Assembly: GCF_017581925.1 (NCBI RefSeq)
Contig: NZ_JAGEVG010000007.1
Location: 1 to 64,000, forward strand
Length of the DNA stretch: 64,000 nucleotides
Origin: Gelidibacter pelagius
GTDB lineage: Bacteria; Bacteroidota; Bacteroidia; Flavobacteriales; Flavobacteriaceae
Direction of reading: 5' to 3'
Part shown: in pieces, positions 1 to 64,000 of the stretch
How the letters are laid out: each line of letters begins with the position of its first letter
Position numbering within the stretch: the stretch's first letter is position 1
Notes under the pieces: model-generated
The model's database searches: none
Seen by the model: only the letters and a program-made list of their open reading frames with translations
What the model was told of the DNA's origin: nothing
Translations under genes and position numbers: made by a program

Positions 1-140
1 ATTTAAGTGAATATTACACAGCTGCAAAGCTTTATCCAATAAGGTTTTGCGGCATTTTTTTTGGAAGACTTGCGGATTCAAGGAGCTATCGGGACTATAA
101 GCGCAGCGGTCTTGATTCTTTATTCAACAACAATGATTAA
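1..140 (+). CDS. C-terminal end of an unidentified protein (partial)
   Basis: An open frame enters from the left edge and ends with TAA at 138-140, giving about 45 residues (key pieces: YYTAAKLYPIRF, GIFFGRLADS, DYKRSGLDSLFNNND). It reads like a real protein end, and its stop overlaps the stop of the convergent transporter gene. I do not recognise the family. The last third is encoded by DNA containing TATAAGCGCAGCG, which recurs inverted near 12117-12133, so the tail may be repeat-derived. The upstream part is needed for identification. Confidence 0.55.
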   Translation, partial: LSEYYTAAKLYPIRFCGIFFGRLADSRSYRDYKRSGLDSLFNNND

Positions 141-1414
141 CTCCTAAGTTTCTTTTTGGTTAATATTGAGAACGCCAATGTCGCACAAAAACCTATTAGA
201 GAAAAAATAGCCATGACCGCAAAGACGTGTTGATGCCCTAATTCGCCTGGTGAGTTATCTAATAGCACTCCTATCATCGGTCCTGCAAAGATATCTGGTG
301 TATACCCAACCACTGAGATAAATCCGACCGCAGTACCTGTAATGGCCAAAGGTAATTTGGCTTCCTCCATGATGGCAAAATAAAGTACTCGTGTGGCATA
401 GACACCAATGGCCATGAAAATAACCGATATGATAAATAAGTAAATAGTGTTGTCGGAAATAATGCCTGAAGCAAAAAATAAACTGCTGAGCATCATGATC
501 AAGAAACCTATAATGATCCACAATGATGCACGGGTTCTATCGGCCAAAAGTCCGATGGCAATTCCGGTTACAGGTCTGATGTAGAGGAGGTAGGTCCCAA
601 TCTTTGCGGATCCAATATCGTTGTAACCTAAAACATCTTTGGCGTACAAACTAAAGATATCCGTGGTTTTATAGCCTACATAAGCACACAAAATGATGAG
701 CATCATCAGCCAGACTGTTGGGTATTTTAAAACCGATTTAAAATTTTCAAGCGTATATATTTTTTTCTGACTTTGAAATGCCTCAACGTTAACCGATAAA
801 GGCTTAAGGAAGTAGTAGACTAAAATTGCAATAAAGATAATCATCGCTGAAGACGCCCATATGACGTATTTAAAAGCATCTTGAAGATCCAATAGTGAAG
901 CCTCAGAAACATCAATGGTTATCATATAAGAAAAGACCAAAACGCCAAGAGAACCGAAGCCAGCGGCTACGAGTCCTCTCCCGCCATCTAAAAACCCAAA
1001 GGCGAGACCCTGCTTATCTTGTCCGCCCCAAACTCTGGTGGCTTTGATCATGGGTGCCCAAAACAAAAATATTGTGGTAAATCCGTAATAACCAAAAAGC
1101 AGTCTCATGGCAAAATAGGAGGGAAAGGTGGCCATATAAAAACCACCGATGGCTGTCATAAACAATGCCACTGCCATTAATGTTCTGGGTGCATATTTGT
1201 CCGCTAGCGAGCCACCAAAAAAATACGATATGAACGCAACAACGCCGTAAACTGAGAAGCAATTTCCCAATTCCAAATTGTTAATATTAAAAACCTCTAA
1301 AAAAGTAGGTCTAAAGATACGTGCCAATACAAAGGGGAGCACAAAAATGGCCTCTCCTGCGAAAATTAATAAGAGAATGATAAAAAACGGCCGTTTGGAT
1401 TTTGAAGTGTCCAT
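137..1414 (-). CDS. MFS transporter
   Basis: A 425-aa polytopic inner-membrane protein with about 12 hydrophobic segments. It has the major-facilitator layout: a charged GGSLADKYAPR loop between helices 2 and 3, a long central cytoplasmic loop near residues 210-235, and a second LADRTR loop near residue 290. Its start codon shares one base (TAATG) with the stop of the carboxylase gene upstream, so the two are probably co-transcribed and translationally coupled. The substrate cannot be read from sequence. The coupling suggests an organic acid or a branched-chain catabolite, but that is inference. Confidence 0.88.
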   Translation of the reverse strand: MDTSKSKRPFFIILLLIFAGEAIFVLPFVLARIFRPTFLEVFNINNLELGNCFSVYGVVAFISYFFGGSLADKYAPRTLMAVALFMTAIGGFYMATFPSYFAMRLLFGYYGFTTIFLFWAPMIKATRVWGGQDKQGLAFGFLDGGRGLVAAGFGSLGVLVFSYMITIDVSEASLLDLQDAFKYVIWASSAMIIFIAILVYYFLKPLSVNVEAFQSQKKIYTLENFKSVLKYPTVWLMMLIILCAYVGYKTTDIFSLYAKDVLGYNDIGSAKIGTYLLYIRPVTGIAIGLLADRTRASLWIIIGFLIMMLSSLFFASGIISDNTIYLFIISVIFMAIGVYATRVLYFAIMEEAKLPLAITGTAVGFISVVGYTPDIFAGPMIGVLLDNSPGELGHQHVFAVMAIFSLIGFCATLAFSILTKKKLRS

Positions 1415-3042
1415 TACACCTGCAAAATGCCCATATTAAATTTCTTTTCAATAGGTGAATGGTTTGCCGCCTCAATTCCCATACTGATCCAAGTTCTTGT
1501 GTCCAATGGATCAATAATGGCATCCGTCCAGATTCTTGCCGCAGCATAGTAAGGTGAGACTTGGGCATCATAGCGATCCTTGATCTTCTTGAAGAGTTCG
1601 TCCTCTTTTTCCTTTGTGATAGTTTCACCTTTCTTTTTAAGTGAGGCCGTTTCAATTTGGAGCAATACTTTGGCGGCACTGTTGCCACTCATGACGGCCA
1701 GTTCTGCACTTGGCCACGCAACAATCAATCGTGGATCATAGGCTTTTCCACACATGGCATAATTTCCCGCACCGTAACTGTTACCAATGACAATGGTGAA
1801 TTTTGGAACTACAGAATTGCTTACCGCATTCACCATTTTTGCACCATCTTTAATAATGCCACTGTGTTCACTTTTACTGCCCACCATAAATCCCGTGACA
1901 TCCTGTAAAAATACCAAAGGAATTTTTTTCTGATTGCAATTGGCAATAAAGCGGGTGGCTTTATCGGCTGAATCGTTATAGATCACGCCGCCAAATTGCA
2001 TTTCTCCGGATTTAGTTTTCACTAACTGACGTTGGTTTGCCACAATACCTACCGCCCAGCCATCGATACGTGCATAAGCTGTGATGATGGTTTTCCCGTA
2101 GCCTGCTTTGTATTCGTCAAATTCAGAATCGTCCACCAAACGTTTGATGACTTCATACATATCGTATTGATCGCTACGACTTCTTGGAATAATGCCGTAG
2201 ATATCTTCAGGATTTTCTTTAGGTTTTATAGCTTTTGCACGATTAAATCCAGCTTTATCATAATCACCAATTTTATCTATAATGTTTTTGATGGTGTCCA
2301 AAGCATCTTTATCGTCTTTGGCCTTATAATCGGTGACGCCGGAAATTTCGCAATGGGTTGTAGCTCCTCCTAAGGTTTCGTTGTCAATGGTTTCTCCAAT
2401 TGCCGCTTTCACCAAATAACTTCCAGCAAGAAAAATACTTCCGGTTTTATCCACAATTAAGGCTTCATCGCTCATGATAGGCAAATAAGCACCGCCTGCC
2501 ACGCAGCTTCCCATCACAGCCGAAATCTGGGTAATGCCCATACTGCTCATAATAGCGTTGTTTCTAAAAATACGACCAAAATGTTCCTTGTCTGGGAAAA
2601 TTTCGTCTTGTAATGGTAAAAACACGCCAGCAGAATCCACTAAGTAAATAATTGGCAATCGGTTTTCAATAGCGATTTCTTGGGCTCTTAAATTCTTTTT
2701 TGCAGTGATCGGGAACCAGGCTCCAGCTTTTACTGTGGCATCATTGGCCACCACCAGGCATTGTACACCTTTAACATAGCCCATCTTAATCACCACACCT
2801 CCCGAAGGGCAACCACCGTGTTCTTCATACATGTCTTCGCCTGCAAATGCGGCAATCTCAATGGATTTAGCTTTAGGGTCCAACAGATAATTGATACGCT
2901 CACGTGCGGTCATTTTACCTTTCTCATGTTGTTTGTCGATGCTTTTTTGTCCGCCACCCAATTTTACCTTGGCAAGACGATGGCGTAAAGAAGAGAGTTG
3001 AAGTTTGTTGTGATCTTCGTTTTTGTTGAAGTTAAGGTCCAT
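1414..3042 (-). CDS. acyl-CoA carboxylase beta subunit, methylcrotonyl-CoA type
   Basis: A 542-aa carboxyltransferase subunit of a biotin-dependent acyl-CoA carboxylase. It closely follows the methylcrotonyl-CoA carboxylase beta pattern: KLGGGQKSIDKQHEKGK and ARERI at the N-terminus, VANDATVKAGAWFP, GGAYLPIMSDEALIV, FLAGSYLVKAAIGE, QDVTGFMVGS, and the C-terminal SYGAGNYAMCGKAYDPR and IWTDAIIDPLDTR. The family acts in leucine degradation, converting 3-methylcrotonyl-CoA to 3-methylglutaconyl-CoA. No biotin-carboxylase alpha subunit lies in the window. It overlaps the MFS gene by one base. A propionyl-CoA or geranyl-CoA role is less likely but not excluded. Confidence 0.9.
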   Translation of the reverse strand: MDLNFNKNEDHNKLQLSSLRHRLAKVKLGGGQKSIDKQHEKGKMTARERINYLLDPKAKSIEIAAFAGEDMYEEHGGCPSGGVVIKMGYVKGVQCLVVANDATVKAGAWFPITAKKNLRAQEIAIENRLPIIYLVDSAGVFLPLQDEIFPDKEHFGRIFRNNAIMSSMGITQISAVMGSCVAGGAYLPIMSDEALIVDKTGSIFLAGSYLVKAAIGETIDNETLGGATTHCEISGVTDYKAKDDKDALDTIKNIIDKIGDYDKAGFNRAKAIKPKENPEDIYGIIPRSRSDQYDMYEVIKRLVDDSEFDEYKAGYGKTIITAYARIDGWAVGIVANQRQLVKTKSGEMQFGGVIYNDSADKATRFIANCNQKKIPLVFLQDVTGFMVGSKSEHSGIIKDGAKMVNAVSNSVVPKFTIVIGNSYGAGNYAMCGKAYDPRLIVAWPSAELAVMSGNSAAKVLLQIETASLKKKGETITKEKEDELFKKIKDRYDAQVSPYYAAARIWTDAIIDPLDTRTWISMGIEAANHSPIEKKFNMGILQV

Positions 3043-3176
3043 TGCAGTTTTTTAGTTTGATGTAAAAATACAAACTTTAAAAGTTATACAAAAGAAGCAG
3101 ATAAGGATAAAGACGAATTATTTTTTTAATAATATATCAAGGAAATCTCATGCTAAGAGCGCAAAAAATTTTAACC

Positions 3177-3184
3177 TATATTTG
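3177..3184 (+). promoter_or_regulatory. -7 promoter element for the DoxX operon
   Basis: TATATTTG matches the Bacteroidota -7 consensus TAnnTTTG and lies 23 bp before the ATG of the DoxX-like gene. No clear TTG is visible at the -33 distance. Confidence 0.45.
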
Positions 3185-3207
3185 CGGGAAAATATATTAG
3201 AACTCTT

Positions 3208-3573
3208 ATGAAGACAAATAAAATTATTTATTACTTATCAACAGGATTATTGACATTATTGTTGCTTTTCTCTGCCGGTATGTATTTCTTTAATTACGAT
3301 GAAGTATCAGAAATGTTTACGGAGTTTGGTTACCCAACTTACCTTATTTATCCTTATGCCACCCTAAAGCTTTTGGGATTAGTTGCACTTTGGATCCCGA
3401 ATTTTAAAACCATAAAAGAATGGGCTTACGCTGCTTTCTTTTTTGCCTTTATTTTGGCGTTTTTTGCGCACTATATGATTGGTGATGGAGAACACATTTC
3501 GGCTTTGATCGCGATGGTTCTATTAATAGTTTCTTACATTTTTAATAAAAAAATCACAACATTGGATGATTAA
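3208..3573 (+). CDS. DoxX-like membrane protein
   Basis: A 121-aa protein with four hydrophobic helices (about residues 7-25, 46-62, 72-92 and 97-113). The second helix region contains a TLKLLGLVALWIP motif typical of the DoxX_2 group of small membrane proteins. The family's biochemical role is poorly known. The gene overlaps the next gene, an NADPH:FMN reductase, by 8 bases, so the two are one operon and may share a redox role. Confidence 0.75.
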   Translation: MKTNKIIYYLSTGLLTLLLLFSAGMYFFNYDEVSEMFTEFGYPTYLIYPYATLKLLGLVALWIPNFKTIKEWAYAAFFFAFILAFFAHYMIGDGEHISALIAMVLLIVSYIFNKKITTLDD

Positions 3574-4096
3574 GATATTAGCATTTGCAGGTAGTAATAG
3601 TAAAGACTCGATTAACAAACAACTCGCCATATACGCGTCAGGATTAATTGAAAAGGCTGAAGTAACCGTTTTAGATTTGAATGATTTTGAATTGCCTATC
3701 TTCAGTAAACATTACGAAAAAAGCCATGGTATTCCTGAAAACGCTATGTCCTTTTTAAATTATATAAAACAATCCGATGGAGTAGTATTGTCATTAGCTG
3801 AAAATAATGCCGCCTATTCTGCGGTGTTTAAAAATTTATTTGACTGGATGTCCAGAGCAGAAGCTAAGTTGTTTTTTGGTAAACCGATGTTGCTCATGGC
3901 AACTTCTCCAGGAAGTAGAGGCGGAATTTCTGTTTTGACTATGGCGAAAGAACGTTTTCCACGTCATGATGCGCAAGTAGTAGCAGACTTTTCATTGCCA
4001 TCATTTGAGGTCAATTTCTCCAACGGTGAAATAACAAATCCTGATTTAGACAACGAACTTAAAGGTAAAGTAGAACTATTAAAAGAACATCTGTAA
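3566..4096 (+). CDS. NADPH-dependent FMN reductase family protein
   Basis: A 176-aa flavodoxin-fold oxidoreductase. The FMN-phosphate loop is GSNSKDSINKQLA at residues 9-21. The segment LSLAENNAAYSAVFKNLFDWMSR near residues 76-98 is the family's conserved second block, and FFGKPMLLMATSPGSRGG follows. Family members reduce FMN, quinones or azo compounds with NADPH in the cytoplasm. It is the middle gene of a three-gene operon: 8-bp overlap upstream and 2-bp gap downstream. Confidence 0.85.
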   Translation: MIKILAFAGSNSKDSINKQLAIYASGLIEKAEVTVLDLNDFELPIFSKHYEKSHGIPENAMSFLNYIKQSDGVVLSLAENNAAYSAVFKNLFDWMSRAEAKLFFGKPMLLMATSPGSRGGISVLTMAKERFPRHDAQVVADFSLPSFEVNFSNGEITNPDLDNELKGKVELLKEHL

Positions 4097-4098
4097 TT

Positions 4099-4383
4099 TT
4101 GGAAATTCAACACTCAGATAACGGAAAAGAAGGTTCATTTTATATCGAAATAGATGGACAAAGAAAAGCAGAAATGACTTACTCTTATAAAGACGCTAAT
4201 ACCATTGATATTGACCACACCGAAATTGCGAAATCCTTACAAGGAAAAGGGATAGGCTATGAGTTGATTGATGAGGCAGTGAGGTTTATGAGAAACAAAA
4301 ACCTGAAAGCGATTACCTCTTGTTCTTATGCAAAAGCAATTTTCGAGAAAAGGCAAGCGGAATATCAAGATATTATTAAATAA
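4099..4383 (+). CDS. GNAT-type N-acetyltransferase, small YjdJ-like
   Basis: A 94-aa stand-alone domain of the small N-acetyltransferase family. The acetyl-CoA loop is LQGKGIGYELI (residues 51-61), followed by a helix and the TSCSYAKAIFEK strand-helix end. Start choice: the codon at 4099 is TTG, two bases after the previous stop. The next in-frame Met is about 25 residues further on and would remove the first beta strands, so TTG is preferred. It is the last gene of the DoxX/FMN-reductase operon. Confidence 0.78.
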   Translation: MEIQHSDNGKEGSFYIEIDGQRKAEMTYSYKDANTIDIDHTEIAKSLQGKGIGYELIDEAVRFMRNKNLKAITSCSYAKAIFEKRQAEYQDIIK

Positions 4384-4462
4384 TTGATGGAATTCTTAAA
4401 TTGACTTGTAGGTCGATTCCTCAATTATAATCAAAAAAAGGATTACAAATCCAAGTTCTTGT

Positions 4463-5620
4463 TTAGTGTCTTGCTTGATGCTTCTTTAAAATATAAATAG
4501 CAAAAGCAATAAGGATACCCGTTGCAGCCATTGCTGCACCTACCCAATCCGCAGATGTGTAACCATAGCCCATCGCAATAGGCAGTCCTGCAAAGTAAGC
4601 GCCTGACGCATTTCCAATATTAAAAGCACTTTGATTAAGCGAGGAACCCAAGGTTTCAGATCCTTTTGACGATTGGATGATGAGCATCTGAATAGGTGTG
4701 GAGATTGCAAAGGATACCATTCCGATGATAAAGGTCATTACCAAGATCATTGTTTTATCGGATGCCAAATACGCATTGAGCGAAAGACAGATGACCATCA
4801 AGGTGAGCACAATAGTTACGGTGTTCAGCGGTGCGAATTTCTCCGTCAGTTTGGCTCCGACGAAATTCCCTATCACCATTCCCAAACCAGCCAAAACCAT
4901 TGCGTAAGCCACTACATTTTCTGAATGCCCAGCAACTTCGGTAATCGACGGAGAAATATAGCTGTACCAAGCGAAAAAGCCACCAGTACCAATAGTAGTC
5001 AGTAAGATGATGAGCCACAATTCAGCACGTTTAAAGATTCGAAATTCCTTTAAAAAATTACTTTCTGAAGACTTTTTGAGAGCTGGCATCCAGAATTTGA
5101 CACTTAAAACTGCCAAAACGCCAACCACGCCAACCATTAAAAACGAGACGCTCCAATCAAAGCTTTTGCCTAAATAAGTTCCCAATGGAACGCCTAAAAG
5201 ATTGGCAAAGGTCAATCCGCTGAACATGATTGCAATCCCTTTGGCCTCTTTTCCTTGTTTTGATAATTTGCCGGCAACTACTGCACCGATTCCAAAAAAT
5301 GCACCATGTGGCAATCCCGATAAAAAACGTAATGCCATAAACGAATTGTAGCCTGTAGCAAATGCCGATAGTGTATTAAAAACTGTAAACCATAGCATGA
5401 GCACCAACAAAACCTTGTTTGCAGGCCATTTGCTGCCAAAACCAGTCAATATTGGTGCACCAACTACGACGCCCAACGCATAAGCCGAAATAAAATGTCC
5501 TGCTTCGGGAATACTGATGTCAAATGCAAGGGCTACATCTGGTAGAATACCCATGATTACAAATTCAGTCAATCCAATTCCAAACCCGCCAATGGCCAAT
5601 GATAATAAGGCTTTATTCAT
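4463..5620 (-). CDS. MFS transporter, AraJ / drug-efflux type
   Basis: A 385-aa inner-membrane carrier with 12 predicted helices. It starts MNKALLSLAIGGFGIGLTEF, and FVIMGILPDVALAFDISIPEAG is characteristic of the sugar-efflux / chloramphenicol-efflux (AraJ, CmlR) branch of the major facilitator superfamily. A GLPHGAFFGIGAVV motif marks helix 4. It is a single gene, convergent with the GNAT gene. A CAAAATTA (-7 on the minus strand) lies at 5655-5662, upstream of its ATG. Substrate unknown. Confidence 0.87.
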   Translation of the reverse strand: MNKALLSLAIGGFGIGLTEFVIMGILPDVALAFDISIPEAGHFISAYALGVVVGAPILTGFGSKWPANKVLLVLMLWFTVFNTLSAFATGYNSFMALRFLSGLPHGAFFGIGAVVAGKLSKQGKEAKGIAIMFSGLTFANLLGVPLGTYLGKSFDWSVSFLMVGVVGVLAVLSVKFWMPALKKSSESNFLKEFRIFKRAELWLIILLTTIGTGGFFAWYSYISPSITEVAGHSENVVAYAMVLAGLGMVIGNFVGAKLTEKFAPLNTVTIVLTLMVICLSLNAYLASDKTMILVMTFIIGMVSFAISTPIQMLIIQSSKGSETLGSSLNQSAFNIGNASGAYFAGLPIAMGYGYTSADWVGAAMAATGILIAFAIYILKKHQARH

Positions 5621-5929
5621 TAAATGATATTTATCGGTTCAAAAAAATAATCGACAAAATTAAGACATAGGTTCAGAGTAGTCGTCGAAATTATGATAAT
5701 TAAAAGTTAATTGATAACTTGTGAAAAAGAGGACTTTATGGATGCTAAATAACTAAAAATTTGGTAGATAGTTTAATTATAAATCAATAATATCATGATG
5801 CGATAGAAGAATGAATTGCCGAAGGTTTAAACCAATCCTGTTTTTAGGAATCCTTTTAAAAACCCACTTTAAGAGCTGTTTTTATGTTAAAATAATCGAT
5901 ATTTGTAATTCCCTTAAAAACTAAGATTT
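5621..5929. other. intergenic region between divergent genes
   Basis: 309 bp without a convincing ORF between the divergent MFS and small membrane protein genes. It holds a minus-strand -7 match (CAAAATTA, 5655-5662) and a near-match to a plus-strand -7 (GATATTTG, 5898-5905). No repeat or RNA structure was recognised. Confidence 0.5.
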
Positions 5930-6112
5930 ATGGCAATGAATAAAAATACCGTACTGGCTTGGGCCACAACAATTATGATCATCGTTGGAGTTGCACTTAT
6001 AGCGCTTGGCGCATTCAGATATGATGATGTGGCAGGCTATGGATTTGCAGCAGTAGGCATTGGCTTCTTCGCCATCGCCTGGGTGTTTAACGCATTAAAA
6101 GGACGAGTGTAG
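5930..6112 (+). CDS. small two-helix membrane protein (CAL67264-like)
   Basis: A 60-aa protein with two hydrophobic stretches (about residues 9-30 and 36-55) joined by a short FRYDDVAGYG loop and ending in a basic LKGRV tail. It resembles the small conserved flavobacterial family named CAL67264 membrane protein. Function unknown. It precedes ettA by 89 bp in the same direction. Confidence 0.7.
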   Translation: MAMNKNTVLAWATTIMIIVGVALIALGAFRYDDVAGYGFAAVGIGFFAIAWVFNALKGRV

Positions 6113-6201
6113 CGTTTAATCAGTTGTCAGTTTAGAGTTATTCAAATTTTATGACTACCACAACTACTTGATATGATAATAACTATTAACTTATTTCAAA
6201 A

Positions 6202-7893
6202 ATGAGCGACGATAAAAAAGTAATTTTTTCGATGCGAGGTCTTACTAAGACTTTTAAAGGTGCTGATACACCAGTGTTGAAAAACATACATTTAAGCTTC
6301 TTTTATGGAGCTAAAATTGGAATTTTGGGCCTTAACGGTTCCGGGAAATCTACTCTATTAAAAATTATTGCCGGACTGGATAAAAACTACCAGGGCGATG
6401 TCACTTTTCTTCAGGACTATTCAGTAGGCTTCTTGGAACAAGAACCACAATTGGATGACAGTAAAACCGTCATGGAAGTAGTTCGCGAAGGCGCAGCAGA
6501 AACAGTGGCTATTCTCGATGAATACAATAAGATCAACGATATGTTTGGTTTGGAAGAAGTCTACTCTGATCCAGACAAAATGGAAAAGTTGATGAACCGC
6601 CAAGCGGAATTACAGGATAAAATCGACGCTTCCAATGCTTGGGAGCTCGATACGAAATTGGAAATCGCTATGGATGCCTTAAGAACGCCCGATGGCGATA
6701 AAAAGATCGGCGTGCTTTCCGGTGGTGAGCGCCGTCGTGTGGCTTTATGTCGACTCTTGTTACAAGAACCTGATGTATTATTGTTAGATGAGCCAACCAA
6801 CCACTTGGATGCGGAATCTGTGCATTGGTTAGAGCATCATTTGTCTCAATATAAAGGAACGATTATAGCGGTAACCCACGATAGATATTTCTTGGATAAT
6901 GTTGCTGGTTGGATTTTGGAACTTGATAGAGGTGAAGGTATTCCTTGGAAAGGAAACTATTCGTCTTGGTTGGAGCAAAAATCTACCCGTATGGCTCAAG
7001 AAAGTAAAACGGCTTCTAAACGTCAAAAGACTTTGGAGCGTGAGTTGGAATGGGTACGTCAAGGAGCTAAGGGACGTCAGACCAAGCAAAAAGCTCGTTT
7101 GAACAATTACGATAAACTGATGAGTCAAGATCAAAAGCAACTTGACGAAAAACTGGAGATCTACATTCCAAACGGACCTCGTTTAGGAACGAATGTGATT
7201 GAAGCCATCGGTGTGAGTAAAGGTTATGACGACAAATTACTTTATGAAGATCTAAATTTCAATTTACCTCAAGCTGGTATTGTTGGGGTCATCGGCCCGA
7301 ATGGCGCGGGAAAAACGACCATTTTCAAAATGATTATGGGTGAGGAAACTCCGGATAAAGGTGAATTTAAAGTGGGTGACACTGCGAAATTGGCTTATGT
7401 TGATCAAAAACATTCCAATATTGATCCTGAAAAATCAATATGGCAGAACTTTAGTGACGAACAGGAACTGATCATGATGGGTGGAAAACAAGTCAACTCA
7501 CGAGCTTATCTAAGTCGCTTTAACTTCTCAGGAAGTGAACAAAATAAAAAAGTTAAACTCCTTTCTGGTGGGGAACGTAACCGTTTGCACTTGGCCATGA
7601 CGCTTAAGGAAGAAGGTAACGTATTACTTTTGGACGAGCCTACCAACGACCTGGATGTCAATACACTAAGAGCATTAGAGGAAGGTCTTGAAAATTTTGC
7701 GGGTTGTGCCGTGGTGATCAGTCACGATAGATGGTTCTTGGACAGGATCTGTACACATATCCTGGCGTTTGAAGGCAATTCTCAGGTGTATTTCTTTGAA
7801 GGCAGCTTTAGTGAATACGAAGAAAACAAGAAGAAACGTCTAGGTGGCGACTTGACACCAAAACGCCTTAAGTATAAAAAATTAGTTCGTTAA
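6202..7893 (+). CDS. ettA: energy-dependent translational throttle protein EttA (ABC-F)
   Basis: A 563-aa soluble ABC-F protein with two ATPase cassettes and no membrane segments. First Walker A is GLNGSGKS (about residues 43-50), signature LSGGERRRVAL and Walker B LLLDEPTNHLD. Second Walker A is GPNGAGKT (about 364-371), signature LSGGERNRLHL and Walker B LLLDEPTNDLD. The linker is basic and coiled-coil-like (WVRQGAKGRQTKQKAR). EttA gates the ribosomal E site in response to ATP level in E. coli. Length and motifs fit EttA better than other ABC-F paralogues. A strong terminator follows directly. Confidence 0.93.
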   Translation: MSDDKKVIFSMRGLTKTFKGADTPVLKNIHLSFFYGAKIGILGLNGSGKSTLLKIIAGLDKNYQGDVTFLQDYSVGFLEQEPQLDDSKTVMEVVREGAAETVAILDEYNKINDMFGLEEVYSDPDKMEKLMNRQAELQDKIDASNAWELDTKLEIAMDALRTPDGDKKIGVLSGGERRRVALCRLLLQEPDVLLLDEPTNHLDAESVHWLEHHLSQYKGTIIAVTHDRYFLDNVAGWILELDRGEGIPWKGNYSSWLEQKSTRMAQESKTASKRQKTLERELEWVRQGAKGRQTKQKARLNNYDKLMSQDQKQLDEKLEIYIPNGPRLGTNVIEAIGVSKGYDDKLLYEDLNFNLPQAGIVGVIGPNGAGKTTIFKMIMGEETPDKGEFKVGDTAKLAYVDQKHSNIDPEKSIWQNFSDEQELIMMGGKQVNSRAYLSRFNFSGSEQNKKVKLLSGGERNRLHLAMTLKEEGNVLLLDEPTNDLDVNTLRALEEGLENFAGCAVVISHDRWFLDRICTHILAFEGNSQVYFFEGSFSEYEENKKKRLGGDLTPKRLKYKKLVR

Positions 7894-7904
7894 TAATCGC
7901 TAAT

Positions 7905-7935
7905 AAAAAATGCCGCTCAACGAGCGGCATTTTTT
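7905..7935. terminator. rho-independent terminator after ettA
   Basis: Perfect 8-bp stem TGCCGCTC / GAGCGGCA with an AAC loop, flanked by A and T tracts, 12 bp after the ettA stop. Symmetric A/T flanks mean it can also serve the convergent small-membrane-protein genes. Confidence 0.9.
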
Positions 7936-7949
7936 AATTAAGTGAAAGA

Positions 7950-8111
7950 TTATTTATTTTTATGAATTGATTTTAATTTTGCTTTAAGCTTATATACTTT
8001 ATAAATATTCAAACCTAATAAGATCAATAAAGTAACAACTGCTATTGATAAAACGCTGATCATTTTATTAAGATCTTGAATGGTTGTTAAGATAGTAATG
8101 AAATTAACCAT
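7950..8111 (-). CDS. small one-helix membrane protein (53 aa)
   Basis: An ATG at 8111 opens 53 codons ending with TAA at 7950-7952. The product has a polar N-terminus (MVNFITILTTIQDLNKM), one strong transmembrane helix (about residues 17-36) and a basic tail, KVYKLKAKLKSIHKNK. It lies 14 bp after the 77-aa protein gene in the same direction. Both have the same plan of one helix followed by a YKLKA motif and a polar C-terminus, so the pair looks like a diverged duplication. Function unknown. Confidence 0.6.
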   Translation of the reverse strand: MVNFITILTTIQDLNKMISVLSIAVVTLLILLGLNIYKVYKLKAKLKSIHKNK

Positions 8112-8125
8112 AATTGCGGAATTGT

Positions 8126-8359
8126 CTAGTTATTGTCATATAAATGACCGTCAGTGAAATCCTTATAACTCTCATCAACTTCTGCTTTGAAAGCATCACT
8201 ATCGGTTAATCGCTTGTTTTCAGCTTTTAATTTATACATCTTAATTACTGCTATAGCAATAAAAAATAAAAATACGCCAGCGGTTATTAGTAAGACTATG
8301 GTAAGATGTTCTGTACTTACTACGGCTAATTGGGAAATTTTGTATAAGGTAGGAAACAT
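8126..8359 (-). CDS. small one-helix membrane protein (77 aa)
   Basis: A 77-aa protein with one hydrophobic helix (about residues 19-41: LTIVLLITAGVFLFFIAIAV) followed by KMYKLKAENKRL and an acidic tail ending in YDNN. It shares the YKLKA motif after the membrane helix with the downstream 53-aa protein. A minus-strand -7 match, CAAATATA (8392-8399), is a plausible promoter. I recognise no named family. A cytoplasmic-tail scaffold role is possible but unproven. Confidence 0.65.
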   Translation of the reverse strand: MFPTLYKISQLAVVSTEHLTIVLLITAGVFLFFIAIAVIKMYKLKAENKRLTDSDAFKAEVDESYKDFTDGHLYDNN

Positions 8360-8486
8360 AATTTCAAATTAATTAGATTTGGTTGGGTGCTCAAATATAC
8401 ACTTTTAATTTATTCCGTAACTATGTCATACTAAAAAAGTTACAGGGATGGATTCTTTTTCGTCATTATCCAGACTCGATAAACCG

Positions 8487-9272
8487 CTACTTATACCAGT
8501 CTAATTGAACAATTTCGATGTCAGGATTTGATTTATTAACAATGGACCTAAACTTATCAACATCACTCATTCCGTCAGTACCTCTATAGTGATAAGGATA
8601 TACGTTTTTCGGCTTAAAATCCAGTACTGCACTTGCTGCACTCTCAACGGGCATCGTATATGGCAGGTTCATACAAATAAAGGCGATGTCAATATTCTTT
8701 AGATTCCTCATTTCTGAAATGTCTTCCGTATCACCAGATATATAAACTCTTTGATCGCTCCACGTTAAAACATATCCATTGCCTCTCCCTTTTTCATGAT
8801 ATTTCAAGGCCTCTTCCCTTAAGTTGTACATCGGGATGGCTTCAATAGAGAAGACGTCAAGGTCCAAGGTTTCGCCATTGTTCATAACGATAACTTCTTT
8901 GGCTTTTAGTGCGGGCAACTGTTCTTTCACTGTTTGTGGGACAATGAGCGTCGTAGAATCCAATGCCATACGTTCTAAAGTAGAGGGATCCAAATGATCC
9001 CCATGAATATCGGTGATCAAAATATAATCTGGTTGTTCCTGACCAGAAAATGCTTCAATACCACCAACTGGATCTACATAAACGATCTGGTCTTCGTATG
9101 CTAAGACCATTGTAGCATGACTTATTGGAATGATTTTAATTTCTTCCGGTTTATTCGACTCGAATAACTCATTCGCCGACTCTGAGGCTATTTCTACGAC
9201 TTTTTCCGTACTGTTTTTGCAGTTGAACAATAGCACTATAAATACTGATGTTATAAGACTTGAGTGTTTCAT
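8487..9272 (-). CDS. MBL-fold metallo-hydrolase, lipoprotein (UlaG-like)
   Basis: A 261-aa protein with a lipoprotein signal: hydrophobic MKHSSLITSVFIVLLFNC with a lipobox Cys at about residue 18, so probably membrane-anchored in the envelope. The metallo-beta-lactamase motif is TDIHGDHLD, and later ligands appear in YISGDTED and near the YPYHYRGTDG end. It belongs to the L-ascorbate-6-phosphate lactonase-like (UlaG) branch often annotated only as MBL hydrolase. Substrate unknown. It is divergent from the coiled-coil protein gene. Confidence 0.83.
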   Translation of the reverse strand: MKHSSLITSVFIVLLFNCKNSTEKVVEIASESANELFESNKPEEIKIIPISHATMVLAYEDQIVYVDPVGGIEAFSGQEQPDYILITDIHGDHLDPSTLERMALDSTTLIVPQTVKEQLPALKAKEVIVMNNGETLDLDVFSIEAIPMYNLREEALKYHEKGRGNGYVLTWSDQRVYISGDTEDISEMRNLKNIDIAFICMNLPYTMPVESAASAVLDFKPKNVYPYHYRGTDGMSDVDKFRSIVNKSNPDIEIVQLDWYK

Positions 9273-9446
9273 TTTTCTGATTTTAGTCTCTTAAAGATAG
9301 TGACTTTAAAACTTATTTATAAACTCTGTAACAATTTTGCAACAATTCCTACAAATAAATTAAAGGAATAATAATTTTGATACTGATTTATTTTAACGAA
9401 ATTGCTACTCATTAAACTTATTTGAACACACTTAAACAATATACTT

Positions 9447-10796
9447 ATGTCTGATGATTTTGATTTATTAGAAACCAATTCTAACGAGAAAACTGGTAAA
9501 GTGGATGTCAATTGGGGTAAAGCCATTGACACCATGAAATCTAAGTTAGCCCAGGAGGACGATCCGCAGTCCCGTCAAAAAATCCTGAACGCCACGCTCG
9601 ATGATGTGGTGCACATGGCAGAAAAAGACAGAACAACGCTTTTGGATGCCATCAAGGACCTTACCGATTATCAGGATGAAGTGGGAATTATCTTTGAAAA
9701 GTTCTCCTCTCTCAATCCTGATGAGCAACGCGTCATTGACGATGCCCAGAAAGCATTGGAACGCGCTCGTATTGAGTTGGAAGATGCACGTAATAAACCG
9801 GATACCTGGTGGAATAACCTTTGGGGACGAAAAAGCAAGATCAAACAAGAAGAGCAAGAGTTTAAGGAGGCCGAGAAAGTTAGGGCAGGTGCAGATAACA
9901 AAGCAAAAGCCATGTTCCAGGAGCGCATTGAAAGCGCCGATGTACAAACCCTTTTAAGTGAATTGTCTTTTAAAAGTCAAGCCGCGGTATCCCGTTTAAA
10001 AAACAGGGAGGTTGAAATTAAAGAGGTGGAAGACAAGCTTCAAATTGCCATTGTTGAAGCTACTAAAAATCACACTCGAGCTTTAGAAAAGAAGAAAGAA
10101 GTAGAAGCAAAGCTCGATGATAACTACGCATTGTTAAGACAGGCCCGTCAGGAATTGGACGAGATTGTCGACAAGCAATCGGCAGATTACGCCCAGTCTG
10201 TAGGTAACGTCACTACTTTAGAGCAAAAAATAGAAGAATTGGAAGGTCTTAAAAATGCCTATACCACTTTGGCCGCGAGTAAAGATAGTTTTGTGCATAA
10301 ACACAACCTGACCATTAAAGTATTGACATCTTTACGAAGCAACTTACAAACGCATCGCGCTAAATTAAAGAGCGATACCGAAGAGCGTCTTAAATATTAT
10401 GATGGTTATGTCGTGGCACTTAAAGCGCGAACAGATCAGGAGTTTGCAGCTATATTAGAACATTTGGGGGTCAAGACCGATGAGCATATTGGAGAAACTT
10501 TAGCGTCAATGCATACTGCAAGTGCCAAAGCACGTCAGGAAATGATGGAAAATATCCCCGTACACGAAAAAGTGATGCAAGGGGTCTACAGCAGTTACGC
10601 TGAAGCTTTACAGGAAATCCGTACCAAAGATGCCGATATCCAAAAGAATTTCGCTGAGCGTTACGGTATCGACATGAAAGAGATCTTTGAAGATTACTAT
10701 AAAGCTGATGCTACCAAGCCTTCAGGGAATGACAATGCAGGAAAACCTGCAGCAGCACCAAAACCAGAAACTAATAGCGACGATCTATTGTCCTGA
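9447..10796 (+). CDS. long coiled-coil protein, first gene of the AAA locus
   Basis: A 449-aa soluble protein, highly charged and predicted helical almost throughout, with long coiled-coil stretches (about residues 95-160, 180-260 and 290-420). A tryptophan cluster, DTWWNNLWGRKSK, sits near residue 120. The C-terminus is a Pro/Ala/Asn-rich linker ending DDLLS. There is no signal peptide or membrane helix. A TAATTTTG (-7-like) at 9372-9379 is a possible promoter. It begins a one-direction block with an AAA ATPase and membrane proteins. I cannot assign a function; TelA-like or filament-like roles are speculation. Confidence 0.8.
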   Translation: MSDDFDLLETNSNEKTGKVDVNWGKAIDTMKSKLAQEDDPQSRQKILNATLDDVVHMAEKDRTTLLDAIKDLTDYQDEVGIIFEKFSSLNPDEQRVIDDAQKALERARIELEDARNKPDTWWNNLWGRKSKIKQEEQEFKEAEKVRAGADNKAKAMFQERIESADVQTLLSELSFKSQAAVSRLKNREVEIKEVEDKLQIAIVEATKNHTRALEKKKEVEAKLDDNYALLRQARQELDEIVDKQSADYAQSVGNVTTLEQKIEELEGLKNAYTTLAASKDSFVHKHNLTIKVLTSLRSNLQTHRAKLKSDTEERLKYYDGYVVALKARTDQEFAAILEHLGVKTDEHIGETLASMHTASAKARQEMMENIPVHEKVMQGVYSSYAEALQEIRTKDADIQKNFAERYGIDMKEIFEDYYKADATKPSGNDNAGKPAAAPKPETNSDDLLS

Positions 10797-10812
10797 TAAA
10801 AAGATGCCGACT

Positions 10813-10857
10813 GACCTGAAAGGTTTTCAAAACCTGTCAGGTCTTTTGAGTTTTTTT
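10813..10857. terminator. inverted repeat with T tract after the coiled-coil gene
   Basis: GACCTGA (10813-10819) pairs with TCAGGTC (10837-10843) around the inner palindrome AGGTTTTCAAAACCT, followed by TTTT and a second T7 run. It starts 17 bp after the stop. It could act as a terminator but also looks like a dispersed palindrome of the kind common in this phylum. Confidence 0.6.
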
Positions 10858-10858
10858 G

Positions 10859-10980
10859 TTCATGGCGTTCCCACGCGAAAAGCGTGGTCAGGTTTTCCGC
10901 TGTATCTTTTTTGTTTGAAGATTTCGACAAGCTCAACCTCTAAACAAAAAAGGATGCCGCTGCAACCCTTAACGCGTGTT
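10859..10980. repeat. composite repeat-like element with two hairpins
   Basis: About 120 bp of non-coding DNA containing the hairpin CCACGC-GAAAA-GCGTGG (10871-10887) and a second inverted pair, CTTTTTTGTTT (10906-10916) against AAACAAAAAAG (10942-10952), around GATTTCGACAAGCTCAACC. The structure resembles dispersed intergenic repeats of flavobacteria. Only one copy is present here, so the repeat status is inferred. Confidence 0.4.
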
Positions 10981-11042
10981 TAGGTAACAACTAGATTAGG
11001 AATCATTCATAATTTTTCATCATTAATTTTTAACTAGAAAAA

Positions 11043-12104
11043 GTGTCCATCAATCACATCGTAACACCATTAGATTCTGCATATCTCGACTCCAAGGAGC
11101 AGTATGTGTTTTATCATAAAATGGTCGATTTTGCGCTCAAGGAATTAATTGTGAGTGCACAACGTGAAAACTTGTGTACTACTCAGGAACTCATTTTTTT
11201 TAAACAATATGCAGATTTGCTATTGTATTCTATTGAAGCCATGCGGGTCAAGTACATGTATGACGAAGAAGAGAATATGAAAGTCGATTTGACCGAATCT
11301 GGTTTTCCAAATTATTTGGAATTCCGCTATTTGTTCAATGATTTATCATTAAAGGAAAATTATGTCAACAAGCTCAAAGATGTGAGTGAGTTACAGGAAG
11401 AGTTTTTAGATACTTTGCTCCGAAAGAAAGAACCTATTAAAAAAAGCCGATTGTTTCAGGCGGCCTCCATTGTCTATTACACATCAGTGGAACAGAAATT
11501 TATTTTTAATCGTTTTGTACAAGGGAAAATCATAAAGGCACCAGAAGATTCTGCAGCTGAGTTTATGACCAGCTGGAGTTTTTTTGACGTAGGTTGCAAC
11601 CGACCTTTTGTTTGTTATATGTACTTTGATTTTGAAGGTACTAATATTGAAGCCAATAAAACTCAAATCTATGAGGTGCTCAAAAACACCGCAGATCGTG
11701 AAATGAACTTAGACGTCATGGCCTATGGTATTGATCGGAAATTGAAGGATATCAAGCCCAAGCACATCAAACGCATCGATTTGGGGCCGTTCCATAATGT
11801 ATTTGCCAAGGACGAAAACCAAATCACCCATGCTATTTTAAAGAATATTGCAGATAAAGTTGTGCCTTTGGAAAGCTATGCACTCTCCTTAAGCGTTGAC
11901 GAAGTACTCTCAGGTAGCGAATTTAGCGAAGGTGGCTATTTCTCAAAACAAACCTTGCAGAAATGGAATGACCCCATTCATAAAAGTTATGTCTTGGCAC
12001 CACATCGCATCATTCAGTTATTGTACAGTAAAACGCCGGAAATCATGAATAAGTTGGCAAAACCACCGATTCAGATAGCAGATTTGAAAATAAGTAAAGT
12101 TTAA
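11043..12104 (+). CDS. conserved-looking protein of unknown function (353 aa)
   Basis: A soluble 353-aa mixed alpha/beta protein without signal peptide, membrane helix or recognised motif. The N-terminal half is helical (KEQYVFYHKMVDFALKEL, FFKQYADLLLYSIEAM). The C-terminal half has strand-like segments (RPFVCYMYFDFEG, HIKRIDLGPFHNVFA) and ends with a helical LLYSKTPEIMNKLAKPP region. The start is GTG: an in-frame stop lies at 11031-11033 and no ATG occurs before residue 27. Its position between the coiled-coil gene and the AAA ATPase gene suggests a shared process. Confidence 0.75.
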   Translation: MSINHIVTPLDSAYLDSKEQYVFYHKMVDFALKELIVSAQRENLCTTQELIFFKQYADLLLYSIEAMRVKYMYDEEENMKVDLTESGFPNYLEFRYLFNDLSLKENYVNKLKDVSELQEEFLDTLLRKKEPIKKSRLFQAASIVYYTSVEQKFIFNRFVQGKIIKAPEDSAAEFMTSWSFFDVGCNRPFVCYMYFDFEGTNIEANKTQIYEVLKNTADREMNLDVMAYGIDRKLKDIKPKHIKRIDLGPFHNVFAKDENQITHAILKNIADKVVPLESYALSLSVDEVLSGSEFSEGGYFSKQTLQKWNDPIHKSYVLAPHRIIQLLYSKTPEIMNKLAKPPIQIADLKISKV

Positions 12105-12256
12105 AAATAGAATAAAGATCGCTGCGCTTATAGAATCAAGAATCGAGACTTTTAATTGTGAAGAATTGGAAGTTTTTTTAAATAAACGGAGAAAAATTTC
12201 TTCCCTATTTAAGGGAAGGCGGATTAAATTCCCGTAAGGGAATTGAAGTAAGTTAT

Positions 12257-12291
12257 CAGTCGGCAGTCGGCAGTTGGCAGTCGGCAGTTAG
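12257..12291 (+). repeat. heptanucleotide tandem array CAGTnGG x5
   Basis: Five head-to-tail 7-bp units: CAGTCGG, CAGTCGG, CAGTTGG, CAGTCGG, CAGTTAG. It lies 48 bp before the four-helix-bundle gene. A related array in the opposite orientation (12719-12753) lies on the other side of that gene. Two short palindromes (CTTCCCT-n-AGGGAAG and TTCCC-n-GGGAA, about 12201-12244) precede it. Confidence 0.85.
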
Positions 12292-12339
12292 CTGAATATT
12301 TCAAATTAATTTATAAACAGAGTACTGAAGATTACAGAA

Positions 12340-12704
12340 ATGAGTTTTAAAAAGTTATTGGCATATCAGAAAGGATTTGATTTAGAGATGGATATTTTTC
12401 ACCTAACAAAAGAGTTTCCTAAATCTGAGCAATTTTTGTTGACTTCGCAAATGGTTAGATCAAGTCGAGCTGTGTGTTCTGCAATTGCTGAAGCTTATCG
12501 AAAACGTCAATATGAAAAACATTTTAAAAGTAAATTGTCAGATGCTGATAGTGAAAATTCAGAAACTCAATTGTGGTTAGACTTTGCCTTGGCTTGTCAT
12601 TACATCGATGATAAAAAAGAGAAAAGCTACAGCTAAAAAGTGAAGAAATCGGAAGACTCTTAAACTATATGATTAACAATCCTGATAAGTTTGGATTAAA
12701 ATAA
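12340..12704 (+). pseudogene. four-helix-bundle protein (S23/IVS-like), frameshifted
   Basis: The N-terminal 92 codons match the small four-helix-bundle family related to the ORFs in 23S rRNA intervening sequences: FKKLLAYQKGFDL, EFPKSEQFLLTSQMVRSSRA, AIAEAYRKRQYEKHF, DSENSETQLWLDFALAC. The frame stops early after KEKSYS at 12634-12636. Adding one base near the A-run at 12622-12625 restores a typical family end (LQLKSEEIGRLLNYMINNP then DKFGLK) stopping at 12702-12704. So the gene carries a one-base deletion, or there is a sequencing error in the homopolymer. The family is often found in variable intergenic sites. Confidence 0.75.
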
Positions 12705-12718
12705 TAAAGGCACTCCAC

Positions 12719-12753
12719 GACTGAAGACTGAAGACTGCCAACTGAGGACTAAA
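12719..12753 (-). repeat. heptanucleotide array (GACTGnn type), inverse of the CAGT array
   Basis: Five 7-bp units on the plus strand: GACTGAA, GACTGAA, GACTGCC, AACTGAG, GACTAAA. Read on the minus strand they contain CAGTC, matching the array at 12257-12291 in inverted orientation. The array ends four bases before the ATG of the AAA ATPase gene, so it forms that gene's leader. Confidence 0.8.
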
Positions 12754-12757
12754 AAAT

Positions 12758-14716
12758 ATGCAACAAAACTCAACATTCCCCATAAAACAAAATGACCTCG
12801 ATATGCTTCGTGATGAAGCAGCATCGTATCTTAAAAGTATCCAATGGGAACAAGGGCAACGTGCCAAAAACAAAGATAAAGATGCTAAAGACGATTCCAT
12901 TCTTCTTTATCTTTCCAGAGCCAATAACGGCTCTAATATGGCAGAAACCACGTCGGTGTCCAAAACTATTCTGGAACTTAAAAAGCGTTTGCTTCCCGAT
13001 TCAATTGCCATTCCAGTATTACTTAACCAAACCTTGTATGCCGTTCAGGAAGGTTTGACCTTAGGTATTTGGATCAAGGACAGTTATTATGATGCTTCAG
13101 GATTGTCCAGTTTAAATGAGCGCAAAGCCTCATTGGACAGCATGGGCAAGAGAGAGTATGAAAGTAAAATGCATACTGCAACAGCCTTCATGTTGTTTTC
13201 AGCGGCCTATAATATTTTGCACAATCTAAAACCTTATGCATCTGACGATTTGAGCGTTATGAAGCAAAAATTTGCAGGCATTCCCGAAGTTTCGTTTTTG
13301 TCGCCTTTAAAAGGGGTGGCCTGTACCTTGTTTTATTATGACAAATATTTGGGACATCCTGATATTATCAAAAGTGATAAGGATGTGGCCGATTTCACAG
13401 TGGTCTTCTTTGAAGCATTGATTGATGAAATCCAAATGCGAAAAGCCACGTTGGAATATCAGGAAACCATTGTGGACAGAACTTACAAGTTGGAGCATTC
13501 CGAATTTGCGATTTCTGGATGGAACAACGTTTTTGCCGGTGCTGCCAAGAGTGTAGAATTCAACAAAATTAAGTTTGAGCAGATTGTCGGAAACAAAGAT
13601 GCCAAACATTTTGCACGCCGATTGACCGAACGTATGTTGAGTTATGATTTTACCGCCAAAAAGAATCCGTTTCAGGAATTGGGCGGATTTATGCCAGTTT
13701 TTATGGGCTACGGTATACCTGGAACAGGAAAAAGTATGCTCATTGCGGCTATCGCCACAAAATTAAAGGAACATTGCGACCATCTGGAGATTCCGTTTCT
13801 ATTCCATCCAATGCCTGATACTTTGATTTCAACATTTCAAGGCGGTTCTGCCGAAAAAATGGTGGAATGGATGAAGCCTATGCAAGATCCATCAAAATTG
13901 ATTTTCGCACCAATTGATGATGCTGAAAACAACTTGCAAGAACGAACTGCACAAGGTGTTTCTGCAGGTGTTAAAGAAGTAATTGGAGTGTTTTTAAGAT
14001 ATACAGAAGGCGCTTATGCGGTGAATTACGGCAATAGTTCCATAGGATTATTCACTAATTTACCAGAGATGCTGGATAAAGCTGTGATTTCGCGAGTGCA
14101 AGGTCGATTCAAAATCGATGGCGCCAGAACCGAACATGACTTTTTGGATCAAGATCATATATGGTGGCGCAAGTTGGAGAAAACGATGCCGGATTTCATA
14201 AACATGAAAGATCCAAATCATTATAACTATCTCCAAGATCAAGGTTTGGCGAAGAATATGGGAGAGATTTTAAGCGCAGTCGACAAGCCATCAGAAGAAC
14301 GCGTCCATGCTGTTTATGATCAGGTTGAAAAACAGTTTCAAACCAATGAACATCAGTTTTACGCCAATCTATATAAGGAAATTCAAAAAGTTTTCCCGTT
14401 CTTTTCCTCAAGGGATGTTCGGAATATACAATCGGCCATATCATTACGATTAACCGATTTTGATTTGGAACCCTCATGGTTTGATAATCCCGAAATCTAT
14501 TTTAAACAGCCTTATGAGACCAAATTCAACATGCTGCAGGAATTGATGCGCGCCAATATGAAAGGCCTTAATTTTTCTGAAATAAGACGTCAGGAAGTCG
14601 TGCGTTATTTGGATAACGTGGCTACAATTGCTGACACCGATTTCAAACGACAAGTCGATTCAAGAGTCAATCAACTTAACATTGAATTGGAAGCACGAAA
14701 GAAGTTTGAAAAGTAG
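12758..14716 (+). CDS. AAA ATPase, classical-type, with a large N-terminal domain
   Basis: A 652-aa soluble ATPase. Residues 1-300 are an unrecognised helical domain. The AAA module follows: Walker A GIPGTGKS (residues 319-326), Walker B LIFAPIDDAEN (residues 381-391; D387 D388 where DE is usual), then TNLPEMLDKAVISRVQGRF, which fits the second region of homology (TNRPE..LDpAllRR..GRFD) with sensor Asn and candidate arginine fingers. Residues about 480-652 are helical. No membrane helix or protease motif is present. Such ATPases usually form hexamers that remodel protein complexes. Neighbours (coiled-coil and membrane proteins) are possible substrates; that is inference. Confidence 0.85.
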   Translation: MQQNSTFPIKQNDLDMLRDEAASYLKSIQWEQGQRAKNKDKDAKDDSILLYLSRANNGSNMAETTSVSKTILELKKRLLPDSIAIPVLLNQTLYAVQEGLTLGIWIKDSYYDASGLSSLNERKASLDSMGKREYESKMHTATAFMLFSAAYNILHNLKPYASDDLSVMKQKFAGIPEVSFLSPLKGVACTLFYYDKYLGHPDIIKSDKDVADFTVVFFEALIDEIQMRKATLEYQETIVDRTYKLEHSEFAISGWNNVFAGAAKSVEFNKIKFEQIVGNKDAKHFARRLTERMLSYDFTAKKNPFQELGGFMPVFMGYGIPGTGKSMLIAAIATKLKEHCDHLEIPFLFHPMPDTLISTFQGGSAEKMVEWMKPMQDPSKLIFAPIDDAENNLQERTAQGVSAGVKEVIGVFLRYTEGAYAVNYGNSSIGLFTNLPEMLDKAVISRVQGRFKIDGARTEHDFLDQDHIWWRKLEKTMPDFINMKDPNHYNYLQDQGLAKNMGEILSAVDKPSEERVHAVYDQVEKQFQTNEHQFYANLYKEIQKVFPFFSSRDVRNIQSAISLRLTDFDLEPSWFDNPEIYFKQPYETKFNMLQELMRANMKGLNFSEIRRQEVVRYLDNVATIADTDFKRQVDSRVNQLNIELEARKKFEK

Positions 14717-14765
14717 AGAATAGATTAGAGAAAATAGACTAAAGAATAATCTAACTTAGAGACAA

Positions 14766-14823
14766 GCCTGCCCGTCCACTTGCCCGAAACTTTTGTAGAG
14801 GCGGGTAGCATTTGCGGAGGAGG
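14766..14823 (+). repeat. 59-bp interspersed repeat, copy 1
   Basis: The segment starts GCCTGCCCGTCC, continues CCCGAAACTTTT and TAGAGG, and ends TTTGCGGAGG. The same sequence in opposite orientation with only a few differences lies at 31272-31330. It sits in the gap between the AAA gene and the NUDIX gene. Confidence 0.8.
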
Positions 14824-14827
14824 AAAA

Positions 14828-14854
14828 CAAGAAACAAGAAACAAGAACAAGAAA
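14828..14854 (+). repeat. CAAGAAA heptad array (short)
   Basis: Four units, CAAGAAA, CAAGAAA, CAAGAA, CAAGAAA (one has lost a base), ending seven bases before the NUDIX start codon. It is the same unit as the longer array at 16129-16177. Confidence 0.8.
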
Positions 14855-14861
14855 AATTTCA

Positions 14862-15446
14862 ATGTCAAACAACATAAAAAACATCGCCATTAAAACACTT
14901 TCCAAAGCTTGGGCTACTTTATTGGAGATCAATTATGATTACCAGTTCAAAGATGGCACATGGAAACACGTTTCCAGAGAAAGTTATGATCGTGGGCATG
15001 GCACCGGAATTTTATTATACAATGTTGATAAGGGCACTATTATTTTGACTAAACAATTCCGAATGCCAATTTATCATACCAATAAAGATGAAGCGATGTC
15101 CATTGAAATCTGTGCTGGAGCCATAGACGATAATGATTTGCCAGAATCCACAATAATTAGAGAAGTGGAAGAGGAAGTTGGATATAAAGTTAAAGACGTT
15201 AAAAAGATAATGGAAACGTACATGTCACCTGGCGCCTTAACCGAAAAGATGTATTTGTTTGTGGCGCCGTATTCAGAAGACATGAAGGTCAATGAAGGGG
15301 GTGGTGTTGCCAGTGAGGATGAGGAAATTGAAGTTATGGAGCTGCCATTTTCGAAAGCTTTAGAAATGATGGCATCTGGAGAAATTCAGGACGCCAAAAC
15401 TATTATTTTATTGCAGTATGCGCAAATTCACAATATATTTAAATAA
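14862..15446 (+). CDS. NUDIX hydrolase, GDP-mannose pyrophosphatase NudK-like
   Basis: A 194-aa cytoplasmic hydrolase of nucleoside-diphosphate-linked compounds. The NUDIX box begins at GAIDDNDLPES and ends REVEEEVGY (about residues 86-108). It keeps the RExxEE core, but the first conserved Glu is Asp. YMSPGALTEKMYLFVAPY is the typical C-terminal block of the ADP-ribose / GDP-mannose group. It is followed after 8 bp by a membrane-protein gene, so they are one transcript. GDP-sugar turnover is likely but the exact substrate is not readable. Confidence 0.85.
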   Translation: MSNNIKNIAIKTLSKAWATLLEINYDYQFKDGTWKHVSRESYDRGHGTGILLYNVDKGTIILTKQFRMPIYHTNKDEAMSIEICAGAIDDNDLPESTIIREVEEEVGYKVKDVKKIMETYMSPGALTEKMYLFVAPYSEDMKVNEGGGVASEDEEIEVMELPFSKALEMMASGEIQDAKTIILLQYAQIHNIFK

Positions 15447-15454
15447 TTGTCATA

Positions 15455-16084
15455 ATGACAGAAGGAGAGATAATAACTGAAAGTAACACCAATAAGGTTC
15501 TTGCGTTGCAGGATTACCTTTCAATTGGGTACATCTTTTTATTGATTCTTGGAATTTTCCATGAAACGATTTATTATAAGTTTATAGGAGTCAATATTTT
15601 GGATTACTCCTCTATTTTGGATGTTCTAATTAGTCCAATTTCAGTGATGTTTGGAAATTTAGTATTAGGATTTACTGTGGTGGTGTCAGTGTTTCTATCG
15701 TATTGGTACTTGAAAGTAATTCCCAAATATTACCACTGGTTGGGAACTAAAAAGCGCTATCAACAGGGTAAAAGAAAAGAAAAATTAGAGAAAGGAGTTG
15801 CAAGACTTAAAAGTAAAAACGGTGCTCTTATGTTCATTTGTTTTTTTGTGTTTTCTTTGTTTATTGGGTTAGCAATCGGAAGTGGAAACAAGACAAACGA
15901 TAGAATTCAAAATGACGATTTCAAACTGACACATCTTCTACTTTTTAAGGATGGTGAACAACAAGAAATAAAAATGTTGGGTAAGAATAGCCTATACGTG
16001 TTTTATGTTATAAAAGGAAAAGATGAAGTTTCGATTGCACCTATTGATGGAAATATAAAGTTGATAAAGAAGTTAAAAGAATAA
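15455..16084 (+). CDS. membrane protein of unknown function (209 aa)
   Basis: A 209-aa protein with about three to four hydrophobic helices (residues 20-37, 53-95 and 125-143), a basic cytoplasmic-type loop KKRYQQGKRKEKLEKGVARLK between them, and a soluble C-terminal domain of about 60 residues (THLLLFKDGEQQEIKML ...). I recognise no family. It starts 8 bp after the NUDIX gene. The C-terminal LRVFYVI/KLIKKLKE-type strands suggest a small folded sensor or anchor domain, which is speculative. Confidence 0.7.
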   Translation: MTEGEIITESNTNKVLALQDYLSIGYIFLLILGIFHETIYYKFIGVNILDYSSILDVLISPISVMFGNLVLGFTVVVSVFLSYWYLKVIPKYYHWLGTKKRYQQGKRKEKLEKGVARLKSKNGALMFICFFVFSLFIGLAIGSGNKTNDRIQNDDFKLTHLLLFKDGEQQEIKMLGKNSLYVFYVIKGKDEVSIAPIDGNIKLIKKLKE

Positions 16085-16128
16085 ACCCGCCAGTCGACTG
16101 GCAGTGAATAAAGAATAATTTTTTCACT

Positions 16129-16195
16129 CAAGAAACAAGAAACAAGAAACAAGAAACAAGAAACAAGAAACAAGAGATTCCCACTTTCGTGGGAA
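16129..16195 (+). repeat. CAAGAAA heptad array x7 plus a terminal palindrome
   Basis: Six perfect CAAGAAA units and one CAAGAGA (16129-16177), then the palindrome TTCCCAC-TTTC-GTGGGAA (16178-16195), which ends six bases before the ATG at 16202. A 14-bp perfect palindrome, GCCAGTCGACTGGC (16089-16102), lies just upstream. Array length could vary by slippage and alter the leader of the downstream gene. Confidence 0.9.
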
Positions 16196-16201
16196 GTAAA
16201 C

Positions 16202-17437
16202 ATGGAAAAACTAAAAGAAGCTCAATTATTTAGAAACGATCTCATCCCAATCAGTGGGAAATTGGTAGAGCGTTATAATCAGTGCCTGAAAATTTTAGGG
16301 TTAACTGAAACCTCTCTTACAAGTTTTTCAATCGATGGTTTAGGTTGGAGTCCTGAAATCGCAGAAGAAAAAAAAGAAATCCATTATCTGAATAATGGTG
16401 AAGCCAATCCCAATGCCATTATCATTACGCCGTTTCAAAAAGGAAAGCCGGTATATATGCCTTTTCATACCTTTGACCGGGAGATGATGCAGCTGATTTT
16501 CAAGACGCATGGTGATCAGATAAATGATATTACAAGGGATTGTGCTATTTGTGTTGATTTTGATCAATATATTGATGCTTTTTATGAACCCTTGGACGTT
16601 CTGAAATATAAGGATATTTCCATTAGCTTTAAATTGATCAATAATCTTGATAAAGTACAAAAACAGCAGTTTGAGTTGATCGATACGTTTAAACAAGAGC
16701 ATAATTTTATTGATGAAAATCTTCACCAACGAATACTGGATTCTGCAAAAACTTATGGCGATTTAAGACACAGGAATTTAGAGCTTAAAGAGCTTTATTT
16801 TTCAACGGATTCCTTTTACACAAAAGCTTTTGGAGGTGTGTATGTCTTGCGTGATTTTATCACGCCAATTGTGGTGTTCGAAGATGAAAAATGGCATAAG
16901 GAAGCCATTAAAGACACCTCTCACGACGTATTGATTTACCACATTTCACAACCTGAATTGTTAGAAAAGTTGCGCGACCATCTGATTATTGAATATGATT
17001 TGGATGAAGTAGTTAAGACCGCACGTTATGAACGAATCAAAAAATTCATGTTCTCCACGTTTTTAAAAAACACTCAACATCCTATAAAAGATATTTTGGA
17101 TGATAAAGTATTGTTCAAAGGGTACTTGAACAAATTGCCCATTGAAGATCGGAAAAAGGTGATGAGTGTTGAATTGTACCTTGAAAAGATGGAAGTCAGC
17201 AATCAATATAAATTGGCCGATATAGTTGATGTGGAACTCTTTGAAGCTTTACAACAACCACATTCGTCTCTAAATGCAAAGCATCAAGATTTAATATGGA
17301 GATTACTGGTGAATATTTCGTCTTTGGATGTATTATTCCTGTATTGGTACGACAAAGAACAGTTTTATAACAACTATAAAGAGTGGGATGATTCGTTGAA
17401 AGATTGGGTAATTGCGACGATTCGTAACAATATATAA
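16202..17437 (+). CDS. conserved-looking protein of unknown function (411 aa)
   Basis: A soluble 411-aa protein without signal peptide or membrane helices. The N-terminus reads LFRNDLIPISGKLVERYNQC, the centre has KAFGGVYVLRDFITPIVVFEDEKWHKEA, and the C-terminus is helical and rich in aromatic residues (LFLYWYDKEQFYNNYKEWDDSLKDW). No catalytic motif is evident. Bacteroidota genomes encode similar proteins described only as domains of unknown function, but I cannot name one with certainty. Its leader carries the CAAGAAA array and palindrome. It is probably part of the AAA locus by position and strand. Confidence 0.72.
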   Translation: MEKLKEAQLFRNDLIPISGKLVERYNQCLKILGLTETSLTSFSIDGLGWSPEIAEEKKEIHYLNNGEANPNAIIITPFQKGKPVYMPFHTFDREMMQLIFKTHGDQINDITRDCAICVDFDQYIDAFYEPLDVLKYKDISISFKLINNLDKVQKQQFELIDTFKQEHNFIDENLHQRILDSAKTYGDLRHRNLELKELYFSTDSFYTKAFGGVYVLRDFITPIVVFEDEKWHKEAIKDTSHDVLIYHISQPELLEKLRDHLIIEYDLDEVVKTARYERIKKFMFSTFLKNTQHPIKDILDDKVLFKGYLNKLPIEDRKKVMSVELYLEKMEVSNQYKLADIVDVELFEALQQPHSSLNAKHQDLIWRLLVNISSLDVLFLYWYDKEQFYNNYKEWDDSLKDWVIATIRNNI

Positions 17438-17851
17438 ATTTTTTAGACTAATTTTAAAGGAGATGTATAGATACAAGTTTTCTTTTGATGTTCATTGAAT
17501 TTGTCGAATTGACTTTGGATTAAATCAGAGAGAAAGTCCTTTAGAAGAAGAATAAATCAACCACCTCGTCTTCATCCCGTTTTCTCGGGATGAATCCACT
17601 CCTCCTTCAAAGGAGGAGAAGTTTTGATTCTTCTTAAGATATTAGTTTGAGAAATTTTGAAATAATGATCATTGAAAAAATTCCTTCCCTTGAGAGGGAA
17701 GGTGGATTTTGGCTCGGTAAAGAGCCTAAAGACGGAAGAGTTTATTTGTAATGATATCAATACAATCAAAATGGATATCAACGAATTCTTCATCGCTATG
17801 AAAGTATAACACTTCTTCTTTGGAAGGAGCTTAATTTATAAAAACAAAAAA
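17438..17851. other. intergenic region with three palindromes
   Basis: 414 bp without a credible gene. It holds TTCATCCCG-n6-CGGGATGAA (17571-17594), CTCCTCCTT-CA-AAGGAGGAG (17599-17618) and CCTTCCCT-TGAG-AGGGAAGG (about 17683-17702). These look like dispersed palindromes rather than one terminator. A minus-strand frame here translates to low-information repeat peptide and is not called. Confidence 0.65.
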
Positions 17852-18376
17852 ATGACCTTAGAGATTATCGTTTTCATCGGCTCAATTTTATTCGGAATCC
17901 TCCTATATTGGAGAGAATCTACAGGTAACGGAATGTATCGCTTTTTCAATAAAATGATGTATTCCAAAAAACTCCAAATGTCGCCCAATGACCCAACAGG
18001 TTTTCTGTATCAGCAAAAATTCATTTTGCGTTTGGTGTTTATAGCCATGATTTTTCTGGTTGGGATTTTAATCGCGCGCTTTTTGATTCCGATCGATATT
18101 GCTACTATCTCCGTGTTTGCCTCAAGTATTGTCGGAACACTTTTGGGAACTTATATCGGAGGATTTATTTTAAAATCTGAAAAAGTCATTGATGAACATA
18201 GTGATACTTTAGAAGAAAAGTTTGATCATGCCATTGAGCAGAGCAAGGATTTTGTCAAGGATATCACTTCAAGAGAACCAAAAGTGGTGGAAGAAGCCAA
18301 AAAAGAAATTGAAGAAGAACCACAACCACCAAAAAAGAGCGCAAGAGAGCGATTGAAGGATAAGGGGTTGATGTAA
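17852..18376 (+). CDS. two-to-three-helix membrane protein with a charged tail (174 aa)
   Basis: A 174-aa protein with hydrophobic helices at about residues 3-20, 58-80 and 86-110 and a long charged cytoplasmic-type tail (residues 115-174; DEHSDTLEEKFDHAIEQSKD, then an EEEPQPPKKSARERL segment). The tail is predicted helical and acidic, then proline/lysine-rich, a shape suited to binding a partner. The next gene in the same direction is the large 564-aa membrane protein. No family recognised. Confidence 0.72.
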   Translation: MTLEIIVFIGSILFGILLYWRESTGNGMYRFFNKMMYSKKLQMSPNDPTGFLYQQKFILRLVFIAMIFLVGILIARFLIPIDIATISVFASSIVGTLLGTYIGGFILKSEKVIDEHSDTLEEKFDHAIEQSKDFVKDITSREPKVVEEAKKEIEEEPQPPKKSARERLKDKGLM

Positions 18377-18380
18377 ATTG

Positions 18381-18499
18381 GATTTACGATTTACGACCCG
18401 CCCGAATGTACCTTTTCGGTACGGGCGGGTTGTTGATTTACGATTTACCATTTACGATTGTTGATTGATGATTAACGATTGTTGATTGATTTGATTAAC
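18381..18499 (+). repeat. GATTnnn heptad array interrupted by a 35-bp palindrome
   Basis: Two GATTTAC units (18381-18394), then a palindrome ACCCGCCCG...CGGGCGGGT with inner GTACC/GGTAC (18396-18430), then eight more 7-bp units from 18435 to 18490 (GATTTAC x2, CATTTAC, GATTGTT, GATTGAT, GATTAAC, GATTGTT, GATTGAT) and a trailing GATTAAC. The four-base GATT core is fixed and the other three bases vary. Confidence 0.85.
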
Positions 18500-18518
18500 A
18501 CTTCATTTTCCTCTTAAC

Positions 18519-18567
18519 AACGGATAACGGATAACGGACAACGGACAGACAACACACAACACACAAC
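18519..18567 (+). repeat. heptad array changing from AACGGAy to ACACAAC
   Basis: Seven 7-bp units: AACGGAT x2, AACGGAC x2, AGACAAC, ACACAAC x2. It ends nine bases before the ATG of the 564-aa membrane protein. The unit sequence drifts along the array but the 7-bp register is kept. Confidence 0.85.
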
Positions 18568-18575
18568 AGAACATC

Positions 18576-20270
18576 ATGATAAAGAACTATTGGAATAGAG
18601 GACGAAGACAAAAAACCATCACAATCATTAGTGCTTTGGTTTTAATAATTTTATTGTTTTTCCTTCGGGATGACTACCAACCTTTTTTATTGTTCCTTAG
18701 AAAATACATTTTTGTAATCCTCTTGATCGGTTTGGTATTGTTTTTTGGACTGCGAACGTTTAGAAATGCAGTAGGTGTGGGGCGCCGTTTAGGAGTTTTG
18801 GTACTCTTGACTGTGCTTTTCGGATTACTTTATTTTATTGGTTGGCATTTTAAAATGTATGATTATATGAAAACTTATAATGTTTTCAATCATTTGAATA
18901 GAGTTGAAATCAACCAACTGCCATTGACACAAAACGAACGCATCCAACCTTTGCGCAATATTTTTTCTATGGCCAATGAATCGGTTGGTGAAACAAAAGA
19001 CGTGTCTTTGCCTCATTTGGTTAGGGTAGATGGTGAAAACAAATGGACTATGGCCATCCAACCTTCCGAAAAATACACCATGCAGCAAATTAGCGAAAAT
19101 ACTGAAGAGATTTTCTCTGTTTCCAGCACCTCACCATTTCCAAGGTTTTCTAATGAAAATCGTATTCCTGTGACTTTTTCAATAGGCGAGTCCTTAAAGT
19201 TCAGTCGTAATACATATAACGCTGTGGTGCAACGTTTCAATATTTTTCAGTTGTTCACCATGGAGCCAGGAGATACATTTTATATGAAAAACGACTCTGG
19301 AAATTGGGTAGAAGTGGTCAGTTTGATCAAATGGAAAGGTTTCTTTTTCCCCTATCCAACTTTTGGGGGCGTGATGATCATTGACAGTGGTAAACACAAT
19401 TTCAATGATTATTTAGAGCGCGTATTGATTGGAAAGGGTACCTATATCAGTCCGGAAGAAATGAAAAACCATCCGTTTTTGACCAAACAAAATACCTTAT
19501 CAGAAAACGTATCGCGTTTGCAAGCCGAATCTTTAAAGTTCTTGGGAGGATTCACAGATCCTTTGCCATGGAAAATGCAAACGGCAGTAAAAATTCCAGA
19601 AATGCCGGATGATCAAAATGAACAACCTTTTGTAACAGATTTTAATTTTGATGATGTTGATACTAAAGCTTATAGTGGTTTGTACCATTGGTTTGGATTG
19701 GAGCCTATTGGAGAAGAACGCACAAGTTTGACCTATAGCGTTTTTGTTCCGGCAGATGGTACGGATAAACTCTATTATTATGATCATGCCGCCAAAAAGC
19801 AAGGTTATGCAGGAGTATCTGCCATGCCATTGAAAATTATTGAATCGCGTAAGGAATACGATTGGTCAGTTAATAAACCTGTGGAGTTCAGACCTTATAT
19901 TAAAGATATTGCCGGACGTAGAAGGATGTTTTTCTTAGGGACGGTATCGGCGGTAAAGGCCGATTCACAAAAGTTTGACGGTTCAGCAACTCCTGATTTG
20001 GCTTTGATTGACAGTGAATATCGCAATGTGATCTGGATTGATGTGAAACATCCGAGTCAATGGGACAAAACCGTGTACGATGAATTGAACGAAGCTTGGA
20101 GAGCGAGTGAAGGGATTGGTTATTATTTTAATGAAACAACAGAGCCATCAGACTTAGATATTAAAAGAGCAATAGATTCGATCCAATCAATTCCTAAAGT
20201 CAATGCCAATGCAGATGAAATTGAAAAATTACAGCGTGCGATTGATTCTTTAAAATCGGTTGGGAACTAA
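18576..20270 (+). CDS. large membrane-anchored protein of unknown function (564 aa)
   Basis: A 564-aa protein with three N-terminal hydrophobic helices (about residues 14-30, 42-60 and 72-90) followed by a single domain of about 470 residues, probably periplasmic by the positive-inside pattern. The domain is strand-rich and aromatic: TMEPGDTFYMKNDSGNW, WKGFFFPYPTFGGVMIIDSG, LYHWFGLEPIGEERTSLTYSVF, YIKDIAGRRRMFFLGTVSAV. It ends in a short coiled coil (EIEKLQRAIDSLKSVG). No enzyme motif recognised. It is the last gene of the one-direction AAA block and could be the envelope partner of the cytoplasmic ATPase; that is inference. Confidence 0.75.
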   Translation: MIKNYWNRGRRQKTITIISALVLIILLFFLRDDYQPFLLFLRKYIFVILLIGLVLFFGLRTFRNAVGVGRRLGVLVLLTVLFGLLYFIGWHFKMYDYMKTYNVFNHLNRVEINQLPLTQNERIQPLRNIFSMANESVGETKDVSLPHLVRVDGENKWTMAIQPSEKYTMQQISENTEEIFSVSSTSPFPRFSNENRIPVTFSIGESLKFSRNTYNAVVQRFNIFQLFTMEPGDTFYMKNDSGNWVEVVSLIKWKGFFFPYPTFGGVMIIDSGKHNFNDYLERVLIGKGTYISPEEMKNHPFLTKQNTLSENVSRLQAESLKFLGGFTDPLPWKMQTAVKIPEMPDDQNEQPFVTDFNFDDVDTKAYSGLYHWFGLEPIGEERTSLTYSVFVPADGTDKLYYYDHAAKKQGYAGVSAMPLKIIESRKEYDWSVNKPVEFRPYIKDIAGRRRMFFLGTVSAVKADSQKFDGSATPDLALIDSEYRNVIWIDVKHPSQWDKTVYDELNEAWRASEGIGYYFNETTEPSDLDIKRAIDSIQSIPKVNANADEIEKLQRAIDSLKSVGN

Positions 20271-20276
20271 TTTTTC

Positions 20277-20311
20277 TCCTCCAGTGGGTTTTAATACCCC
20301 GAGATTGTTGA
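20277..20311 (+). repeat. 35-bp interspersed element, copy A
   Basis: Contains CCAGTGGGTTTTAATACCCC (20281-20300) followed by GAGATTGTTGA. It lies 7 bp after the stop of the 564-aa protein gene. Other good copies are at 36227-36261 and 53525-53560. GGGTTTTAATACCC can form a small hairpin. Confidence 0.85.
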
Positions 20312-20433
20312 CTCTGAATTTAAGCGAACTTATCCTTTCTTAAAATAAACAGTGATATAGAGATGCTTTTAAATAACTTGAAGTGGATTTTAAAATATCA
20401 GCAGATAGCTTTTTAAACCATTAGTTTCAACCA

Positions 20434-20724
20434 CTAAACCAATGTGGTATACCCGATCATTACTGCGGCCAGCAATGAAAAGAGCAAAGTTAAGATAGCC
20501 AAGGAGGTGCTGACACTTTTCTTTACAATAAATCTAAAAATAACAATCAAAGGTATAAAAGCACCCATGATAAATATCGGAATGGTGACCCATTCCATAA
20601 CTGCTTTGAAAGCATTTTTTCCTGACTCTTCAAACATGAGGTTCATAAATAACAGGTACAACAACACTGTGATGCTGCCTATAAATAACCATAAGTCGAT
20701 ACGATATTGTTTATTTTGTTTCAT
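20434..20724 (-). CDS. small three-helix membrane protein (96 aa)
   Basis: A 96-aa protein with three hydrophobic helices (about residues 10-28, 45-65 and 74-95) and a polar MKQNKQYRID start. It overlaps the end of hutG by 14 bases, so it is translationally coupled to it. No family recognised. A role in histidine uptake is conceivable from context only. Confidence 0.68.
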   Translation of the reverse strand: MKQNKQYRIDLWLFIGSITVLLYLLFMNLMFEESGKNAFKAVMEWVTIPIFIMGAFIPLIVIFRFIVKKSVSTSLAILTLLFSLLAAVMIGYTTLV

Positions 20725-21754
20725 AACTTGATTGATTTGCCTGATTAGCCCTCATAAAGTCGGTGATCAAATAGGTGATAAGCTTGCCCACAATAGTCTC
20801 TGTTTCTGGTGTTGGTGCTGCTTCACAAATATGTAAATAGGCTACATTGTTTTGTTTTCCGAAATAGGTCACAAAAGCTCTGGCTTTTTTTATGCTAAAC
20901 CCACTAGGTGTCATGGCGCTGCTTGGAATATACTTAATGGCATCGCAATCTATTTCGACCCCAAAAGGTTTGTCGGCAACATGCTTCGCTGCCCGCGACA
21001 ATTCGGCTTTAAATTTTTTATCCTTTCTAATGGTTAAGGCTTCAAAGGTATTGAATTGTAACGCCTTAAATCTATCTAATGTCTTAAAAATATGATCGGA
21101 AGTATAATTTTCATGCAGACCAAAAATAAAATAATTCTTCAAAAAACCTTCAGCGAATGCGTAACTGAATCCATTGCCACTATGTCTGCCCTCTTCTCGT
21201 CTAAAATCAGAATGGGCATCAAAATTGACTACATTAATTGGTTTTTTAAAGGCTAATGAACTGCCTTTTAAATTGCCATAAGCATTGTTGTGTCCGCCAC
21301 CTACAATAATAGGTTTTTTTCCGGATTTGACAATTTGATAGATCAAATCTGTGACATGTCTATCAATTTTTTCGGTTAGTTTTCTAGCCTTTTCGATGTG
21401 TTTTTTATCAGACGCATCATATTTGTCAATCTTTTCCATCTCTTTTGAGAAGTCTAAATGACCAAGTATAAGCACTTTGTTTGCATTTGTAAAGCCATTA
21501 CTTTGAATGTTTAACAAAACCTTTAGAGTTGCTTCCCAGGCTTTGGCTGCACCTCTATTTCCATAGTTTGCGAACACACCAACATCTTCTGGAATTCCAA
21601 ATACAACATAGTCAACGTCCAAAGATGTTAACGATTCGTATATATGGGTAGAATTGGAAAGTAATTGAATATGTTCTCCGAATTTGGATTCATTAGCTCT
21701 TTTTTTTAGTAAGAGATCTAAATCGTTTTTATTAAATAGAACAAGTTTCTCCAT
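20711..21754 (-). CDS. hutG: formimidoylglutamase / arginase-family hydrolase
   Basis: A 347-aa ureohydrolase-fold enzyme with binuclear-metal motifs GGGHNNAYG, NFDAHSDFR and EIDCDAI (the D-x-D ligands), in the order typical of arginase, agmatinase and formimidoylglutamase. Genes near it (hutI at 22861-24099) point to histidine degradation, where HutG hydrolyses N-formimino-glutamate to glutamate and formamide. Arginase or agmatinase activity is the alternative reading. The start MEKLVLFNKNDLDLLL is supported by the divergent coiled-coil gene just beyond. Confidence 0.8.
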   Translation of the reverse strand: MEKLVLFNKNDLDLLLKKRANESKFGEHIQLLSNSTHIYESLTSLDVDYVVFGIPEDVGVFANYGNRGAAKAWEATLKVLLNIQSNGFTNANKVLILGHLDFSKEMEKIDKYDASDKKHIEKARKLTEKIDRHVTDLIYQIVKSGKKPIIVGGGHNNAYGNLKGSSLAFKKPINVVNFDAHSDFRREEGRHSGNGFSYAFAEGFLKNYFIFGLHENYTSDHIFKTLDRFKALQFNTFEALTIRKDKKFKAELSRAAKHVADKPFGVEIDCDAIKYIPSSAMTPSGFSIKKARAFVTYFGKQNNVAYLHICEAAPTPETETIVGKLITYLITDFMRANQANQSSYETK

Positions 21755-21868
21755 TTTTGAGAATTTAATTTTACATTTGATGTATTAAAATTATATTTTA
21801 ATTTTTTCCAATTACCAAAAATAACAAAACCAGTGTTAATTTAAGTATCAATAACTAAAACAAAACTT

Positions 21869-22753
21869 ATGGAAAGTTCAAACAGTAACAAAAATACCGG
21901 ATTAAAGATTGCCTTGGGGATCTTATTGGCCTTGTTTATCGGAACAGGCTTTTATACCTCAAAATTGTACAATGATAAAAAGAAAAATGAAGCTGAGTTA
22001 ACCAAAGAAAAGCAGTTGGTTATGACGGATTTAAGCAATATGGCAAAACAATATGATATTGCCATTGGAGAAAACAGAGTGGCGAATGAGGACTTGGCAG
22101 AAGCCAGAGGTAGAATTCAGAATTTAATGGATTCTTTGAAAATATCTCAAAATAGTGTGAATAGCTTAATGAGCTTTAGAAAGAAGTATCTATCGTTACA
22201 AGAGGAAATGAACGTTCTTTTAACTGAAAATGATAAACTTCGGATTGAAAACTCACTATTGGCGACCTCATTGGATAGCACGAATGTGAGGTTAGCAGAA
22301 CGAACCATGTTTACAGATTCCCTATTGGTTCAGAATACAGAATTGGCAACTGTGGTTGAAAATGCTGCGGTTTTGCAAACTGTAGGGTTAAAGGCTTTTG
22401 GTGTGATTGAAAGAAGTTCAGGAAAACTAATCCCAACTGAAAGAGCTCGACGTAGTGATAAAATTAGATTGTGTTATACGGTTGCAAAAAACACTTTAGT
22501 TGGTGCAGGTGATAAAGAATTATATGTTCAGGTCTTGGATCCAAGTGATAATGTTTTGGGTGCTAATGAGCAAATTCAATTTGGTGAAACGGTCTTGAAC
22601 TATAGTTTAGTGAGTAAGTTCAACTATGAAAACAGAAACCTGAATATCTGCGAGTTTGTAGCTCCAAAAGGAGAGTTTTCAAAAGGACGTTACGTAGTAA
22701 ATATTTTCAACAAGAAAGAGTTGGTTTCAACTACAGAATTTACTTTAGAATAG
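21869..22753 (+). CDS. membrane-anchored coiled-coil protein (294 aa)
   Basis: A 294-aa protein: polar start (MESSNSNKNTG), one transmembrane helix (about residues 12-30), a coiled coil at about residues 33-170 (repeated E/L/N heptads such as LLTENDKLRIENSLLATSLD), and a globular strand-rich end of about 120 residues (KLIPTERARRSDKIRLCYTV, ELYVQVLDPSDNVLG). Similar flavobacterial proteins are sometimes labelled chromosome-partitioning proteins, but no ATPase motif is present. It stands between divergent hutG and convergent hutI and ends at a strong terminator. Confidence 0.75.
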   Translation: MESSNSNKNTGLKIALGILLALFIGTGFYTSKLYNDKKKNEAELTKEKQLVMTDLSNMAKQYDIAIGENRVANEDLAEARGRIQNLMDSLKISQNSVNSLMSFRKKYLSLQEEMNVLLTENDKLRIENSLLATSLDSTNVRLAERTMFTDSLLVQNTELATVVENAAVLQTVGLKAFGVIERSSGKLIPTERARRSDKIRLCYTVAKNTLVGAGDKELYVQVLDPSDNVLGANEQIQFGETVLNYSLVSKFNYENRNLNICEFVAPKGEFSKGRYVVNIFNKKELVSTTEFTLE

Positions 22754-22779
22754 CCAAAACTTAGTATATAAAAACGAAG

Positions 22780-22812
22780 AAACCCGAAAATCAAATGATT
22801 TTCGGGTTTTTT
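22780..22812. terminator. bidirectional terminator
   Basis: AAACCCGAAAATCA pairs with TGATTTTCGGGTTT around a 2-base loop, with a T-run after the plus-strand arm. It lies between the convergent coiled-coil gene and hutI. Confidence 0.9.
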
Positions 22813-22860
22813 ATGTTTTCATATGATGGGATAGGCGATTTAGCGTGTTATTAGCATCGA

Positions 22861-24099
22861 TTAATCCAAGACTTTTCCACTTATGATCACCTTATCTATT
22901 AGGTTATCGCCAAAAGCATACGGCAGGTTATTATAACTTTCTATTTCTTTGGTGATAATCAAATTTGCTTTTTTTCCTCTACAGATGCTTCCGTATTGGT
23001 TTGAAATACCCATGGCATAAGCGCCATTTATAGTGGCGGCATTCATAGCTTCTTCTGGCGTCATTCTTAATTTGATGCACGCAGTACTCACTACAAAATT
23101 CATATTACCACTTGGTGTGGAACCTGGATTATAATCTGTAGCCAATGCCAATGGCAATCCAGCATCAATAATTTGGCGTGCTGGTGAATACGGTATACTT
23201 AGAAAATAGGAACAGGAGGGAAGCGCTACGGGCATTGTAGTGCTGTTTTTCAAAGCCTCGATGTCTTCTGCTCTCATTTCTTCAAGATGGTCTACAGATA
23301 GGGCCTTATGCTTCACAGCGAGGGCTACGCCACCAAAGGCATTGAATTGGTTGACGTGGATCTTCGGAATTAGACCATATTCTTTCCCGGCTGTCAAAAT
23401 TCGCTCTGTATCTTCCAAATCGAAATATCCTTTTTCACAAAAGACATCGATATAATCAGCAAGTTTTGATTGAGCAACTTCCGGAATCATTTCAGCAACA
23501 ACAAGATCAACAAATCCTTTTTTATTGTCTTTAAATTCTTTAGGAACTGCATGTGCAGCAAGTAAAGTGGTTTTTATAGTGGCTAATGACTCTTTTTTGA
23601 GCCGTTTAATTACCCGGAGCATTTTCAATTCGGCTTCCACCGTCAATCCATAACCCGATTTTATTTCTACCGCGCCAGTGCCCAACTGCATCACGCGGTT
23701 CAATCGTTTCAAGGATTGTTGATAAAGATCCTCTTCAGAAGTGTTCTGAAGTACTTCAGCAGAATTTAAAATACCTCCGCCTCGTTCAGCAATTTCTTCA
23801 TAGGACAAACCATTGATACGATCTACGAATTCTTGAGATCGGTCTCCAGCATACACAATATGAGTATGGGAATCACACCATGCAGGAAGCACCATTTTGC
23901 CTTTGGCATCAATAACCTCCTCAGCCTGATAATCAACATAATCGGACATGGGGCCATATTCAACAATCGTGTCATGTTCAATAATGAGATAAGCATTTTT
24001 GATGGTAGGGAGGGTTTTCATGTCAGGCCCTTTGACAATGGTCACGTTATTTTCTCTGACTTGAATCAGCTCCTTGATGTTGATAATGAGTATGGACAT
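22861..24099 (-). CDS. hutI: imidazolonepropionase
   Basis: A 412-aa amidohydrolase of histidine degradation that opens the imidazolone ring to give N-formimino-glutamate. Motifs in order: DSHTHIVYAGDRSQEF (metal H-x-H), EIKSGYGL, a HAVP histidine, HVNQFNAFGG, DHLEEM, and LATDYNPGS with the metal Asp. Length matches the family (about 400-415 aa). hutG lies about 1.1 kb away on the same strand; hutH and hutU are not in the window. Confidence 0.93.
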   Translation of the reverse strand: MSILIINIKELIQVRENNVTIVKGPDMKTLPTIKNAYLIIEHDTIVEYGPMSDYVDYQAEEVIDAKGKMVLPAWCDSHTHIVYAGDRSQEFVDRINGLSYEEIAERGGGILNSAEVLQNTSEEDLYQQSLKRLNRVMQLGTGAVEIKSGYGLTVEAELKMLRVIKRLKKESLATIKTTLLAAHAVPKEFKDNKKGFVDLVVAEMIPEVAQSKLADYIDVFCEKGYFDLEDTERILTAGKEYGLIPKIHVNQFNAFGGVALAVKHKALSVDHLEEMRAEDIEALKNSTTMPVALPSCSYFLSIPYSPARQIIDAGLPLALATDYNPGSTPSGNMNFVVSTACIKLRMTPEEAMNAATINGAYAMGISNQYGSICRGKKANLIITKEIESYNNLPYAFGDNLIDKVIISGKVLD

Positions 24100-24136
24100 A
24101 ATTGAAATTTATATAAATGAACTGCGGAATACGCAT

Positions 24137-24173
24137 AAAAAAAGCAAGTTATTAAAAATAAACTTGCTTTTTT
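24137..24173. terminator. bidirectional terminator after fumC
   Basis: GCAAGTT (24144-24150) pairs with AACTTGC (24161-24167), flanked by A7 and T6, between the end of fumC and the start of hutI. Confidence 0.88.
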
Positions 24174-24224
24174 ATAAAATTATGAAGGCTTTATATCTTT
24201 TAAAAAAACCTTGAATGAAACCGA

Positions 24225-25622
24225 TTATTTAAGTCCGCCGACCATGTCTTCTGGTTTCACCCATTCGTCATACTCTTCGGCGGTGACGTATCCTAAATTG
24301 ATAGCTTCTTCTTTCAGGGTCGTACCGTTTTTATGTGCTGTGTTAGCAATTTCAGCAGCTTTGTAATATCCTATTTTAGTATTTAAAGCAGTGACCAACA
24401 TCAAAGAGTTATTCAATAAGTGCTTAATGACATCAAGATTAGGCTCAATGCCTTGTGCACAATGCTCATCAAAACTCTTACAGGCATCACCTAATAATTG
24501 AGCAGACTGTAATAGGTTTGCCGCCATCATTGGTTTGAAAACATTCAATTCATAATGCCCTTGTGTGCCACCGACGGTTACGGCAACATCATTTCCAATA
24601 ACTTGTGCACAAACCATGGTTAAGGCTTCACATTGCGTAGGATTCACTTTTCCAGGCATGATTGAGCTTCCTGGCTCATTGGCAGGAATGATGATTTCTC
24701 CGATCCCACTTCTTGGCCCAGATGCCATCATACGGATGTCATTGGCTATTTTATTTAAACTTACGGCCAATTGTTTCAATGCGCCATGCGTTTCTACCAA
24801 TGCATCATGTGCAGCAAGCGCCTCAAATTTGTTGGGAGCGGTAATGAAAGGTAAGTCTGTGAATTTGGCGATGAACTCTGCAACGCGTTTACTATAGCCT
24901 TTAGGGGTGTTCAAACCTGTACCTACAGCAGTGCCGCCAAGTGCCAATTCGCTTAAATGGGGCAAGGTATTCTCTAAAGCTTTTAATCCATAATCCAATT
25001 GTGCTACATAACCCGAAATTTCCTGTCCGAGTGTAATAGGCGTTGCATCCATGAGGTGTGTTCTCCCAATTTTTACAACATTTTTATAATCATTAGCTTT
25101 TTTATGTAATGTGTTACGCAATTGAATGACACCACGAATCGTATTTTCAACCACTTTTTTGTAAATGGCAATATGCATTCCTGTTGGGAACGTATCATTT
25201 GAAGATTGTGATTTGTTGACGTCATCGTTTGCACTGATAACAGGATCACCATCGCCGATTTTCTTACCAGCTATTTGTTGTGCTCTATTGGCGATTACTT
25301 CATTAACGTTCATGTTACTTTGGGTGCCAGAGCCGGTTTGCCAAATTACCAATGGAAATTGGTCGTCGTGCTTGCCCTCCAATATTTCATCACAGACTTG
25401 AGCAATCAAATCGCGTTTTTCGATTGGTAAAACTCCCAATTCACAATTGGTAAATGCCGCCGCTTTTTTAAGATAGGCAAAACCATAAATAATTTCCAAT
25501 GGCATCGATGCAACTGCTCCAATTTTAAAATTATTTCGAGAGCGCTCTGTTTGTGCACCCCAAAGTTTATCGGCAGGAACTTTCACCTCGCCCATTGTGT
25601 CTTTTTCAATTCTGTATTCCAT
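24225..25622 (-). CDS. fumC: class II fumarate hydratase
   Basis: A 465-aa member of the fumarase/aspartase superfamily that interconverts fumarate and malate in the TCA cycle. The signature loop [16 protein letters not shown] and the [16 protein letters not shown] block are intact, and the N-terminal [15 protein letters not shown] is typical of FumC rather than aspartase. A minus-strand -7 match, CAAAGTTA (25647-25654), lies just upstream, and a terminator follows. It stands as a single transcription unit. Confidence 0.95.
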
Positions 25623-26654
25623 AATTTCTGATGATTAATTACTTCACAAAGTTAGCCTTTTTGATGGAAATTTGTTAGTGGTTGTCTATATTAATTCCTA
25701 AAGATAGCCGTAAAATTTAACCAATCATGATGCTCCAGAAAAAAAGCCTAATCCTTATAAATTATGCTTTTAGCTATTATGAAATCTTGTTTATAAAGAA
25801 TACGATAATACACTCGTGAAATTGTGGGGAGCGGGTTTGGTCGTTCTAATTGTCATTTATCTTATAAAGCGATGTTTTTAACAGCAGCCAATAATTCCAA
25901 TACATCATATATGATAGGTTTTTGCCCATAACCTCATTTCAAATTGATACAGTATCAAACTCGGTTGATTCCTAATAATTGGAACTATTCATGCTTTTTT
26001 GATTGAATAAGTTAAATACGTCGGATAAATCTCCTGCTTTAATAGCTAAATGACAAATTACCAAAGCTTATGAACATTATATTCTTGAAAGTCGATTGGT
26101 ACGGGCTTCTACAAACTGTGACCGACGGGGTTACCGGGAAAATTGATTCTGACCAGAGGGTTTTAATACCGCTAGGCTTGACTCGATCGAAAAGACAATT
26201 CCTTATTCATACTTAGAGGGGCCTCCCACCTCTACAGGTCGGACATGCCCAGAGGTTCTTGATTCGAATCCGATACTGTAGTGGGTGATTATTGGCACAG
26301 CCGAACTTTCGAAGACCGACAATTGCTTTGAGTTGATATCGGGTTGTGATATATGAATTTAGCACTGGGACTATTCTGCAAAAATCAGATCTTATGCCAA
26401 TTTGATTTTTTAAATATTGTGTTTATTTTCATGAAGTATAATTACAATATAGATTTTAAGGAGCATTATTACTGCGACAATAAAATCATAATCGTTGTTG
26501 TTAGTTTGGTGGAAGATAAAGAATAAGATTAAGGGATCTATTATTTGCAGCACCTTCAGTTCTTAAAAACTCTGTTAATAAATCTTAAAATAGGTATTGT
26601 ATAAACTAAAGGTTTCTCCTATATTTGCTTTAATTATTAAAAACAACTTGCAAC
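25623..26654. other. gene-poor region with repeat fragments
   Basis: 1,032 bp without a convincing gene. Near 25801-25880 a 21-codon frame encodes a membrane-helix-like peptide (GAGLVVLIVIYLIKR), and 26431-26526 is a 31-codon frame; both may be relics. Repeat pieces: TTGATTCTGACCAG (about 26143-26156, also near 36149), a degenerate copy of the 35-bp element (26151-26181) and GCCCAGAGGTTCTTGA (26247-26262, inverted copy at 60162-60177). The last 60 bp hold the promoter of the 65-aa protein. Confidence 0.6.
26597..26627 (+). promoter_or_regulatory. promoter TTG-N20-TATATTTG
   Basis: TTG at 26597-26599 and TATATTTG at 26620-26627 match both boxes of the Bacteroidota housekeeping promoter with a 20-bp spacer. 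It is 27 bp before the ATG of the 65-aa membrane protein. Confidence 0.7.
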
Positions 26655-26852
26655 ATGTTTACATTTGACCAGTATTTAGGATTTTTGGCGTTTATGACGA
26701 TATTGACCATGGGTTTTTGGTTAATGATTTTTTTAATGACTTTTGTGATTCCATATTGGGTCTTTGGAGCTTCAATGGAGCGCTTTAAAGAAATGCAAGC
26801 AGAGCGTAAGGCGAAGAAGGAAGCGTCGACAACTACTTTAGAGGATTTATAA
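26655..26852 (+). CDS. small membrane protein (65 aa)
   Basis: A 65-aa protein with two adjacent hydrophobic segments (about residues 5-40; GFLAFMTILTMGFWLMIFL...FVIPYWVFG) and a charged helical tail (MERFKEMQAERKAKKEA). It has its own well-formed promoter and a strong terminator, so it is a genuine monocistronic small gene. I recognise no family. Confidence 0.72.
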   Translation: MFTFDQYLGFLAFMTILTMGFWLMIFLMTFVIPYWVFGASMERFKEMQAERKAKKEASTTTLEDL

Positions 26853-26876
26853 GGATTGTCATTAAACATATAAAAT

Positions 26877-26915
26877 AAAAAAAGCGGTTTCAAATATTTG
26901 AAACCGCTTTTTTTT
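26877..26915. terminator. strong bidirectional terminator
   Basis: A 30-base perfect palindrome (26881-26910) beginning AAAGCGGTTTCAAAT, flanked by A and T tracts. It separates the 65-aa gene from the convergent TonB-type receptor gene. Confidence 0.92.
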
Positions 26916-26953
26916 GCTACTAACTCTATGCTTTTTAGGTCAAGCAAGAGAAA

Positions 26954-29470
26954 TTATCCTTGAAAATCAAAATCTTCATCACCACCATTACCACGCTCCA
27001 TATTTCGCTGTTGTTTCTTTTGTTGGTTGAAACGGTAAGTGAATGAGATATTATAGCTACGAGGTCTCCATTGAAACTCTGATGAGCTATTGTACGAAGG
27101 CGTAAAAGACTCCATAGATCTTTTTCTAGTGTCGAACAAATCACTTACGTTAAACGCAATAGAGGCACGATCGTCAAATAGGTCTTTACTAAAGGCCATA
27201 TCAGTAGAGAACATTCCGTCCCGTTTGTTTTGGGCGTCTTCACTAGGTCCCATATAAAATATTCTCGTTTGCCAATCAATTTTTCCAGGTAAGGTGTATT
27301 TGTTGTTCAAGCGGAAGAACCAACTTAAGTTTTCTGCACCGTAATCCACATTATTGTAAATTCCTTCAGTTTTCGATTGGAACAAGTTGAAATTTCCATT
27401 CACATTCCAATCTTTGGAAGCACGGTAAGCTAAAGTAAACTCAAAACCAAACCTATCGTTTGTAGCCAAATTGATAGGTGTTCTTCTTATCACAGGAATC
27501 ACACTTTCATATTGGGCGGTTATATTGTCAAAATCTGGGTCATTTTCATTAACCGTAAAGTTGATATCTCTAATATAGTAATCACCTGTTGCTTCACTGA
27601 TGAAGTTGAAAACATCAGTTGCTCTCTCATAGTAAATAGAAGAGTTCAAAGTGAACTTATTAAATTTCCATAAATATCCTAAATCTACTTTGTTTGAGAA
27701 GCTTGGATCGATATCTGGATTTCCTTGGAAGACACTTGTAGGGCTACTTCGTGAAGGGAATGGATTGATAAAATAAGAACGTGGTCTTCTGATACGACGG
27801 TTATATCCTAACTGAATACTTTGGTTTTCAGTTATTTCATAACCTAAATTGACTGTTGGAAACAAATCTGCATAATCCTTTTTTTGCAAATCACTCGTCG
27901 TCAATTGGTTAATGGTAACACGGGATGACTCCAGTCTTAGGCCCATTAAATAAGAAAATTTGCCACCTATCTTACTGCCAAACTGTGTATAAACAGCATT
28001 GACGTAATCTCTGTAAATCAAATTATTGCTGACATCGGTATCCAATTCATAGTTACCGTCTTCGTAAAATTCCAAGCTATAATCCGTATCCATTTCATTG
28101 AAACTACCTCGATAACCCAATTCAAATTGACTGTTTTTGCCCAAAGGGTGTATGTAGTCAGCCTGTAATAGAATATTGTCTTGGGTTTGAAAGGTTTTTA
28201 TACGCTCTACATTGGAACCATCTTGAGAAATAAATGACCTATTGTCTTCATCACTTGTTTCATATTGAAAATCAAATGTCAATTTATGCTGACTGTTATC
28301 ATTGAACTGCTTGTCAAAGTTGACGGAGTATTGGATGGTTTTATCATCTCTAAGCTCAGGATTGAAACGCTCAGAGGTTGAGGTCAGAATATTATTTGAG
28401 TCATACTCTCTACTGAAATTGGTGGAGTTATTGTCACTGTTACTATTTCTGTATACCAAAGATGTGGTCAAAGAAGCCGTATTATTAATATACCACTCCA
28501 CACCAATGTTTGTAGAAATACTATTGCTCTCTCTGTTAGACTCTCTAACTTCGTTTAGAAATGTATCGGGTCTATCTTCAATAATATTACCATCCTCATC
28601 ACGCTTAATGTTGAAATATTGAGTGTCTGTGAAGGAGTTTCCTGGAGATTCTCTATAGGTATATCCCGTAGTATTGAAAAAATTGAAATCGCCTGTTCTG
28701 TAGTTGATATTTCCAGAAAGTCCAGCCGTTGCAGGATATCCTGCATTTGCCGTAACTGCTCCATTGAGACCTTGAAGTTTACTTCTTCGTAAAATAATAT
28801 TCAAAATCCCGGCAGTACCCTGAGCGTCATACCTAGCGGATGGAGAAGTGATCACTTCAACTCGCTCAATTGATTCTGCAGGTAGTTGACGCAAAGCATC
28901 TGTTGAATTTAGTCCAACCAATCCAGAAGGCTTACCGTTGATTAATATGGTCACGTTGTCATTTCCTCTTAAAGCGACATTGCCTTCAACATCCACAGAA
29001 ACTGAGGGAATATTGTCCAACACATCACTTACAGTTCCACCTCTAACGGTTAGGTCTTGGCCAACGGTATATATTTTTTTATCTAATTTTATTTCGACGC
29101 TGGTTCGTTCAGCAATAATGGAAACTTCCCCTAATGCTTGTGCGTCAATAGCGATACCCAAAACACCTAAATCAGTATTTTGGATCAAGGTTCTATTTGG
29201 AATTGTTTTTGTTCCGTACGAAATATATTCTACAGAAATATCATAGGTACCTCTAGGCACCTTAATGTCAAACTTTCCATCTTCACCGGTGATACCACCT
29301 GTGACAATTCTATTTTCTTGTTTGCTAAAAAAGGCTATGGTTGCATATTCAAGAGGCTGATTGACATCTTTGTCCATCACAATACCTGTGATACTGACCT
29401 CATCTTGAGCGGAAATGAGATTTGAAGTTAATAAAAAAAATAGGGTAAATACGTAAGGAATTAGTTTCAT
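26954..29470 (-). CDS. outer-membrane beta-barrel TonB-receptor-like protein
   Basis: An 838-aa outer-membrane protein. The signal peptide MKLIPYVFTLFFLLTSNLIS ends near AQ. It is followed by a carboxypeptidase-regulatory-like beta-sandwich (about residues 25-105), a plug domain (DVLDNIPSVSVDVEGNVALR, NDNVTILINGKPSGL) and a large barrel with repeated Y/W/N-rich strands, as in the PF14905-type family. The C-terminus has a basic tail, QQKKQQRNME. Start choice: a longer frame opens at 29542 but would overlap the upstream gene, whereas ATG 29470 gives a clean signal peptide 4 bp after that gene. Ligand unknown. Confidence 0.88.
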   Translation of the reverse strand: MKLIPYVFTLFFLLTSNLISAQDEVSITGIVMDKDVNQPLEYATIAFFSKQENRIVTGGITGEDGKFDIKVPRGTYDISVEYISYGTKTIPNRTLIQNTDLGVLGIAIDAQALGEVSIIAERTSVEIKLDKKIYTVGQDLTVRGGTVSDVLDNIPSVSVDVEGNVALRGNDNVTILINGKPSGLVGLNSTDALRQLPAESIERVEVITSPSARYDAQGTAGILNIILRRSKLQGLNGAVTANAGYPATAGLSGNINYRTGDFNFFNTTGYTYRESPGNSFTDTQYFNIKRDEDGNIIEDRPDTFLNEVRESNRESNSISTNIGVEWYINNTASLTTSLVYRNSNSDNNSTNFSREYDSNNILTSTSERFNPELRDDKTIQYSVNFDKQFNDNSQHKLTFDFQYETSDEDNRSFISQDGSNVERIKTFQTQDNILLQADYIHPLGKNSQFELGYRGSFNEMDTDYSLEFYEDGNYELDTDVSNNLIYRDYVNAVYTQFGSKIGGKFSYLMGLRLESSRVTINQLTTSDLQKKDYADLFPTVNLGYEITENQSIQLGYNRRIRRPRSYFINPFPSRSSPTSVFQGNPDIDPSFSNKVDLGYLWKFNKFTLNSSIYYERATDVFNFISEATGDYYIRDINFTVNENDPDFDNITAQYESVIPVIRRTPINLATNDRFGFEFTLAYRASKDWNVNGNFNLFQSKTEGIYNNVDYGAENLSWFFRLNNKYTLPGKIDWQTRIFYMGPSEDAQNKRDGMFSTDMAFSKDLFDDRASIAFNVSDLFDTRKRSMESFTPSYNSSSEFQWRPRSYNISFTYRFNQQKKQQRNMERGNGGDEDFDFQG

Positions 29471-29474
29471 TAGT

Positions 29475-29903
29475 TTATTTGTTTTTCTTGGTTTTTTTGG
29501 TTTTTGTTTTCTGTAATTTTTTAATTTCACCTTTATTATCATCTACAAATCGTTGGATGGATGCGATTGTTTCTTCTGTATAGAGTTCCTTGACGTCGGA
29601 GAAATGTGAGGTTTTTAATTGATCAACCATCGGTTTTTTCTCGTATTCTTGATATAATTCAGAATACATGATCTGATTTCGTTTTTTGTAGAAATCATCA
29701 ATTTTTTGTTTAATAATCTCGCCTTTAAAATCATCAACATCTAAGAGCTTTATAAAAGTATCCACTCGATCTCTATATTGCTCCATTTGTTTTTCCATGT
29801 ACTTCTCTCTTTCCTTCTCCATAGCATCTTTAGTCTGGGCATAGGAAGTTGTCATGCTCAAAAAAAGCATAATAAGAGAGAGTCGAATTGTTTTTGCAAC
29901 CAT
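29475..29903 (-). CDS. small secreted helical protein upstream of the TonB receptor
   Basis: A 142-aa protein with a signal peptide (MVAKTIRLSLIMLFLSMTTS, cut near YAQ) and a mature part that is almost all charged helix, with an EREKYMEKQMEQYRDRVDTF opening and a lysine-rich end (KKTKKNK). It is 4 bp upstream of the receptor gene and so co-expressed. A minus-strand -7 match, CAAAAATA (29932-29939), lies upstream. Its role may be linked to receptor assembly or substrate capture, but the sequence does not prove it. Confidence 0.75.
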   Translation of the reverse strand: MVAKTIRLSLIMLFLSMTTSYAQTKDAMEKEREKYMEKQMEQYRDRVDTFIKLLDVDDFKGEIIKQKIDDFYKKRNQIMYSELYQEYEKKPMVDQLKTSHFSDVKELYTEETIASIQRFVDDNKGEIKKLQKTKTKKTKKNK

Positions 29904-29985
29904 AATAGGGGTGGTTTAGTTATTAAGAGTGCAAAAATAGAACTTGGTTTAATGAGGTTTGGTTAAAGTTGTGTTAAAGAAACCC

Positions 29986-30327
29986 CTATAGAATGTCGAG
30001 GATTTTTTGTGGTGGACGTCCAATTACGGCTTTATTTCCGTTAATTACTATAGGACGCTCAATGAGCTTAGGATGTTTAGCCATGGCGGCAATAAGCTCA
30101 TCATTTGTTAAGTTAGAATTTTTGAAATTTTCTTTCCAAATGGACTCATTGGTTCTCACGAGTTCAATAGGATTGATTTTTAAAAGTTTAATGAGTTCTT
30201 TTAGTTTTTCGATACTAATCAGTTCGTCCATGTACTTAATTACATGGTAGTCCTCTTTTTGTGTTTCAAGGATTCCCAAGGCTTCCCTGGATTTGCTGCA
30301 TCGTGGATTGTGATAGATTTTAATCAT
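29986..30327 (-). CDS. ArsC-family arsenate reductase-like protein
   Basis: A 113-aa thioredoxin-fold protein of the glutaredoxin-type ArsC family: IYHNPRCSKSREAL with the catalytic Cys10, a YMDELISIEKLKELI helix, and ERPIVINGNKAVIGRPP with the cis-Pro and substrate arginines. Family members reduce arsenate with glutathione or glutaredoxin; others (Spx, YffB) do different jobs. No arsR, acr3 or arsB is next to it, so arsenic function is uncertain. Confidence 0.82.
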   Translation of the reverse strand: MIKIYHNPRCSKSREALGILETQKEDYHVIKYMDELISIEKLKELIKLLKINPIELVRTNESIWKENFKNSNLTNDELIAAMAKHPKLIERPIVINGNKAVIGRPPQKILDIL

Positions 30328-30355
30328 ATTTACACATGGTTTTTAAAAGGATGTG

Positions 30356-30386
30356 CAAAGGTACATCTATTGACAACATCAACCAA
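30356..30386 (-). promoter_or_regulatory. promoter of the arsC-like gene
   Basis: On the minus strand TTG (30386-30384), a 20-bp spacer and TACCTTTG (30363-30356) match the Bacteroidota promoter; the ATG at 30327 follows 28 bp later. Confidence 0.65.
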
Positions 30387-30408
30387 CAAGCTCTCTTATT
30401 GTCTGTTT

Positions 30409-31026
30409 TTAAAATTTAATACCAAAGGCTTTTAACTCTTCTTCTAAATTTTCAGGATTTTTAAAAAGAATGGTGTTGATGCCCATATCTTTGGCGGCGA
30501 TGATGTTTCGAAGATTATCATCTATAAAAACAGAACGTCCGGCATCAATATTAAAACGATCCAATGTCAACTCGTATATATCCTTAAACGGTTTTCGGGT
30601 TTTCTCCTCACCAGAAACAAGAATGCCTTCAAACCAATGTAAAAAATCGAAAGTCTTAAGCGCGACTGGAAAAGTTTCATGACTCCAATTGGTAAGTGCA
30701 ACAACCTGAAACTGTTTGCTATCTATTAGCTTTTTTAAAATTTGAACGGTTCCCTCAATGGCGCCGCCTAACATCTCTTCCCACCGACCATAAAACATAC
30801 GGATCAATTCTTCATGCTCAGGGAAAAGTGCGATGCGGTCTTCAGTGGCTTTTTCTAATGGGTAGCCTGCGTCTTGGTTCTCATTCCAATCATGAGTGCA
30901 GACATGGTCAAAAAACCATTGCATTTTTTCTCTATCGCCATCAAAAGCATCTAAATATACGTATTCTGGGTTCCAGTCAATAAGAACACCGCCAAGGTCG
31001 AAAATTATGGTATCTATTTTTTTCAT
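30409..31026 (-). CDS. HAD-family hydrolase
   Basis: A 205-aa haloacid-dehalogenase-fold phosphatase. Motif I is IFDLGGVLIDW (the first Asp is the nucleophile; the usual second Asp is Gly, as in the epoxide-hydrolase-like / YihX group), motif II ALTNWSHE, motif III region EKTRKPFKDIYE, and motif IV FIDDNLRNI. A GTG at 31038 lies inside a palindrome remnant, so ATG 31026 is chosen. YihX-like members dephosphorylate sugar phosphates; the substrate here is not readable. Confidence 0.85.
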   Translation of the reverse strand: MKKIDTIIFDLGGVLIDWNPEYVYLDAFDGDREKMQWFFDHVCTHDWNENQDAGYPLEKATEDRIALFPEHEELIRMFYGRWEEMLGGAIEGTVQILKKLIDSKQFQVVALTNWSHETFPVALKTFDFLHWFEGILVSGEEKTRKPFKDIYELTLDRFNIDAGRSVFIDDNLRNIIAAKDMGINTILFKNPENLEEELKAFGIKF

Positions 31027-31091
31027 ATCATTTCCCACGAAAGGGCCTCTTTTGTATTATTTTTTTTCTACTTCGCTTTGCTATGAGCGGA

Positions 31092-31224
31092 CAGTATTCA
31101 GTGTTCAGTCGGCAGTCTTCAGTTGGCAGTCCTCAGTTGGCAGTATTCAGTTTGCAGTCTTCAGTTGGCAGTCATCAGTCGGCAGTATTCAGTTTGGTAG
31201 TCTCCATAGGCAGTCTTCAGTTTT
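31092..31224 (+). repeat. CAGTnnn heptad array, 15 units in register plus decayed units
   Basis: From 31092 to 31196 fifteen consecutive 7-bp units all start with CAGT and vary in the last three bases (ATT, GTT, CGG, CTT, TGG, CCT, TTG, CAT). A decayed stretch and two more units reach 31224. It is the longest array in the window and lies between the prfB end and the HAD gene. Confidence 0.9.
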
Positions 31225-31271
31225 AAAATTGAAAGTTATAAGTTCATACTTTTCAACTTCAACTTCAACAT

Positions 31272-31330
31272 CCCGCCTCCGCAAATACTACCCACCTCTA
31301 TAAAAGTTTCGGGTAAACGGACGGGCAGGC
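31272..31330 (-). repeat. 59-bp interspersed repeat, copy 2
   Basis: Reverse complement of the element at 14766-14823 with few differences: it begins CCCGCCTCCGCAAATACTAC and ends GGACGGGCAGGC on the plus strand. It lies 20 bp beyond the prfB stop. Confidence 0.8.
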
Positions 31331-31350
31331 AATTTCAACTTTTCACCCAT

Positions 31351-32461
31351 CTAAAGTTCATCAGGATTCTCATCCTTTTGTCCCATTAACATCAAATACG
31401 CCTTTAGGAATTCGTCAATTTCACCATCCATTACATCGTCAACATTACCAGTTTCGTGTCCTGTTCTAACATCTTTCACCAATTTATAAGGATGCATAAC
31501 ATAGTTTCGAATTTGGCTTCCCCATTCGATTTTCATTTTGCCAGCTTCAATATCTTCTCGTTGTGCCAATTGCTTTTGAAGTTCAATTTCATACAACTGC
31601 GATTTAAGCATTTGCATCGCTCGCGATCTGTTGTCGTGTTGTGATCGGGTTTCTGAACATGAAATCTGAATGCCAGTTGGTTTGTGTACCAACTGCACCT
31701 TCGTTTCCACCTTGTTAACATTCTGCCCACCAGCACCACCGGAGCGTGCCGTGGTAATTTCTATATCTGCCGGATTGATGTCAATCTCAATGGTATCGTC
31801 CACAAGCGGATATACATAAACAGAAGCAAAACTGGTATGACGTTTAGCATTACTGTCAAAAGGAGAGATGCGTACCAATCTATGGACGCCATTTTCACCC
31901 TTCAGCCATCCAAAGGCAAAATCACCATCAATTTCTAAAGTGACCGTTTTTATACCAGCCACATCGCCTTCCTGAAAGTTGAGTTCTTTTACCTTAAACC
32001 CGTGCTTTTCAGCATACATAAGGTACATGCGCATGAGCATACTTGCCCAATCACAGGATTCGGTACCGCCTGCACCCGATGTGATTTGAAGAACCGCGCT
32101 CAAACTATCACCTTCATCCGAAAGCATATTCTTAAACTCTAATTTTTCAATATGATCAGTAGTTTTTTTAAGATGTGCTTCAAATTCTGCAGCTGAGATT
32201 TCTTCAGCTTTATAGAATTCATAAAACACCTCCAACTCTTCGACTAATGTTTTAGCAGTTTTGTAATCGGCAACCCAATGTTTTTTTTCTTGTAATGACT
32301 TCATTACAAGCTCGGCAGCTTTGGAGTCATTCCAGAAATCTGGGTCGAATGTTTGTACTTCTTCGTTTGTTATCTCAATAGTCTTGGCATCTATGTCAAA
32401 GATACCTCCTCAACGCACCTAGGCGTTCTACAAGACCTTTAACTTGATCGGATGGAGTCAT
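31351..32461 (-). CDS. prfB: peptide chain release factor 2 with programmed +1 frameshift
   Basis: RF2 releases peptides at UGA and UAA. ATG at 32461 opens 21 codons that end ...AGG AGG TAT CTT TGA (stop at 32398-32396). Shifting +1 at CTT-T-GAC continues as [15 protein letters not shown] and joins the main frame to 31351, giving about 369 aa, the usual RF2 length. The main frame has the RF2-specific SPF tripeptide ([10 protein letters not shown]) and the catalytic GGQ ([12 protein letters not shown]). AGGAGG three bases before the shift codon matches the E. coli frameshift signal. A -7 match, CAAAGATA, lies at 32481-32488. The frameshift autoregulates RF2 by its own level. Confidence 0.95.
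32396..32410 (-). promoter_or_regulatory. RF2 programmed frameshift site
   Basis: On the minus strand AGGAGG (32410-32405), TAT, the slippery CTT (32401-32399) and the in-frame TGA (32398-32396) followed by C. Slow UGA decoding plus the internal Shine-Dalgarno-like hexamer pushes the ribosome +1. Confidence 0.92.
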
Positions 32462-32572
32462 TTTTAGTGTTAATTTTTCGCAAAGATATCATTAAAAATA
32501 GGCAGTATTAAGGAATTAATGGGATAATTTTTTTAAGTTAATTTGTGTAATTTTATGAGCTAATTAACCATT

Positions 32573-34987
32573 ATGAAAAAACATCTTCTTTGTCTCATTG
32601 TAGTATTGATTGCAAATCCCTTATTCTCACAAGTCTTGAAGGATAAAAAAGTGGAAGCCTATAAAGGTTTTTTTAATTTTTATTATGAAGAAAAACAGGA
32701 TAAGATCTATTTGGAGGTCGATAAGATAGATCACGAATTTCTTTATGTAAATAGTTTGGCAAGTGGTGTTGGCTCTAATGATATCGGATTGGATAGAGGT
32801 CAATTGGGAGCTAGACGCATTGTGAAATTTATTAAAGCCGGCAATAAATTACTATTGGTTCAGCCCAACCAGAATTTCAGGGCCATCACGGATAATGTTC
32901 CTGAAAAGCAAAGTATAGAACAAGCTTTTGCAAAATCAGTGCTATTCGGATTTAAGATAGAGGAAACTAACGAGGATAAATACATCATTGATTTAACTCC
33001 GTTTTTATTGGAAGACGCCCATGGGGTTGCCAAAAGATTAAAAGCCCAAAACGAAGGGACATACAAAGTTGATCTTTCTAAAAGTGCGCTGTCATTAGAA
33101 CGCACTAAAGCGTTTCCTAAAAATGTAGAGTTTGAAGCCTTATTGACTTTTGATGGGGATGCCAAAGGCCGAAACATTAGAAGTGTTACGCCAACATCGT
33201 CATTATTAAGTGTTATTCAACACCATTCGTTTATAGAGTTGCCAGATGATAATTACAAACCTCGCGAATTTGATCCACGCAGCGGTGCCATTTCTATTTC
33301 TTATATGGATTACGCCACACCAATTGAAGAAAATATAGTTAAACGATTTGCTATAAGACACCGATTGGAAAAGAAAAACCCCGAATTGGCAATGAGTGAA
33401 GCCAAGAACCCCATCATTTATTATCTTGATCCCGGAACGCCAGAACCTGTGCGTTCTGCGTTATTGGAAGGTGCTCGTTGGTGGAACAAGGCCTATGAAG
33501 CCATTGGTTTTAAGGATGCTTTTCAAGTCAAAATGTTGCCCGACGATGCTGATCCTATGGATTGCCGGTATAATGTGATCCAGTGGGTGCATCGTTCTAC
33601 ACGTGGATGGAGTTATGGCGCCTCTGTAGTCGATCCAAGAACTGGTGAAATAATCAAAGGCCATGTGAGTTTAGGGAGTTTGCGAATCCGTCAGGATTTT
33701 TTGATTGCCCAAGCCTTATTGAATCGACCTTTTGCAGATTCTGACACCAACAATGCACCAATGTTAAAAATGGCCTTGGCCAGAATGCGTCAGTTGGGTG
33801 CACATGAAATAGGACATACACTGGGATTTGCGCACAATTTTGCAGCGAGTAGCAACGATGATGCCTCGGTTATGGATTATCCGCACCCCAAAATTACATT
33901 GGATAATGGAAACATCAGTTTGGATGATGCTTATACCGACGGTATTGGTGTATGGGATAAAGTAACCGTTGCCTATAGCTATTCGGATTTTGATAAGGAT
34001 ATTGATGAGAGGACAGCCCTAAATGCCATTTTAAAGAAAGCTCAAGATGAAGGTCTTCGGTTTATTTCAGATTCGGACGCCCGAGCTGCGGGTGGTGCAC
34101 ATGTTTATGCCCATCTCTGGGATAATGGTAAAAGTGCGTCTGAAGAACTTGAACGGGTCTTGAAAGTTCGTGAACAGGCAATCTCGAACTTTTCCAAGGA
34201 TAATATCAGAAACAATGAACCTTATTCAGTTCTGGAAGATGTATTTGTTCCGCTTTATTTTTTCCACAGGTATCAGACCGAAGCGACTTCCAAATTAGTT
34301 GGAGGTATGGATTATAATTATGCACTTAAGGGAGATGGCCAGTTAATAACCGAGGTGTTGGAAACCAAGATTCAAAAAGAAGCTTTAAGAGCATTGATGG
34401 CTTCCATTTCCGCAGAAATTTTAGCCATCCCGAAAGAAAAATTAGCATTGTTTCCGCCACGGGCATTTGGCTATGGTAAAACTCGTGAATCATTCTCGGG
34501 AAAGACTGGTGTCGCTTTTGATGCTTTGAGTGCTCCGTCAACAGCAAGTGATATGACTTTAGAGTTTTTATTAAATCCGCAACGCGCCAACAGATTGGTA
34601 CAGCAAAAAAGTTTGGACAACAACCAATTGGGATTAGAGGATGTACTTAATGACCTCATTGCAAATTCGTTTGGTAAAAGTCATAAAGATCCGTACCTGT
34701 TTGAAGTTCAGCAAGCTATAAATGTTAATGTCCTAAAGTATATTATGAATCTTGCCGTTTCTGAATCGGCATATTTTCAAGTTCAAGCCAAGGCGAATGA
34801 TGCGATAGGAGAGATATCTAAGAGCTTATACGACAAAAAACGAGATGTAAATCCTTATGCTGCTCAATATGCACGCATGATTTCCGAATTTCGGGAGCAC
34901 CCTGAAAAATTCAAATTAGAACCAGTGCCACGTATTCCTGATGGTTCACCGATAGGAACAGACGCTTGTGATTATATTTTAAATTAA
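32573..34987 (+). CDS. secreted zinc-dependent metalloprotease (DUF5117/DUF4953 type)
   Basis: An 804-aa exported protein. The signal peptide MKKHLLCLIVVLIANPLFSQ is followed by a beta-rich DUF5117-like region (about residues 80-280) and a metzincin-like catalytic part with H411-E-I-G-H415-T-L-G-F-A-H421, the HExxHxxGxxH zinc site. The later helical region is DUF4953-like. The family is widespread in Bacteroidota and is thought to degrade extracellular or periplasmic protein. It is followed after 5 bp by threonine aldolase in the same transcript, an unexpected pairing. Confidence 0.88.
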   Translation: MKKHLLCLIVVLIANPLFSQVLKDKKVEAYKGFFNFYYEEKQDKIYLEVDKIDHEFLYVNSLASGVGSNDIGLDRGQLGARRIVKFIKAGNKLLLVQPNQNFRAITDNVPEKQSIEQAFAKSVLFGFKIEETNEDKYIIDLTPFLLEDAHGVAKRLKAQNEGTYKVDLSKSALSLERTKAFPKNVEFEALLTFDGDAKGRNIRSVTPTSSLLSVIQHHSFIELPDDNYKPREFDPRSGAISISYMDYATPIEENIVKRFAIRHRLEKKNPELAMSEAKNPIIYYLDPGTPEPVRSALLEGARWWNKAYEAIGFKDAFQVKMLPDDADPMDCRYNVIQWVHRSTRGWSYGASVVDPRTGEIIKGHVSLGSLRIRQDFLIAQALLNRPFADSDTNNAPMLKMALARMRQLGAHEIGHTLGFAHNFAASSNDDASVMDYPHPKITLDNGNISLDDAYTDGIGVWDKVTVAYSYSDFDKDIDERTALNAILKKAQDEGLRFISDSDARAAGGAHVYAHLWDNGKSASEELERVLKVREQAISNFSKDNIRNNEPYSVLEDVFVPLYFFHRYQTEATSKLVGGMDYNYALKGDGQLITEVLETKIQKEALRALMASISAEILAIPKEKLALFPPRAFGYGKTRESFSGKTGVAFDALSAPSTASDMTLEFLLNPQRANRLVQQKSLDNNQLGLEDVLNDLIANSFGKSHKDPYLFEVQQAINVNVLKYIMNLAVSESAYFQVQAKANDAIGEISKSLYDKKRDVNPYAAQYARMISEFREHPEKFKLEPVPRIPDGSPIGTDACDYILN

Positions 34988-34992
34988 CAACG

Positions 34993-36012
34993 ATGATTAT
35001 AGACTTAAGAAGTGATACCGTTACCAAACCTACTCAAGGCATGTTGGAAGCGATGATGAGTGCAAAAGTTGGTGATGATGTATATAAAGAAGACCCAACC
35101 GTAAATGAGCTTGAAGTGCAACTTGCAGATATGTTTGGCAAACCAAAAGCCTTGTTTTTTCCCACAGGGACCATGGCCAATCAAACAGCCCTAAAACTTC
35201 ACACCAATCCAGGAGATCAGGTGATTTGCGATTCTAACGCCCATATTTATCATTACGAAGGCGGTGGTGCTTCATTCAATAGCGGTATTTCATGTAAATT
35301 ATTGGAAGGAAATCGTGGGATGTTCACTGCAGAGCAAGTGATTGAAGCCATTAACCCTCCTGATTTCTATCACAGTCCGTTAACCACCTTGGTGGAAGTT
35401 GAAAATACTGCCAATAGGGGCGGAGGATCGTGTTGGGATTTTGAAGAGCTTAAAAGAATACGAACGGTCTGCAATGACCATGATTTGGGGTACCATTTAG
35501 ATGGTGCGCGTATCTGGAATGCATTGGTAGCAAAACCAGAAACGGCACGGGATTATGGGCAGATATTTGATACGATTTCGGTTTGCTTGAGCAAAGGTCT
35601 GGGCTGTCCTATAGGGTCGGTCTTGATTGGTGATGAAGATATCATGCAAAATGCCTTAAGGATTCGAAAAGTCTTGGGAGGAGGGATGCGACAAGTAGGT
35701 TATATGGCTGCTGCTGGACTTTATGCCTTAGATCATCATATTGAGCGCATATCAGAAGATCATCAAAAAGCTAAAGAAATAGAGCAGTTATTGTCGAAAC
35801 TTGAGTTTATCAAGAAAGTGGAGCCTGTTGAGACCAATATTATCATCTTTGAATTAGTAGATAATAAAAATGACACTAAATTCCTAAAACTTCTGGCAGA
35901 CAATAACATACGATTGAGCAGTATGGGTGGTGGCAAACTTCGAATTGTGACACATTTGGATTATACGGATGAAATGCACGACAGATTTCTCACTTATTTG
36001 AAAAATCTTTGA
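34993..36012 (+). CDS. low-specificity L-threonine aldolase
   Basis: A 339-aa fold-type-I PLP enzyme that cleaves L-threonine or L-allo-threonine to glycine and acetaldehyde. Motifs: IDLRSDTVTKPTQGM and MMSAKVGDDVYKEDPT at the N-terminus, FFPTGTMANQTAL, HLDGARIWNA, and SVCLSKGLGCPIGSVL with the PLP-binding lysine. The GGGMRQVGYMAAAG block is also family-typical. It is co-transcribed with the metalloprotease (5-bp gap). Confidence 0.93.
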   Translation: MIIDLRSDTVTKPTQGMLEAMMSAKVGDDVYKEDPTVNELEVQLADMFGKPKALFFPTGTMANQTALKLHTNPGDQVICDSNAHIYHYEGGGASFNSGISCKLLEGNRGMFTAEQVIEAINPPDFYHSPLTTLVEVENTANRGGGSCWDFEELKRIRTVCNDHDLGYHLDGARIWNALVAKPETARDYGQIFDTISVCLSKGLGCPIGSVLIGDEDIMQNALRIRKVLGGGMRQVGYMAAAGLYALDHHIERISEDHQKAKEIEQLLSKLEFIKKVEPVETNIIIFELVDNKNDTKFLKLLADNNIRLSSMGGGKLRIVTHLDYTDEMHDRFLTYLKNL

Positions 36013-36347
36013 TCTGACGAAGACAAACAGAGCTTATATGTTTTATTTTATGAGTTATATTGTTTTGCCTGATTTATAGCGAATTAATCTAAAATGATGG
36101 TAATAATTTGAAATAGTTTGGTTTAAAATGAAAAGTTGTTTTACTTTGATTCTGACCAGTTTGTAAAGGTGGCTCAGTTTTTATCTTTGATACGCCGATT
36201 TTTTTTTGAAAGAAATGTATATTGATTTCCACCAGTGGGTTTTAATACCCCGAGGTTCTTAATTTTGACATATAATAAATACATCAAACTAAAAGATCCA
36301 TTTGTTCTTGTGGCACCTATGCCCTGAACTTAGAATGAACATAATTT
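36013..36347 (+). other. intergenic region with 35-bp element copy B
   Basis: 335 bp without a gene. It contains TTGATTCTGACCAG followed by TTTGTAAAGGTGGCTCAG (about 36149-36176), which may be a relic of an insertion-sequence end, and a good copy of the 35-bp element (36227-36261: CCAGTGGGTTTTAATACCCC then GAGGTTCTTA). Confidence 0.7.
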
Positions 36348-37394
36348 ATGAGGTTAAGTATTATAATTCCAGTTTATAATGTTGAAAAGTACGTTGCACA
36401 ATGTTTAGATAGTGTGCTAAACCAGGGACTTGATGCCAAGGATCATGAGATAATCGTAGTTAACGATGGATCTCCGGACGGTAGTTTGAAAATTGTAGAG
36501 GGCTACGCTAAAAAACACGATCATATTAAAGTTATTTCCAAAGAAAATGGCGGACTGAGCAGTGCGAGAAATTGTGGGATGGAACACGCCATCGGGAAGT
36601 ATATCTATTTTTTGGATTCTGATGATTTTCTTATTCCAAACTGCTTAAATACAATAGTTGATACTTGCGAACATCATGATTTGAATGTCCTAACATTCTT
36701 GTCTGAAAGGTTTTCATCTTCGTCACCAAAGGATGATGCCATTCTAAAAGAAATAAAACCTAAAATTTCACTTGGGGACATAAAACTCTCTGAAATTGTA
36801 TCTGGTGAAGATTATTTGGCCAATTTGCCGTACAGAAATGAAGCGTGGTGGTACGTTATAAACCGAGAGTTCTTGGAAGGTTTAGGAATTAAGTTTGAAG
36901 AGGGCCGTTATCTGGAAGATGCTGCCTTTACTTTAGGAATGTTTTTGGAAGCCAAAAAAATGGCGCATTTAAACTTGGATGCCCATCGATATCGAGATGC
37001 TCCTGGAAGTATCTTGACAAATAGAGAGCCAAGCCATTATAATAAGTTGATTAGGGACATGCAAAATGCGGCTTTGGCTTTTGATCCCATTATTAAGACC
37101 TTGGAAAACAAGACTACCAATCCAGATTGTATAGCGCGTATCAAAGCCAAGCAACAGTCACTCGTGTTTTTCTCTATGATGCGAATGCTTAAATCCACTA
37201 TGAGCTTTGATGAGGTAAAGCTAAGAATGAATGAAATGATAGCTATAAATGCGTTTCCATTAGACTCTCTATTGGGAAAAGATTACAACGGACTTACCTA
37301 TCAAGTTTTGGTAAGACTTTTTAAAACGGAGCGTCGATTCTATTTTTTCTTCAGAGTCGCAAATCCAGTCTTTAAGCTTAGAAATAAGTCCTGA
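36348..37394 (+). CDS. family 2 glycosyltransferase
   Basis: A 348-aa GT-A-fold transferase. The N-terminus MRLSIIIPVYNVEKYVAQCL is the nucleotide-sugar-binding start. NDGSPDGSL, NGGLSSARNCGM and FLDSDDF (the D-x-D metal motif, about residues 88-94) follow, and HRYRDAPGSILTNR is a conserved later block. There are no membrane helices, so it acts in the cytoplasm on a lipid-linked glycan or cell-surface polysaccharide. It is a single gene; sugar and acceptor are unknown. Confidence 0.9.
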   Translation: MRLSIIIPVYNVEKYVAQCLDSVLNQGLDAKDHEIIVVNDGSPDGSLKIVEGYAKKHDHIKVISKENGGLSSARNCGMEHAIGKYIYFLDSDDFLIPNCLNTIVDTCEHHDLNVLTFLSERFSSSSPKDDAILKEIKPKISLGDIKLSEIVSGEDYLANLPYRNEAWWYVINREFLEGLGIKFEEGRYLEDAAFTLGMFLEAKKMAHLNLDAHRYRDAPGSILTNREPSHYNKLIRDMQNAALAFDPIIKTLENKTTNPDCIARIKAKQQSLVFFSMMRMLKSTMSFDEVKLRMNEMIAINAFPLDSLLGKDYNGLTYQVLVRLFKTERRFYFFFRVANPVFKLRNKS

Positions 37395-37424
37395 AACCTT
37401 AATAAGCTCTTCAGGAAAACGCGG

Positions 37425-37748
37425 CTATTTAAACATATCCAATCCAGGAATATTTGGCATGCCATCTTTTGCGACAGCTGCCAATTCAGTTTCGTTTACA
37501 CCAGTGGCTTTTTCAATCGCGTTATTTAGGGTCAGGATCAAATAATCTTCAAGCATTTCTTTATCCTGTAACAACTCATCATCGATAGCAATAGATTTTA
37601 TCGCTCTGTTGGCCGTTAATGTTACTTTTACCTTCCCGTCACTACTTTGCTCATCAACCAAAACATGGTTCAAGCGTTCTTTAGTTTCTTCAACTTTTTT
37701 CTGGGTCTCTTTGAGTTTATTCATCATGCCCATCATATCTCCAAACAT
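37425..37748 (-). CDS. YbaB/EbfC nucleoid-associated protein
   Basis: A 107-aa protein starting [20 protein letters not shown], with the YbaB core [20 protein letters not shown] and ENYL-like helix [15 protein letters not shown]. The family binds DNA as a dimer. Start choice: a TTG at 37775 lies inside the -7 promoter match CAAAGTTA (37773-37780), so the ATG at 37748 is the real start. It is convergent with the glycosyltransferase gene. Confidence 0.9.
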
Positions 37749-37772
37749 ATCCTTCAGTTTTTGAATTTTGAG

Positions 37773-37780
37773 CAAAGTTA
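37773..37780 (-). promoter_or_regulatory. -7 promoter element of the YbaB gene
   Basis: CAAAGTTA on the plus strand reads TAACTTTG on the minus strand (TAnnTTTG), 25 bp before the ATG at 37748. Confidence 0.55.
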
Positions 37781-37858
37781 AAAAAAGATTTAATTAGCCC
37801 CGAAGTCTTGATGGTCTTTAATTTTAATAAATCTAAAGTGCTTCTTTATAATTTCTCT

Positions 37859-37889
37859 TTGCCGTCTCTTCTTTAAAATGGTATTTTTG
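37859..37889 (+). promoter_or_regulatory. promoter TTG-N20-TATTTTTG of the S9 peptidase
   Basis: TTG 37859-37861, 20-bp spacer, TATTTTTG 37882-37889; the peptidase ATG is 23 bp further on. Confidence 0.7.
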
Positions 37890-37912
37890 CAATCCGTTTT
37901 AAAATTGAACTA

Positions 37913-39973
37913 ATGATACCAAATATTCAGCCGCCAAAAGCAAAACAAATACCTAAAACACTGACCGCCCATAATGATGAGCGCCAAGATGATTATTTTT
38001 GGTTAAATGATAGAGAAAATCAAGAAGTTATTGACTATCTCAATGCTGAAAATGACTACTATGACGCAGTCACCTCAAAGTATAAGAATTTTGAAAATTC
38101 GCTTTTTGAAGAAATGAAGGCCAGAATTAAGGAAGATGATGAGTCGGTTCCCTATAAGTATAACGGGTATTGGTATATTGTGAAATATGAAATTGGAAAA
38201 GATTATCCAATTTACCTCAGGAAGAAGGATAGTCTAAAGAATCCTGAAGAATTGCTATTTGATTGTAATGAGATGGCTGAAGGGCACGATTATTTTAAAT
38301 TGGTAGGTTTGAGTGTGAGTCCAGACAATACTATGATCGCTTTTGGAATGGATACGGTTGGAAGACGTAATTACACTCTACAAATCAAGAGTTTGCTCAC
38401 CGACGAAATATTTTCTGATGCCATTGAGAACACTACTGGTTCTGCAACTTGGGCCAATGATAATAAAACCTTGTTCTACACGGTTAAAGACGAAAAAACA
38501 CTGCGTTCGGATAAAGTTTTCAAGCACAAATTAGGAAGCTCCTCGGCGGAGGATACGCTTATTTTTCATGAAAAAGACGATACTTTTGGTGTCACCATTT
38601 ATAAATCGAAGTCAAGGAAGTATTTGATCATCGCTTGTTACAGTACCTTGACCAATGAATATTACACCTTAAATGCCGATACACCAGATGCTGAGTTTAA
38701 GATTTTTCAGGAACGCATCAGAGGGTTAGAGTACAGTATTGCCCATTATAACGATCAATTTTATATTGTCACCAATGCTGATGGTGCGGTCAATTTTAAA
38801 TTGATGAAAACAGCTGAAAATGAAACTAAATTGGCTCATTGGACAGAAGTTATTCCACATAGAGATGAGGTCTTGCTTGAAGATATTGATATTTTTAAGG
38901 ATTTCTTGGTCATCAGTGAACGTTCAAGTGGACTGAACCATATTCGCATCAAAAGATGGGATGGCACTGAAGATTATTATCTCCCTTTTGATAATGAAAC
39001 CTACACAGCTTACACCTCGACCAATGTTGAGTTTGATACGGACATTCTCAGGTATGGCTATAATTCTATGACCACGCCTTCATCGAGCATCGACTTTAAT
39101 ATGGTTACAAAAGAAAAAACCATTCTCAAGGAACAGGAGGTTTTGGATCCTAATTTTGATAAGAAGAATTATGCTTCTGAACGTGTTTGGGCCACTGCAA
39201 CTGATGGAACAAAAGTGCCTATTTCACTGGTTTATAAAAAAGGTATCGAAAAAGATGGCACAAATCCCGTATTGTTATATGCCTATGGCTCTTACGGACA
39301 TACCATAGATCCGTATTTTTCGAGTATTCGATTAAGTTTATTGGACAGAGGTTTTGTGTACGCCATTGCTCATGTAAGGGGAGGAGAATATTTAGGACGT
39401 ATGTGGTATGAAGACGGGAAACTACTTCAGAAAAAAAATACTTTCAGCGATTTTATCTCATGTTCCAAATTTTTGATCTCTAAAAATTACACATCACCTG
39501 ATCACTTATACGCCTTGGGCGGAAGCGCAGGTGGATTATTGATTGGTGCCGTTATTAATGAAGCGCCAGAACTCTATAAAGGGGTTATCGCTGCAGTTCC
39601 ATTTGTAGATGTTGTGACCACGATGTTGGATGATTCAATCCCGTTGACCACAGGTGAATATGACGAGTGGGGAAATCCAAATGATAAAACCTACTATGAC
39701 TATATGAAGTCCTATTCACCTTATGATAATGTGAAAAAGCAGGATTATCCACATATATTAGTCACTACTGGGCTGCATGATTCTCAAGTTCAATATTGGG
39801 AACCTGCCAAATGGGTGGCCAAGCTGAGAGAATATAAAACCGATAGTAATAAATTACTCTTAAAAACCAACATGAAAGCCGGTCACGGCGGAGCTTCCGG
39901 ACGTTTTGAAGCCTTAAGGGAAGATGCTGAGGAGTACGCCTTTTTATTAGATTTAGAGAATATTGATGCCTAA
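37913..39973 (+). CDS. ptrB: oligopeptidase B-like S9 peptidase
   Basis: A 686-aa cytoplasmic serine peptidase of the prolyl-oligopeptidase family. The N-terminal seven-bladed propeller (about residues 70-400) is preceded by HNDERQDDYFWLNDRENQEV, typical of oligopeptidase B. The catalytic Ser lies in LGGSAGGLLIG (about residue 537), Asp in TTGLHDSQVQYWEPAKW and His in KAGHGGASGR. No signal peptide is present, so it trims cytoplasmic peptides, in this group after basic residues. It has its own promoter. Confidence 0.92.
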   Translation: MIPNIQPPKAKQIPKTLTAHNDERQDDYFWLNDRENQEVIDYLNAENDYYDAVTSKYKNFENSLFEEMKARIKEDDESVPYKYNGYWYIVKYEIGKDYPIYLRKKDSLKNPEELLFDCNEMAEGHDYFKLVGLSVSPDNTMIAFGMDTVGRRNYTLQIKSLLTDEIFSDAIENTTGSATWANDNKTLFYTVKDEKTLRSDKVFKHKLGSSSAEDTLIFHEKDDTFGVTIYKSKSRKYLIIACYSTLTNEYYTLNADTPDAEFKIFQERIRGLEYSIAHYNDQFYIVTNADGAVNFKLMKTAENETKLAHWTEVIPHRDEVLLEDIDIFKDFLVISERSSGLNHIRIKRWDGTEDYYLPFDNETYTAYTSTNVEFDTDILRYGYNSMTTPSSSIDFNMVTKEKTILKEQEVLDPNFDKKNYASERVWATATDGTKVPISLVYKKGIEKDGTNPVLLYAYGSYGHTIDPYFSSIRLSLLDRGFVYAIAHVRGGEYLGRMWYEDGKLLQKKNTFSDFISCSKFLISKNYTSPDHLYALGGSAGGLLIGAVINEAPELYKGVIAAVPFVDVVTTMLDDSIPLTTGEYDEWGNPNDKTYYDYMKSYSPYDNVKKQDYPHILVTTGLHDSQVQYWEPAKWVAKLREYKTDSNKLLLKTNMKAGHGGASGRFEALREDAEEYAFLLDLENIDA

Positions 39974-39996
39974 ATCGAAAAAAAAACCGTATTTTT
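39963..39996 (+). promoter_or_regulatory. promoter TTG-N23-TATTTTTG of the cysteine-synthase-like gene
   Basis: TTG 39963-39965 (inside the end of the peptidase gene), TATTTTTG 39989-39996; the ATG at 40046 follows after 49 bp. Confidence 0.55.
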
Positions 39997-40045
39997 GCAA
40001 GGTTTTAGATTACATTTTCTAAATTGTAATCGGTAAATAGCATTT

Positions 40046-41086
40046 ATGAAGAAAAATATTCAGGTATTTGATAACGTATTGCAACTCATAGGGAATACGC
40101 CTCTTATCAAATTAAACAGAATGACAGCTGACTATGATGGTGAGTTTTTTGCCAAAGTCGAAGCTTTCAATCCAGGTCATTCTTCAAAAGACCGCATTGC
40201 ACTGCACATTATAGAAGAAGCGGAAAGACAGGGAGTCTTGACGCCAGGAGATACAATTATTGAGACGACTTCTGGAAATACAGGTTTTAGTATTGCCATG
40301 GTGAGTATCATCAAGGGGTACAAATGTATTCTTGCAGTAAGTTCCAAATCATCAGCGGATAAAATTGACATGCTCAAATCGATGGGTGCACAGGTATATG
40401 TGTGTCCTGCGCATGTGAGTGCTGACGACCCGAGGTCTTATTATGAAGTTGCCAAACGACTGCACGAAGAAACAAAAGGTTCTGTATATATCAATCAGTA
40501 TTTTAATCAACTTAATATTGATGCACATTATCACAGTACCGGTCCGGAAATTTGGGAACAAACAGAAGGTCAAATCACACACTTGATAGCTTGTAGTGGC
40601 ACTGGAGGCACAATTTCTGGAACTGCAAAATACTTAAAAGAGCAAAATCCAAATATAAAAATCATAGGTGTAGATGCTTATGGTTCTGTCTTGAAAAAAT
40701 ACCACGAAACTCGTGAGTTTGACCACGACGAAATTTATCCGTACAGAATTGAAGGTTTAGGAAAGAACTTAATTCCTACAGCCACTGATTTTGATATTAT
40801 TGATGAGTTTGTCAAGGTTACAGATGAAGAAAGTGCACATGCAGCACGTGAAATTTCCCGTACCGAAGGTTTGTTTGTTGGTTATACTAGTGGTGCTGCC
40901 ATGCAAGCCATAAAACAACTGAATGAAGCAGGTGAGTTTAAGCCTGGTGATAAGGTGGTAGCCATTTTTCCAGATCATGGATCGCGCTATATGAGTAAGA
41001 TTTATAGTGATAAATGGATGGACGAACAAGGCTTTTTTGACAGTAAAAAGGTTTCTACAATAGAAACTATTCAATATATAAAATAA
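40046..41086 (+). CDS. cysteine synthase / cystathionine beta-synthase-like PLP enzyme
   Basis: A 346-aa fold-type-II PLP enzyme. The PLP lysine lies in [14 protein letters not shown], the substrate loop is [12 protein letters not shown], the phosphate-binding loop is [15 protein letters not shown], and [11 protein letters not shown] is the C-terminal serine block. It lacks the CBS regulatory pair and is shorter than eukaryotic cystathionine beta-synthase. It may make cysteine from O-acetylserine or cystathionine from serine; sequence alone does not decide. Confidence 0.9.
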
Positions 41087-41100
41087 CTGAAATTACATAG

Positions 41101-41140
41101 AGAATCCTATAACTTGATAGCTTTAGTTGTAGGATTTTCT
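41101..41140 (+). terminator. probable terminator after the cysteine-synthase-like gene
   Basis: AATCCTATAAC (41103-41113) pairs with GTTGTAGGATT (41126-41136) with one mismatch, followed by TTCT. It begins 14 bp after the stop. Confidence 0.6.
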
Positions 41141-41314
41141 GTATATGAAAATCTTATAAACAGCGGTTTATAACTTAATTATGCTATGAAAAGATATTTA
41201 GTTAATTTTGTCCAAACTAATTAAGCTAATCGAAGATGATGACGCCATTGTTCATGAACCATTTTTAAGGTTCTTTGAAATGGCAGCGTATGTCCTAAAA
41301 AACAGTAACATTAC

Positions 41315-42574
41315 ATGAAAGACTTATTTGATAAAATTTACAGAGATAAAGGTCCATTAGGCAAATGGGCTTCTCAAGCTGAAGGCTATTTTGTGTTTCC
41401 AAAATTGGAAGGCCAGATATCTAACCGTATGAAATTCCGTGGTAAGGATGTCATTACTTGGAGTATTAATGATTATTTGGGATTGGCAAACCATCCTGAA
41501 GTCCGAAAGACGGATGCTCAAGCTGCAGCTGATTATGGTTCGGCATACCCAATGGGAGCCCGAATGATGTCTGGACATACGGAACTCCATGAGGTTTTAC
41601 AGACCGAATTGGCTGAGTTTGTGGATAAGGAAGCTGCTTATCTTTTGAATTTCGGATATCAAGGTATGGTTTCTACCATTGATGCCTTAGTATCTAAGGA
41701 TGATATTATTGTTTATGATGTCGACTCTCATGCTTGTATTATTGACGGCGTACGTCTGCACATGGGAAAACGTTTTACCTATAAGCACAATGATATTGAA
41801 AGTCTGGAGAAAAACTTGGAGCGTGCCACAAAAATGGCAGAACAAACAGGCGGCGGTATTTTAGTCATTTCAGAAGGTGTATTTGGAATGCGTGGAGAAC
41901 AAGGTCGGTTGAAAGAAATTGTAGCGCTTAAAGAAAAATTTAACTTTCGCTTTTTAGTGGATGATGCCCACGGTTTTGGAACACTTGGTAAAACAGGTGC
42001 TGGAGCAGGAGAGGAGCAAGGCGTTCAAGACGGTATTGATGTGTACTTTGCAACTTTTGCGAAGTCTTTGGCAAGTACAGGTGCTTTTATCGCTGCAGAT
42101 CAAGAAATTATCGATTATTTAAAATATAACTTGCGTTCACAAATGTTTGCTAAATCACTACAAATGCAATTGGTGGTTGGTGCACGAAAACGTTTGGAAA
42201 TGTTGAAAACCATGCCAGAAATGAAAGAAAAGCTTTGGGAAAACACCAATGCTTTACAATCTGGACTTAAGGCACGCGGATTTGATATTGGAACCACACA
42301 AAGCTGTGTCACACCAGTGTATTTAAAGGGAAGTATTCCTGAAGCGATGGCTTTGGTAAAGGATTTACGTGAAAATCATGGAATTTTCTGTTCCATTGTG
42401 GTTTATCCCGTCATCCCAAAAGGATTGATTTTACTTCGAATGATTCCAACAGCAACGCATGATATTAATGATATCAACGAAACTTTAGATGCTTTTGATG
42501 CGATTAGAACCCGTTTGGAAAATGGGACCTATAAAAGATTGTCGGCAACAGTAGCTGCTGCGATGGGTGAGTAA
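41315..42574 (+). CDS. spt: serine palmitoyltransferase (alpha-oxoamine synthase family)
   Basis: A 419-aa fold-type-I PLP enzyme of the alpha-oxoamine synthase family. Motifs: INDYLGLANHPEV, GSAYPMGARMMSGHTELH, DVDSHACIIDGVRLHMG, LVDDAHGFGTLGKTGAG (PLP Asp and His), and ATFAKSLASTGAF with the PLP lysine. In Bacteroidota this form condenses serine with an acyl-CoA to start sphingolipid synthesis. 8-Amino-7-oxononanoate synthase or 2-amino-3-ketobutyrate CoA ligase are alternative readings. A -7 match, TAATTTTG (41203-41210), lies far upstream. Convergent with the GNAT-fold gene. Confidence 0.85.
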   Translation: MKDLFDKIYRDKGPLGKWASQAEGYFVFPKLEGQISNRMKFRGKDVITWSINDYLGLANHPEVRKTDAQAAADYGSAYPMGARMMSGHTELHEVLQTELAEFVDKEAAYLLNFGYQGMVSTIDALVSKDDIIVYDVDSHACIIDGVRLHMGKRFTYKHNDIESLEKNLERATKMAEQTGGGILVISEGVFGMRGEQGRLKEIVALKEKFNFRFLVDDAHGFGTLGKTGAGAGEEQGVQDGIDVYFATFAKSLASTGAFIAADQEIIDYLKYNLRSQMFAKSLQMQLVVGARKRLEMLKTMPEMKEKLWENTNALQSGLKARGFDIGTTQSCVTPVYLKGSIPEAMALVKDLRENHGIFCSIVVYPVIPKGLILLRMIPTATHDINDINETLDAFDAIRTRLENGTYKRLSATVAAAMGE

Positions 42575-42600
42575 ACTCAAAACTTCAAAAATAAAATTCG

Positions 42601-42628
42601 AAATCCCAATTGTCAAATTGGGATTTTT
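42601..42628. terminator. terminator between spt and the GNAT-fold gene
   Basis: AAATCCCAATT (42601-42611) pairs with AATTGGGATTT (42616-42626) and runs into a T tract, 26 bp after the spt stop. Confidence 0.88.
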
Positions 42629-42695
42629 GGTTTTATATACTCAGGTAAAGTTTAATCGTAAGTGCACTTTTGGTGTTCTTCAATTTGGAATTTGA

Positions 42696-43817
42696 TTACT
42701 GAATATCTTTTTTTACTGTTTTCCTTCGCTTATATACTTCAGGTTTAAAATGCTTCCATATTTGATGGATTGCTAAGTTGTCCTCCAACTCCGGGGTTCT
42801 GACGCAATTGAGAATTCCTTTTTTAGTGAATTCTTCATAATATTCATTAAAAATAACAGCAGTAACGCCCTTATTCTGATATTCTGGAAGGATGCCAATC
42901 AAATAGAAGATGACGTCTTTGCTGTGTTTCTTCGCGTGCAAAATATGTCTAAAGCCAAAAGGGAATAATTTGCCTTTTGTTTTCTGTAAAGCTTTCGCAA
43001 AAGAAGGCATTACAATGGCAAATGCCACTAATTTCTCATTTTTATCAATAACGAATTTGATGTATTCTGGATTGACAAAACTGATGAATTTCTTTTTAAA
43101 ATATTCTTTTTGAATGTCTGTGATTGCAACAAATGAAGACAGAGAGGCGTAGGAGTGATTAAAAAGATCAAACATGTCGTCAACATAAGGCATGACTTCT
43201 TCTGTCTTCGTGAATTTTAAAGCTGTGAGTTCATAACGCTTTTTAATCAATTCTTGGGCCTTTAAGAAAAATTCTGTCTTTACATTCGAAAATGGGAAAC
43301 GACTTTCAGAATATAGTTTCTCATCGGTGTACCCCAATTCCTTAAAATGATCCACATAATACGGGTAATTGTACCAGGTTATCATACTTCCCAAATATTG
43401 ATAACCTTCGGTCAGTAGCCCCACCTTATCGAGATTTGAAAAACCTACTGGACCTTCAACATAATCAAGATCGTTAGCTTTTCCTATCTCATGCACTTTC
43501 TCCAATAGAGCTTTGGTGACTTCAATATCATCAATGACGTCAAACCAACCAAATCGCATTTTCTTTTGCTTTTGCTGATTGACTTCAAGCCAATTTATGA
43601 TAGCTGCTATCCTACCAACAATCTCATTGTTCTTATAGGCCAAAAAAAAGGTGGCCTCAGCATCATTGAATATGGGGTTCTTTTTTTTATTAAAAGTTTC
43701 CATTTCCTGTTTGATAATTGGAGGTACCCAGTTGCTGGAGTCTTTATAAAGTTCAAAGGGAAATTTTACAAATGCCTTTAAGTCTTTTGGTGAACTTGCT
43801 TCTTTAATTGTAATCAT
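42696..43817 (-). CDS. GNAT-fold acyltransferase-like protein (373 aa)
   Basis: A 373-aa soluble protein with an acyl-CoA N-acyltransferase fold: KFPFELYKDSSNWVPPIIKQE at the start, FFLAYKNNEIVGRIAAIINW as a central strand pair, YVEGPVGFSNLDKVGLLTEGY, and a second half with YLIGILPEYQNKGVTAVIF, which resembles the acetyl-CoA loop. Similar proteins in databases are often misnamed GTP cyclohydrolase. It faces the serine palmitoyltransferase gene and is 8 bp downstream of an outer-membrane protein gene. An N-acylation role in ceramide synthesis is a hypothesis. Confidence 0.75.
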   Translation of the reverse strand: MITIKEASSPKDLKAFVKFPFELYKDSSNWVPPIIKQEMETFNKKKNPIFNDAEATFFLAYKNNEIVGRIAAIINWLEVNQQKQKKMRFGWFDVIDDIEVTKALLEKVHEIGKANDLDYVEGPVGFSNLDKVGLLTEGYQYLGSMITWYNYPYYVDHFKELGYTDEKLYSESRFPFSNVKTEFFLKAQELIKKRYELTALKFTKTEEVMPYVDDMFDLFNHSYASLSSFVAITDIQKEYFKKKFISFVNPEYIKFVIDKNEKLVAFAIVMPSFAKALQKTKGKLFPFGFRHILHAKKHSKDVIFYLIGILPEYQNKGVTAVIFNEYYEEFTKKGILNCVRTPELEDNLAIHQIWKHFKPEVYKRRKTVKKDIQ

Positions 43818-43825
43818 AAGTGGTC

Positions 43826-44806
43826 TTATAAGTTGCCCTTTTTCTTTTTCTTTGATTCGGTTTCTTTTTCATTTTGGATTTTTCGTTCTTGACGTCGCAA
43901 TTCATCTTTGGCTGAATTACCATTGTCAATCTCTTTATCCTGATGAAAATCTAAGCGGTAGGACATTCCAAAATTCACTCCAAAAACAGAGGGAGTATCC
44001 TTAGTGTTAAAGGTTAAAGCGGTGTCCAACTGAAAGTTTTTACTCCAAAGATAAGCGCCTCCAAACCGAAAAAGATTATCGGCATAAAAATCACTATGAA
44101 TGCCCTGAGTTTCTCCAAAAACAACCCACTGCGGATTAAAAGAATGGGTTAAGGTTAGAATGTATTGAAAGTCTGAATAGTCAGTTCCAATTCTATCTTT
44201 AATCAGATTAATGACGAACACCCAACCTCCTGAAAAATTATTTTGTGAAATTACGGCAATCTTTGGACTGAACCCTTCAATTCCCGGAGCAGTGTAAGGA
44301 TTATCCTTAGTGTCAAAATTGGCGCCAGCATATACTGCGACAGCAGGAATCAAGGACTTCCATTTGAATTTTCGGTTGGCTTTCCAACTGTATAAATTAG
44401 GTTTTTCTTCGGCCGCATTTCTGTATGGGTCGTAAATCATATATTTTGCTCCGACCGTAAGATTTTTAAAGTTGGAACGTTTTTGATCTAAGGGAATGCT
44501 TGATGAATTTAAGGTTTGGGTATCATTTTGATAAGTTCCTTGTACATTGATTTCAAGCTCTTCAAGTAGCAAACCGTATCGTAAGGCAAAATCCGCCCCA
44601 AAACCTGAAACTTCATATTTCAAAAGTGTATGTTCTTCCTTCACAAAATACGGACCGGCTTCAAATTGTATGACGTTTGGGCCAACTGCAAATGCACTTT
44701 GTGAAACTCCGGGCCTATTGGAATTGATGACATCTGTATACTGACCGAAAGTGAATTGACTAATACTGAAAACTAAAAATACTATTGAAAATTTGGTAGG
44801 TTTCAT
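43826..44806 (-). CDS. outer-membrane beta-barrel protein (MetA-pathway/transporter-like)
   Basis: A 326-aa exported protein. Signal peptide MKPTKFSIVFLVFSISQFTF is cut near GQ. The mature part alternates strands and turns as in the small outer-membrane barrels called putative MetA-pathway phenol transporters: INSNRPGVSQSAFAVGPNVI, IPAVAVYAGANFDTKD, WVVFGETQGIHSDFY, FGVNFGMSYRLDF. A lysine-rich tail ends the protein. ATG 44806 is chosen because a -7 element, CAAAACTA (44825-44832), overlaps the earlier Met. Eight bases separate it from the GNAT-fold gene. Confidence 0.8.
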   Translation of the reverse strand: MKPTKFSIVFLVFSISQFTFGQYTDVINSNRPGVSQSAFAVGPNVIQFEAGPYFVKEEHTLLKYEVSGFGADFALRYGLLLEELEINVQGTYQNDTQTLNSSSIPLDQKRSNFKNLTVGAKYMIYDPYRNAAEEKPNLYSWKANRKFKWKSLIPAVAVYAGANFDTKDNPYTAPGIEGFSPKIAVISQNNFSGGWVFVINLIKDRIGTDYSDFQYILTLTHSFNPQWVVFGETQGIHSDFYADNLFRFGGAYLWSKNFQLDTALTFNTKDTPSVFGVNFGMSYRLDFHQDKEIDNGNSAKDELRRQERKIQNEKETESKKKKKGNL

Positions 44807-45012
44807 TTTCTTATCTATTAGCCTCAAAACTACATATTTTTTTTGATTTTGAATTAAATTTAATCGATTGATAAAATGATCTTTTAGTTGGCCAAATAAT
44901 TGTCATTTGCAATTATACAGCCCAAAACAGTGATATTTTATATAATTTTTAAGTATTTAAATCTGTTTTTAAATGCGAAGAATTGTATTTTTGGACAAAA
45001 TTTAGATTCATC

Positions 45013-45288
45013 ATGCAAATGGCGTCCTTTACTGGTTTTCTGAGAACCATTTTGATTATTTTACTGGTGTATTATGGCGCTAAGATCCTTATGAGGCTTT
45101 TTGCCCCATACTTTGTACGCTATATGTCAAAAAAAATGCAGGAACGTTTTGGAGGTCAATTTCAGCAACAGCAATCAGATAAGAATCGTCCCAAAGACGG
45201 CGAAACGGTAATTGATAAAATGCCGGAGCAACGTCAATCTTCTGATAAAAAAGTAGGCGAGTACATAGATTACGAAGAAATTGACTAA
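45013..45288 (+). CDS. DUF4834-like small membrane protein
   Basis: A 91-aa protein from ATG 45013: MQMASFTGFLRTILIILLVY gives one transmembrane helix, then LMRLFAPYFVRYMSKKMQER and a disordered Gln/Lys/Asp-rich tail ending DYEEID. The plan matches DUF4834 of Bacteroidota. A frame from TTG 44983 is longer, but TATTTTTG (44986-44993) there is a -7 promoter element, so the later ATG is preferred. It precedes the YfhO gene by 30 bp. Confidence 0.78.
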   Translation: MQMASFTGFLRTILIILLVYYGAKILMRLFAPYFVRYMSKKMQERFGGQFQQQQSDKNRPKDGETVIDKMPEQRQSSDKKVGEYIDYEEID

Positions 45289-45318
45289 TTTCCCCAAACT
45301 AAACAACCTCAATACTTC

Positions 45319-47760
45319 ATGGCTTTGTCAGTAAGAAAGTTTCTCCCACACCTTTTAATAATTATTGGTTTCATAGCGCTTTCACTGGCTTATTTTAGTC
45401 CGGTATTGAGTGGAAAACAGATTTTTCAGAGTGACATCATGCAATATATCGGGATGTCCAAACAACAAACCGATTTTAGAGCTTCAACTGGAGAAGAAAC
45501 TTATTGGACGAACAGTGCTTTTGGAGGGATGCCAACCTATCAGTTAGGGGCAATGTATCCGCACAACTATATCAAAAAATTAGATTCTGTACTGCGTTTC
45601 TTACCAAGACCCGCAGATTATCTCTTCCTCTATTTTATCGGATTTTACATTTTACTCTTAACGCTTAAAGTTGATTTTAAATTGGCTGCGTTAGGTGCCT
45701 TGGCTTTTGGATTTTCTACCTATCTCATTATTATTTTGGGTGTTGGACATAATAGTAAAGCACATGCCATTGCCTATATGCCTTTGGTGTTGAGTGGAAT
45801 TCTTCTTGTTTTCCAAAAGAAATACATTTCAGGATTTTTATTGACTACGGTTGCTATGGCACTTGAATTAAGCGCCAACCACTATCAAATGACTTATTAT
45901 TTGATGCTATTGGTCTTGATATTGGGCGCGGTCTATCTTTATGATGCTTATAAAAAGAAGCTATTGCCACATTTCTTTAAGTCGGTGGGTATAATGGTGT
46001 TTGCGGTCGTTTTAGCCATCGGGTTGAACGCCACAAACATTATGGCAACCCAAGAATACGTCAAGGAAAGTACCCGTGGAAAGAGCGAATTGACCATCAA
46101 TGCTGACGGCTCTCCAAAGTCAATGTCTACAGGTTTAGATAAGGAATATATTACGGAATATAGTTATGGCTTTTTAGAAACTTTTAATCTCTTTATTCCG
46201 CGACTTTTAGGCGGTGGAAATGGTGAAGATGTTGGCAAGGATTCTGAAATGTATAAGTTTTATACGGGTATTGGTGCAAGTCCTATTGAAGCTTTAAGAG
46301 AAGTGAAGCACACACCCACCTATTGGGGAAGTCAGCCTATTGTTGAAGCTCCAGCTTATGTTGGTGCTGTGGTACTGTTCTTATTTGTGTTTGCTCTTTT
46401 TATGGTCAAGGGGCGTCTGAAATGGTGGCTTGTGGGCGGGGTGATGATGTCCTTGTTGCTGTCTTATGGAAAGAATTTAGGATTTTTGACCGATTTCTTT
46501 ATTCAATATGTGCCTATGTACAACAAGTTCAGGGCAGTGACTTCTATCCAAGTGATATTGGAACTTTGTATACCAATATTGGCCATTTTCGGATTGGTGC
46601 ATTTGTTCAATGCCGTTGAAAAAGATGAAAAGAAATTAAAAGCCTTAAAATTTGCTGCCGGAATTTCAGGTGGTGTTGCGCTATTGTTCTTGCTATTGAA
46701 AGGATCTTTCGATTTTGTAGGTGTTAATGATGGATATTACAGACAAGTATATGGAGAATACGGTCAGAATTTTGTAGATGCGCTTAAGGCTGACCGGAAA
46801 TCGATGTTTACTTATGATACTTTGCGAACCTTAATTCTCGTGTTGCTTTCTGCTGGCGGAATTTGGTTGTTTTTAAAAAAGAAATTATCGGAAAACACCC
46901 TTATTATTGTATTTGCCGTATTGATTCTTTTCGATTTGATTGGTGTTGATAGGCGCTATGTCAACAACGAAAATTTTGTATCATCACTTCAGGTGAGTAA
47001 ACCATACCAAGCTAATGCGGCCGATTTAGAAATTTTAAAGGACGATGGGCACTTTAGAGTACTTGATGTGACTTCAAGCGCGGCTAGAGCATCCTATTTC
47101 CATAACTCATTGAGTGGTTATCATGCCGCTAAACTAGGTCGTTATAACGAGCTTTTTGATTTTCATATTGCGAAGAATAATATGAACGTGTTGAATATGC
47201 TCAACACCAAATATATTATCGCCGATGATGACAAGGGGAATATTTTTCCGTACGAAAATGTAGATGCCAATGGAAACGCTTGGTTCATTTCCGAATTGGA
47301 AAAAGTCAATTCAGCCAATGAAGAAATGGTCGCTTTGGATAGTTTAAACACTAAGATCAAAGCCGTTACGACACAGAAATTGCCGTCATCAAATTACACT
47401 ATAGATTCAACATCAACTATTTCAATCGTAGCGTATGAACCAAATTACTTAAAGTATAGCTCTAATAACGATTTTGATGGATTTGCAGTGTTTTCAGAGA
47501 TCTATTATGCCGATGGTTGGAATGCTTATATTGATGGCGAATTACAGCCACATTTCCGTGTGGATTATGTTTTGAGAGGGTTGCCTATCCCGAAAGGAGA
47601 ACATGCCATTGAGTTTAAATTTGAACCTCAAGTGGTCAAAACTGGAAGTACGATTGCGCTGGCGAGTTCTATTTTATTTGGACTATTGGTTTTGGGAGGA
47701 GTCCTCAAGCTCCTGCGAAGGCAGGAATCTCAGGATTCAAAAGATAAAATCTCTAATTAG
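45319..47760 (+). CDS. YfhO-like multispanning membrane protein
   Basis: An 813-aa inner-membrane protein with about 12-14 helices and a C-terminal soluble beta domain (about residues 690-780, ADGWNAYIDGELQPHFRVDY). YFSPVLSGKQIFQSDIMQY and the NSAFGGMPTYQ loop resemble the catalytic first loop of GT-C glycosyltransferases; YfhO proteins glycosylate teichoic acids or lipids in other bacteria. The last codons (LLRRQESQDSKD) contain a dispersed palindrome, TCCTGCGAAGGCAGGA, so the tail is partly repeat-derived. It is in a run with a glycosyltransferase and a flippase. Confidence 0.85.
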   Translation: MALSVRKFLPHLLIIIGFIALSLAYFSPVLSGKQIFQSDIMQYIGMSKQQTDFRASTGEETYWTNSAFGGMPTYQLGAMYPHNYIKKLDSVLRFLPRPADYLFLYFIGFYILLLTLKVDFKLAALGALAFGFSTYLIIILGVGHNSKAHAIAYMPLVLSGILLVFQKKYISGFLLTTVAMALELSANHYQMTYYLMLLVLILGAVYLYDAYKKKLLPHFFKSVGIMVFAVVLAIGLNATNIMATQEYVKESTRGKSELTINADGSPKSMSTGLDKEYITEYSYGFLETFNLFIPRLLGGGNGEDVGKDSEMYKFYTGIGASPIEALREVKHTPTYWGSQPIVEAPAYVGAVVLFLFVFALFMVKGRLKWWLVGGVMMSLLLSYGKNLGFLTDFFIQYVPMYNKFRAVTSIQVILELCIPILAIFGLVHLFNAVEKDEKKLKALKFAAGISGGVALLFLLLKGSFDFVGVNDGYYRQVYGEYGQNFVDALKADRKSMFTYDTLRTLILVLLSAGGIWLFLKKKLSENTLIIVFAVLILFDLIGVDRRYVNNENFVSSLQVSKPYQANAADLEILKDDGHFRVLDVTSSAARASYFHNSLSGYHAAKLGRYNELFDFHIAKNNMNVLNMLNTKYIIADDDKGNIFPYENVDANGNAWFISELEKVNSANEEMVALDSLNTKIKAVTTQKLPSSNYTIDSTSTISIVAYEPNYLKYSSNNDFDGFAVFSEIYYADGWNAYIDGELQPHFRVDYVLRGLPIPKGEHAIEFKFEPQVVKTGSTIALASSILFGLLVLGGVLKLLRRQESQDSKDKISN

Positions 47761-47835
47761 GTACATTTTATAGAATATTTTAATTTGAACAAACATAATT
47801 GAGTATTAATTAATAGATTCCTGCCTTCGCAGGAA
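47711..47835. repeat. pair of TTCCTGC/GCAGGAA palindromes
   Basis: Two related palindromes: TCCTGCGAAGGCAGGA (47711-47726) inside the end of the YfhO gene, and TTCCTGC-CTTC-GCAGGAA (47818-47835), which ends seven bases before the ATG of the next gene. They share the plan of the TTCCCAC-TTTC-GTGGGAA palindrome at 16178-16195. Confidence 0.75.
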
Positions 47836-47842
47836 TTTCACT

Positions 47843-49132
47843 ATGCAAAAAAAAGCACTCATCATCACCTATTATTGGCCGCCTGCAGGAGGTCCTGGAG
47901 TGCAACGTTGGTTGAAATTTGTAAAATACCTTCCCGATTACGGCATTCATCCCATTGTATATATTCCTGAGAACCCGAGTTATCCAATGCTTGATAAAAG
48001 TTTGATTGATGAGATTCCTGAAAATGTAACTATTATTAAGCAACCCATAAAGGAACCTTATAAACTGGCTACATTTCTATCAAAACAATCGTCTAAAACA
48101 ATCAGTTCTGGGGTTATTCCGAAGAAAAAGAAACAAAGTTTTATGCAGCGTCTGATGTTGTATGTGCGGGGGAATTATTTTATTCCAGATGCGAGAAAAA
48201 GGTGGGTGAAACCTTCGGTGAGTTATTTATCAGACTATATCCAAAATGAAAATATAGAAACCGTGATTACTACGGGACCGCCTCACAGTCTGCATTTAAT
48301 TGGTCTGCAGCTAAAAGCCCAATTGGGAATACATTGGATTGCCGATTTTAGGGATCCTTGGACCACTATTGGGTATCATAAAAAATTAAGACTTACTGTT
48401 AGCGCTGCTGAAAAGCACGAACAGATGGAGAAACAAGTACTCACCACAGCAGATCATATTATTGTAACAAGCGAGAACACTAAAAAGGAGTTTGAAACAA
48501 AATCAAATCAACCTATTACAGTGATTACGAATGGATATGATTATCAGGAACTTCCTAAAGTATCAAAAGACTTAAAGTTTTCTTTGGCTCATATCGGGTC
48601 ATTACTGTCTGAACGCAATCCTAAGGTATTATGGAAGGTTTTGGGCGAGCTTATCAATGAAAATCAAGACTTCAGGCAAGAATTTGTATTGCGATTGATT
48701 GGAGTGGTCAGCGATGATGTTTTGAATGAGATAAAGCAGTTCATCCCTAAACAAAACATGGACATTGTTGGTTATGTCAATCACACGGAAGCTTTGAAAT
48801 CTCAAAGACAATCTCAATTATTATTGTTGATAGAGATTGATTCTGAAGATACCAAAGCGATAATTCCTGGAAAGCTGTTTGAATATATGGTGGCCGGAAC
48901 ACCTATTATTTCAGTTGGCCCAAAGGACTCAGATGTAGAACGTATTATAAAATCAACCAATACTGGCCGTTATTTTTATTATGATGATGAAGCTCAATTA
49001 AAGGAACATTTACTTTCTCGCTTTAGCGATTTCAAAAACTCAGCGCTGGCTTCGTTTCCGATAGGTTTGCAACAGTACAGTAGAAAAGCTTTGACGAAAA
49101 AATTAGCAGATCTTATTCAAGCCTTGCCTTAA
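47843..49132 (+). CDS. family 4-like glycosyltransferase
   Basis: A 429-aa GT-B-fold glycosyltransferase. The N-terminus KALIITYYWPPAGGPGVQRW is the typical start of a flavobacterial group. The acceptor-side TTGPPHSLHLIGLQLK and IADFRDPWTTIGY follow, then the linker VITNGYDYQEL. The sugar-nucleotide side has KLFEYMVAGTPIISVGP, the E-x7-E region of GT4. No membrane helix is present. Probably builds a surface polysaccharide with the flanking YfhO and flippase genes. Confidence 0.88.
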   Translation: MQKKALIITYYWPPAGGPGVQRWLKFVKYLPDYGIHPIVYIPENPSYPMLDKSLIDEIPENVTIIKQPIKEPYKLATFLSKQSSKTISSGVIPKKKKQSFMQRLMLYVRGNYFIPDARKRWVKPSVSYLSDYIQNENIETVITTGPPHSLHLIGLQLKAQLGIHWIADFRDPWTTIGYHKKLRLTVSAAEKHEQMEKQVLTTADHIIVTSENTKKEFETKSNQPITVITNGYDYQELPKVSKDLKFSLAHIGSLLSERNPKVLWKVLGELINENQDFRQEFVLRLIGVVSDDVLNEIKQFIPKQNMDIVGYVNHTEALKSQRQSQLLLLIEIDSEDTKAIIPGKLFEYMVAGTPIISVGPKDSDVERIIKSTNTGRYFYYDDEAQLKEHLLSRFSDFKNSALASFPIGLQQYSRKALTKKLADLIQALP

Positions 49133-49167
49133 AGCACAAAATTCTTATCTTCGAGTTTTAAACCTCT

Positions 49168-50625
49168 ATGGGAATAGTCACCAGCCAATCTTTTAAAAAT
49201 ACAGTTACCACTTACCTCGGGTTTGCTGTAGGCGCATTGAATACCCTGTATTTATATGTGTTCTTTATTTCTGATGTCTACTACGGTTTAATTTCATTTA
49301 TACTCTCGACCGCCACGATCATGATGCCTTTAATGGCTTTTGGCGTCCACAACACTATTGTTAAGTTTTACTCAACGTTCAAGACCAAAAATTCGCTCAA
49401 TAGTTTTTTGACTCTGATGTTGTTTTTACCATTGGCACTCATTATTCCTATCGGATTGATAGGAGTGGTGGCCTATGATAAGATCGCTGATTTGCTATCA
49501 CAAAAGAACGCTATTATTGGGAATTATGTAGGCTATATTTATTTAGCGGCTATTGCAATGGCTTATTTTGAAGTGTTTTTTGCTTGGTCCAAAACACAGT
49601 TGCAGACCGTCTTTGGAAATTTTATGAAGGAGGTCTTTCATCGCATTGGGATTATGTTGCTCTTATTCTGTGTCTATTTTAAATGGATTTCGGTGGATGT
49701 TTTCATTGCCAGTGTCATTGGTGTTTATGGACTAAGAATGCTAATTATGATGCTTTATGCCTTTAGCATCCGGTTGCCTGTTTTTAAGTTTAATAGGATT
49801 GATAGATTGAGTCCAATCTTAAAATATACTTTTCTGATCATTCTTGCCGGTTCTATTGCAACAGTCATTTTGGATATTGATAGTTTTATGTTAGGTATGT
49901 ATATTCCTATTGAAGAAGTGGCCTATTATGGCGTGGCCATATATATCGCAACGGTTATTGTGGTGCCTTCAAGAGCGATGCAGCAGATACTGCAACCTTT
50001 GACCGCTCAATACCTGAATGAGAAGAATAAGGTTGCTCTGGAAGATTTGTATGTAAGGAGTTCACAAACTTTATTTATTATTGGCGGACTTATTTTTTTG
50101 TTGATTGTCTTGAACATCAACTCGCTTTATGAAACAATTCCGGCTCAATTCAGCGGTGGACTTATTGTAGTGTTTTTGATAAGTATGGCCAAACTTTATG
50201 ATTGTTTGATGGGGTGTAACAATGTGGTTTTGTTTAATAGTGATTACTATAGAGTAGTCTTGCTTTTTGGCGTGATTTTGACAATTCTTACCATCAGTTT
50301 GAATATGATCTTTATTCCGAAGTATGGTATCAACGGTTCAGCCTTTGCTACGTTTGTTGCAGTTGCCGTTTACAACACCATTAAGATTTATTTTGTAAAA
50401 CGTAAGTTTGATATGATGCCCTTTACGATGGATACTGGTAAAGTCAGTTTATTAATTATAGTAATGGTAGGTATTTTCTATTTTTGGGAGTTTCCGTTTC
50501 ATCCTTTGGTAAATATCGCCTTGAAATCGGCTATGATTACTCTGATGTATGTTGTATTAATTTTCAAGATGAAAGTTTCAGAGGATATTAGTGCTTTGAT
50601 ACGTAAATATTTAAAAGTGAAGTAG
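49168..50625 (+). CDS. oligosaccharide flippase (Wzx-like, MATE/MOP superfamily)
   Basis: A 485-aa inner-membrane protein with about 14 helices and short loops. The start TSQSFKNTVTTYLGFAVGAL and the later YGINGSAFATFVAVAVYN match the polysaccharide-biosynthesis flippase family, which moves lipid-linked sugars across the inner membrane. It is the last gene of the glycan run (35 bp after the glycosyltransferase). Substrate unknown. Confidence 0.87.
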   Translation: MGIVTSQSFKNTVTTYLGFAVGALNTLYLYVFFISDVYYGLISFILSTATIMMPLMAFGVHNTIVKFYSTFKTKNSLNSFLTLMLFLPLALIIPIGLIGVVAYDKIADLLSQKNAIIGNYVGYIYLAAIAMAYFEVFFAWSKTQLQTVFGNFMKEVFHRIGIMLLLFCVYFKWISVDVFIASVIGVYGLRMLIMMLYAFSIRLPVFKFNRIDRLSPILKYTFLIILAGSIATVILDIDSFMLGMYIPIEEVAYYGVAIYIATVIVVPSRAMQQILQPLTAQYLNEKNKVALEDLYVRSSQTLFIIGGLIFLLIVLNINSLYETIPAQFSGGLIVVFLISMAKLYDCLMGCNNVVLFNSDYYRVVLLFGVILTILTISLNMIFIPKYGINGSAFATFVAVAVYNTIKIYFVKRKFDMMPFTMDTGKVSLLIIVMVGIFYFWEFPFHPLVNIALKSAMITLMYVVLIFKMKVSEDISALIRKYLKVK

Positions 50626-50928
50626 GGTGCTCAAAGTTCAGAGTTCATAAATCAAGTAGAGGATGAAAAAATATGGATTTCACCAAAACGAAATTTGATT
50701 AACGATTGACGAATGTTGATTTTTGAATAACGAATAACTCAGTATTAGTCTTCAATTGGCGTCTCTCGGGAAGCAGTATTTCAGGAAATTAATTATAAGT
50801 CTTTACGTTATCCCGCCTCCCCATTTGTACGGACCGGAAGTCAGCATATAAAAAAGGGAAAATCCCACAAGGCGCTTTGAGGCATACTCCTGCAGGACTT
50901 TCCACTAACCAACCAAAAAATTTATTTT
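50626..50928. other. intergenic region with heptad array and a structured element
   Basis: 303 bp between convergent genes. A six-unit 7-bp array (50697-50738: GATTAAC, GATTGAC, GAATGTT, GATTTTT, GAATAAC, GAATAAC) is followed by a short GC-rich piece (about 50811-50840). A stem built from GGAAAATCC and GGACTTTCC (50856-50903) may end one or both transcripts. No gene seen. Confidence 0.7.
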
Positions 50929-52197
50929 TTAATTTCCTCTACTTTGTGTAGATCTTGATCGTGATGGCGAAGCTCGTCTTTTCGCTGTTGTGTTTGTTCT
51001 ATTGCTACTTTGCGTTGCACGTGTGTTTCGCTCTCCACTATATGTACGAGTTGGAGCAGCATTTGGTTTTCTTTGACTCGAACTTTTATTGACAGTGGTA
51101 GATCGGTTTGTTCGTGACGGCGTTGATTTTGTACTAACATTTCTTGTTGATGTTCTTACATTGCCAGTGTTCTTCTTAACGGTTCCTGACGTGCTGCGTG
51201 TTTGTACGTTTCTACCATTATTGTTTCTATTCACACTTCTTGAAGTGTTGTTACTTGCCGTTGGTCTACCAGCTCTTGTAGTTTGGACAGAACGTTCTGT
51301 CGTGGGTTGTCTCAATCCTCTTTCTGAAGCATTCCTAGTGGTACTTTTTGAAACATTCCGGTTGGTTCTTGACGATTCGCTGTTTCTTCTAGCGGTTGCA
51401 TTGCGTGTTGCATTACCAACTGTTTTTGAACTACTTCTATTAGTTGCGGTTGCGCTTCTGCGTGGAGTGGCTTCCTGTCGGTAACGGTCACTCACACTTG
51501 AATTGGCTGCAACAGTATTTCTTCTACCAGAACTTATAGAACTTTCACGACGTGGAGAATATCTTACTGGTTCTCTGTAGTTATTGGCGTAAGGTCTGTA
51601 ATAATGATGTCTCACCGGCGTATAATATTGTCTATATGGTCTTGTATATACCACGCGATAATGTACTGCTGGAACTGTGTAATATCGATGCCATGGTCTG
51701 TGTACATAAATTCGGTTATAAACGTTGATATAACCAGTGTAATGTGTAAACCTGTGATGACGGTCATAATATACATGTAAGCTACCTACACGACTTACAC
51801 GACCATAATTGTTATAATGGATATTGACGTTACCTGCTTGGGTGATTCGTCCATAATAGTCATAATAAATTGGTGTGTTTTCTATTTGTATGATGGCTCC
51901 ATAATCGTCATATTGCACGTATGGTCCGTAATCATAACCCGTATTAAAACTGAACGATACATTTGGAGTATTGATGGAAATATTGGATCCAGGCCCATAA
52001 TTTGGAGCATAAAAATCAAATTGACCATCAGGGAATACAGAAAACTCAATACCACCTTCGGTAAAAATAAAGGAATTGCCGTATCCTTTAGAATAACCAT
52101 TATTGTATGAATTGTCTTTAGCAGTGTTGGTGGTTTTTGCGTTTACTGATGTCCCGATAAGGAACACTGCAGTAAAAAGTAGAGCTAATTTTTTCAT
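50929..52197 (-). CDS. exported protein with 16-residue repeats and a basic low-complexity tail
   Basis: A 422-aa protein. Signal peptide MKKLALLFTAVFLIGTSVNA is followed by FIFTEGGIEFSVFPDGQFDF. Then come four consecutive 16-residue repeats: DDYGAIIQIENTPIYY, DYYGRITQAGNVNIHY, NNYGRVSRVGSLHVYY, DRHHRFTHYTGYINVY. A Tyr/His/Arg-rich spacer (HRPWHRYYTVP) leads to about 200 residues almost only of Ser, Thr, Arg and Asn. The repeats suggest a stacked beta structure; the tail is probably disordered and could bind nucleic acid or polysaccharide. ATG 52197 is chosen for the signal peptide over an upstream Met at 52263. Confidence 0.8.
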   Translation of the reverse strand: MKKLALLFTAVFLIGTSVNAKTTNTAKDNSYNNGYSKGYGNSFIFTEGGIEFSVFPDGQFDFYAPNYGPGSNISINTPNVSFSFNTGYDYGPYVQYDDYGAIIQIENTPIYYDYYGRITQAGNVNIHYNNYGRVSRVGSLHVYYDRHHRFTHYTGYINVYNRIYVHRPWHRYYTVPAVHYRVVYTRPYRQYYTPVRHHYYRPYANNYREPVRYSPRRESSISSGRRNTVAANSSVSDRYRQEATPRRSATATNRSSSKTVGNATRNATARRNSESSRTNRNVSKSTTRNASERGLRQPTTERSVQTTRAGRPTASNNTSRSVNRNNNGRNVQTRSTSGTVKKNTGNVRTSTRNVSTKSTPSRTNRSTTVNKSSSQRKPNAAPTRTYSGERNTRATQSSNRTNTTAKRRASPSRSRSTQSRGN

Positions 52198-52493
52198 GAG
52201 TGTTTGTTTTTTGTTCAACATGTCTTGTAGAATACAAAGAATGTGCCAAGATTCATTACGCAATATAAGAGAGTTGATAATCAGTGCATTGTTTTGTTTG
52301 TTGATTTGTAGGTTGCTAAGGAATAGTGACGCAGTAGGCCTAAACCTTTCGTGAACCTCAGAGTTCTAATGATGTATTTGTTCAAATAATTTTTAAATTA
52401 GTTCACAGGTCTTGCTAAAGACAAAATTTATTACCTATCTTTTCCGATTCAACAATAGGCCATGAATCTTCAGGCCTTTTCTTAAATGTTTTT

Positions 52494-53495
52494 ATGGATT
52501 TTACCAATCCCCTTGTATATGGGGTACCCTTTTTTTTAGGCCTTATTTTATTAGAGCTTACTTACAGCAAATCACACGACCACAAAGATCTTTACAACTG
52601 GCGCGACTTATTTTCAAGTTTAGGCATGGGAGTAGGATCTGCAGTCATTGCACCTCTTGTTAAAACAATTACCGTCATCCTTCTTTTCAGTTTTGTTTAT
52701 GATCTGTTTAATCCTTTGGTAAACGGCGTACGAACCAACATTATGGGGTACGAATCTTTTGGATATGCATGGTATGTGTGGATTCTCTGTATGTTATGCG
52801 ATGATTTTTCATATTATTGGTTTCATCGTCAAAACCATATGGTCAGATTCTTTTGGGCGGCACATATTGTCCATCACTCATCCGATAATTTTAATCTTGG
52901 TACTGCAGTCAGAAATGGCTGGTTTACCATTTTTTATAAGCCTTTGTTCTATGTATGGATCGTAGCTATTGGTTTTCCACCAGAAATGCTTGTGGTATGC
53001 TTAGGTATTGAGGCACTTTGGCAATTTCAGTTGCATACGGTATTTATTCCAAAATTGGGGTTTGTGGATAAAATTTTGAACACGCATACCATGCACCAGG
53101 TCCACCATGCCTGTAATATTGAGTATATGGATAAAAATCATGGGGGAATCTTAAATGTTTTTGATAGAATTTTTGGTACATGGAAAGAGCTTGATGAAAA
53201 CGTTGATATAGCCTACGGGGTTACCAGTCCCCCCGATTCTTATAGTATATGGGTGATTTTGACTCATGAGTACTCTGATATTTGGAGGGATATGAAGAAA
53301 TCGAAAGACCTTAAGCACAAGTTTATGTATGTTTTTGGACCTCCCGGATGGAGCCATGATGGCAGCACACAAACCGTAAAACAGATCAGGAAGGAAATGG
53401 CCTTGGAAAAACTTCAATTGGCAAAACAAAACATCCCAAAGCCTTTGGGGAAAGAACTTCGGGATGATGTCTATACTACAGGAATCAAAGTATAG
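52494..53495 (+). CDS. sterol desaturase / fatty acid hydroxylase family protein
   Basis: A 333-aa integral membrane di-iron oxygenase. Histidine clusters HRQNHMVRFFWAAHIVHHSS (about residues 119-138) and HTMHQVHHA provide the eight-histidine site. Helices lie at about residues 8-22, 45-72 and 90-112. Members hydroxylate or desaturate lipids such as sterols, carotenoids or sphingoid bases. Substrate is not readable; with a sphingolipid enzyme about 10 kb away, lipid modification is reasonable. The 296 bp upstream of it contains nothing recognised. Confidence 0.87.
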   Translation: MDFTNPLVYGVPFFLGLILLELTYSKSHDHKDLYNWRDLFSSLGMGVGSAVIAPLVKTITVILLFSFVYDLFNPLVNGVRTNIMGYESFGYAWYVWILCMLCDDFSYYWFHRQNHMVRFFWAAHIVHHSSDNFNLGTAVRNGWFTIFYKPLFYVWIVAIGFPPEMLVVCLGIEALWQFQLHTVFIPKLGFVDKILNTHTMHQVHHACNIEYMDKNHGGILNVFDRIFGTWKELDENVDIAYGVTSPPDSYSIWVILTHEYSDIWRDMKKSKDLKHKFMYVFGPPGWSHDGSTQTVKQIRKEMALEKLQLAKQNIPKPLGKELRDDVYTTGIKV

Positions 53496-53862
53496 GTTCA
53501 ACTAATAAATACTCAAAAATTTATTTCCACCACTGGGTTTTATTACCCCGAGGCTCTTGATTTTATAATTTGCTTTTTTTTAATACGAGCACTTTGTCTG
53601 TAATTGCAGGAATCTTTATAAATAAGATTATGCTTTCTCATTAGTTTTTCTGCTTACGCTATACAATTGGGCTTTTCAATTTGCATGCCAAAAATATTAT
53701 ATTGCTGTTCTTTAGGCAATTGGGTTTTGCTGTAGCGTTGTGATTATGAGAAAGGATAATTGAGAATGATCAAATGACAAAATAGGACTGCCAACATAGC
53801 CTTACTTACGTAAAATCAAAAAATATTTTTGTTACATTTATGGGCTTTAATCACTTAGCTCT
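53496..53862 (+). other. intergenic region with 35-bp element copy C
   Basis: 367 bp without a gene. The 35-bp element (53525-53560: CCACTGGGTTTTATTACCCC then GAGGCTCTTGA) is 29 bp after the upstream stop. A -7-like TATTTTTG (53824-53831) precedes the DUF3667 gene. The rest shows nothing recognisable. Confidence 0.7.
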
Positions 53863-54936
53863 ATGTCAAGATCATTAAAGGAATGCAATAATTGTATTCA
53901 ACAATTTGAGAGCCATTTTCCGTTTTGTCCTTATTGTGGACAGAAATCAGGTGATCAGTTGACCTTAAGTGTTCTTTTCAACAATACCATTAGTAATTAT
54001 TTTTCTGTTGATGCTCGTTTTTTTAAGAGTTTCATCCCCTTAATGATCAAGCCAGGACATCTTCCCAAACAGTTTATCTCAGGCAGAAGATTAATGTATT
54101 TACATCCAGCCCAGATGTACCTGTTTATTTCAATTGTTTTTTTCTTTTTGTTTTCCTTTGTCAGTCGTAAGCAAGTAGAAAGCCTTGATAATGCCATTAA
54201 AAAAGATATAGAACAAAGTCACTTCCACAGAGATTCCATTAAAAAAGCGTCAAGAGATATCCCAACGGCAAAATATTCAGTTGAATCAGTTTTGGATAAT
54301 GAGGATCATTTGAGTACAACCGATCAACGACAAGTACAGGCGATAGACTCGGTCAAAAGAGTTGAAAGGAGCTCATCCAGTTCGATTTTTAATAGAAAAA
54401 TTAATGAAATGGAAATAGATTCGATGATTATTGCTGGTGCTTCAGATGAAGAACTTTATAAAAAGATGGGCATGAGGGCAGACGACGGATATCTCACCAA
54501 ACGAATGTATAAACAAATCCTGAAATTCTTTAAAACTAAAAGTGGAGGATCGATTTTACAGGCTTTCCTTGATAGTATTCCTCTTGCGATGTTTATTCTC
54601 CTGCCAATTTTCGCTTTTATTTTAAAACTATTTTATTTTAGAAAAGGACGATTTGTACATCATCTGGTTTTTAGTTTTTACTTTTTTGCTTTTCTCTTTA
54701 GTGTATTTACATTGTTGGTTATTGCCAATTTGATCTGGAATGATTTTCCTGGGTGGATTATGACATTAACCATGTTTTCAACCTTTTTCTATTTGTTCTT
54801 TGGTGTTAAACGATTTTATGGTCAAGGATATATCCTAAGTTATATTAAGAGTGGTGCCATCAGTTTTTTGTTTCTGTCAATGGTGTTGCCATTTGCATTA
54901 TTCATTATGGGAATGATGGCGTTTTTATTTTATTAG
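53863..54936 (+). CDS. DUF3667-like membrane protein with zinc ribbon
   Basis: A 357-aa protein. N-terminal zinc ribbon CNNCIQQF...CPYCGQKSG (residues 8-31), then a conserved FFKSFIPLMIKPGHLPKQFI and SGRRLMYLHPAQMYLF leading into a first membrane helix (about 85-105). A polar 120-residue loop follows, then three helices (about 240-355). This plan matches DUF3667, a Bacteroidota family of unknown function. Single gene. Confidence 0.83.
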   Translation: MSRSLKECNNCIQQFESHFPFCPYCGQKSGDQLTLSVLFNNTISNYFSVDARFFKSFIPLMIKPGHLPKQFISGRRLMYLHPAQMYLFISIVFFFLFSFVSRKQVESLDNAIKKDIEQSHFHRDSIKKASRDIPTAKYSVESVLDNEDHLSTTDQRQVQAIDSVKRVERSSSSSIFNRKINEMEIDSMIIAGASDEELYKKMGMRADDGYLTKRMYKQILKFFKTKSGGSILQAFLDSIPLAMFILLPIFAFILKLFYFRKGRFVHHLVFSFYFFAFLFSVFTLLVIANLIWNDFPGWIMTLTMFSTFFYLFFGVKRFYGQGYILSYIKSGAISFLFLSMVLPFALFIMGMMAFLFY

Positions 54937-54943
54937 TGAAACC

Positions 54944-55009
54944 CATATTCCAAAAGCCGAAGGCGCATTGGAATATGTTGGTTGAACTAATCCCGCATTT
55001 TTGCGGGAT
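54944..55009. repeat. two consecutive palindromes
   Basis: CATATTCCAA (54944-54953) pairs with TTGGAATATG (54968-54977), and ATCCCGCA-TTTT-TGCGGGAT occupies 54990-55009. They lie between the convergent DUF3667 and uvrA genes and may end transcripts or be dispersed palindromes. Confidence 0.65.
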
Positions 55010-55066
55010 CTAAACCCAAAACCCAAAAGTATACTACATTAGGTTTTAATATAGATAGCTATCTGG

Positions 55067-55101
55067 AAACTGCCGACTGCTAACTGCCAACTGAGAATTG
55101 G
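55067..55101 (-). repeat. nnACTGC heptad array beside uvrA
   Basis: Units AAACTGC, CGACTGC, TAACTGC, CAACTGA, GAATTGG in 7-bp register, three bases beyond the uvrA stop. It is the CAGT-type array read on the minus strand. Confidence 0.75.
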
Positions 55102-55104
55102 TCA

Positions 55105-57894
55105 CTAAAGCTTCTCCTTCAGATACTTTCCGGTCACTGAGTTTTTATTCTTCACCAATTCCTCAGGTGTGCCTGCTGCGACTAATTTACCGCCTCTGGC
55201 GCCACCTTCTGGACCTAAGTCAATGATATAGTCTGCGCATTTTATCAGTTCAAGATTATGCTCTATAACGATTATTGAGTGTCCTTGTGCTATCAATGCT
55301 TGAAAGGATTTCAAGAGTTTTTTAATGTCATGAAAGTGCAATCCTGTAGTGGGCTCATCAAAGATGAATAAAGCATTGTCACTTCTTGAGCCTTTTCCTA
55401 AAAATGTAGCTAATTTAATTCGTTGTGCTTCACCACCAGAAAGGGTAGAAGAACTTTGGCCTAAAGTTACATAGCCCAAGCCAACATCTTGTAACGGCTG
55501 TAATTTGCTTTGTATTTTTGATTCATTGTGTTTTTCAAAGAAGGCAATCGCATCATCAATAGTCATCGTAAGAATGTCGTCAATATTTTTGTCTTCAAAA
55601 GTGACTTCCAATACTTCCTTTTTAAATCGTTTTCCGTTACAGGTTTCACAGGTTAAATGCACATCAGCCATAAATTGCATTTCGATGGTCACTTCGCCAT
55701 CACCTTTGCACGTTTCACAACGGCCGCCATCGACATTAAAACTGAAATGTTTGGCTTGATAGTTCCGTATTTTGCTCAACTTTTGGTTTGCATAAAGCCC
55801 TCTGATATCATCATAGGCTTTCACATAGGTCACGGGATTGGAACGTGAGGAGCGACCAATCGGATTTTGATCAACAAACTCAATGTGTTTTATATTCTTG
55901 AAATTTCCTTTTAATTCTGTAAACTGACCCGCTTTATCTCCAAAGCCCGTCAAATGTTTTTGTATGGATGGATACAAGATATCCTTGACCAAAGTACTTT
56001 TACCACTCCCAGAAACGCCCGTAATGACCGTTAACATCTCTAAAGGAAATGTAACATCAATATTCTGTAAATTATGCTCTCTGGCACCAATAATATCGAT
56101 ATGATATTTTGAGGTACGACGTTTTTTGGGGACTTCAATTTTGAGTTTTCCGTTTAGATATTGTGCCGTTAAGGAATTTGATTTCAGAATGTCTGCATAA
56201 GTTCCGGCAGCAACAACTTCACCACCAAGGGTGCCTGCTTCGGGCCCGATATCAATAATTTCATCTGAAGCTTGCATTATATCCTCATCGTGTTCTACCA
56301 CAATAACAGTGTTGCCTAAATCGCGCAAGGCTTTAAGCACCACAATAAGTTTTTCAGTGTCTTTGGGATGGAGTCCAATACTCGGTTCATCTAGTATATA
56401 CATCGAACCTACTAAGCTGCTGCCCAGTGAGGTTGCTAAATTGATACGCTGACTTTCACCGCCAGACAAGGTATTCGATTTTCTGTTTAGCGTTAAATAA
56501 TCAAGACCAACATTCGACAAGAATGACAATCTGTTGGAAATCTCTTTTAATAAGCGTTTGGCGATAGTCGTGTCATAGTCGTTCAATTCCAATTGCTCAA
56601 AAAATTCCGCCAAATTATCTAAAGGCATGGTTACCAAATCAGTGATGGTCACGTCATTGATTCTCACATAATTCGCTTCAGGTCGTAAGCGTTTTCCGTG
56701 ACATTTGCTGCATTTCGTTTTTCCTCTATAGCGAGAAAGCATTACACGATTCTGGATTTTGTAGGCTTTTGATTCCAATTCGGCAAAGAAACTGTTCAGG
56801 CCTTCAAAATATTTGTTGCCATCCCAAATCAATTGCTTTTGTGCATCTGACAGCTGAAAATATGGCTTGTGAATTGGAAAATCAAATTTATGTGAGTTAT
56901 TGACCAATTGATCCCGAAACCAACTCATGCTTTCGCCACGCCAAGGAAAGATCGCGTTTTCATAAACAGAAAGTGCGGTATTTGGAATGACCAATTCTTC
57001 ATCTATTCCGATGACATCACCATAGCCCTCGCACTTAGGACATGCGCCATACGGATTATTGAAACTGAACAAATGCACGTTGGGCTCGAGAAAAGTCAGC
57101 CCATCCATTTCAAATTTATTATTGAATGCGGTTTGTTTATGATCAGAAAGTGACTCAATAATCGTGGTGCCCTTACCTTCAAAAAATGCAGTTTCAATAG
57201 CATCCGCAAGTCTATTGTAAAAGTCATCTTCATGTTTGACAACAATTCTGTCCACGACCAGAAATATATCTTTTTTGAGCCCCTTTTCCAGTGCATCTTC
57301 AATTCTAAGGACGTCATTTTTGTACTGAACACGAGCATAACCTTGTTGTTGAAGGACTTTAAGCTTGTCGGACATAGTGCGGCCATCTTCTAAACTAATA
57401 GGAGCAAGGAGCAGAAGTCTTTCACCATCTTCATAAGATTTTATCAAATTTAAAACATCTGCGGTCATATGTTTTTTGACCAAGTTTCCAGAAATGGGTG
57501 AGTAGGTCTTTCCAATTCTTGCGAACAACAATTTCAGATAATCATAAATTTCGGTAGTTGTTCCTACGGTAGATCTCGGATTGGTGGAATTCACCTTTTG
57601 CTCAATGGCAATGGCGGGCGCAATACCTTTTATATAATCTACTTTTGGCTTATTGAGTCTTCCTAAAAACTGACGTGCATAACTCGACAAACTTTCAACA
57701 TAACGTCTTTGACCTTCTGCATATAAAGTGTCAAATGCAAGACTAGACTTGCCTGAACCTGATAATCCGGTAATAACCACCAATTTATTACGCGGAATGA
57801 CCACATCCATGTTTTTGAGGTTGTGGAGGTTAGCGCCTTTAATGATGATGTTTTGTTTCGGATTTACTTCGGAAAGGTTAAGCTTCATAGTCAT
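55105..57894 (-). CDS. uvrA: excinuclease ABC subunit A
   Basis: A 929-aa damage-recognition ATPase of nucleotide excision repair. First Walker A GLSGSGKS (residues 43-50), the zinc-finger CPKCEGYGD and CSKCHGKRL cysteines, signature [12 protein letters not shown], second Walker [11 protein letters not shown], second zinc module [10 protein letters not shown]...CETCNGKRF, and a final [14 protein letters not shown] Walker B. Length matches UvrA. It has its own -7 match (CAAAGATA, 57912-57919). Confidence 0.96.
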
Positions 57895-57985
57895 TTTTGC
57901 ATATAAGAATGCAAAGATACTACATCTAATTCGGTCATGAAAAAAAGTTATTGTCCAATAAAATGTTAAAGTTTCAGTAGATTTT

Positions 57986-58017
57986 TTGCATTTTAGGAAT
58001 GATTGTTGTTATATTTG
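57986..58017 (+). promoter_or_regulatory. promoter TTG-N21-TATATTTG of the sigma-factor gene
   Basis: TTG 57986-57988 and TATATTTG 58010-58017 match both promoter boxes; the ATG at 58117 leaves a leader of about 90 bases. Confidence 0.65.
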
Positions 58018-58116
58018 ACCTCAAACTTCTAAAACAGAGTCGCCTATATCATAATATTACTTTATAGAGATTAACCCCAAGCTTGGATTTTTTTCCTAGC
58101 CGTTAAAGTAATAACA

Positions 58117-58701
58117 ATGAAACACGAACTTATCACAGACGCTGTTTTAGTGAGCAATTACATAAAAGGAGACGAAAGTGCTCTTTCTGAATTGATCACT
58201 AAGCACAAACAAAAAATCTACAGTTTTATCTATTCAAAAGTTTACGATAGAGATATCACTGAAGACATCTTTCAAGACACTTTCATCAAGGTTATCCGCA
58301 CCCTCAGATTAGGGAAATACAACGAAGAAGGTAAGTTTTTACCTTGGGTAATGCGTATTGCGCACAACTTGGTCATTGATCATTTTAGAAAAAACAATCG
58401 CATGCCAAAATTCTCTAACACGGGAGAATTTAGTATCTTTTCAGTACTCAGTGATTCGTCCTTGGATGCAGAAAAAGGGATGATTAAAGAGCAAATAGAG
58501 TCTGACTTGAGACGTTTGATAGAGGAGTTGCCAGAAGAGCAGAAAGCTGTTTTGGTCATGCGCATGTATAATGATATGAGTTTTAAGGAAATATCAGAAA
58601 AAACAGGTGTTAGCATCAATACCGCATTGGGTAGAATGCGATATGCATTGATTAATTTAAGAAAGGTGATTGAGGAAAAAAATATAATCTTGACCAATTA
58701 G
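58117..58701 (+). CDS. RNA polymerase sigma factor, ECF type
   Basis: A 194-aa sigma-70-family factor. Region 2 is DIFQDTFIKVIRTLRLG...FLPWVMRIAHNLVIDHFRK (about residues 45-90), and region 4 is LPEEQKAVLVMRMYNDMSFKEISEKTGVSINTALGRMRYAL (about 145-185). Regions 1.1 and 3 are absent, so it is an ECF. No anti-sigma gene of ordinary size follows; a 47-aa ORF does, 61 bp on. The regulon is unknown. Confidence 0.9.
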   Translation: MKHELITDAVLVSNYIKGDESALSELITKHKQKIYSFIYSKVYDRDITEDIFQDTFIKVIRTLRLGKYNEEGKFLPWVMRIAHNLVIDHFRKNNRMPKFSNTGEFSIFSVLSDSSLDAEKGMIKEQIESDLRRLIEELPEEQKAVLVMRMYNDMSFKEISEKTGVSINTALGRMRYALINLRKVIEEKNIILTN

Positions 58702-58762
58702 ACATACTAAAGTGATTTTTACTGCGTTAATAGGATTATAATCTAATTTAAACTCCTAAATA

Positions 58763-58906
58763 ATGGCAAAACTTTACTCTGAATGTCCCCAAAAAAATGA
58801 CAACCTCAATCCAAAAGAAGAAACAGTTAATTTTCTTTTGAATTATTCTAAGGCTTTAAGTGTTATACAATGTAATAAATGGAAGTTTGAAGCACTTCTG
58901 AACTAA
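58763..58906 (+). CDS. 47-aa protein downstream of the sigma factor
   Basis: ATG 58763 to TAA 58906 encodes 47 residues: MAKLYSECPQKNDN, a LNPKEETVNFLLNYSKALSV helix, and an IQCNKWKFEALLN end. The codon use and amphipathic helix look like a real protein. A terminator follows 6 bp later, so it is the last gene of the sigma-factor transcript. The gene is too short for many callers. A role as a regulator of the sigma factor is a hypothesis. Confidence 0.65.
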   Translation: MAKLYSECPQKNDNLNPKEETVNFLLNYSKALSVIQCNKWKFEALLN

Positions 58907-58912
58907 GATTGA

Positions 58913-58943
58913 AAAGTCCCGAGAGTTAGCTCATCGGGACTTT
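58913..58943. terminator. terminator after the 47-aa ORF
   Basis: AAAGTCCCGA (58913-58922) pairs with TCGGGACTTT (58934-58943). A separate palindrome, TTCCAC-GATA-GTGGGAA (58948-58964), of the dispersed TTCCCAC type, follows. Confidence 0.85.
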
Positions 58944-58997
58944 AAATTTCCACGATAGTGGGAATCTCATTTTTATAAGACCCACTTATATCCCACA

Positions 58998-59654
58998 TCA
59001 CCCTTTCTTTTTATAGTAGTCTTTCAAAACACTCGCTCTACCGATAGTTTTGGTTATAATATCCTTTTCCAAATCCCAACCTCTTGCTGGAGAGTACTCT
59101 CGTCCATACCATATCATTTGTAAATGCAGATCGTTCCACGTTTCTATTGGAAAAAGACGTTTCGCATCTTTTTCTGTTTGAACGACATTTTTGCCGTTGG
59201 TCAAATTCCAACGGTACATCAATCTGTGGATATGTGTATCTACTGGAAACGCGGGAATCCCGAAAGCCTGTGATAGTACTACAGCGGCTGTTTTATGCCC
59301 AACTGCAGGTAACTCTTCCAAGTCTTCATAAGTCTGTGGCACTTGTCCGTCGTGCTTGTCGATTAAGATGTGCGATAATCCGTGAATGCCTTTGCTTTTC
59401 ATTGGGGATAAACCTACGGGTCTTATAATGTCCCGGATTTCTTCCACCGTAAGCTTAATCATATCATACGGATTATCAGCTTTTGCAAAAAGGAGTGGTG
59501 TAATCTGATTGACCCGTACATCTGTAGATTGCGCAGACAGTAAGACGGCAATTAAAAGAGTATAAGGATCTTTATGGGCTAAAGGTATGGGGATTGTAGG
59601 GTACAGTTGGTTTAACGTATTTATAACAAAATCCACCTTCTCTTGTTTGGTCAT
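58998..59654 (-). CDS. nth: endonuclease III without the iron-sulfur cluster
   Basis: A 218-aa HhH-GPD DNA glycosylase/AP lyase for oxidised pyrimidines. The helix-hairpin-helix LPAVGHKTAAVV carries the catalytic lysine (K121) and FPVDTHIHRL the catalytic Asp (D139). The C-terminal four-cysteine [4Fe-4S] loop of E. coli Nth is missing, and the protein has no cysteine at all; WYGREYSPARGWDLEKDIITK takes its place. ATG 59654 is chosen over a longer frame because it gives the family start MTKQEKVDF. Divergent from bcp. Confidence 0.92.
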   Translation of the reverse strand: MTKQEKVDFVINTLNQLYPTIPIPLAHKDPYTLLIAVLLSAQSTDVRVNQITPLLFAKADNPYDMIKLTVEEIRDIIRPVGLSPMKSKGIHGLSHILIDKHDGQVPQTYEDLEELPAVGHKTAAVVLSQAFGIPAFPVDTHIHRLMYRWNLTNGKNVVQTEKDAKRLFPIETWNDLHLQMIWYGREYSPARGWDLEKDIITKTIGRASVLKDYYKKKG

Positions 59655-59691
59655 AAGTTGTATTTTTACAAATATCAAATTTAAAACAGTT

Positions 59692-60144
59692 ATGACCAAA
59701 TTAAAAGCAGGAGACAAGGCTCCAAATTTTTCAGCACAGGACGAACAGGGAAATACTATTTCTTTGTCAGATTATAAAGGTAAAAAACTGGTGGTATTCT
59801 TTTATCCAAAAGCCAGTACACCAACATGTACAACAGAAGCTTGTAATCTAAGGGATAATTACAAGGATTTACAAGACAAAGGTTATGAAATATTGGGTGT
59901 CAGCGCCGATAGTGCAAAAAGACAGTCAAATTTTAAAAACAAATACAATTTTCCATATCCTTTGTTGGCAGATGAAGACAAAGAAGTCATTAAGGCCTTT
60001 GGTGTTTGGGGTGAAAAGAAATTTATGGGACGCACCTTTGACGGAATTCATCGTATGACCTTTGTCATTGATGAAAACGGAGTTATTGAAAAAGTAATTG
60101 ATAAAGTGAAAGCTAAAATTCACACAGAGCAAATTTTGGAATAA
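59692..60144 (+). CDS. bcp: thioredoxin-dependent peroxiredoxin, Bcp type
   Basis: A 150-aa peroxiredoxin that reduces hydrogen peroxide and organic hydroperoxides. The motif ASTPTCTTEACNLRD carries the peroxidatic Cys46 and resolving Cys51, the atypical 2-Cys arrangement of Bcp. The C-terminal FDGIHRMTFVIDENGVI is also typical. ATG 59692 is chosen since an upstream frame from 59587 runs into the divergent nth gene. The 37-bp spacer to nth must hold both promoters. Confidence 0.93.
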   Translation: MTKLKAGDKAPNFSAQDEQGNTISLSDYKGKKLVVFFYPKASTPTCTTEACNLRDNYKDLQDKGYEILGVSADSAKRQSNFKNKYNFPYPLLADEDKEVIKAFGVWGEKKFMGRTFDGIHRMTFVIDENGVIEKVIDKVKAKIHTEQILE

Positions 60145-60161
60145 TTTCCTCGAAGTGTATG

Positions 60162-60177
60162 TCAAGAACCTCTGGGC
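60162..60177 (-). repeat. GCCCAGAGGTTCTTGA repeat piece
   Basis: A 16-bp exact match, on the minus strand, to 26247-26262. The core CCnGAGGTTCTTGA is also the end of the 35-bp element. Confidence 0.6.
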
Positions 60178-60276
60178 CGGTCTGACTGGCAGGCGCGGGC
60201 AAACTCACGTGTTATGAACATGAAATTATTTTTTCGATCGTGATAAACTTAGGGGTACTAAAACCACTTCTTCAAC

Positions 60277-60318
60277 AAAAAAAGACCTTAGGATTTTAAA
60301 CTAAGGTCTTTTTTTTTA
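60277..60318. terminator. bidirectional terminator
   Basis: AAAGACCTTAG pairs with CTAAGGTCTTT around a 9-base loop with A and T flanks, between convergent bcp and the 484-aa gene. Confidence 0.9.
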
Positions 60319-61770
60319 TTGGTCTCTATAGACTTCTTCTGCTTCATATCCGAAGAGACTCTTTTCTTTGATTATTTTTGAGACTCCAGGGGGTAGCATG
60401 GCTTCCCAGCCTTCATCGCCGTCGGAAATGGATTTAAGTACTGATCTTGAAAAAATAGTAAGGATGGTAGGGTCATAATCGGTAATATCTACAACTTTTC
60501 CATTGTACTTAAAGAATTTATATAATTCCTTCATCCGTGGATGCACTTTTAAGTTTTCACTAGTGCTCAATTCTCCATCCTCATTTTTCATAGGGTAGAG
60601 GTAAACACGTAGATCTTTAAAGAATAATTTCCCGAATGCCTCTAATATTCCACCACTTAAATGACGGTAATATTTCTCGTCAAAAATGTCCACTAAGTTG
60701 TTGACACCCATGGATAATCCCATTCTATTCTTGGAATATTGGGAGAAATATTCTACTAACTTATAATATTCCTGGAAGTTAGAAATCAAAACCGTATGAC
60801 CAAGAGAACATAACAATTCTGCTCTGTCCATGAAATCCTGTTCATCAATCTCTCCTTCTGCCCTTAAATTTGAAAGTGTAATTTCGAAAACAACTTGGGT
60901 ATTGTTAATGTCCACTTTGTTTTCTTTTATGAACATGTCATAAGATTTCTGAAACATGTCAATGTTTACCTTGGTTACAGGTCTGAAACTACCTCGTAAT
61001 GCCAAAATATTCTTTTTATATAAAATTCTTGCTGGTAGCACGTTATTGCCATCTGGAGCGAACATGACCGCGTCTGTCATATTATTTTTAACCAGTTGCA
61101 AGCTCATCAAACGATTGTCAACATCTTTAAACACAGGGCCAGAGAAGTTGATGGTATCAATTTCAATTTGATCCTTATCTAAATGATCGTATAGGTAACG
61201 CAATATTTTTTTAGGTTCGTTGTATTTATAATAGGCTCCATAAATGAGGTTAGTCCCTAAGATCCCGAGTGTTTCCTGTTGTAAGCGCGCATCATTTTCT
61301 CTAAAACGAAAATGCAGGATGATCTCATTATAAGCAGTATGGTGTGGCTCAATTTGGTATTTGATCCCAACCCAACCATGGCCTTTATATTTTTTCGCAA
61401 AATCAATCGTAGCCACGGTATTGGCAAAGGAAAAAAACATTTTGTTGGGATGTTTTTCTCTTGAGATGCGTTCTTCAATTAATTGAATTTCATGGGTCAA
61501 CATTTTTCTCAGCCGCTCTTCTGTGACATAACGCCCATCTTGTTCAACACCATAAATGGCATCACTAAAGTCCTTGTCGTAAGCTGACATGGCCTTGGCA
61601 ATGGTGCCAGATCCGCCACCAGCTCTAAAAAACTGACGCACAGTTTCTTGACCTGCGCCAATCTCAGCAAAGGTTCCGTAAATATTCTCGTTAAGATTGA
61701 TACGAAGCGCTTTGTTTTTAAGCGATGGAATCTCTTCAAATTCTTTATCGCCTTTTAAGGTAATCTCCAT
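60316..61770 (-). CDS. conserved 484-aa protein of unknown function
   Basis: A soluble 484-aa protein with highly conserved-looking blocks: NLNENIYGTFAEIGAGQETV, FFRAGGGSGTIAKAMSAYDK, FSDAIYGVEQDGRYVTEERL, RILYKKNILALRGSFRPVTK. Database labels such as nicotinate-nucleotide adenylyltransferase or TonB-related are not supported: I see no HxGH nucleotidyltransferase motif, signal peptide or barrel. Function unknown. The divergent promoter region at 61796-61844 serves it and the MBL gene. Confidence 0.85.
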   Translation of the reverse strand: MEITLKGDKEFEEIPSLKNKALRINLNENIYGTFAEIGAGQETVRQFFRAGGGSGTIAKAMSAYDKDFSDAIYGVEQDGRYVTEERLRKMLTHEIQLIEERISREKHPNKMFFSFANTVATIDFAKKYKGHGWVGIKYQIEPHHTAYNEIILHFRFRENDARLQQETLGILGTNLIYGAYYKYNEPKKILRYLYDHLDKDQIEIDTINFSGPVFKDVDNRLMSLQLVKNNMTDAVMFAPDGNNVLPARILYKKNILALRGSFRPVTKVNIDMFQKSYDMFIKENKVDINNTQVVFEITLSNLRAEGEIDEQDFMDRAELLCSLGHTVLISNFQEYYKLVEYFSQYSKNRMGLSMGVNNLVDIFDEKYYRHLSGGILEAFGKLFFKDLRVYLYPMKNEDGELSTSENLKVHPRMKELYKFFKYNGKVVDITDYDPTILTIFSRSVLKSISDGDEGWEAMLPPGVSKIIKEKSLFGYEAEEVYRDQ

Positions 61771-61795
61771 GTCGTAGATTGAGTTTTATAAGCTA

Positions 61796-61844
61796 CAAAG
61801 GTATCAAATTGCTATCTTAAACAAAATAATAAACTTACTTTTGT
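61796..61844. promoter_or_regulatory. divergent promoter region
   Basis: Minus strand: TTG (61824-61822), 18-bp spacer, TACCTTTG (61803-61796) for the 484-aa gene. Plus strand: TACTTTTG (61837-61844) for the MBL gene, with a TTG at 61809-61811 that is slightly too far. The two promoters overlap in a 49-bp window. Confidence 0.6.
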
Positions 61845-61860
61845 TGCAAAGCAAGCATCT

Positions 61861-62622
61861 TTGAAAGTTATATTTTTAGGAACAGGTACATCCCAAGGAA
61901 TTCCAGTTATAGGAAGCACTCATCCTGTGTGTTTAAGTAACAATCCAAAAGACAAACGTCTGCGTGTTTCCGTGTTGATAGAATGGAATAATTATACTTA
62001 TGTTATTGATTGCGGACCTGATTTTAGACAACAGATGCTTAATGCCAAATGCACTAAGTTGGATGGCGTTGTCTTTACACATGAACATGCTGATCATACG
62101 GCCGGTTTAGATGATATTAGACCGTTTTATTTTAAGCAGGGTGATATTCCTATTTATGCCCATAAAAGAGTTTTAAAAGCGCTTAAGGAACGTTTTGCAT
62201 ATATTTTTGAAACCAAAAACAAATATGCCGGAGCACCAGGAGTCATGCCCATCAGAATTGAAAATAAACCGTTCCAATTAGGCGACTTAAATGTGATACC
62301 TATTAATGGGATGCATTATAAGCTACAGGTTTTTGGTTTTAGGTTTAATGATTTCGCCTATCTAACCGATATGAAAACCATTGAAGATAAGGAGCTTGAA
62401 AAGCTAAAAGGTGTTAAGGTACTTGTGGTGAACGCCTTGAGGGAGACAGAACACATTTCTCATTTTTCCCTTAGTGAAGCTTTGGAGGTCATAGATAAAG
62501 TAAAACCAGAACGTGCCTATTTAACGCATATCAGTCACATGCTCGGATTTCACGACGAAGTAGAAAAGATACTTCCAGAAAATGTCTTTTTGGCTTATGA
62601 TAACTTACAAATTAACTTATAA
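61861..62622 (+). CDS. MBL-fold phosphodiesterase / PhnP-like hydrolase
   Basis: A 253-aa metallo-beta-lactamase-fold protein: KVIFLGTGTSQGIPVIG start, DCGPDFRQQML, the metal motif FTHEHADHTAGLDDIRPF, AYLTDMKTIE and a C-terminal THISHMLGFHDE. This order fits the PhnP / RNase Z-like branch acting on phosphodiesters. The start codon is TTG; the next Met is near residue 58 and too late. Coupled to the 66-aa gene (5-bp gap). Confidence 0.87.
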   Translation: MKVIFLGTGTSQGIPVIGSTHPVCLSNNPKDKRLRVSVLIEWNNYTYVIDCGPDFRQQMLNAKCTKLDGVVFTHEHADHTAGLDDIRPFYFKQGDIPIYAHKRVLKALKERFAYIFETKNKYAGAPGVMPIRIENKPFQLGDLNVIPINGMHYKLQVFGFRFNDFAYLTDMKTIEDKELEKLKGVKVLVVNALRETEHISHFSLSEALEVIDKVKPERAYLTHISHMLGFHDEVEKILPENVFLAYDNLQINL

Positions 62623-62627
62623 ATTTT

Positions 62628-62828
62628 ATGAAAGGTAAACTCTTTATGTATATGTTCGTTTTTGCATTGTTGTTGATCGTGTTTCAATATGTGAACTCCA
62701 AGAATATATTTGAAACCTATCAAGAAAAAATGACAAAGCTGATAGCAAAAGAGCAAGTGCTTAAAGATTCTATCAATCACTTAAATAGAGAATTGAAAGC
62801 GCTTAAAAGTGAGCTTCCAGTGGAATAG
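62628..62828 (+). CDS. small membrane-anchored coiled-coil protein (66 aa)
   Basis: A 66-aa protein: MKGKLFMYMFVFALLLIVFQ transmembrane helix, then a short coiled coil (EKMTKLIAKEQVLKDSINHL, RELKALKSEL). It is reminiscent in plan of small division-type coiled-coil proteins, but no family is recognised. Five bases after the MBL gene. Confidence 0.7.
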   Translation: MKGKLFMYMFVFALLLIVFQYVNSKNIFETYQEKMTKLIAKEQVLKDSINHLNRELKALKSELPVE

Positions 62829-62923
62829 AGCCTATCAAAGCTGAAATTGAATTTGAAATTGACTTGCCTGTCCGTCAGTACCTAAACTGCAACTGAAAAC
62901 TGCGACTGAAAACTATTTACGCA

Positions 62924-63580
62924 CTAATTTCCCAAACGCTTATTCAGCCAACTCCTCAATTCGTAAAAGTTTTCAGGTGCAACTCCATGCCCAACTGGGA
63001 ATTCTTTGTAGGTGTTTTTGATAGACAAGGTGTTTAAAAACTGAGGTACTTTTCTTGCCCATTCTACTGGAATGACTTGATCTGCACTACCATGTGAACA
63101 ATAAAAAGCTAAATGTGAATAGTCTTTAGTTTCTATATCGTCAGGAAGCATTTCAGGGCTGATATAGCCGCTTAAAGCAATGACGTTTCGTATCTTCTCC
63201 GGATAGGTGAGCGCTACAGCATAACTCAGAATTGTACCTTGGCTAAAGCCTAAAAGTGTTAGGTTGTCTTTATTGATAGGATACTTTTCTTTCACTTCGT
63301 CAATGAAATTAGCGATCAGATCTCTCGATTTAAGAGCTTGTTCATTGTCATTCCATTTGTTCATCTTTGCGTCAAAATTGATCGCATACCATGCATTTCC
63401 GTAGGGTTGCATAGGGTAGGGTGCTCGCGCGGAGATGATAAATAACTCTTCTGGTAATTCAGAAGCGAAACTGAAAAGATCATTTTCATCACTTCCATAA
63501 CCATGGAACATGATGAGTGCAGGAGCGTTTTCCTTTAAATTTGAAGGTCTTGTAATATGATGTAAAGAGAGATCGGACAT
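62924..63580 (-). CDS. alpha/beta-hydrolase, carboxylesterase/phospholipase type
   Basis: A 218-aa alpha/beta hydrolase with LIMFHGYGSDENDLF (oxyanion loop), the nucleophile elbow LLGFSQGTILSY, Asp in CSHGSADQVIPVEWA, and His in FPVGHGVAPENF. No signal peptide. This matches the small carboxylesterase family. Three bases downstream of the small membrane protein gene. Substrate unknown. Confidence 0.9.
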   Translation of the reverse strand: MSDLSLHHITRPSNLKENAPALIMFHGYGSDENDLFSFASELPEELFIISARAPYPMQPYGNAWYAINFDAKMNKWNDNEQALKSRDLIANFIDEVKEKYPINKDNLTLLGFSQGTILSYAVALTYPEKIRNVIALSGYISPEMLPDDIETKDYSHLAFYCSHGSADQVIPVEWARKVPQFLNTLSIKNTYKEFPVGHGVAPENFYELRSWLNKRLGN

Positions 63581-63582
63581 TA

Positions 63583-63909
63583 TTAATTGATATTTTTAAA
63601 CCATTCTTGGAATTTTTCACCAAGAACAGGAATGAGTTTATATTCTTCTTTTATGGCATAATAGATGGCAAATAGCCAACACGCAAATGTGATGATCCAA
63701 AAGGCAGTTCCCAAAAGACTGTTGACATATTGTTCTACTAAATTTGAAAAAATTAGCATGATCATCAAGCCACACATCTGCCTGATGTGAAATAACGTGA
63801 ATGGATTTCGTTTTTCTAAATTCATGATAATGGCAATAATTAAGCCTATGAAAGTTAAATAACTAATGATGGCCAGTGTTTTACCATCCTTGATAACAGC
63901 ATCTTTCAT
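63583..63909 (-). CDS. DUF4870/Tic20-like small membrane protein
   Basis: A 108-aa protein with three to four helices (about residues 12-30, 48-66 and 70-87): LAIISYLTFIGLIIAIIMN, PFTLFHIRQMCGLMIMLIFS, and a basic end (KFQEWFKNIN). The F-H-x-R-Q motif is typical of the DUF4870/Tic20-like group. It lies between a partial gene upstream (2 bp) and the esterase. Confidence 0.72.
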   Translation of the reverse strand: MKDAVIKDGKTLAIISYLTFIGLIIAIIMNLEKRNPFTLFHIRQMCGLMIMLIFSNLVEQYVNSLLGTAFWIITFACWLFAIYYAIKEEYKLIPVLGEKFQEWFKNIN

Positions 63910-63911
63910 AA

Positions 63912-64000
63912 TTAACTTAAAACCATTTGATTGTTTGAAAAAATACCATAGACCTTGCCTTTGAGATCATAATTTTCAAAGATGGTATTTTTTGATGTAG
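63912..64000 (-). CDS. C-terminal end of an unidentified protein (partial, right edge)
   Basis: A minus-strand frame enters from the right edge and ends with TAA at 63914-63912, giving about 29 residues including NTIFENYDLKGKVYGIFSNN and QMVLS. It is 2 bp upstream of the 108-aa gene, so an operon is likely. Too short to identify. Confidence 0.5.
   Translation of the reverse strand, partial: TSKNTIFENYDLKGKVYGIFSNNQMVLS

Follow-up and report, generated by a model that had tools for sequence, protein, structure and literature searches.

Genes for a classical AAA ATPase, a coiled-coil protein and several membrane proteins stand together on one strand of a Gelidibacter pelagius contig, which raises the question of whether their products work together and, if so, on what. 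The block lies in the first 64,000 nucleotides of contig NZ_JAGEVG010000007.1 (the window), where the initial annotation had described eight ORFs as a functional unit. Our ORF listing of the window recovered all eight at the lengths given there, all on the plus strand between positions 9447 and 20270, together with a ninth gene that had been missed, a 98-aa ORF at 12340..12636 (+) of the 23S_rRNA_IVP / four-helix-bundle family (PF05635, 89.6 bits against a cut-off of 33.8), henceforth referred to as the IVP ORF.

A six-gene unit in Bacteroidota

Six of the nine genes, all on the plus strand, make up what we call the core. These encode the 449-aa coiled-coil protein cc (9447..10796); the 353-aa protein p353 (11043..12104, with a GTG start and an uncertain start codon); the 652-aa AAA ATPase (12758..14716); a soluble 411-aa DUF6638 protein (16202..17437); the small 174-aa membrane protein tm174 (17852..18376); and the 564-aa protein p564 (18576..20270). 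The other three are passengers: the IVP ORF, a 194-aa NUDIX hydrolase of the YffH/AdpP type (14862..15446, +) and a 209-aa membrane protein (15455..16084, +). The assignments of the AAA protein (PF00004, 36.9 bits against a cut-off of 21.2) and of the NUDIX hydrolase (TIGR00052, 159.7 bits against 79.55) agreed with the initial annotation; the latter protein also scored 197.3 against the NudK equivalog model, under its cut-off of 234. Of the nine proteins tested, only those of 174, 209 and 564 aa showed membrane-type hydropathy segments. Among the six core proteins, matches to named families were limited to the AAA protein and the DUF6638 protein (PF20343, 109 bits against a cut-off of 27). 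Relatives of the IVP ORF are 118–128 aa long and match the window in two frames, and the frame is disrupted near its 3' end relative to them.

The intergenic gaps, in gene order and including the IVP ORF, measure 246, 235, 121, 145, 8, 117, 414 and 199 bases, and so spread beyond the 100–400 bp first reported; with the IVP ORF left out, 653 bases separate p353 from the AAA gene. A scan of the window saw 48 promoter-like sites (35.7 expected, sd 7.4) and 16 terminator-like sites (7.6 expected, sd 2.5), and was kept out of any operon claim. Two plus-strand terminator-like stems lie at 17599–17702, between the DUF6638 gene and tm174.

To describe the block beyond the window we used the best 80 of at least 342 AAA loci, being those closest to the window's AAA, so that the AAA gene is present by construction. 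All six core genes were found in 78 of these 80 loci, in identical order and strand in 78 of 78, and the two incomplete loci are contig ends; gene by gene, cc was present in 79, p353 in 79, DUF6638 in 80, tm174 in 79 and p564 in 78. The passengers were found less often, with NUDIX in 59 of the loci (58 placements between AAA and DUF6638), the IVP gene in 20 and the 209-aa membrane protein in 6. The proposed functional unit thus stands for the six core genes, and does not extend to the NUDIX, 209-aa and IVP proteins. Recurrent neighbours in the 80 stretches are an ABC-F protein (60) and a protein that we call p294 (56).

The initial annotation had looked to the togetherness of these genes across genomes, and a survey of 295 Bacteroidia genomes agreed with the locus counts. 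The five families covered (full-length AAA, p353, p564, cc and DUF6638) occurred in the identical 8 of 295 genomes and nowhere else (E ≤ 0.001), each in single copy and never alone. Of the eight positive genomes other than the window's own, six supplied rows to the profiles, as did the own genome, and these hits therefore follow from the way the profiles were built; the absences do not. In a second draw, 296 genomes from the phylum were searched with PF20343 and four were positive, all from the window's own family. Two of the four were new, and were scored on PF20343 alone.

Loci outside the flavobacteria carried all six core genes in six of six cases, with tm174 recognized in all six at the same position through weak profile matches (E 0.002 to 8e-9 over a small set of ORFs). 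At 27 of 30 junctions in these loci the genes overlap or lie 18 bases or fewer apart, and the flanking genes vary. Gaps between core genes in flavobacteria are often wide (medians 62–619 bases), and we therefore do not take a single transcript as given for this group. A mirror-tree comparison of 46 loci gave distance correlations of 0.61–0.78 between core genes, but was not discriminating because the neighbour gene p294 correlates as well (0.59–0.80). By the locus and genome counts, Bacteroidota inherit cc, p353, AAA, DUF6638, tm174 and p564 as one set.

Four of the genes in Proteobacteria

The genes for cc, p353, AAA and DUF6638 are also present, with their order kept, in Rhizobiaceae and Vibrio. 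Ten proteobacterial records were found, and the six loci examined all contained the four soluble genes and none contained tm174 or p564, both of which are so far known from Bacteroidota only. Profile-profile comparison of the proteobacterial and Bacteroidota families gave probabilities of 98.5% for cc, 99.9% for p353 and 100% for DUF6638; a 100% match between the profile of all cc proteins and that of the proteobacterial ones was circular and was set aside. The DUF6638 protein of S. meliloti scores 256 bits against PF20343, and the AAA proteins of Vibrio and S. meliloti score 50 and 41.8, respectively, against PF00004. These four genes are thus inherited together in Rhizobiaceae and Vibrio as well.

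The initial annotation had staked its reading on the ATPase not being regularly found without the coiled-coil and membrane genes, which holds in Bacteroidota, whereas the six proteobacterial loci examined lack the membrane pair. Because these loci do without tm174 and p564, we regard the soluble four as an ancient core and the envelope part as a lineage-specific layer, and a membrane role would not be intrinsic to the core. In S. meliloti a DUF2333 gene comes after the four-gene core. A relationship of p564 to DUF2333 (PF10095) was not supported (hhalign, 0.4%), and passages of PMC5256989 place DUF2333 in a T6SS locus, which is uninformative for this block.

Properties of the core proteins

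The AAA protein contains a single AAA domain (residues ~318–453), before which lie some 300 N-terminal residues that match no family. Twelve of twelve aligned sequences have a Walker A motif of the form GxxGxGK[ST] (GIPGTGKS in the window copy), a Walker B motif ending in IDD, a sensor-1 [TS]N (TN in the window copy) and, in the second region of homology, a pair of arginines spaced four apart. The second aspartate of this Walker B motif occupies the position of the catalytic glutamate that is usual in most AAA proteins. The nearest solved chains to the domain are VCP-like/Cdc48 proteins (E 7.5e-11), proteasome ATPases and Vps4 (E 5.7e-7 and weaker), and a Bacteroidota-only AAA profile matched no solved chain at E ≤ 0.01. 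As judged by these motifs, the protein is predicted to be an active hexameric enzyme of the Cdc48/Vps4/proteasome-ATPase clade, with aspartate in place of the catalytic glutamate. The best sequence matches of its AAA domain are to Cdc48/VCP-like and proteasome-activating ATPases, from which it differs in having one AAA domain and an unrelated long N-terminal part.

The coiled coil first ascribed to cc was borne out over residues 60–410, where hydrophobicity has a period of 3.5 at a power that 0.2% of 500 shuffles equalled; stretches 1–60, 262–345 and 345–410 taken singly do not attain the 5% level. With mean conservation of 0.907, cc matches the AAA protein (0.910) and exceeds the other four core proteins (0.71–0.85); residues 271–390 (0.96–1.00) are on par with the AAA catalytic region. 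Both ends bear acidic-leucine motifs, DDFDLLE at the N end and DDLLS at the C end, each found in 77 of 79 flavobacterial copies and, in looser form, in 12 of 12 aligned rows. None of four proteobacterial rows has them, so they cannot be a universal docking site for the AAA protein. The best match of cc to a solved structure by sequence was to the coil region of 8qox (E 0.0079).

The soluble protein p353 is helical towards its N terminus, with an alpha/beta domain occupying the C-terminal part from approximately residue 157, and matched nothing in Pfam or NCBIfam at E ≤ 0.1. Its AlphaFold2 model (pLDDT 75.2, pTM 0.74) gave 263 Foldseek matches in the PDB at E ≤ 10 and none at E ≤ 0.001, and VIA-align reached a best Z of 4.9, with urate oxidases over the C-terminal part, a value of a size that the tool describes as common, and none of 5 or more. 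The modelled p353 may perhaps represent a new fold, of which a missing PDB match is no proof. Compared by sequence with solved structures, p353, DUF6638 and p564 gave weak, coil-type or chance-level matches only. PHROGs matches were limited to generic AAA-domain ones for the ATPase (best phrog_3757) and to the IVP ORF. A literature search returned no paper naming DUF6638, and none for DUF6384.

The charged tail of tm174 ends in ARERLKDKG in the window and in DWR[KE]G[VI] in other families, and the tail motif is present in 72 of 79 copies. The p564 protein has three N-terminal membrane segments within residues 11–94, followed by a large domain that, by the positive-inside rule, would be periplasmic; its AlphaFold2 model was unusable (pLDDT 49.1).

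A candidate membrane-associated remodelling machine

Taken together, the products of the six genes probably form a single machine, not described before, that sits at the inner membrane. We infer both the action of the AAA protein on cc and the envelope role. In our leading reading, to which we give a little less than an even chance, the machine would lie on the cytosolic face of the inner membrane, where the AAA hexamer would pull on or disassemble a cc oligomer, engaging either the conserved C-terminal third of cc or its acidic-leucine ends. The p353 and DUF6638 proteins would be dedicated partners, acting as adaptor or scaffold, while tm174, by way of the conserved tip of its cytosolic tail, and p564, which has three spans and a large domain that is probably periplasmic, would hold the Bacteroidota assembly at the inner membrane and link it to the cell envelope.

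In outline this would resemble the action of Vps4 on ESCRT-III (in archaea CdvC/CdvB), with a coiled-coil partner of no detectable kinship. The AAA domain is of the same clade, and its gene stands beside one for a coiled-coil protein whose short end motifs are conserved. Pfam searches at E ≤ 0.1 or 0.05, which a diverged MIT domain could escape, found no MIT domain in the AAA protein, and its Walker B motif ends in DD in 12 of 12 sequences; at the level of sequence, cc gave no Pfam Snf7 match; and against the CdvC equivalog model the ATPase scores 17.3 bits, where the cut-off is 650. We know of no counterpart of p353 or DUF6638 in Vps4/ESCRT-III systems. A bolder form of this reading, plausible but on balance doubtful, is that of an ancient machine of Bacteroidota and Proteobacteria in which an AAA protein with a DD Walker B would remodel a new family of coiled-coil filaments, with p353 and DUF6638 as obligate partners and membrane anchors particular to each lineage: for Bacteroidota tm174 and p564, and for Rhizobiaceae possibly DUF2333. 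Such a machine would follow an ESCRT-like principle that arose apart from PspA/ESCRT-III.

Of the alternatives, the one that survives best, although we consider it unlikely, is that the ATPase serves as an assembly or activation chaperone, with a MoxR-, CbbX- or Bcs1-like outline, for p564 or another client, and that cc is a scaffold or regulator rather than a substrate. The presence of p564 in all eight positive genomes and the conservation of its probable extracytoplasmic part (mean 0.845) are consistent with a client, and p353 and DUF6638 could be clients or adaptors. However, p564 cannot be a universal client because it is absent, like tm174, from the six proteobacterial loci where cc stays, and the AAA domain has its nearest kin in the Cdc48/Rpt/Vps4 clade rather than in MoxR.

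We give a smaller chance to a diverged PSP/ESCRT-III or TelA-type stress system, with cc as a remote homologue of PspA, Snf7 or TelA. The locus plan, a Vps4/Cdc48-clade AAA protein beside coiled-coil and membrane proteins, fits such a system, and passages of PMC11237479 describe comparable PSP neighbourhoods with AAA+ proteins, including an extra coiled-coil gene in Bacteroidetes. There, PspA pairs with a protein of two AAA domains or with an archaeal-type VPS4, not with this gene set. Profiles argue against the kinship: PspA gave at most 4.6% by hhalign, with reversed-sequence controls of up to 5.8%, a result that speaks to sequence similarity only. TelA (PF05816), which is of similar size, also coiled-coil, and was suspected by eye from the proteobacterial copies, gave 0.1%, again at the level of sequence. 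No Pfam Snf7, PspA or TelA match was found for cc from five loci, and TelA itself is present in four genomes out of 80 from the phylum, while the genome that holds the window lacks it.

A conflict system, whether anti-phage or of another kind, with the AAA protein as sensor or motor and a membrane effector, appears improbable. The patchy distribution (8 of 295 genomes) would suit it, as would weak PADLOC matches of the AAA domain to IetA (E 1.6e-5), NUDIX to PDC-S07 (E 2e-5), tm174 to a 2TM effector model (E 6e-4, 17.6 bits) and cc to JetC (E 0.005). The IetA match, however, covers the AAA domain only, with the NCBIfam IteA model at 15 bits against a cut-off of 510, and none of ten chosen flanking proteins from six loci had a PADLOC match at E ≤ 0.001. 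No relative was found among IMG/VR candidates or phage records; relatives occurred in 10 of 72,556 plasmid records, all predicted non-mobilizable. The recurring ABC-F and p294 neighbours (60 and 56 of 80) are also unlike those of a mobile island. Finally, mere co-location of separate genes adjoining by chance, which the window's gaps of 8–414 bases and intervening passengers might suggest, is very improbable given the same order in 78 of 78 loci, the same 8 of 295 genomes and the ordered four genes of Proteobacteria.

If the remodelling reading is true, bacteria would own, in addition to PspA/ESCRT-III, a second membrane machine of AAA and coiled-coil proteins that evolved separately, and at least two protein families without a known function would gain a process. 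Whatever the mechanism, five families that are present or absent together are a clean target, in that one four- or six-gene deletion would remove the system, and the core shared with Sinorhizobium makes the system testable in a laboratory organism.

Gene content of the block and its closest relatives

The initial annotation had placed eight ORFs in the block, and our ORF calls found them where it described them: six genes that we treat as the core, encoding a 449-aa coiled-coil protein (cc), a 353-aa protein (p353), the AAA ATPase, DUF6638, a 174-aa membrane protein (tm174) and p564, together with a NUDIX hydrolase and a 209-aa membrane protein (tm209). The list had left out a ninth, a 98-aa ORF (12340-12636) between the p353 and AAA genes that matches the 23S_rRNA_IVP family and is related by profile to the Avd protein of DGRs. 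Relatives match the window's ORF in two frames, so its reading frame seems to be broken towards the 3' end. ORFs of this type occupy two different block junctions in relatives (12 and 3 placements). Upstream, a divergent gene for a metallo-beta-lactamase-fold protein (8487-9272; PF13483), found in 27 of the 80 best relatives, is outside the unit.

The window's AAA is the only copy in its genome, and the nearest copies, at 93-98% identity, are from Gelidibacter, so that the window most likely comes from this genus or a close neighbour. A genome-wide scan for this protein returned at least 342 relatives, and we kept the best 80 loci for counting, almost all flavobacterial by name (L058 and L064 are labelled only 'Bacteroidia bacterium'). 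Scored by tblastn (E<=1e-4), AAA and DUF6638 were present in all 80, cc, p353 and tm174 in 79 each and p564 in 78, as against 59 for NUDIX, 20 for the IVP-type ORF and 6 for tm209. All six core genes were found in 78 loci, in identical order and strand; in the two incomplete loci, L066 and L114, the stretch stops inside the block. As these loci are the closest relatives of the window's AAA they are not independent, and we therefore examined more distant genomes.

Conservation across Bacteroidia

Full-length relatives of the window's AAA occurred in 8 of 295 Bacteroidia genomes, and 19 further genomes among the 295 gave partial matches only (E 2.5e-5 to 9.6e-4). Profile searches for p353, p564, cc and DUF6638 in an equal draw found each protein in eight genomes, the same eight as for the AAA and one copy apiece, with none elsewhere in that draw at E<=0.001. 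These eight represent seven genera and five families in the taxonomic coding of the genome set. The profiles were built with rows from the window's own genome and from six of the other seven positives, which makes detection in those genomes automatic; no such circularity affects the result that the remaining genomes hold no lone member.

Six loci (L029-L034) come from outside Flavobacteriaceae. In each of them the complete core is laid out in succession on one strand, and 27 of the 30 junctions overlap or span at most 18 bases. The exceptions are p353-AAA in L030 (128 bases), cc-p353 in L031 (101 bases) and p353-AAA in L032 (646 bases, containing a 208-aa ORF at L032:10510-11136). Assignment of tm174 at these loci rests on weak profile matches within a small ORF set (E 0.0021 to 7.7e-9) as well as on position, hydrophobic start and tail motif. 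Eight of ten flanking proteins fall in a Pfam family and two have no match; these flanks are unrelated household genes that vary from locus to locus. A single transcript is likely for this ancestral layout, a claim that does not extend to the window's block.

Median gaps in flavobacteria are 196, 112.5, 618.5, 61.5 and 93 bases, and the AAA-DUF6638 gap is mostly occupied by NUDIX. This junction (window 14717-16201; 713-9839 in L028, a relative's locus) is an insertion hot spot: it carries NUDIX and tm209, L028 adds a 1490-aa protein and several further ORFs, and in Sinorhizobium meliloti it holds an IS element together with a gene for an endonuclease-domain protein. Tandem AAGAAACAAG-type repeats lie immediately 5' of the window's DUF6638 gene (16130-16190), and the DUF6638-tm174 junction (17590-17710) contains inverted repeats with terminator-like stems, resembling REP-type intergenic repeats.

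A four-gene core in Proteobacteria

Relatives of the AAA were present in 10 of 72,556 plasmid records (four Sinorhizobium, four Vibrio, one Shinella and one Rhizobium), and DUF6638 relatives were found in those same ten. Each of the six records examined has cc, p353, AAA and DUF6638 on a single strand with the gene order unchanged, and our profiles match all four (for cc, E 2.8e-10 to 7.6e-16). Profile-profile comparison between the two phyla gave 100% for AAA and DUF6638, 99.9% for p353 and 98.5% for cc. Neither tm174 nor p564 had a match at E<1 in the six loci, which makes the soluble four the older core. The loss of p564 also weakens the proposal that the AAA serves as its chaperone.

DUF6638 is followed in S. 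meliloti by a membrane-type DUF2333 protein (L123:14145-15368; 58.7 bits, cut-off 22), and similar ORFs come next by position in Shinella and in Sinorhizobium M103. Considered as a p564 relative, this protein was rejected as unrelated by profile comparison; it is possibly a membrane partner of the proteobacterial core. The next gene is mfd in Vibrio and a sigma-70 gene in Rhizobium leguminosarum.

Core proteins and a proposed remodelling function

The AAA has a single domain, with Walker A, an IDD Walker B, the sensor-1 Asn and the SRH arginines in 12 of 12 sequences. With proteobacterial rows included, its profile matched solved structures of a VCP-like ATPase (7.5e-11) and Vps4 (5.7e-7), and also proteasome ATPases, Cdc48, Pch2 and katanin; a profile of Bacteroidota rows only matched no solved structure at E<=0.01. 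Taken overall, cc shows the periodicity of a coiled coil. Among flavobacteria its residues 271-390 have a conservation of 0.96-1.00, on a par with the catalytic strip of the AAA (0.97-1.00), and they include an L..DT..R...Y signature retained as far as Vibrio. Of the 79 flavobacterial copies of cc, 77 have an acidic-leucine motif at the N-terminus and 77 at the C-terminus, and all 12 Bacteroidota rows show a looser version; these motifs were not found in proteobacterial cc. The C-terminus of tm174 reads ARERLKDKG-like in 72 of 79 copies and DWR[KE]G[VI] in all six others. In p564, three membrane segments precede a large C-terminal part that would lie outside, given the N-in topology suggested by charge. 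The predicted p353 model (pLDDT 75.2) has a C-terminal alpha/beta domain with no confident match among known folds.

DUF6638 is a Pfam family without assigned function. In the full text searched, which misses most subscription journals, we found neither DUF6638 by name nor, in work on PSP/Snf7/AAA or AAA and coiled-coil neighbourhoods, this gene set, which may possibly be described elsewhere. Of the texts searched, PMC11237479 comes nearest.

A role for the block as a defence system is weakened by its stable neighbours and by PADLOC matches that are no more than weak. Profile comparison, at the level of sequence, likewise speaks against a hidden PSP/TelA relative. The list of parts agrees with a probable role in the ATP-driven remodelling of a coiled-coil assembly beneath the membrane: an AAA of the remodelling clade, a highly conserved cc, two obligate soluble partners and, in Bacteroidota, a pair of membrane proteins whose cytosolic tips are conserved. 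In such a machine, gene linkage, clade and conservation suggest that the AAA would act on cc.
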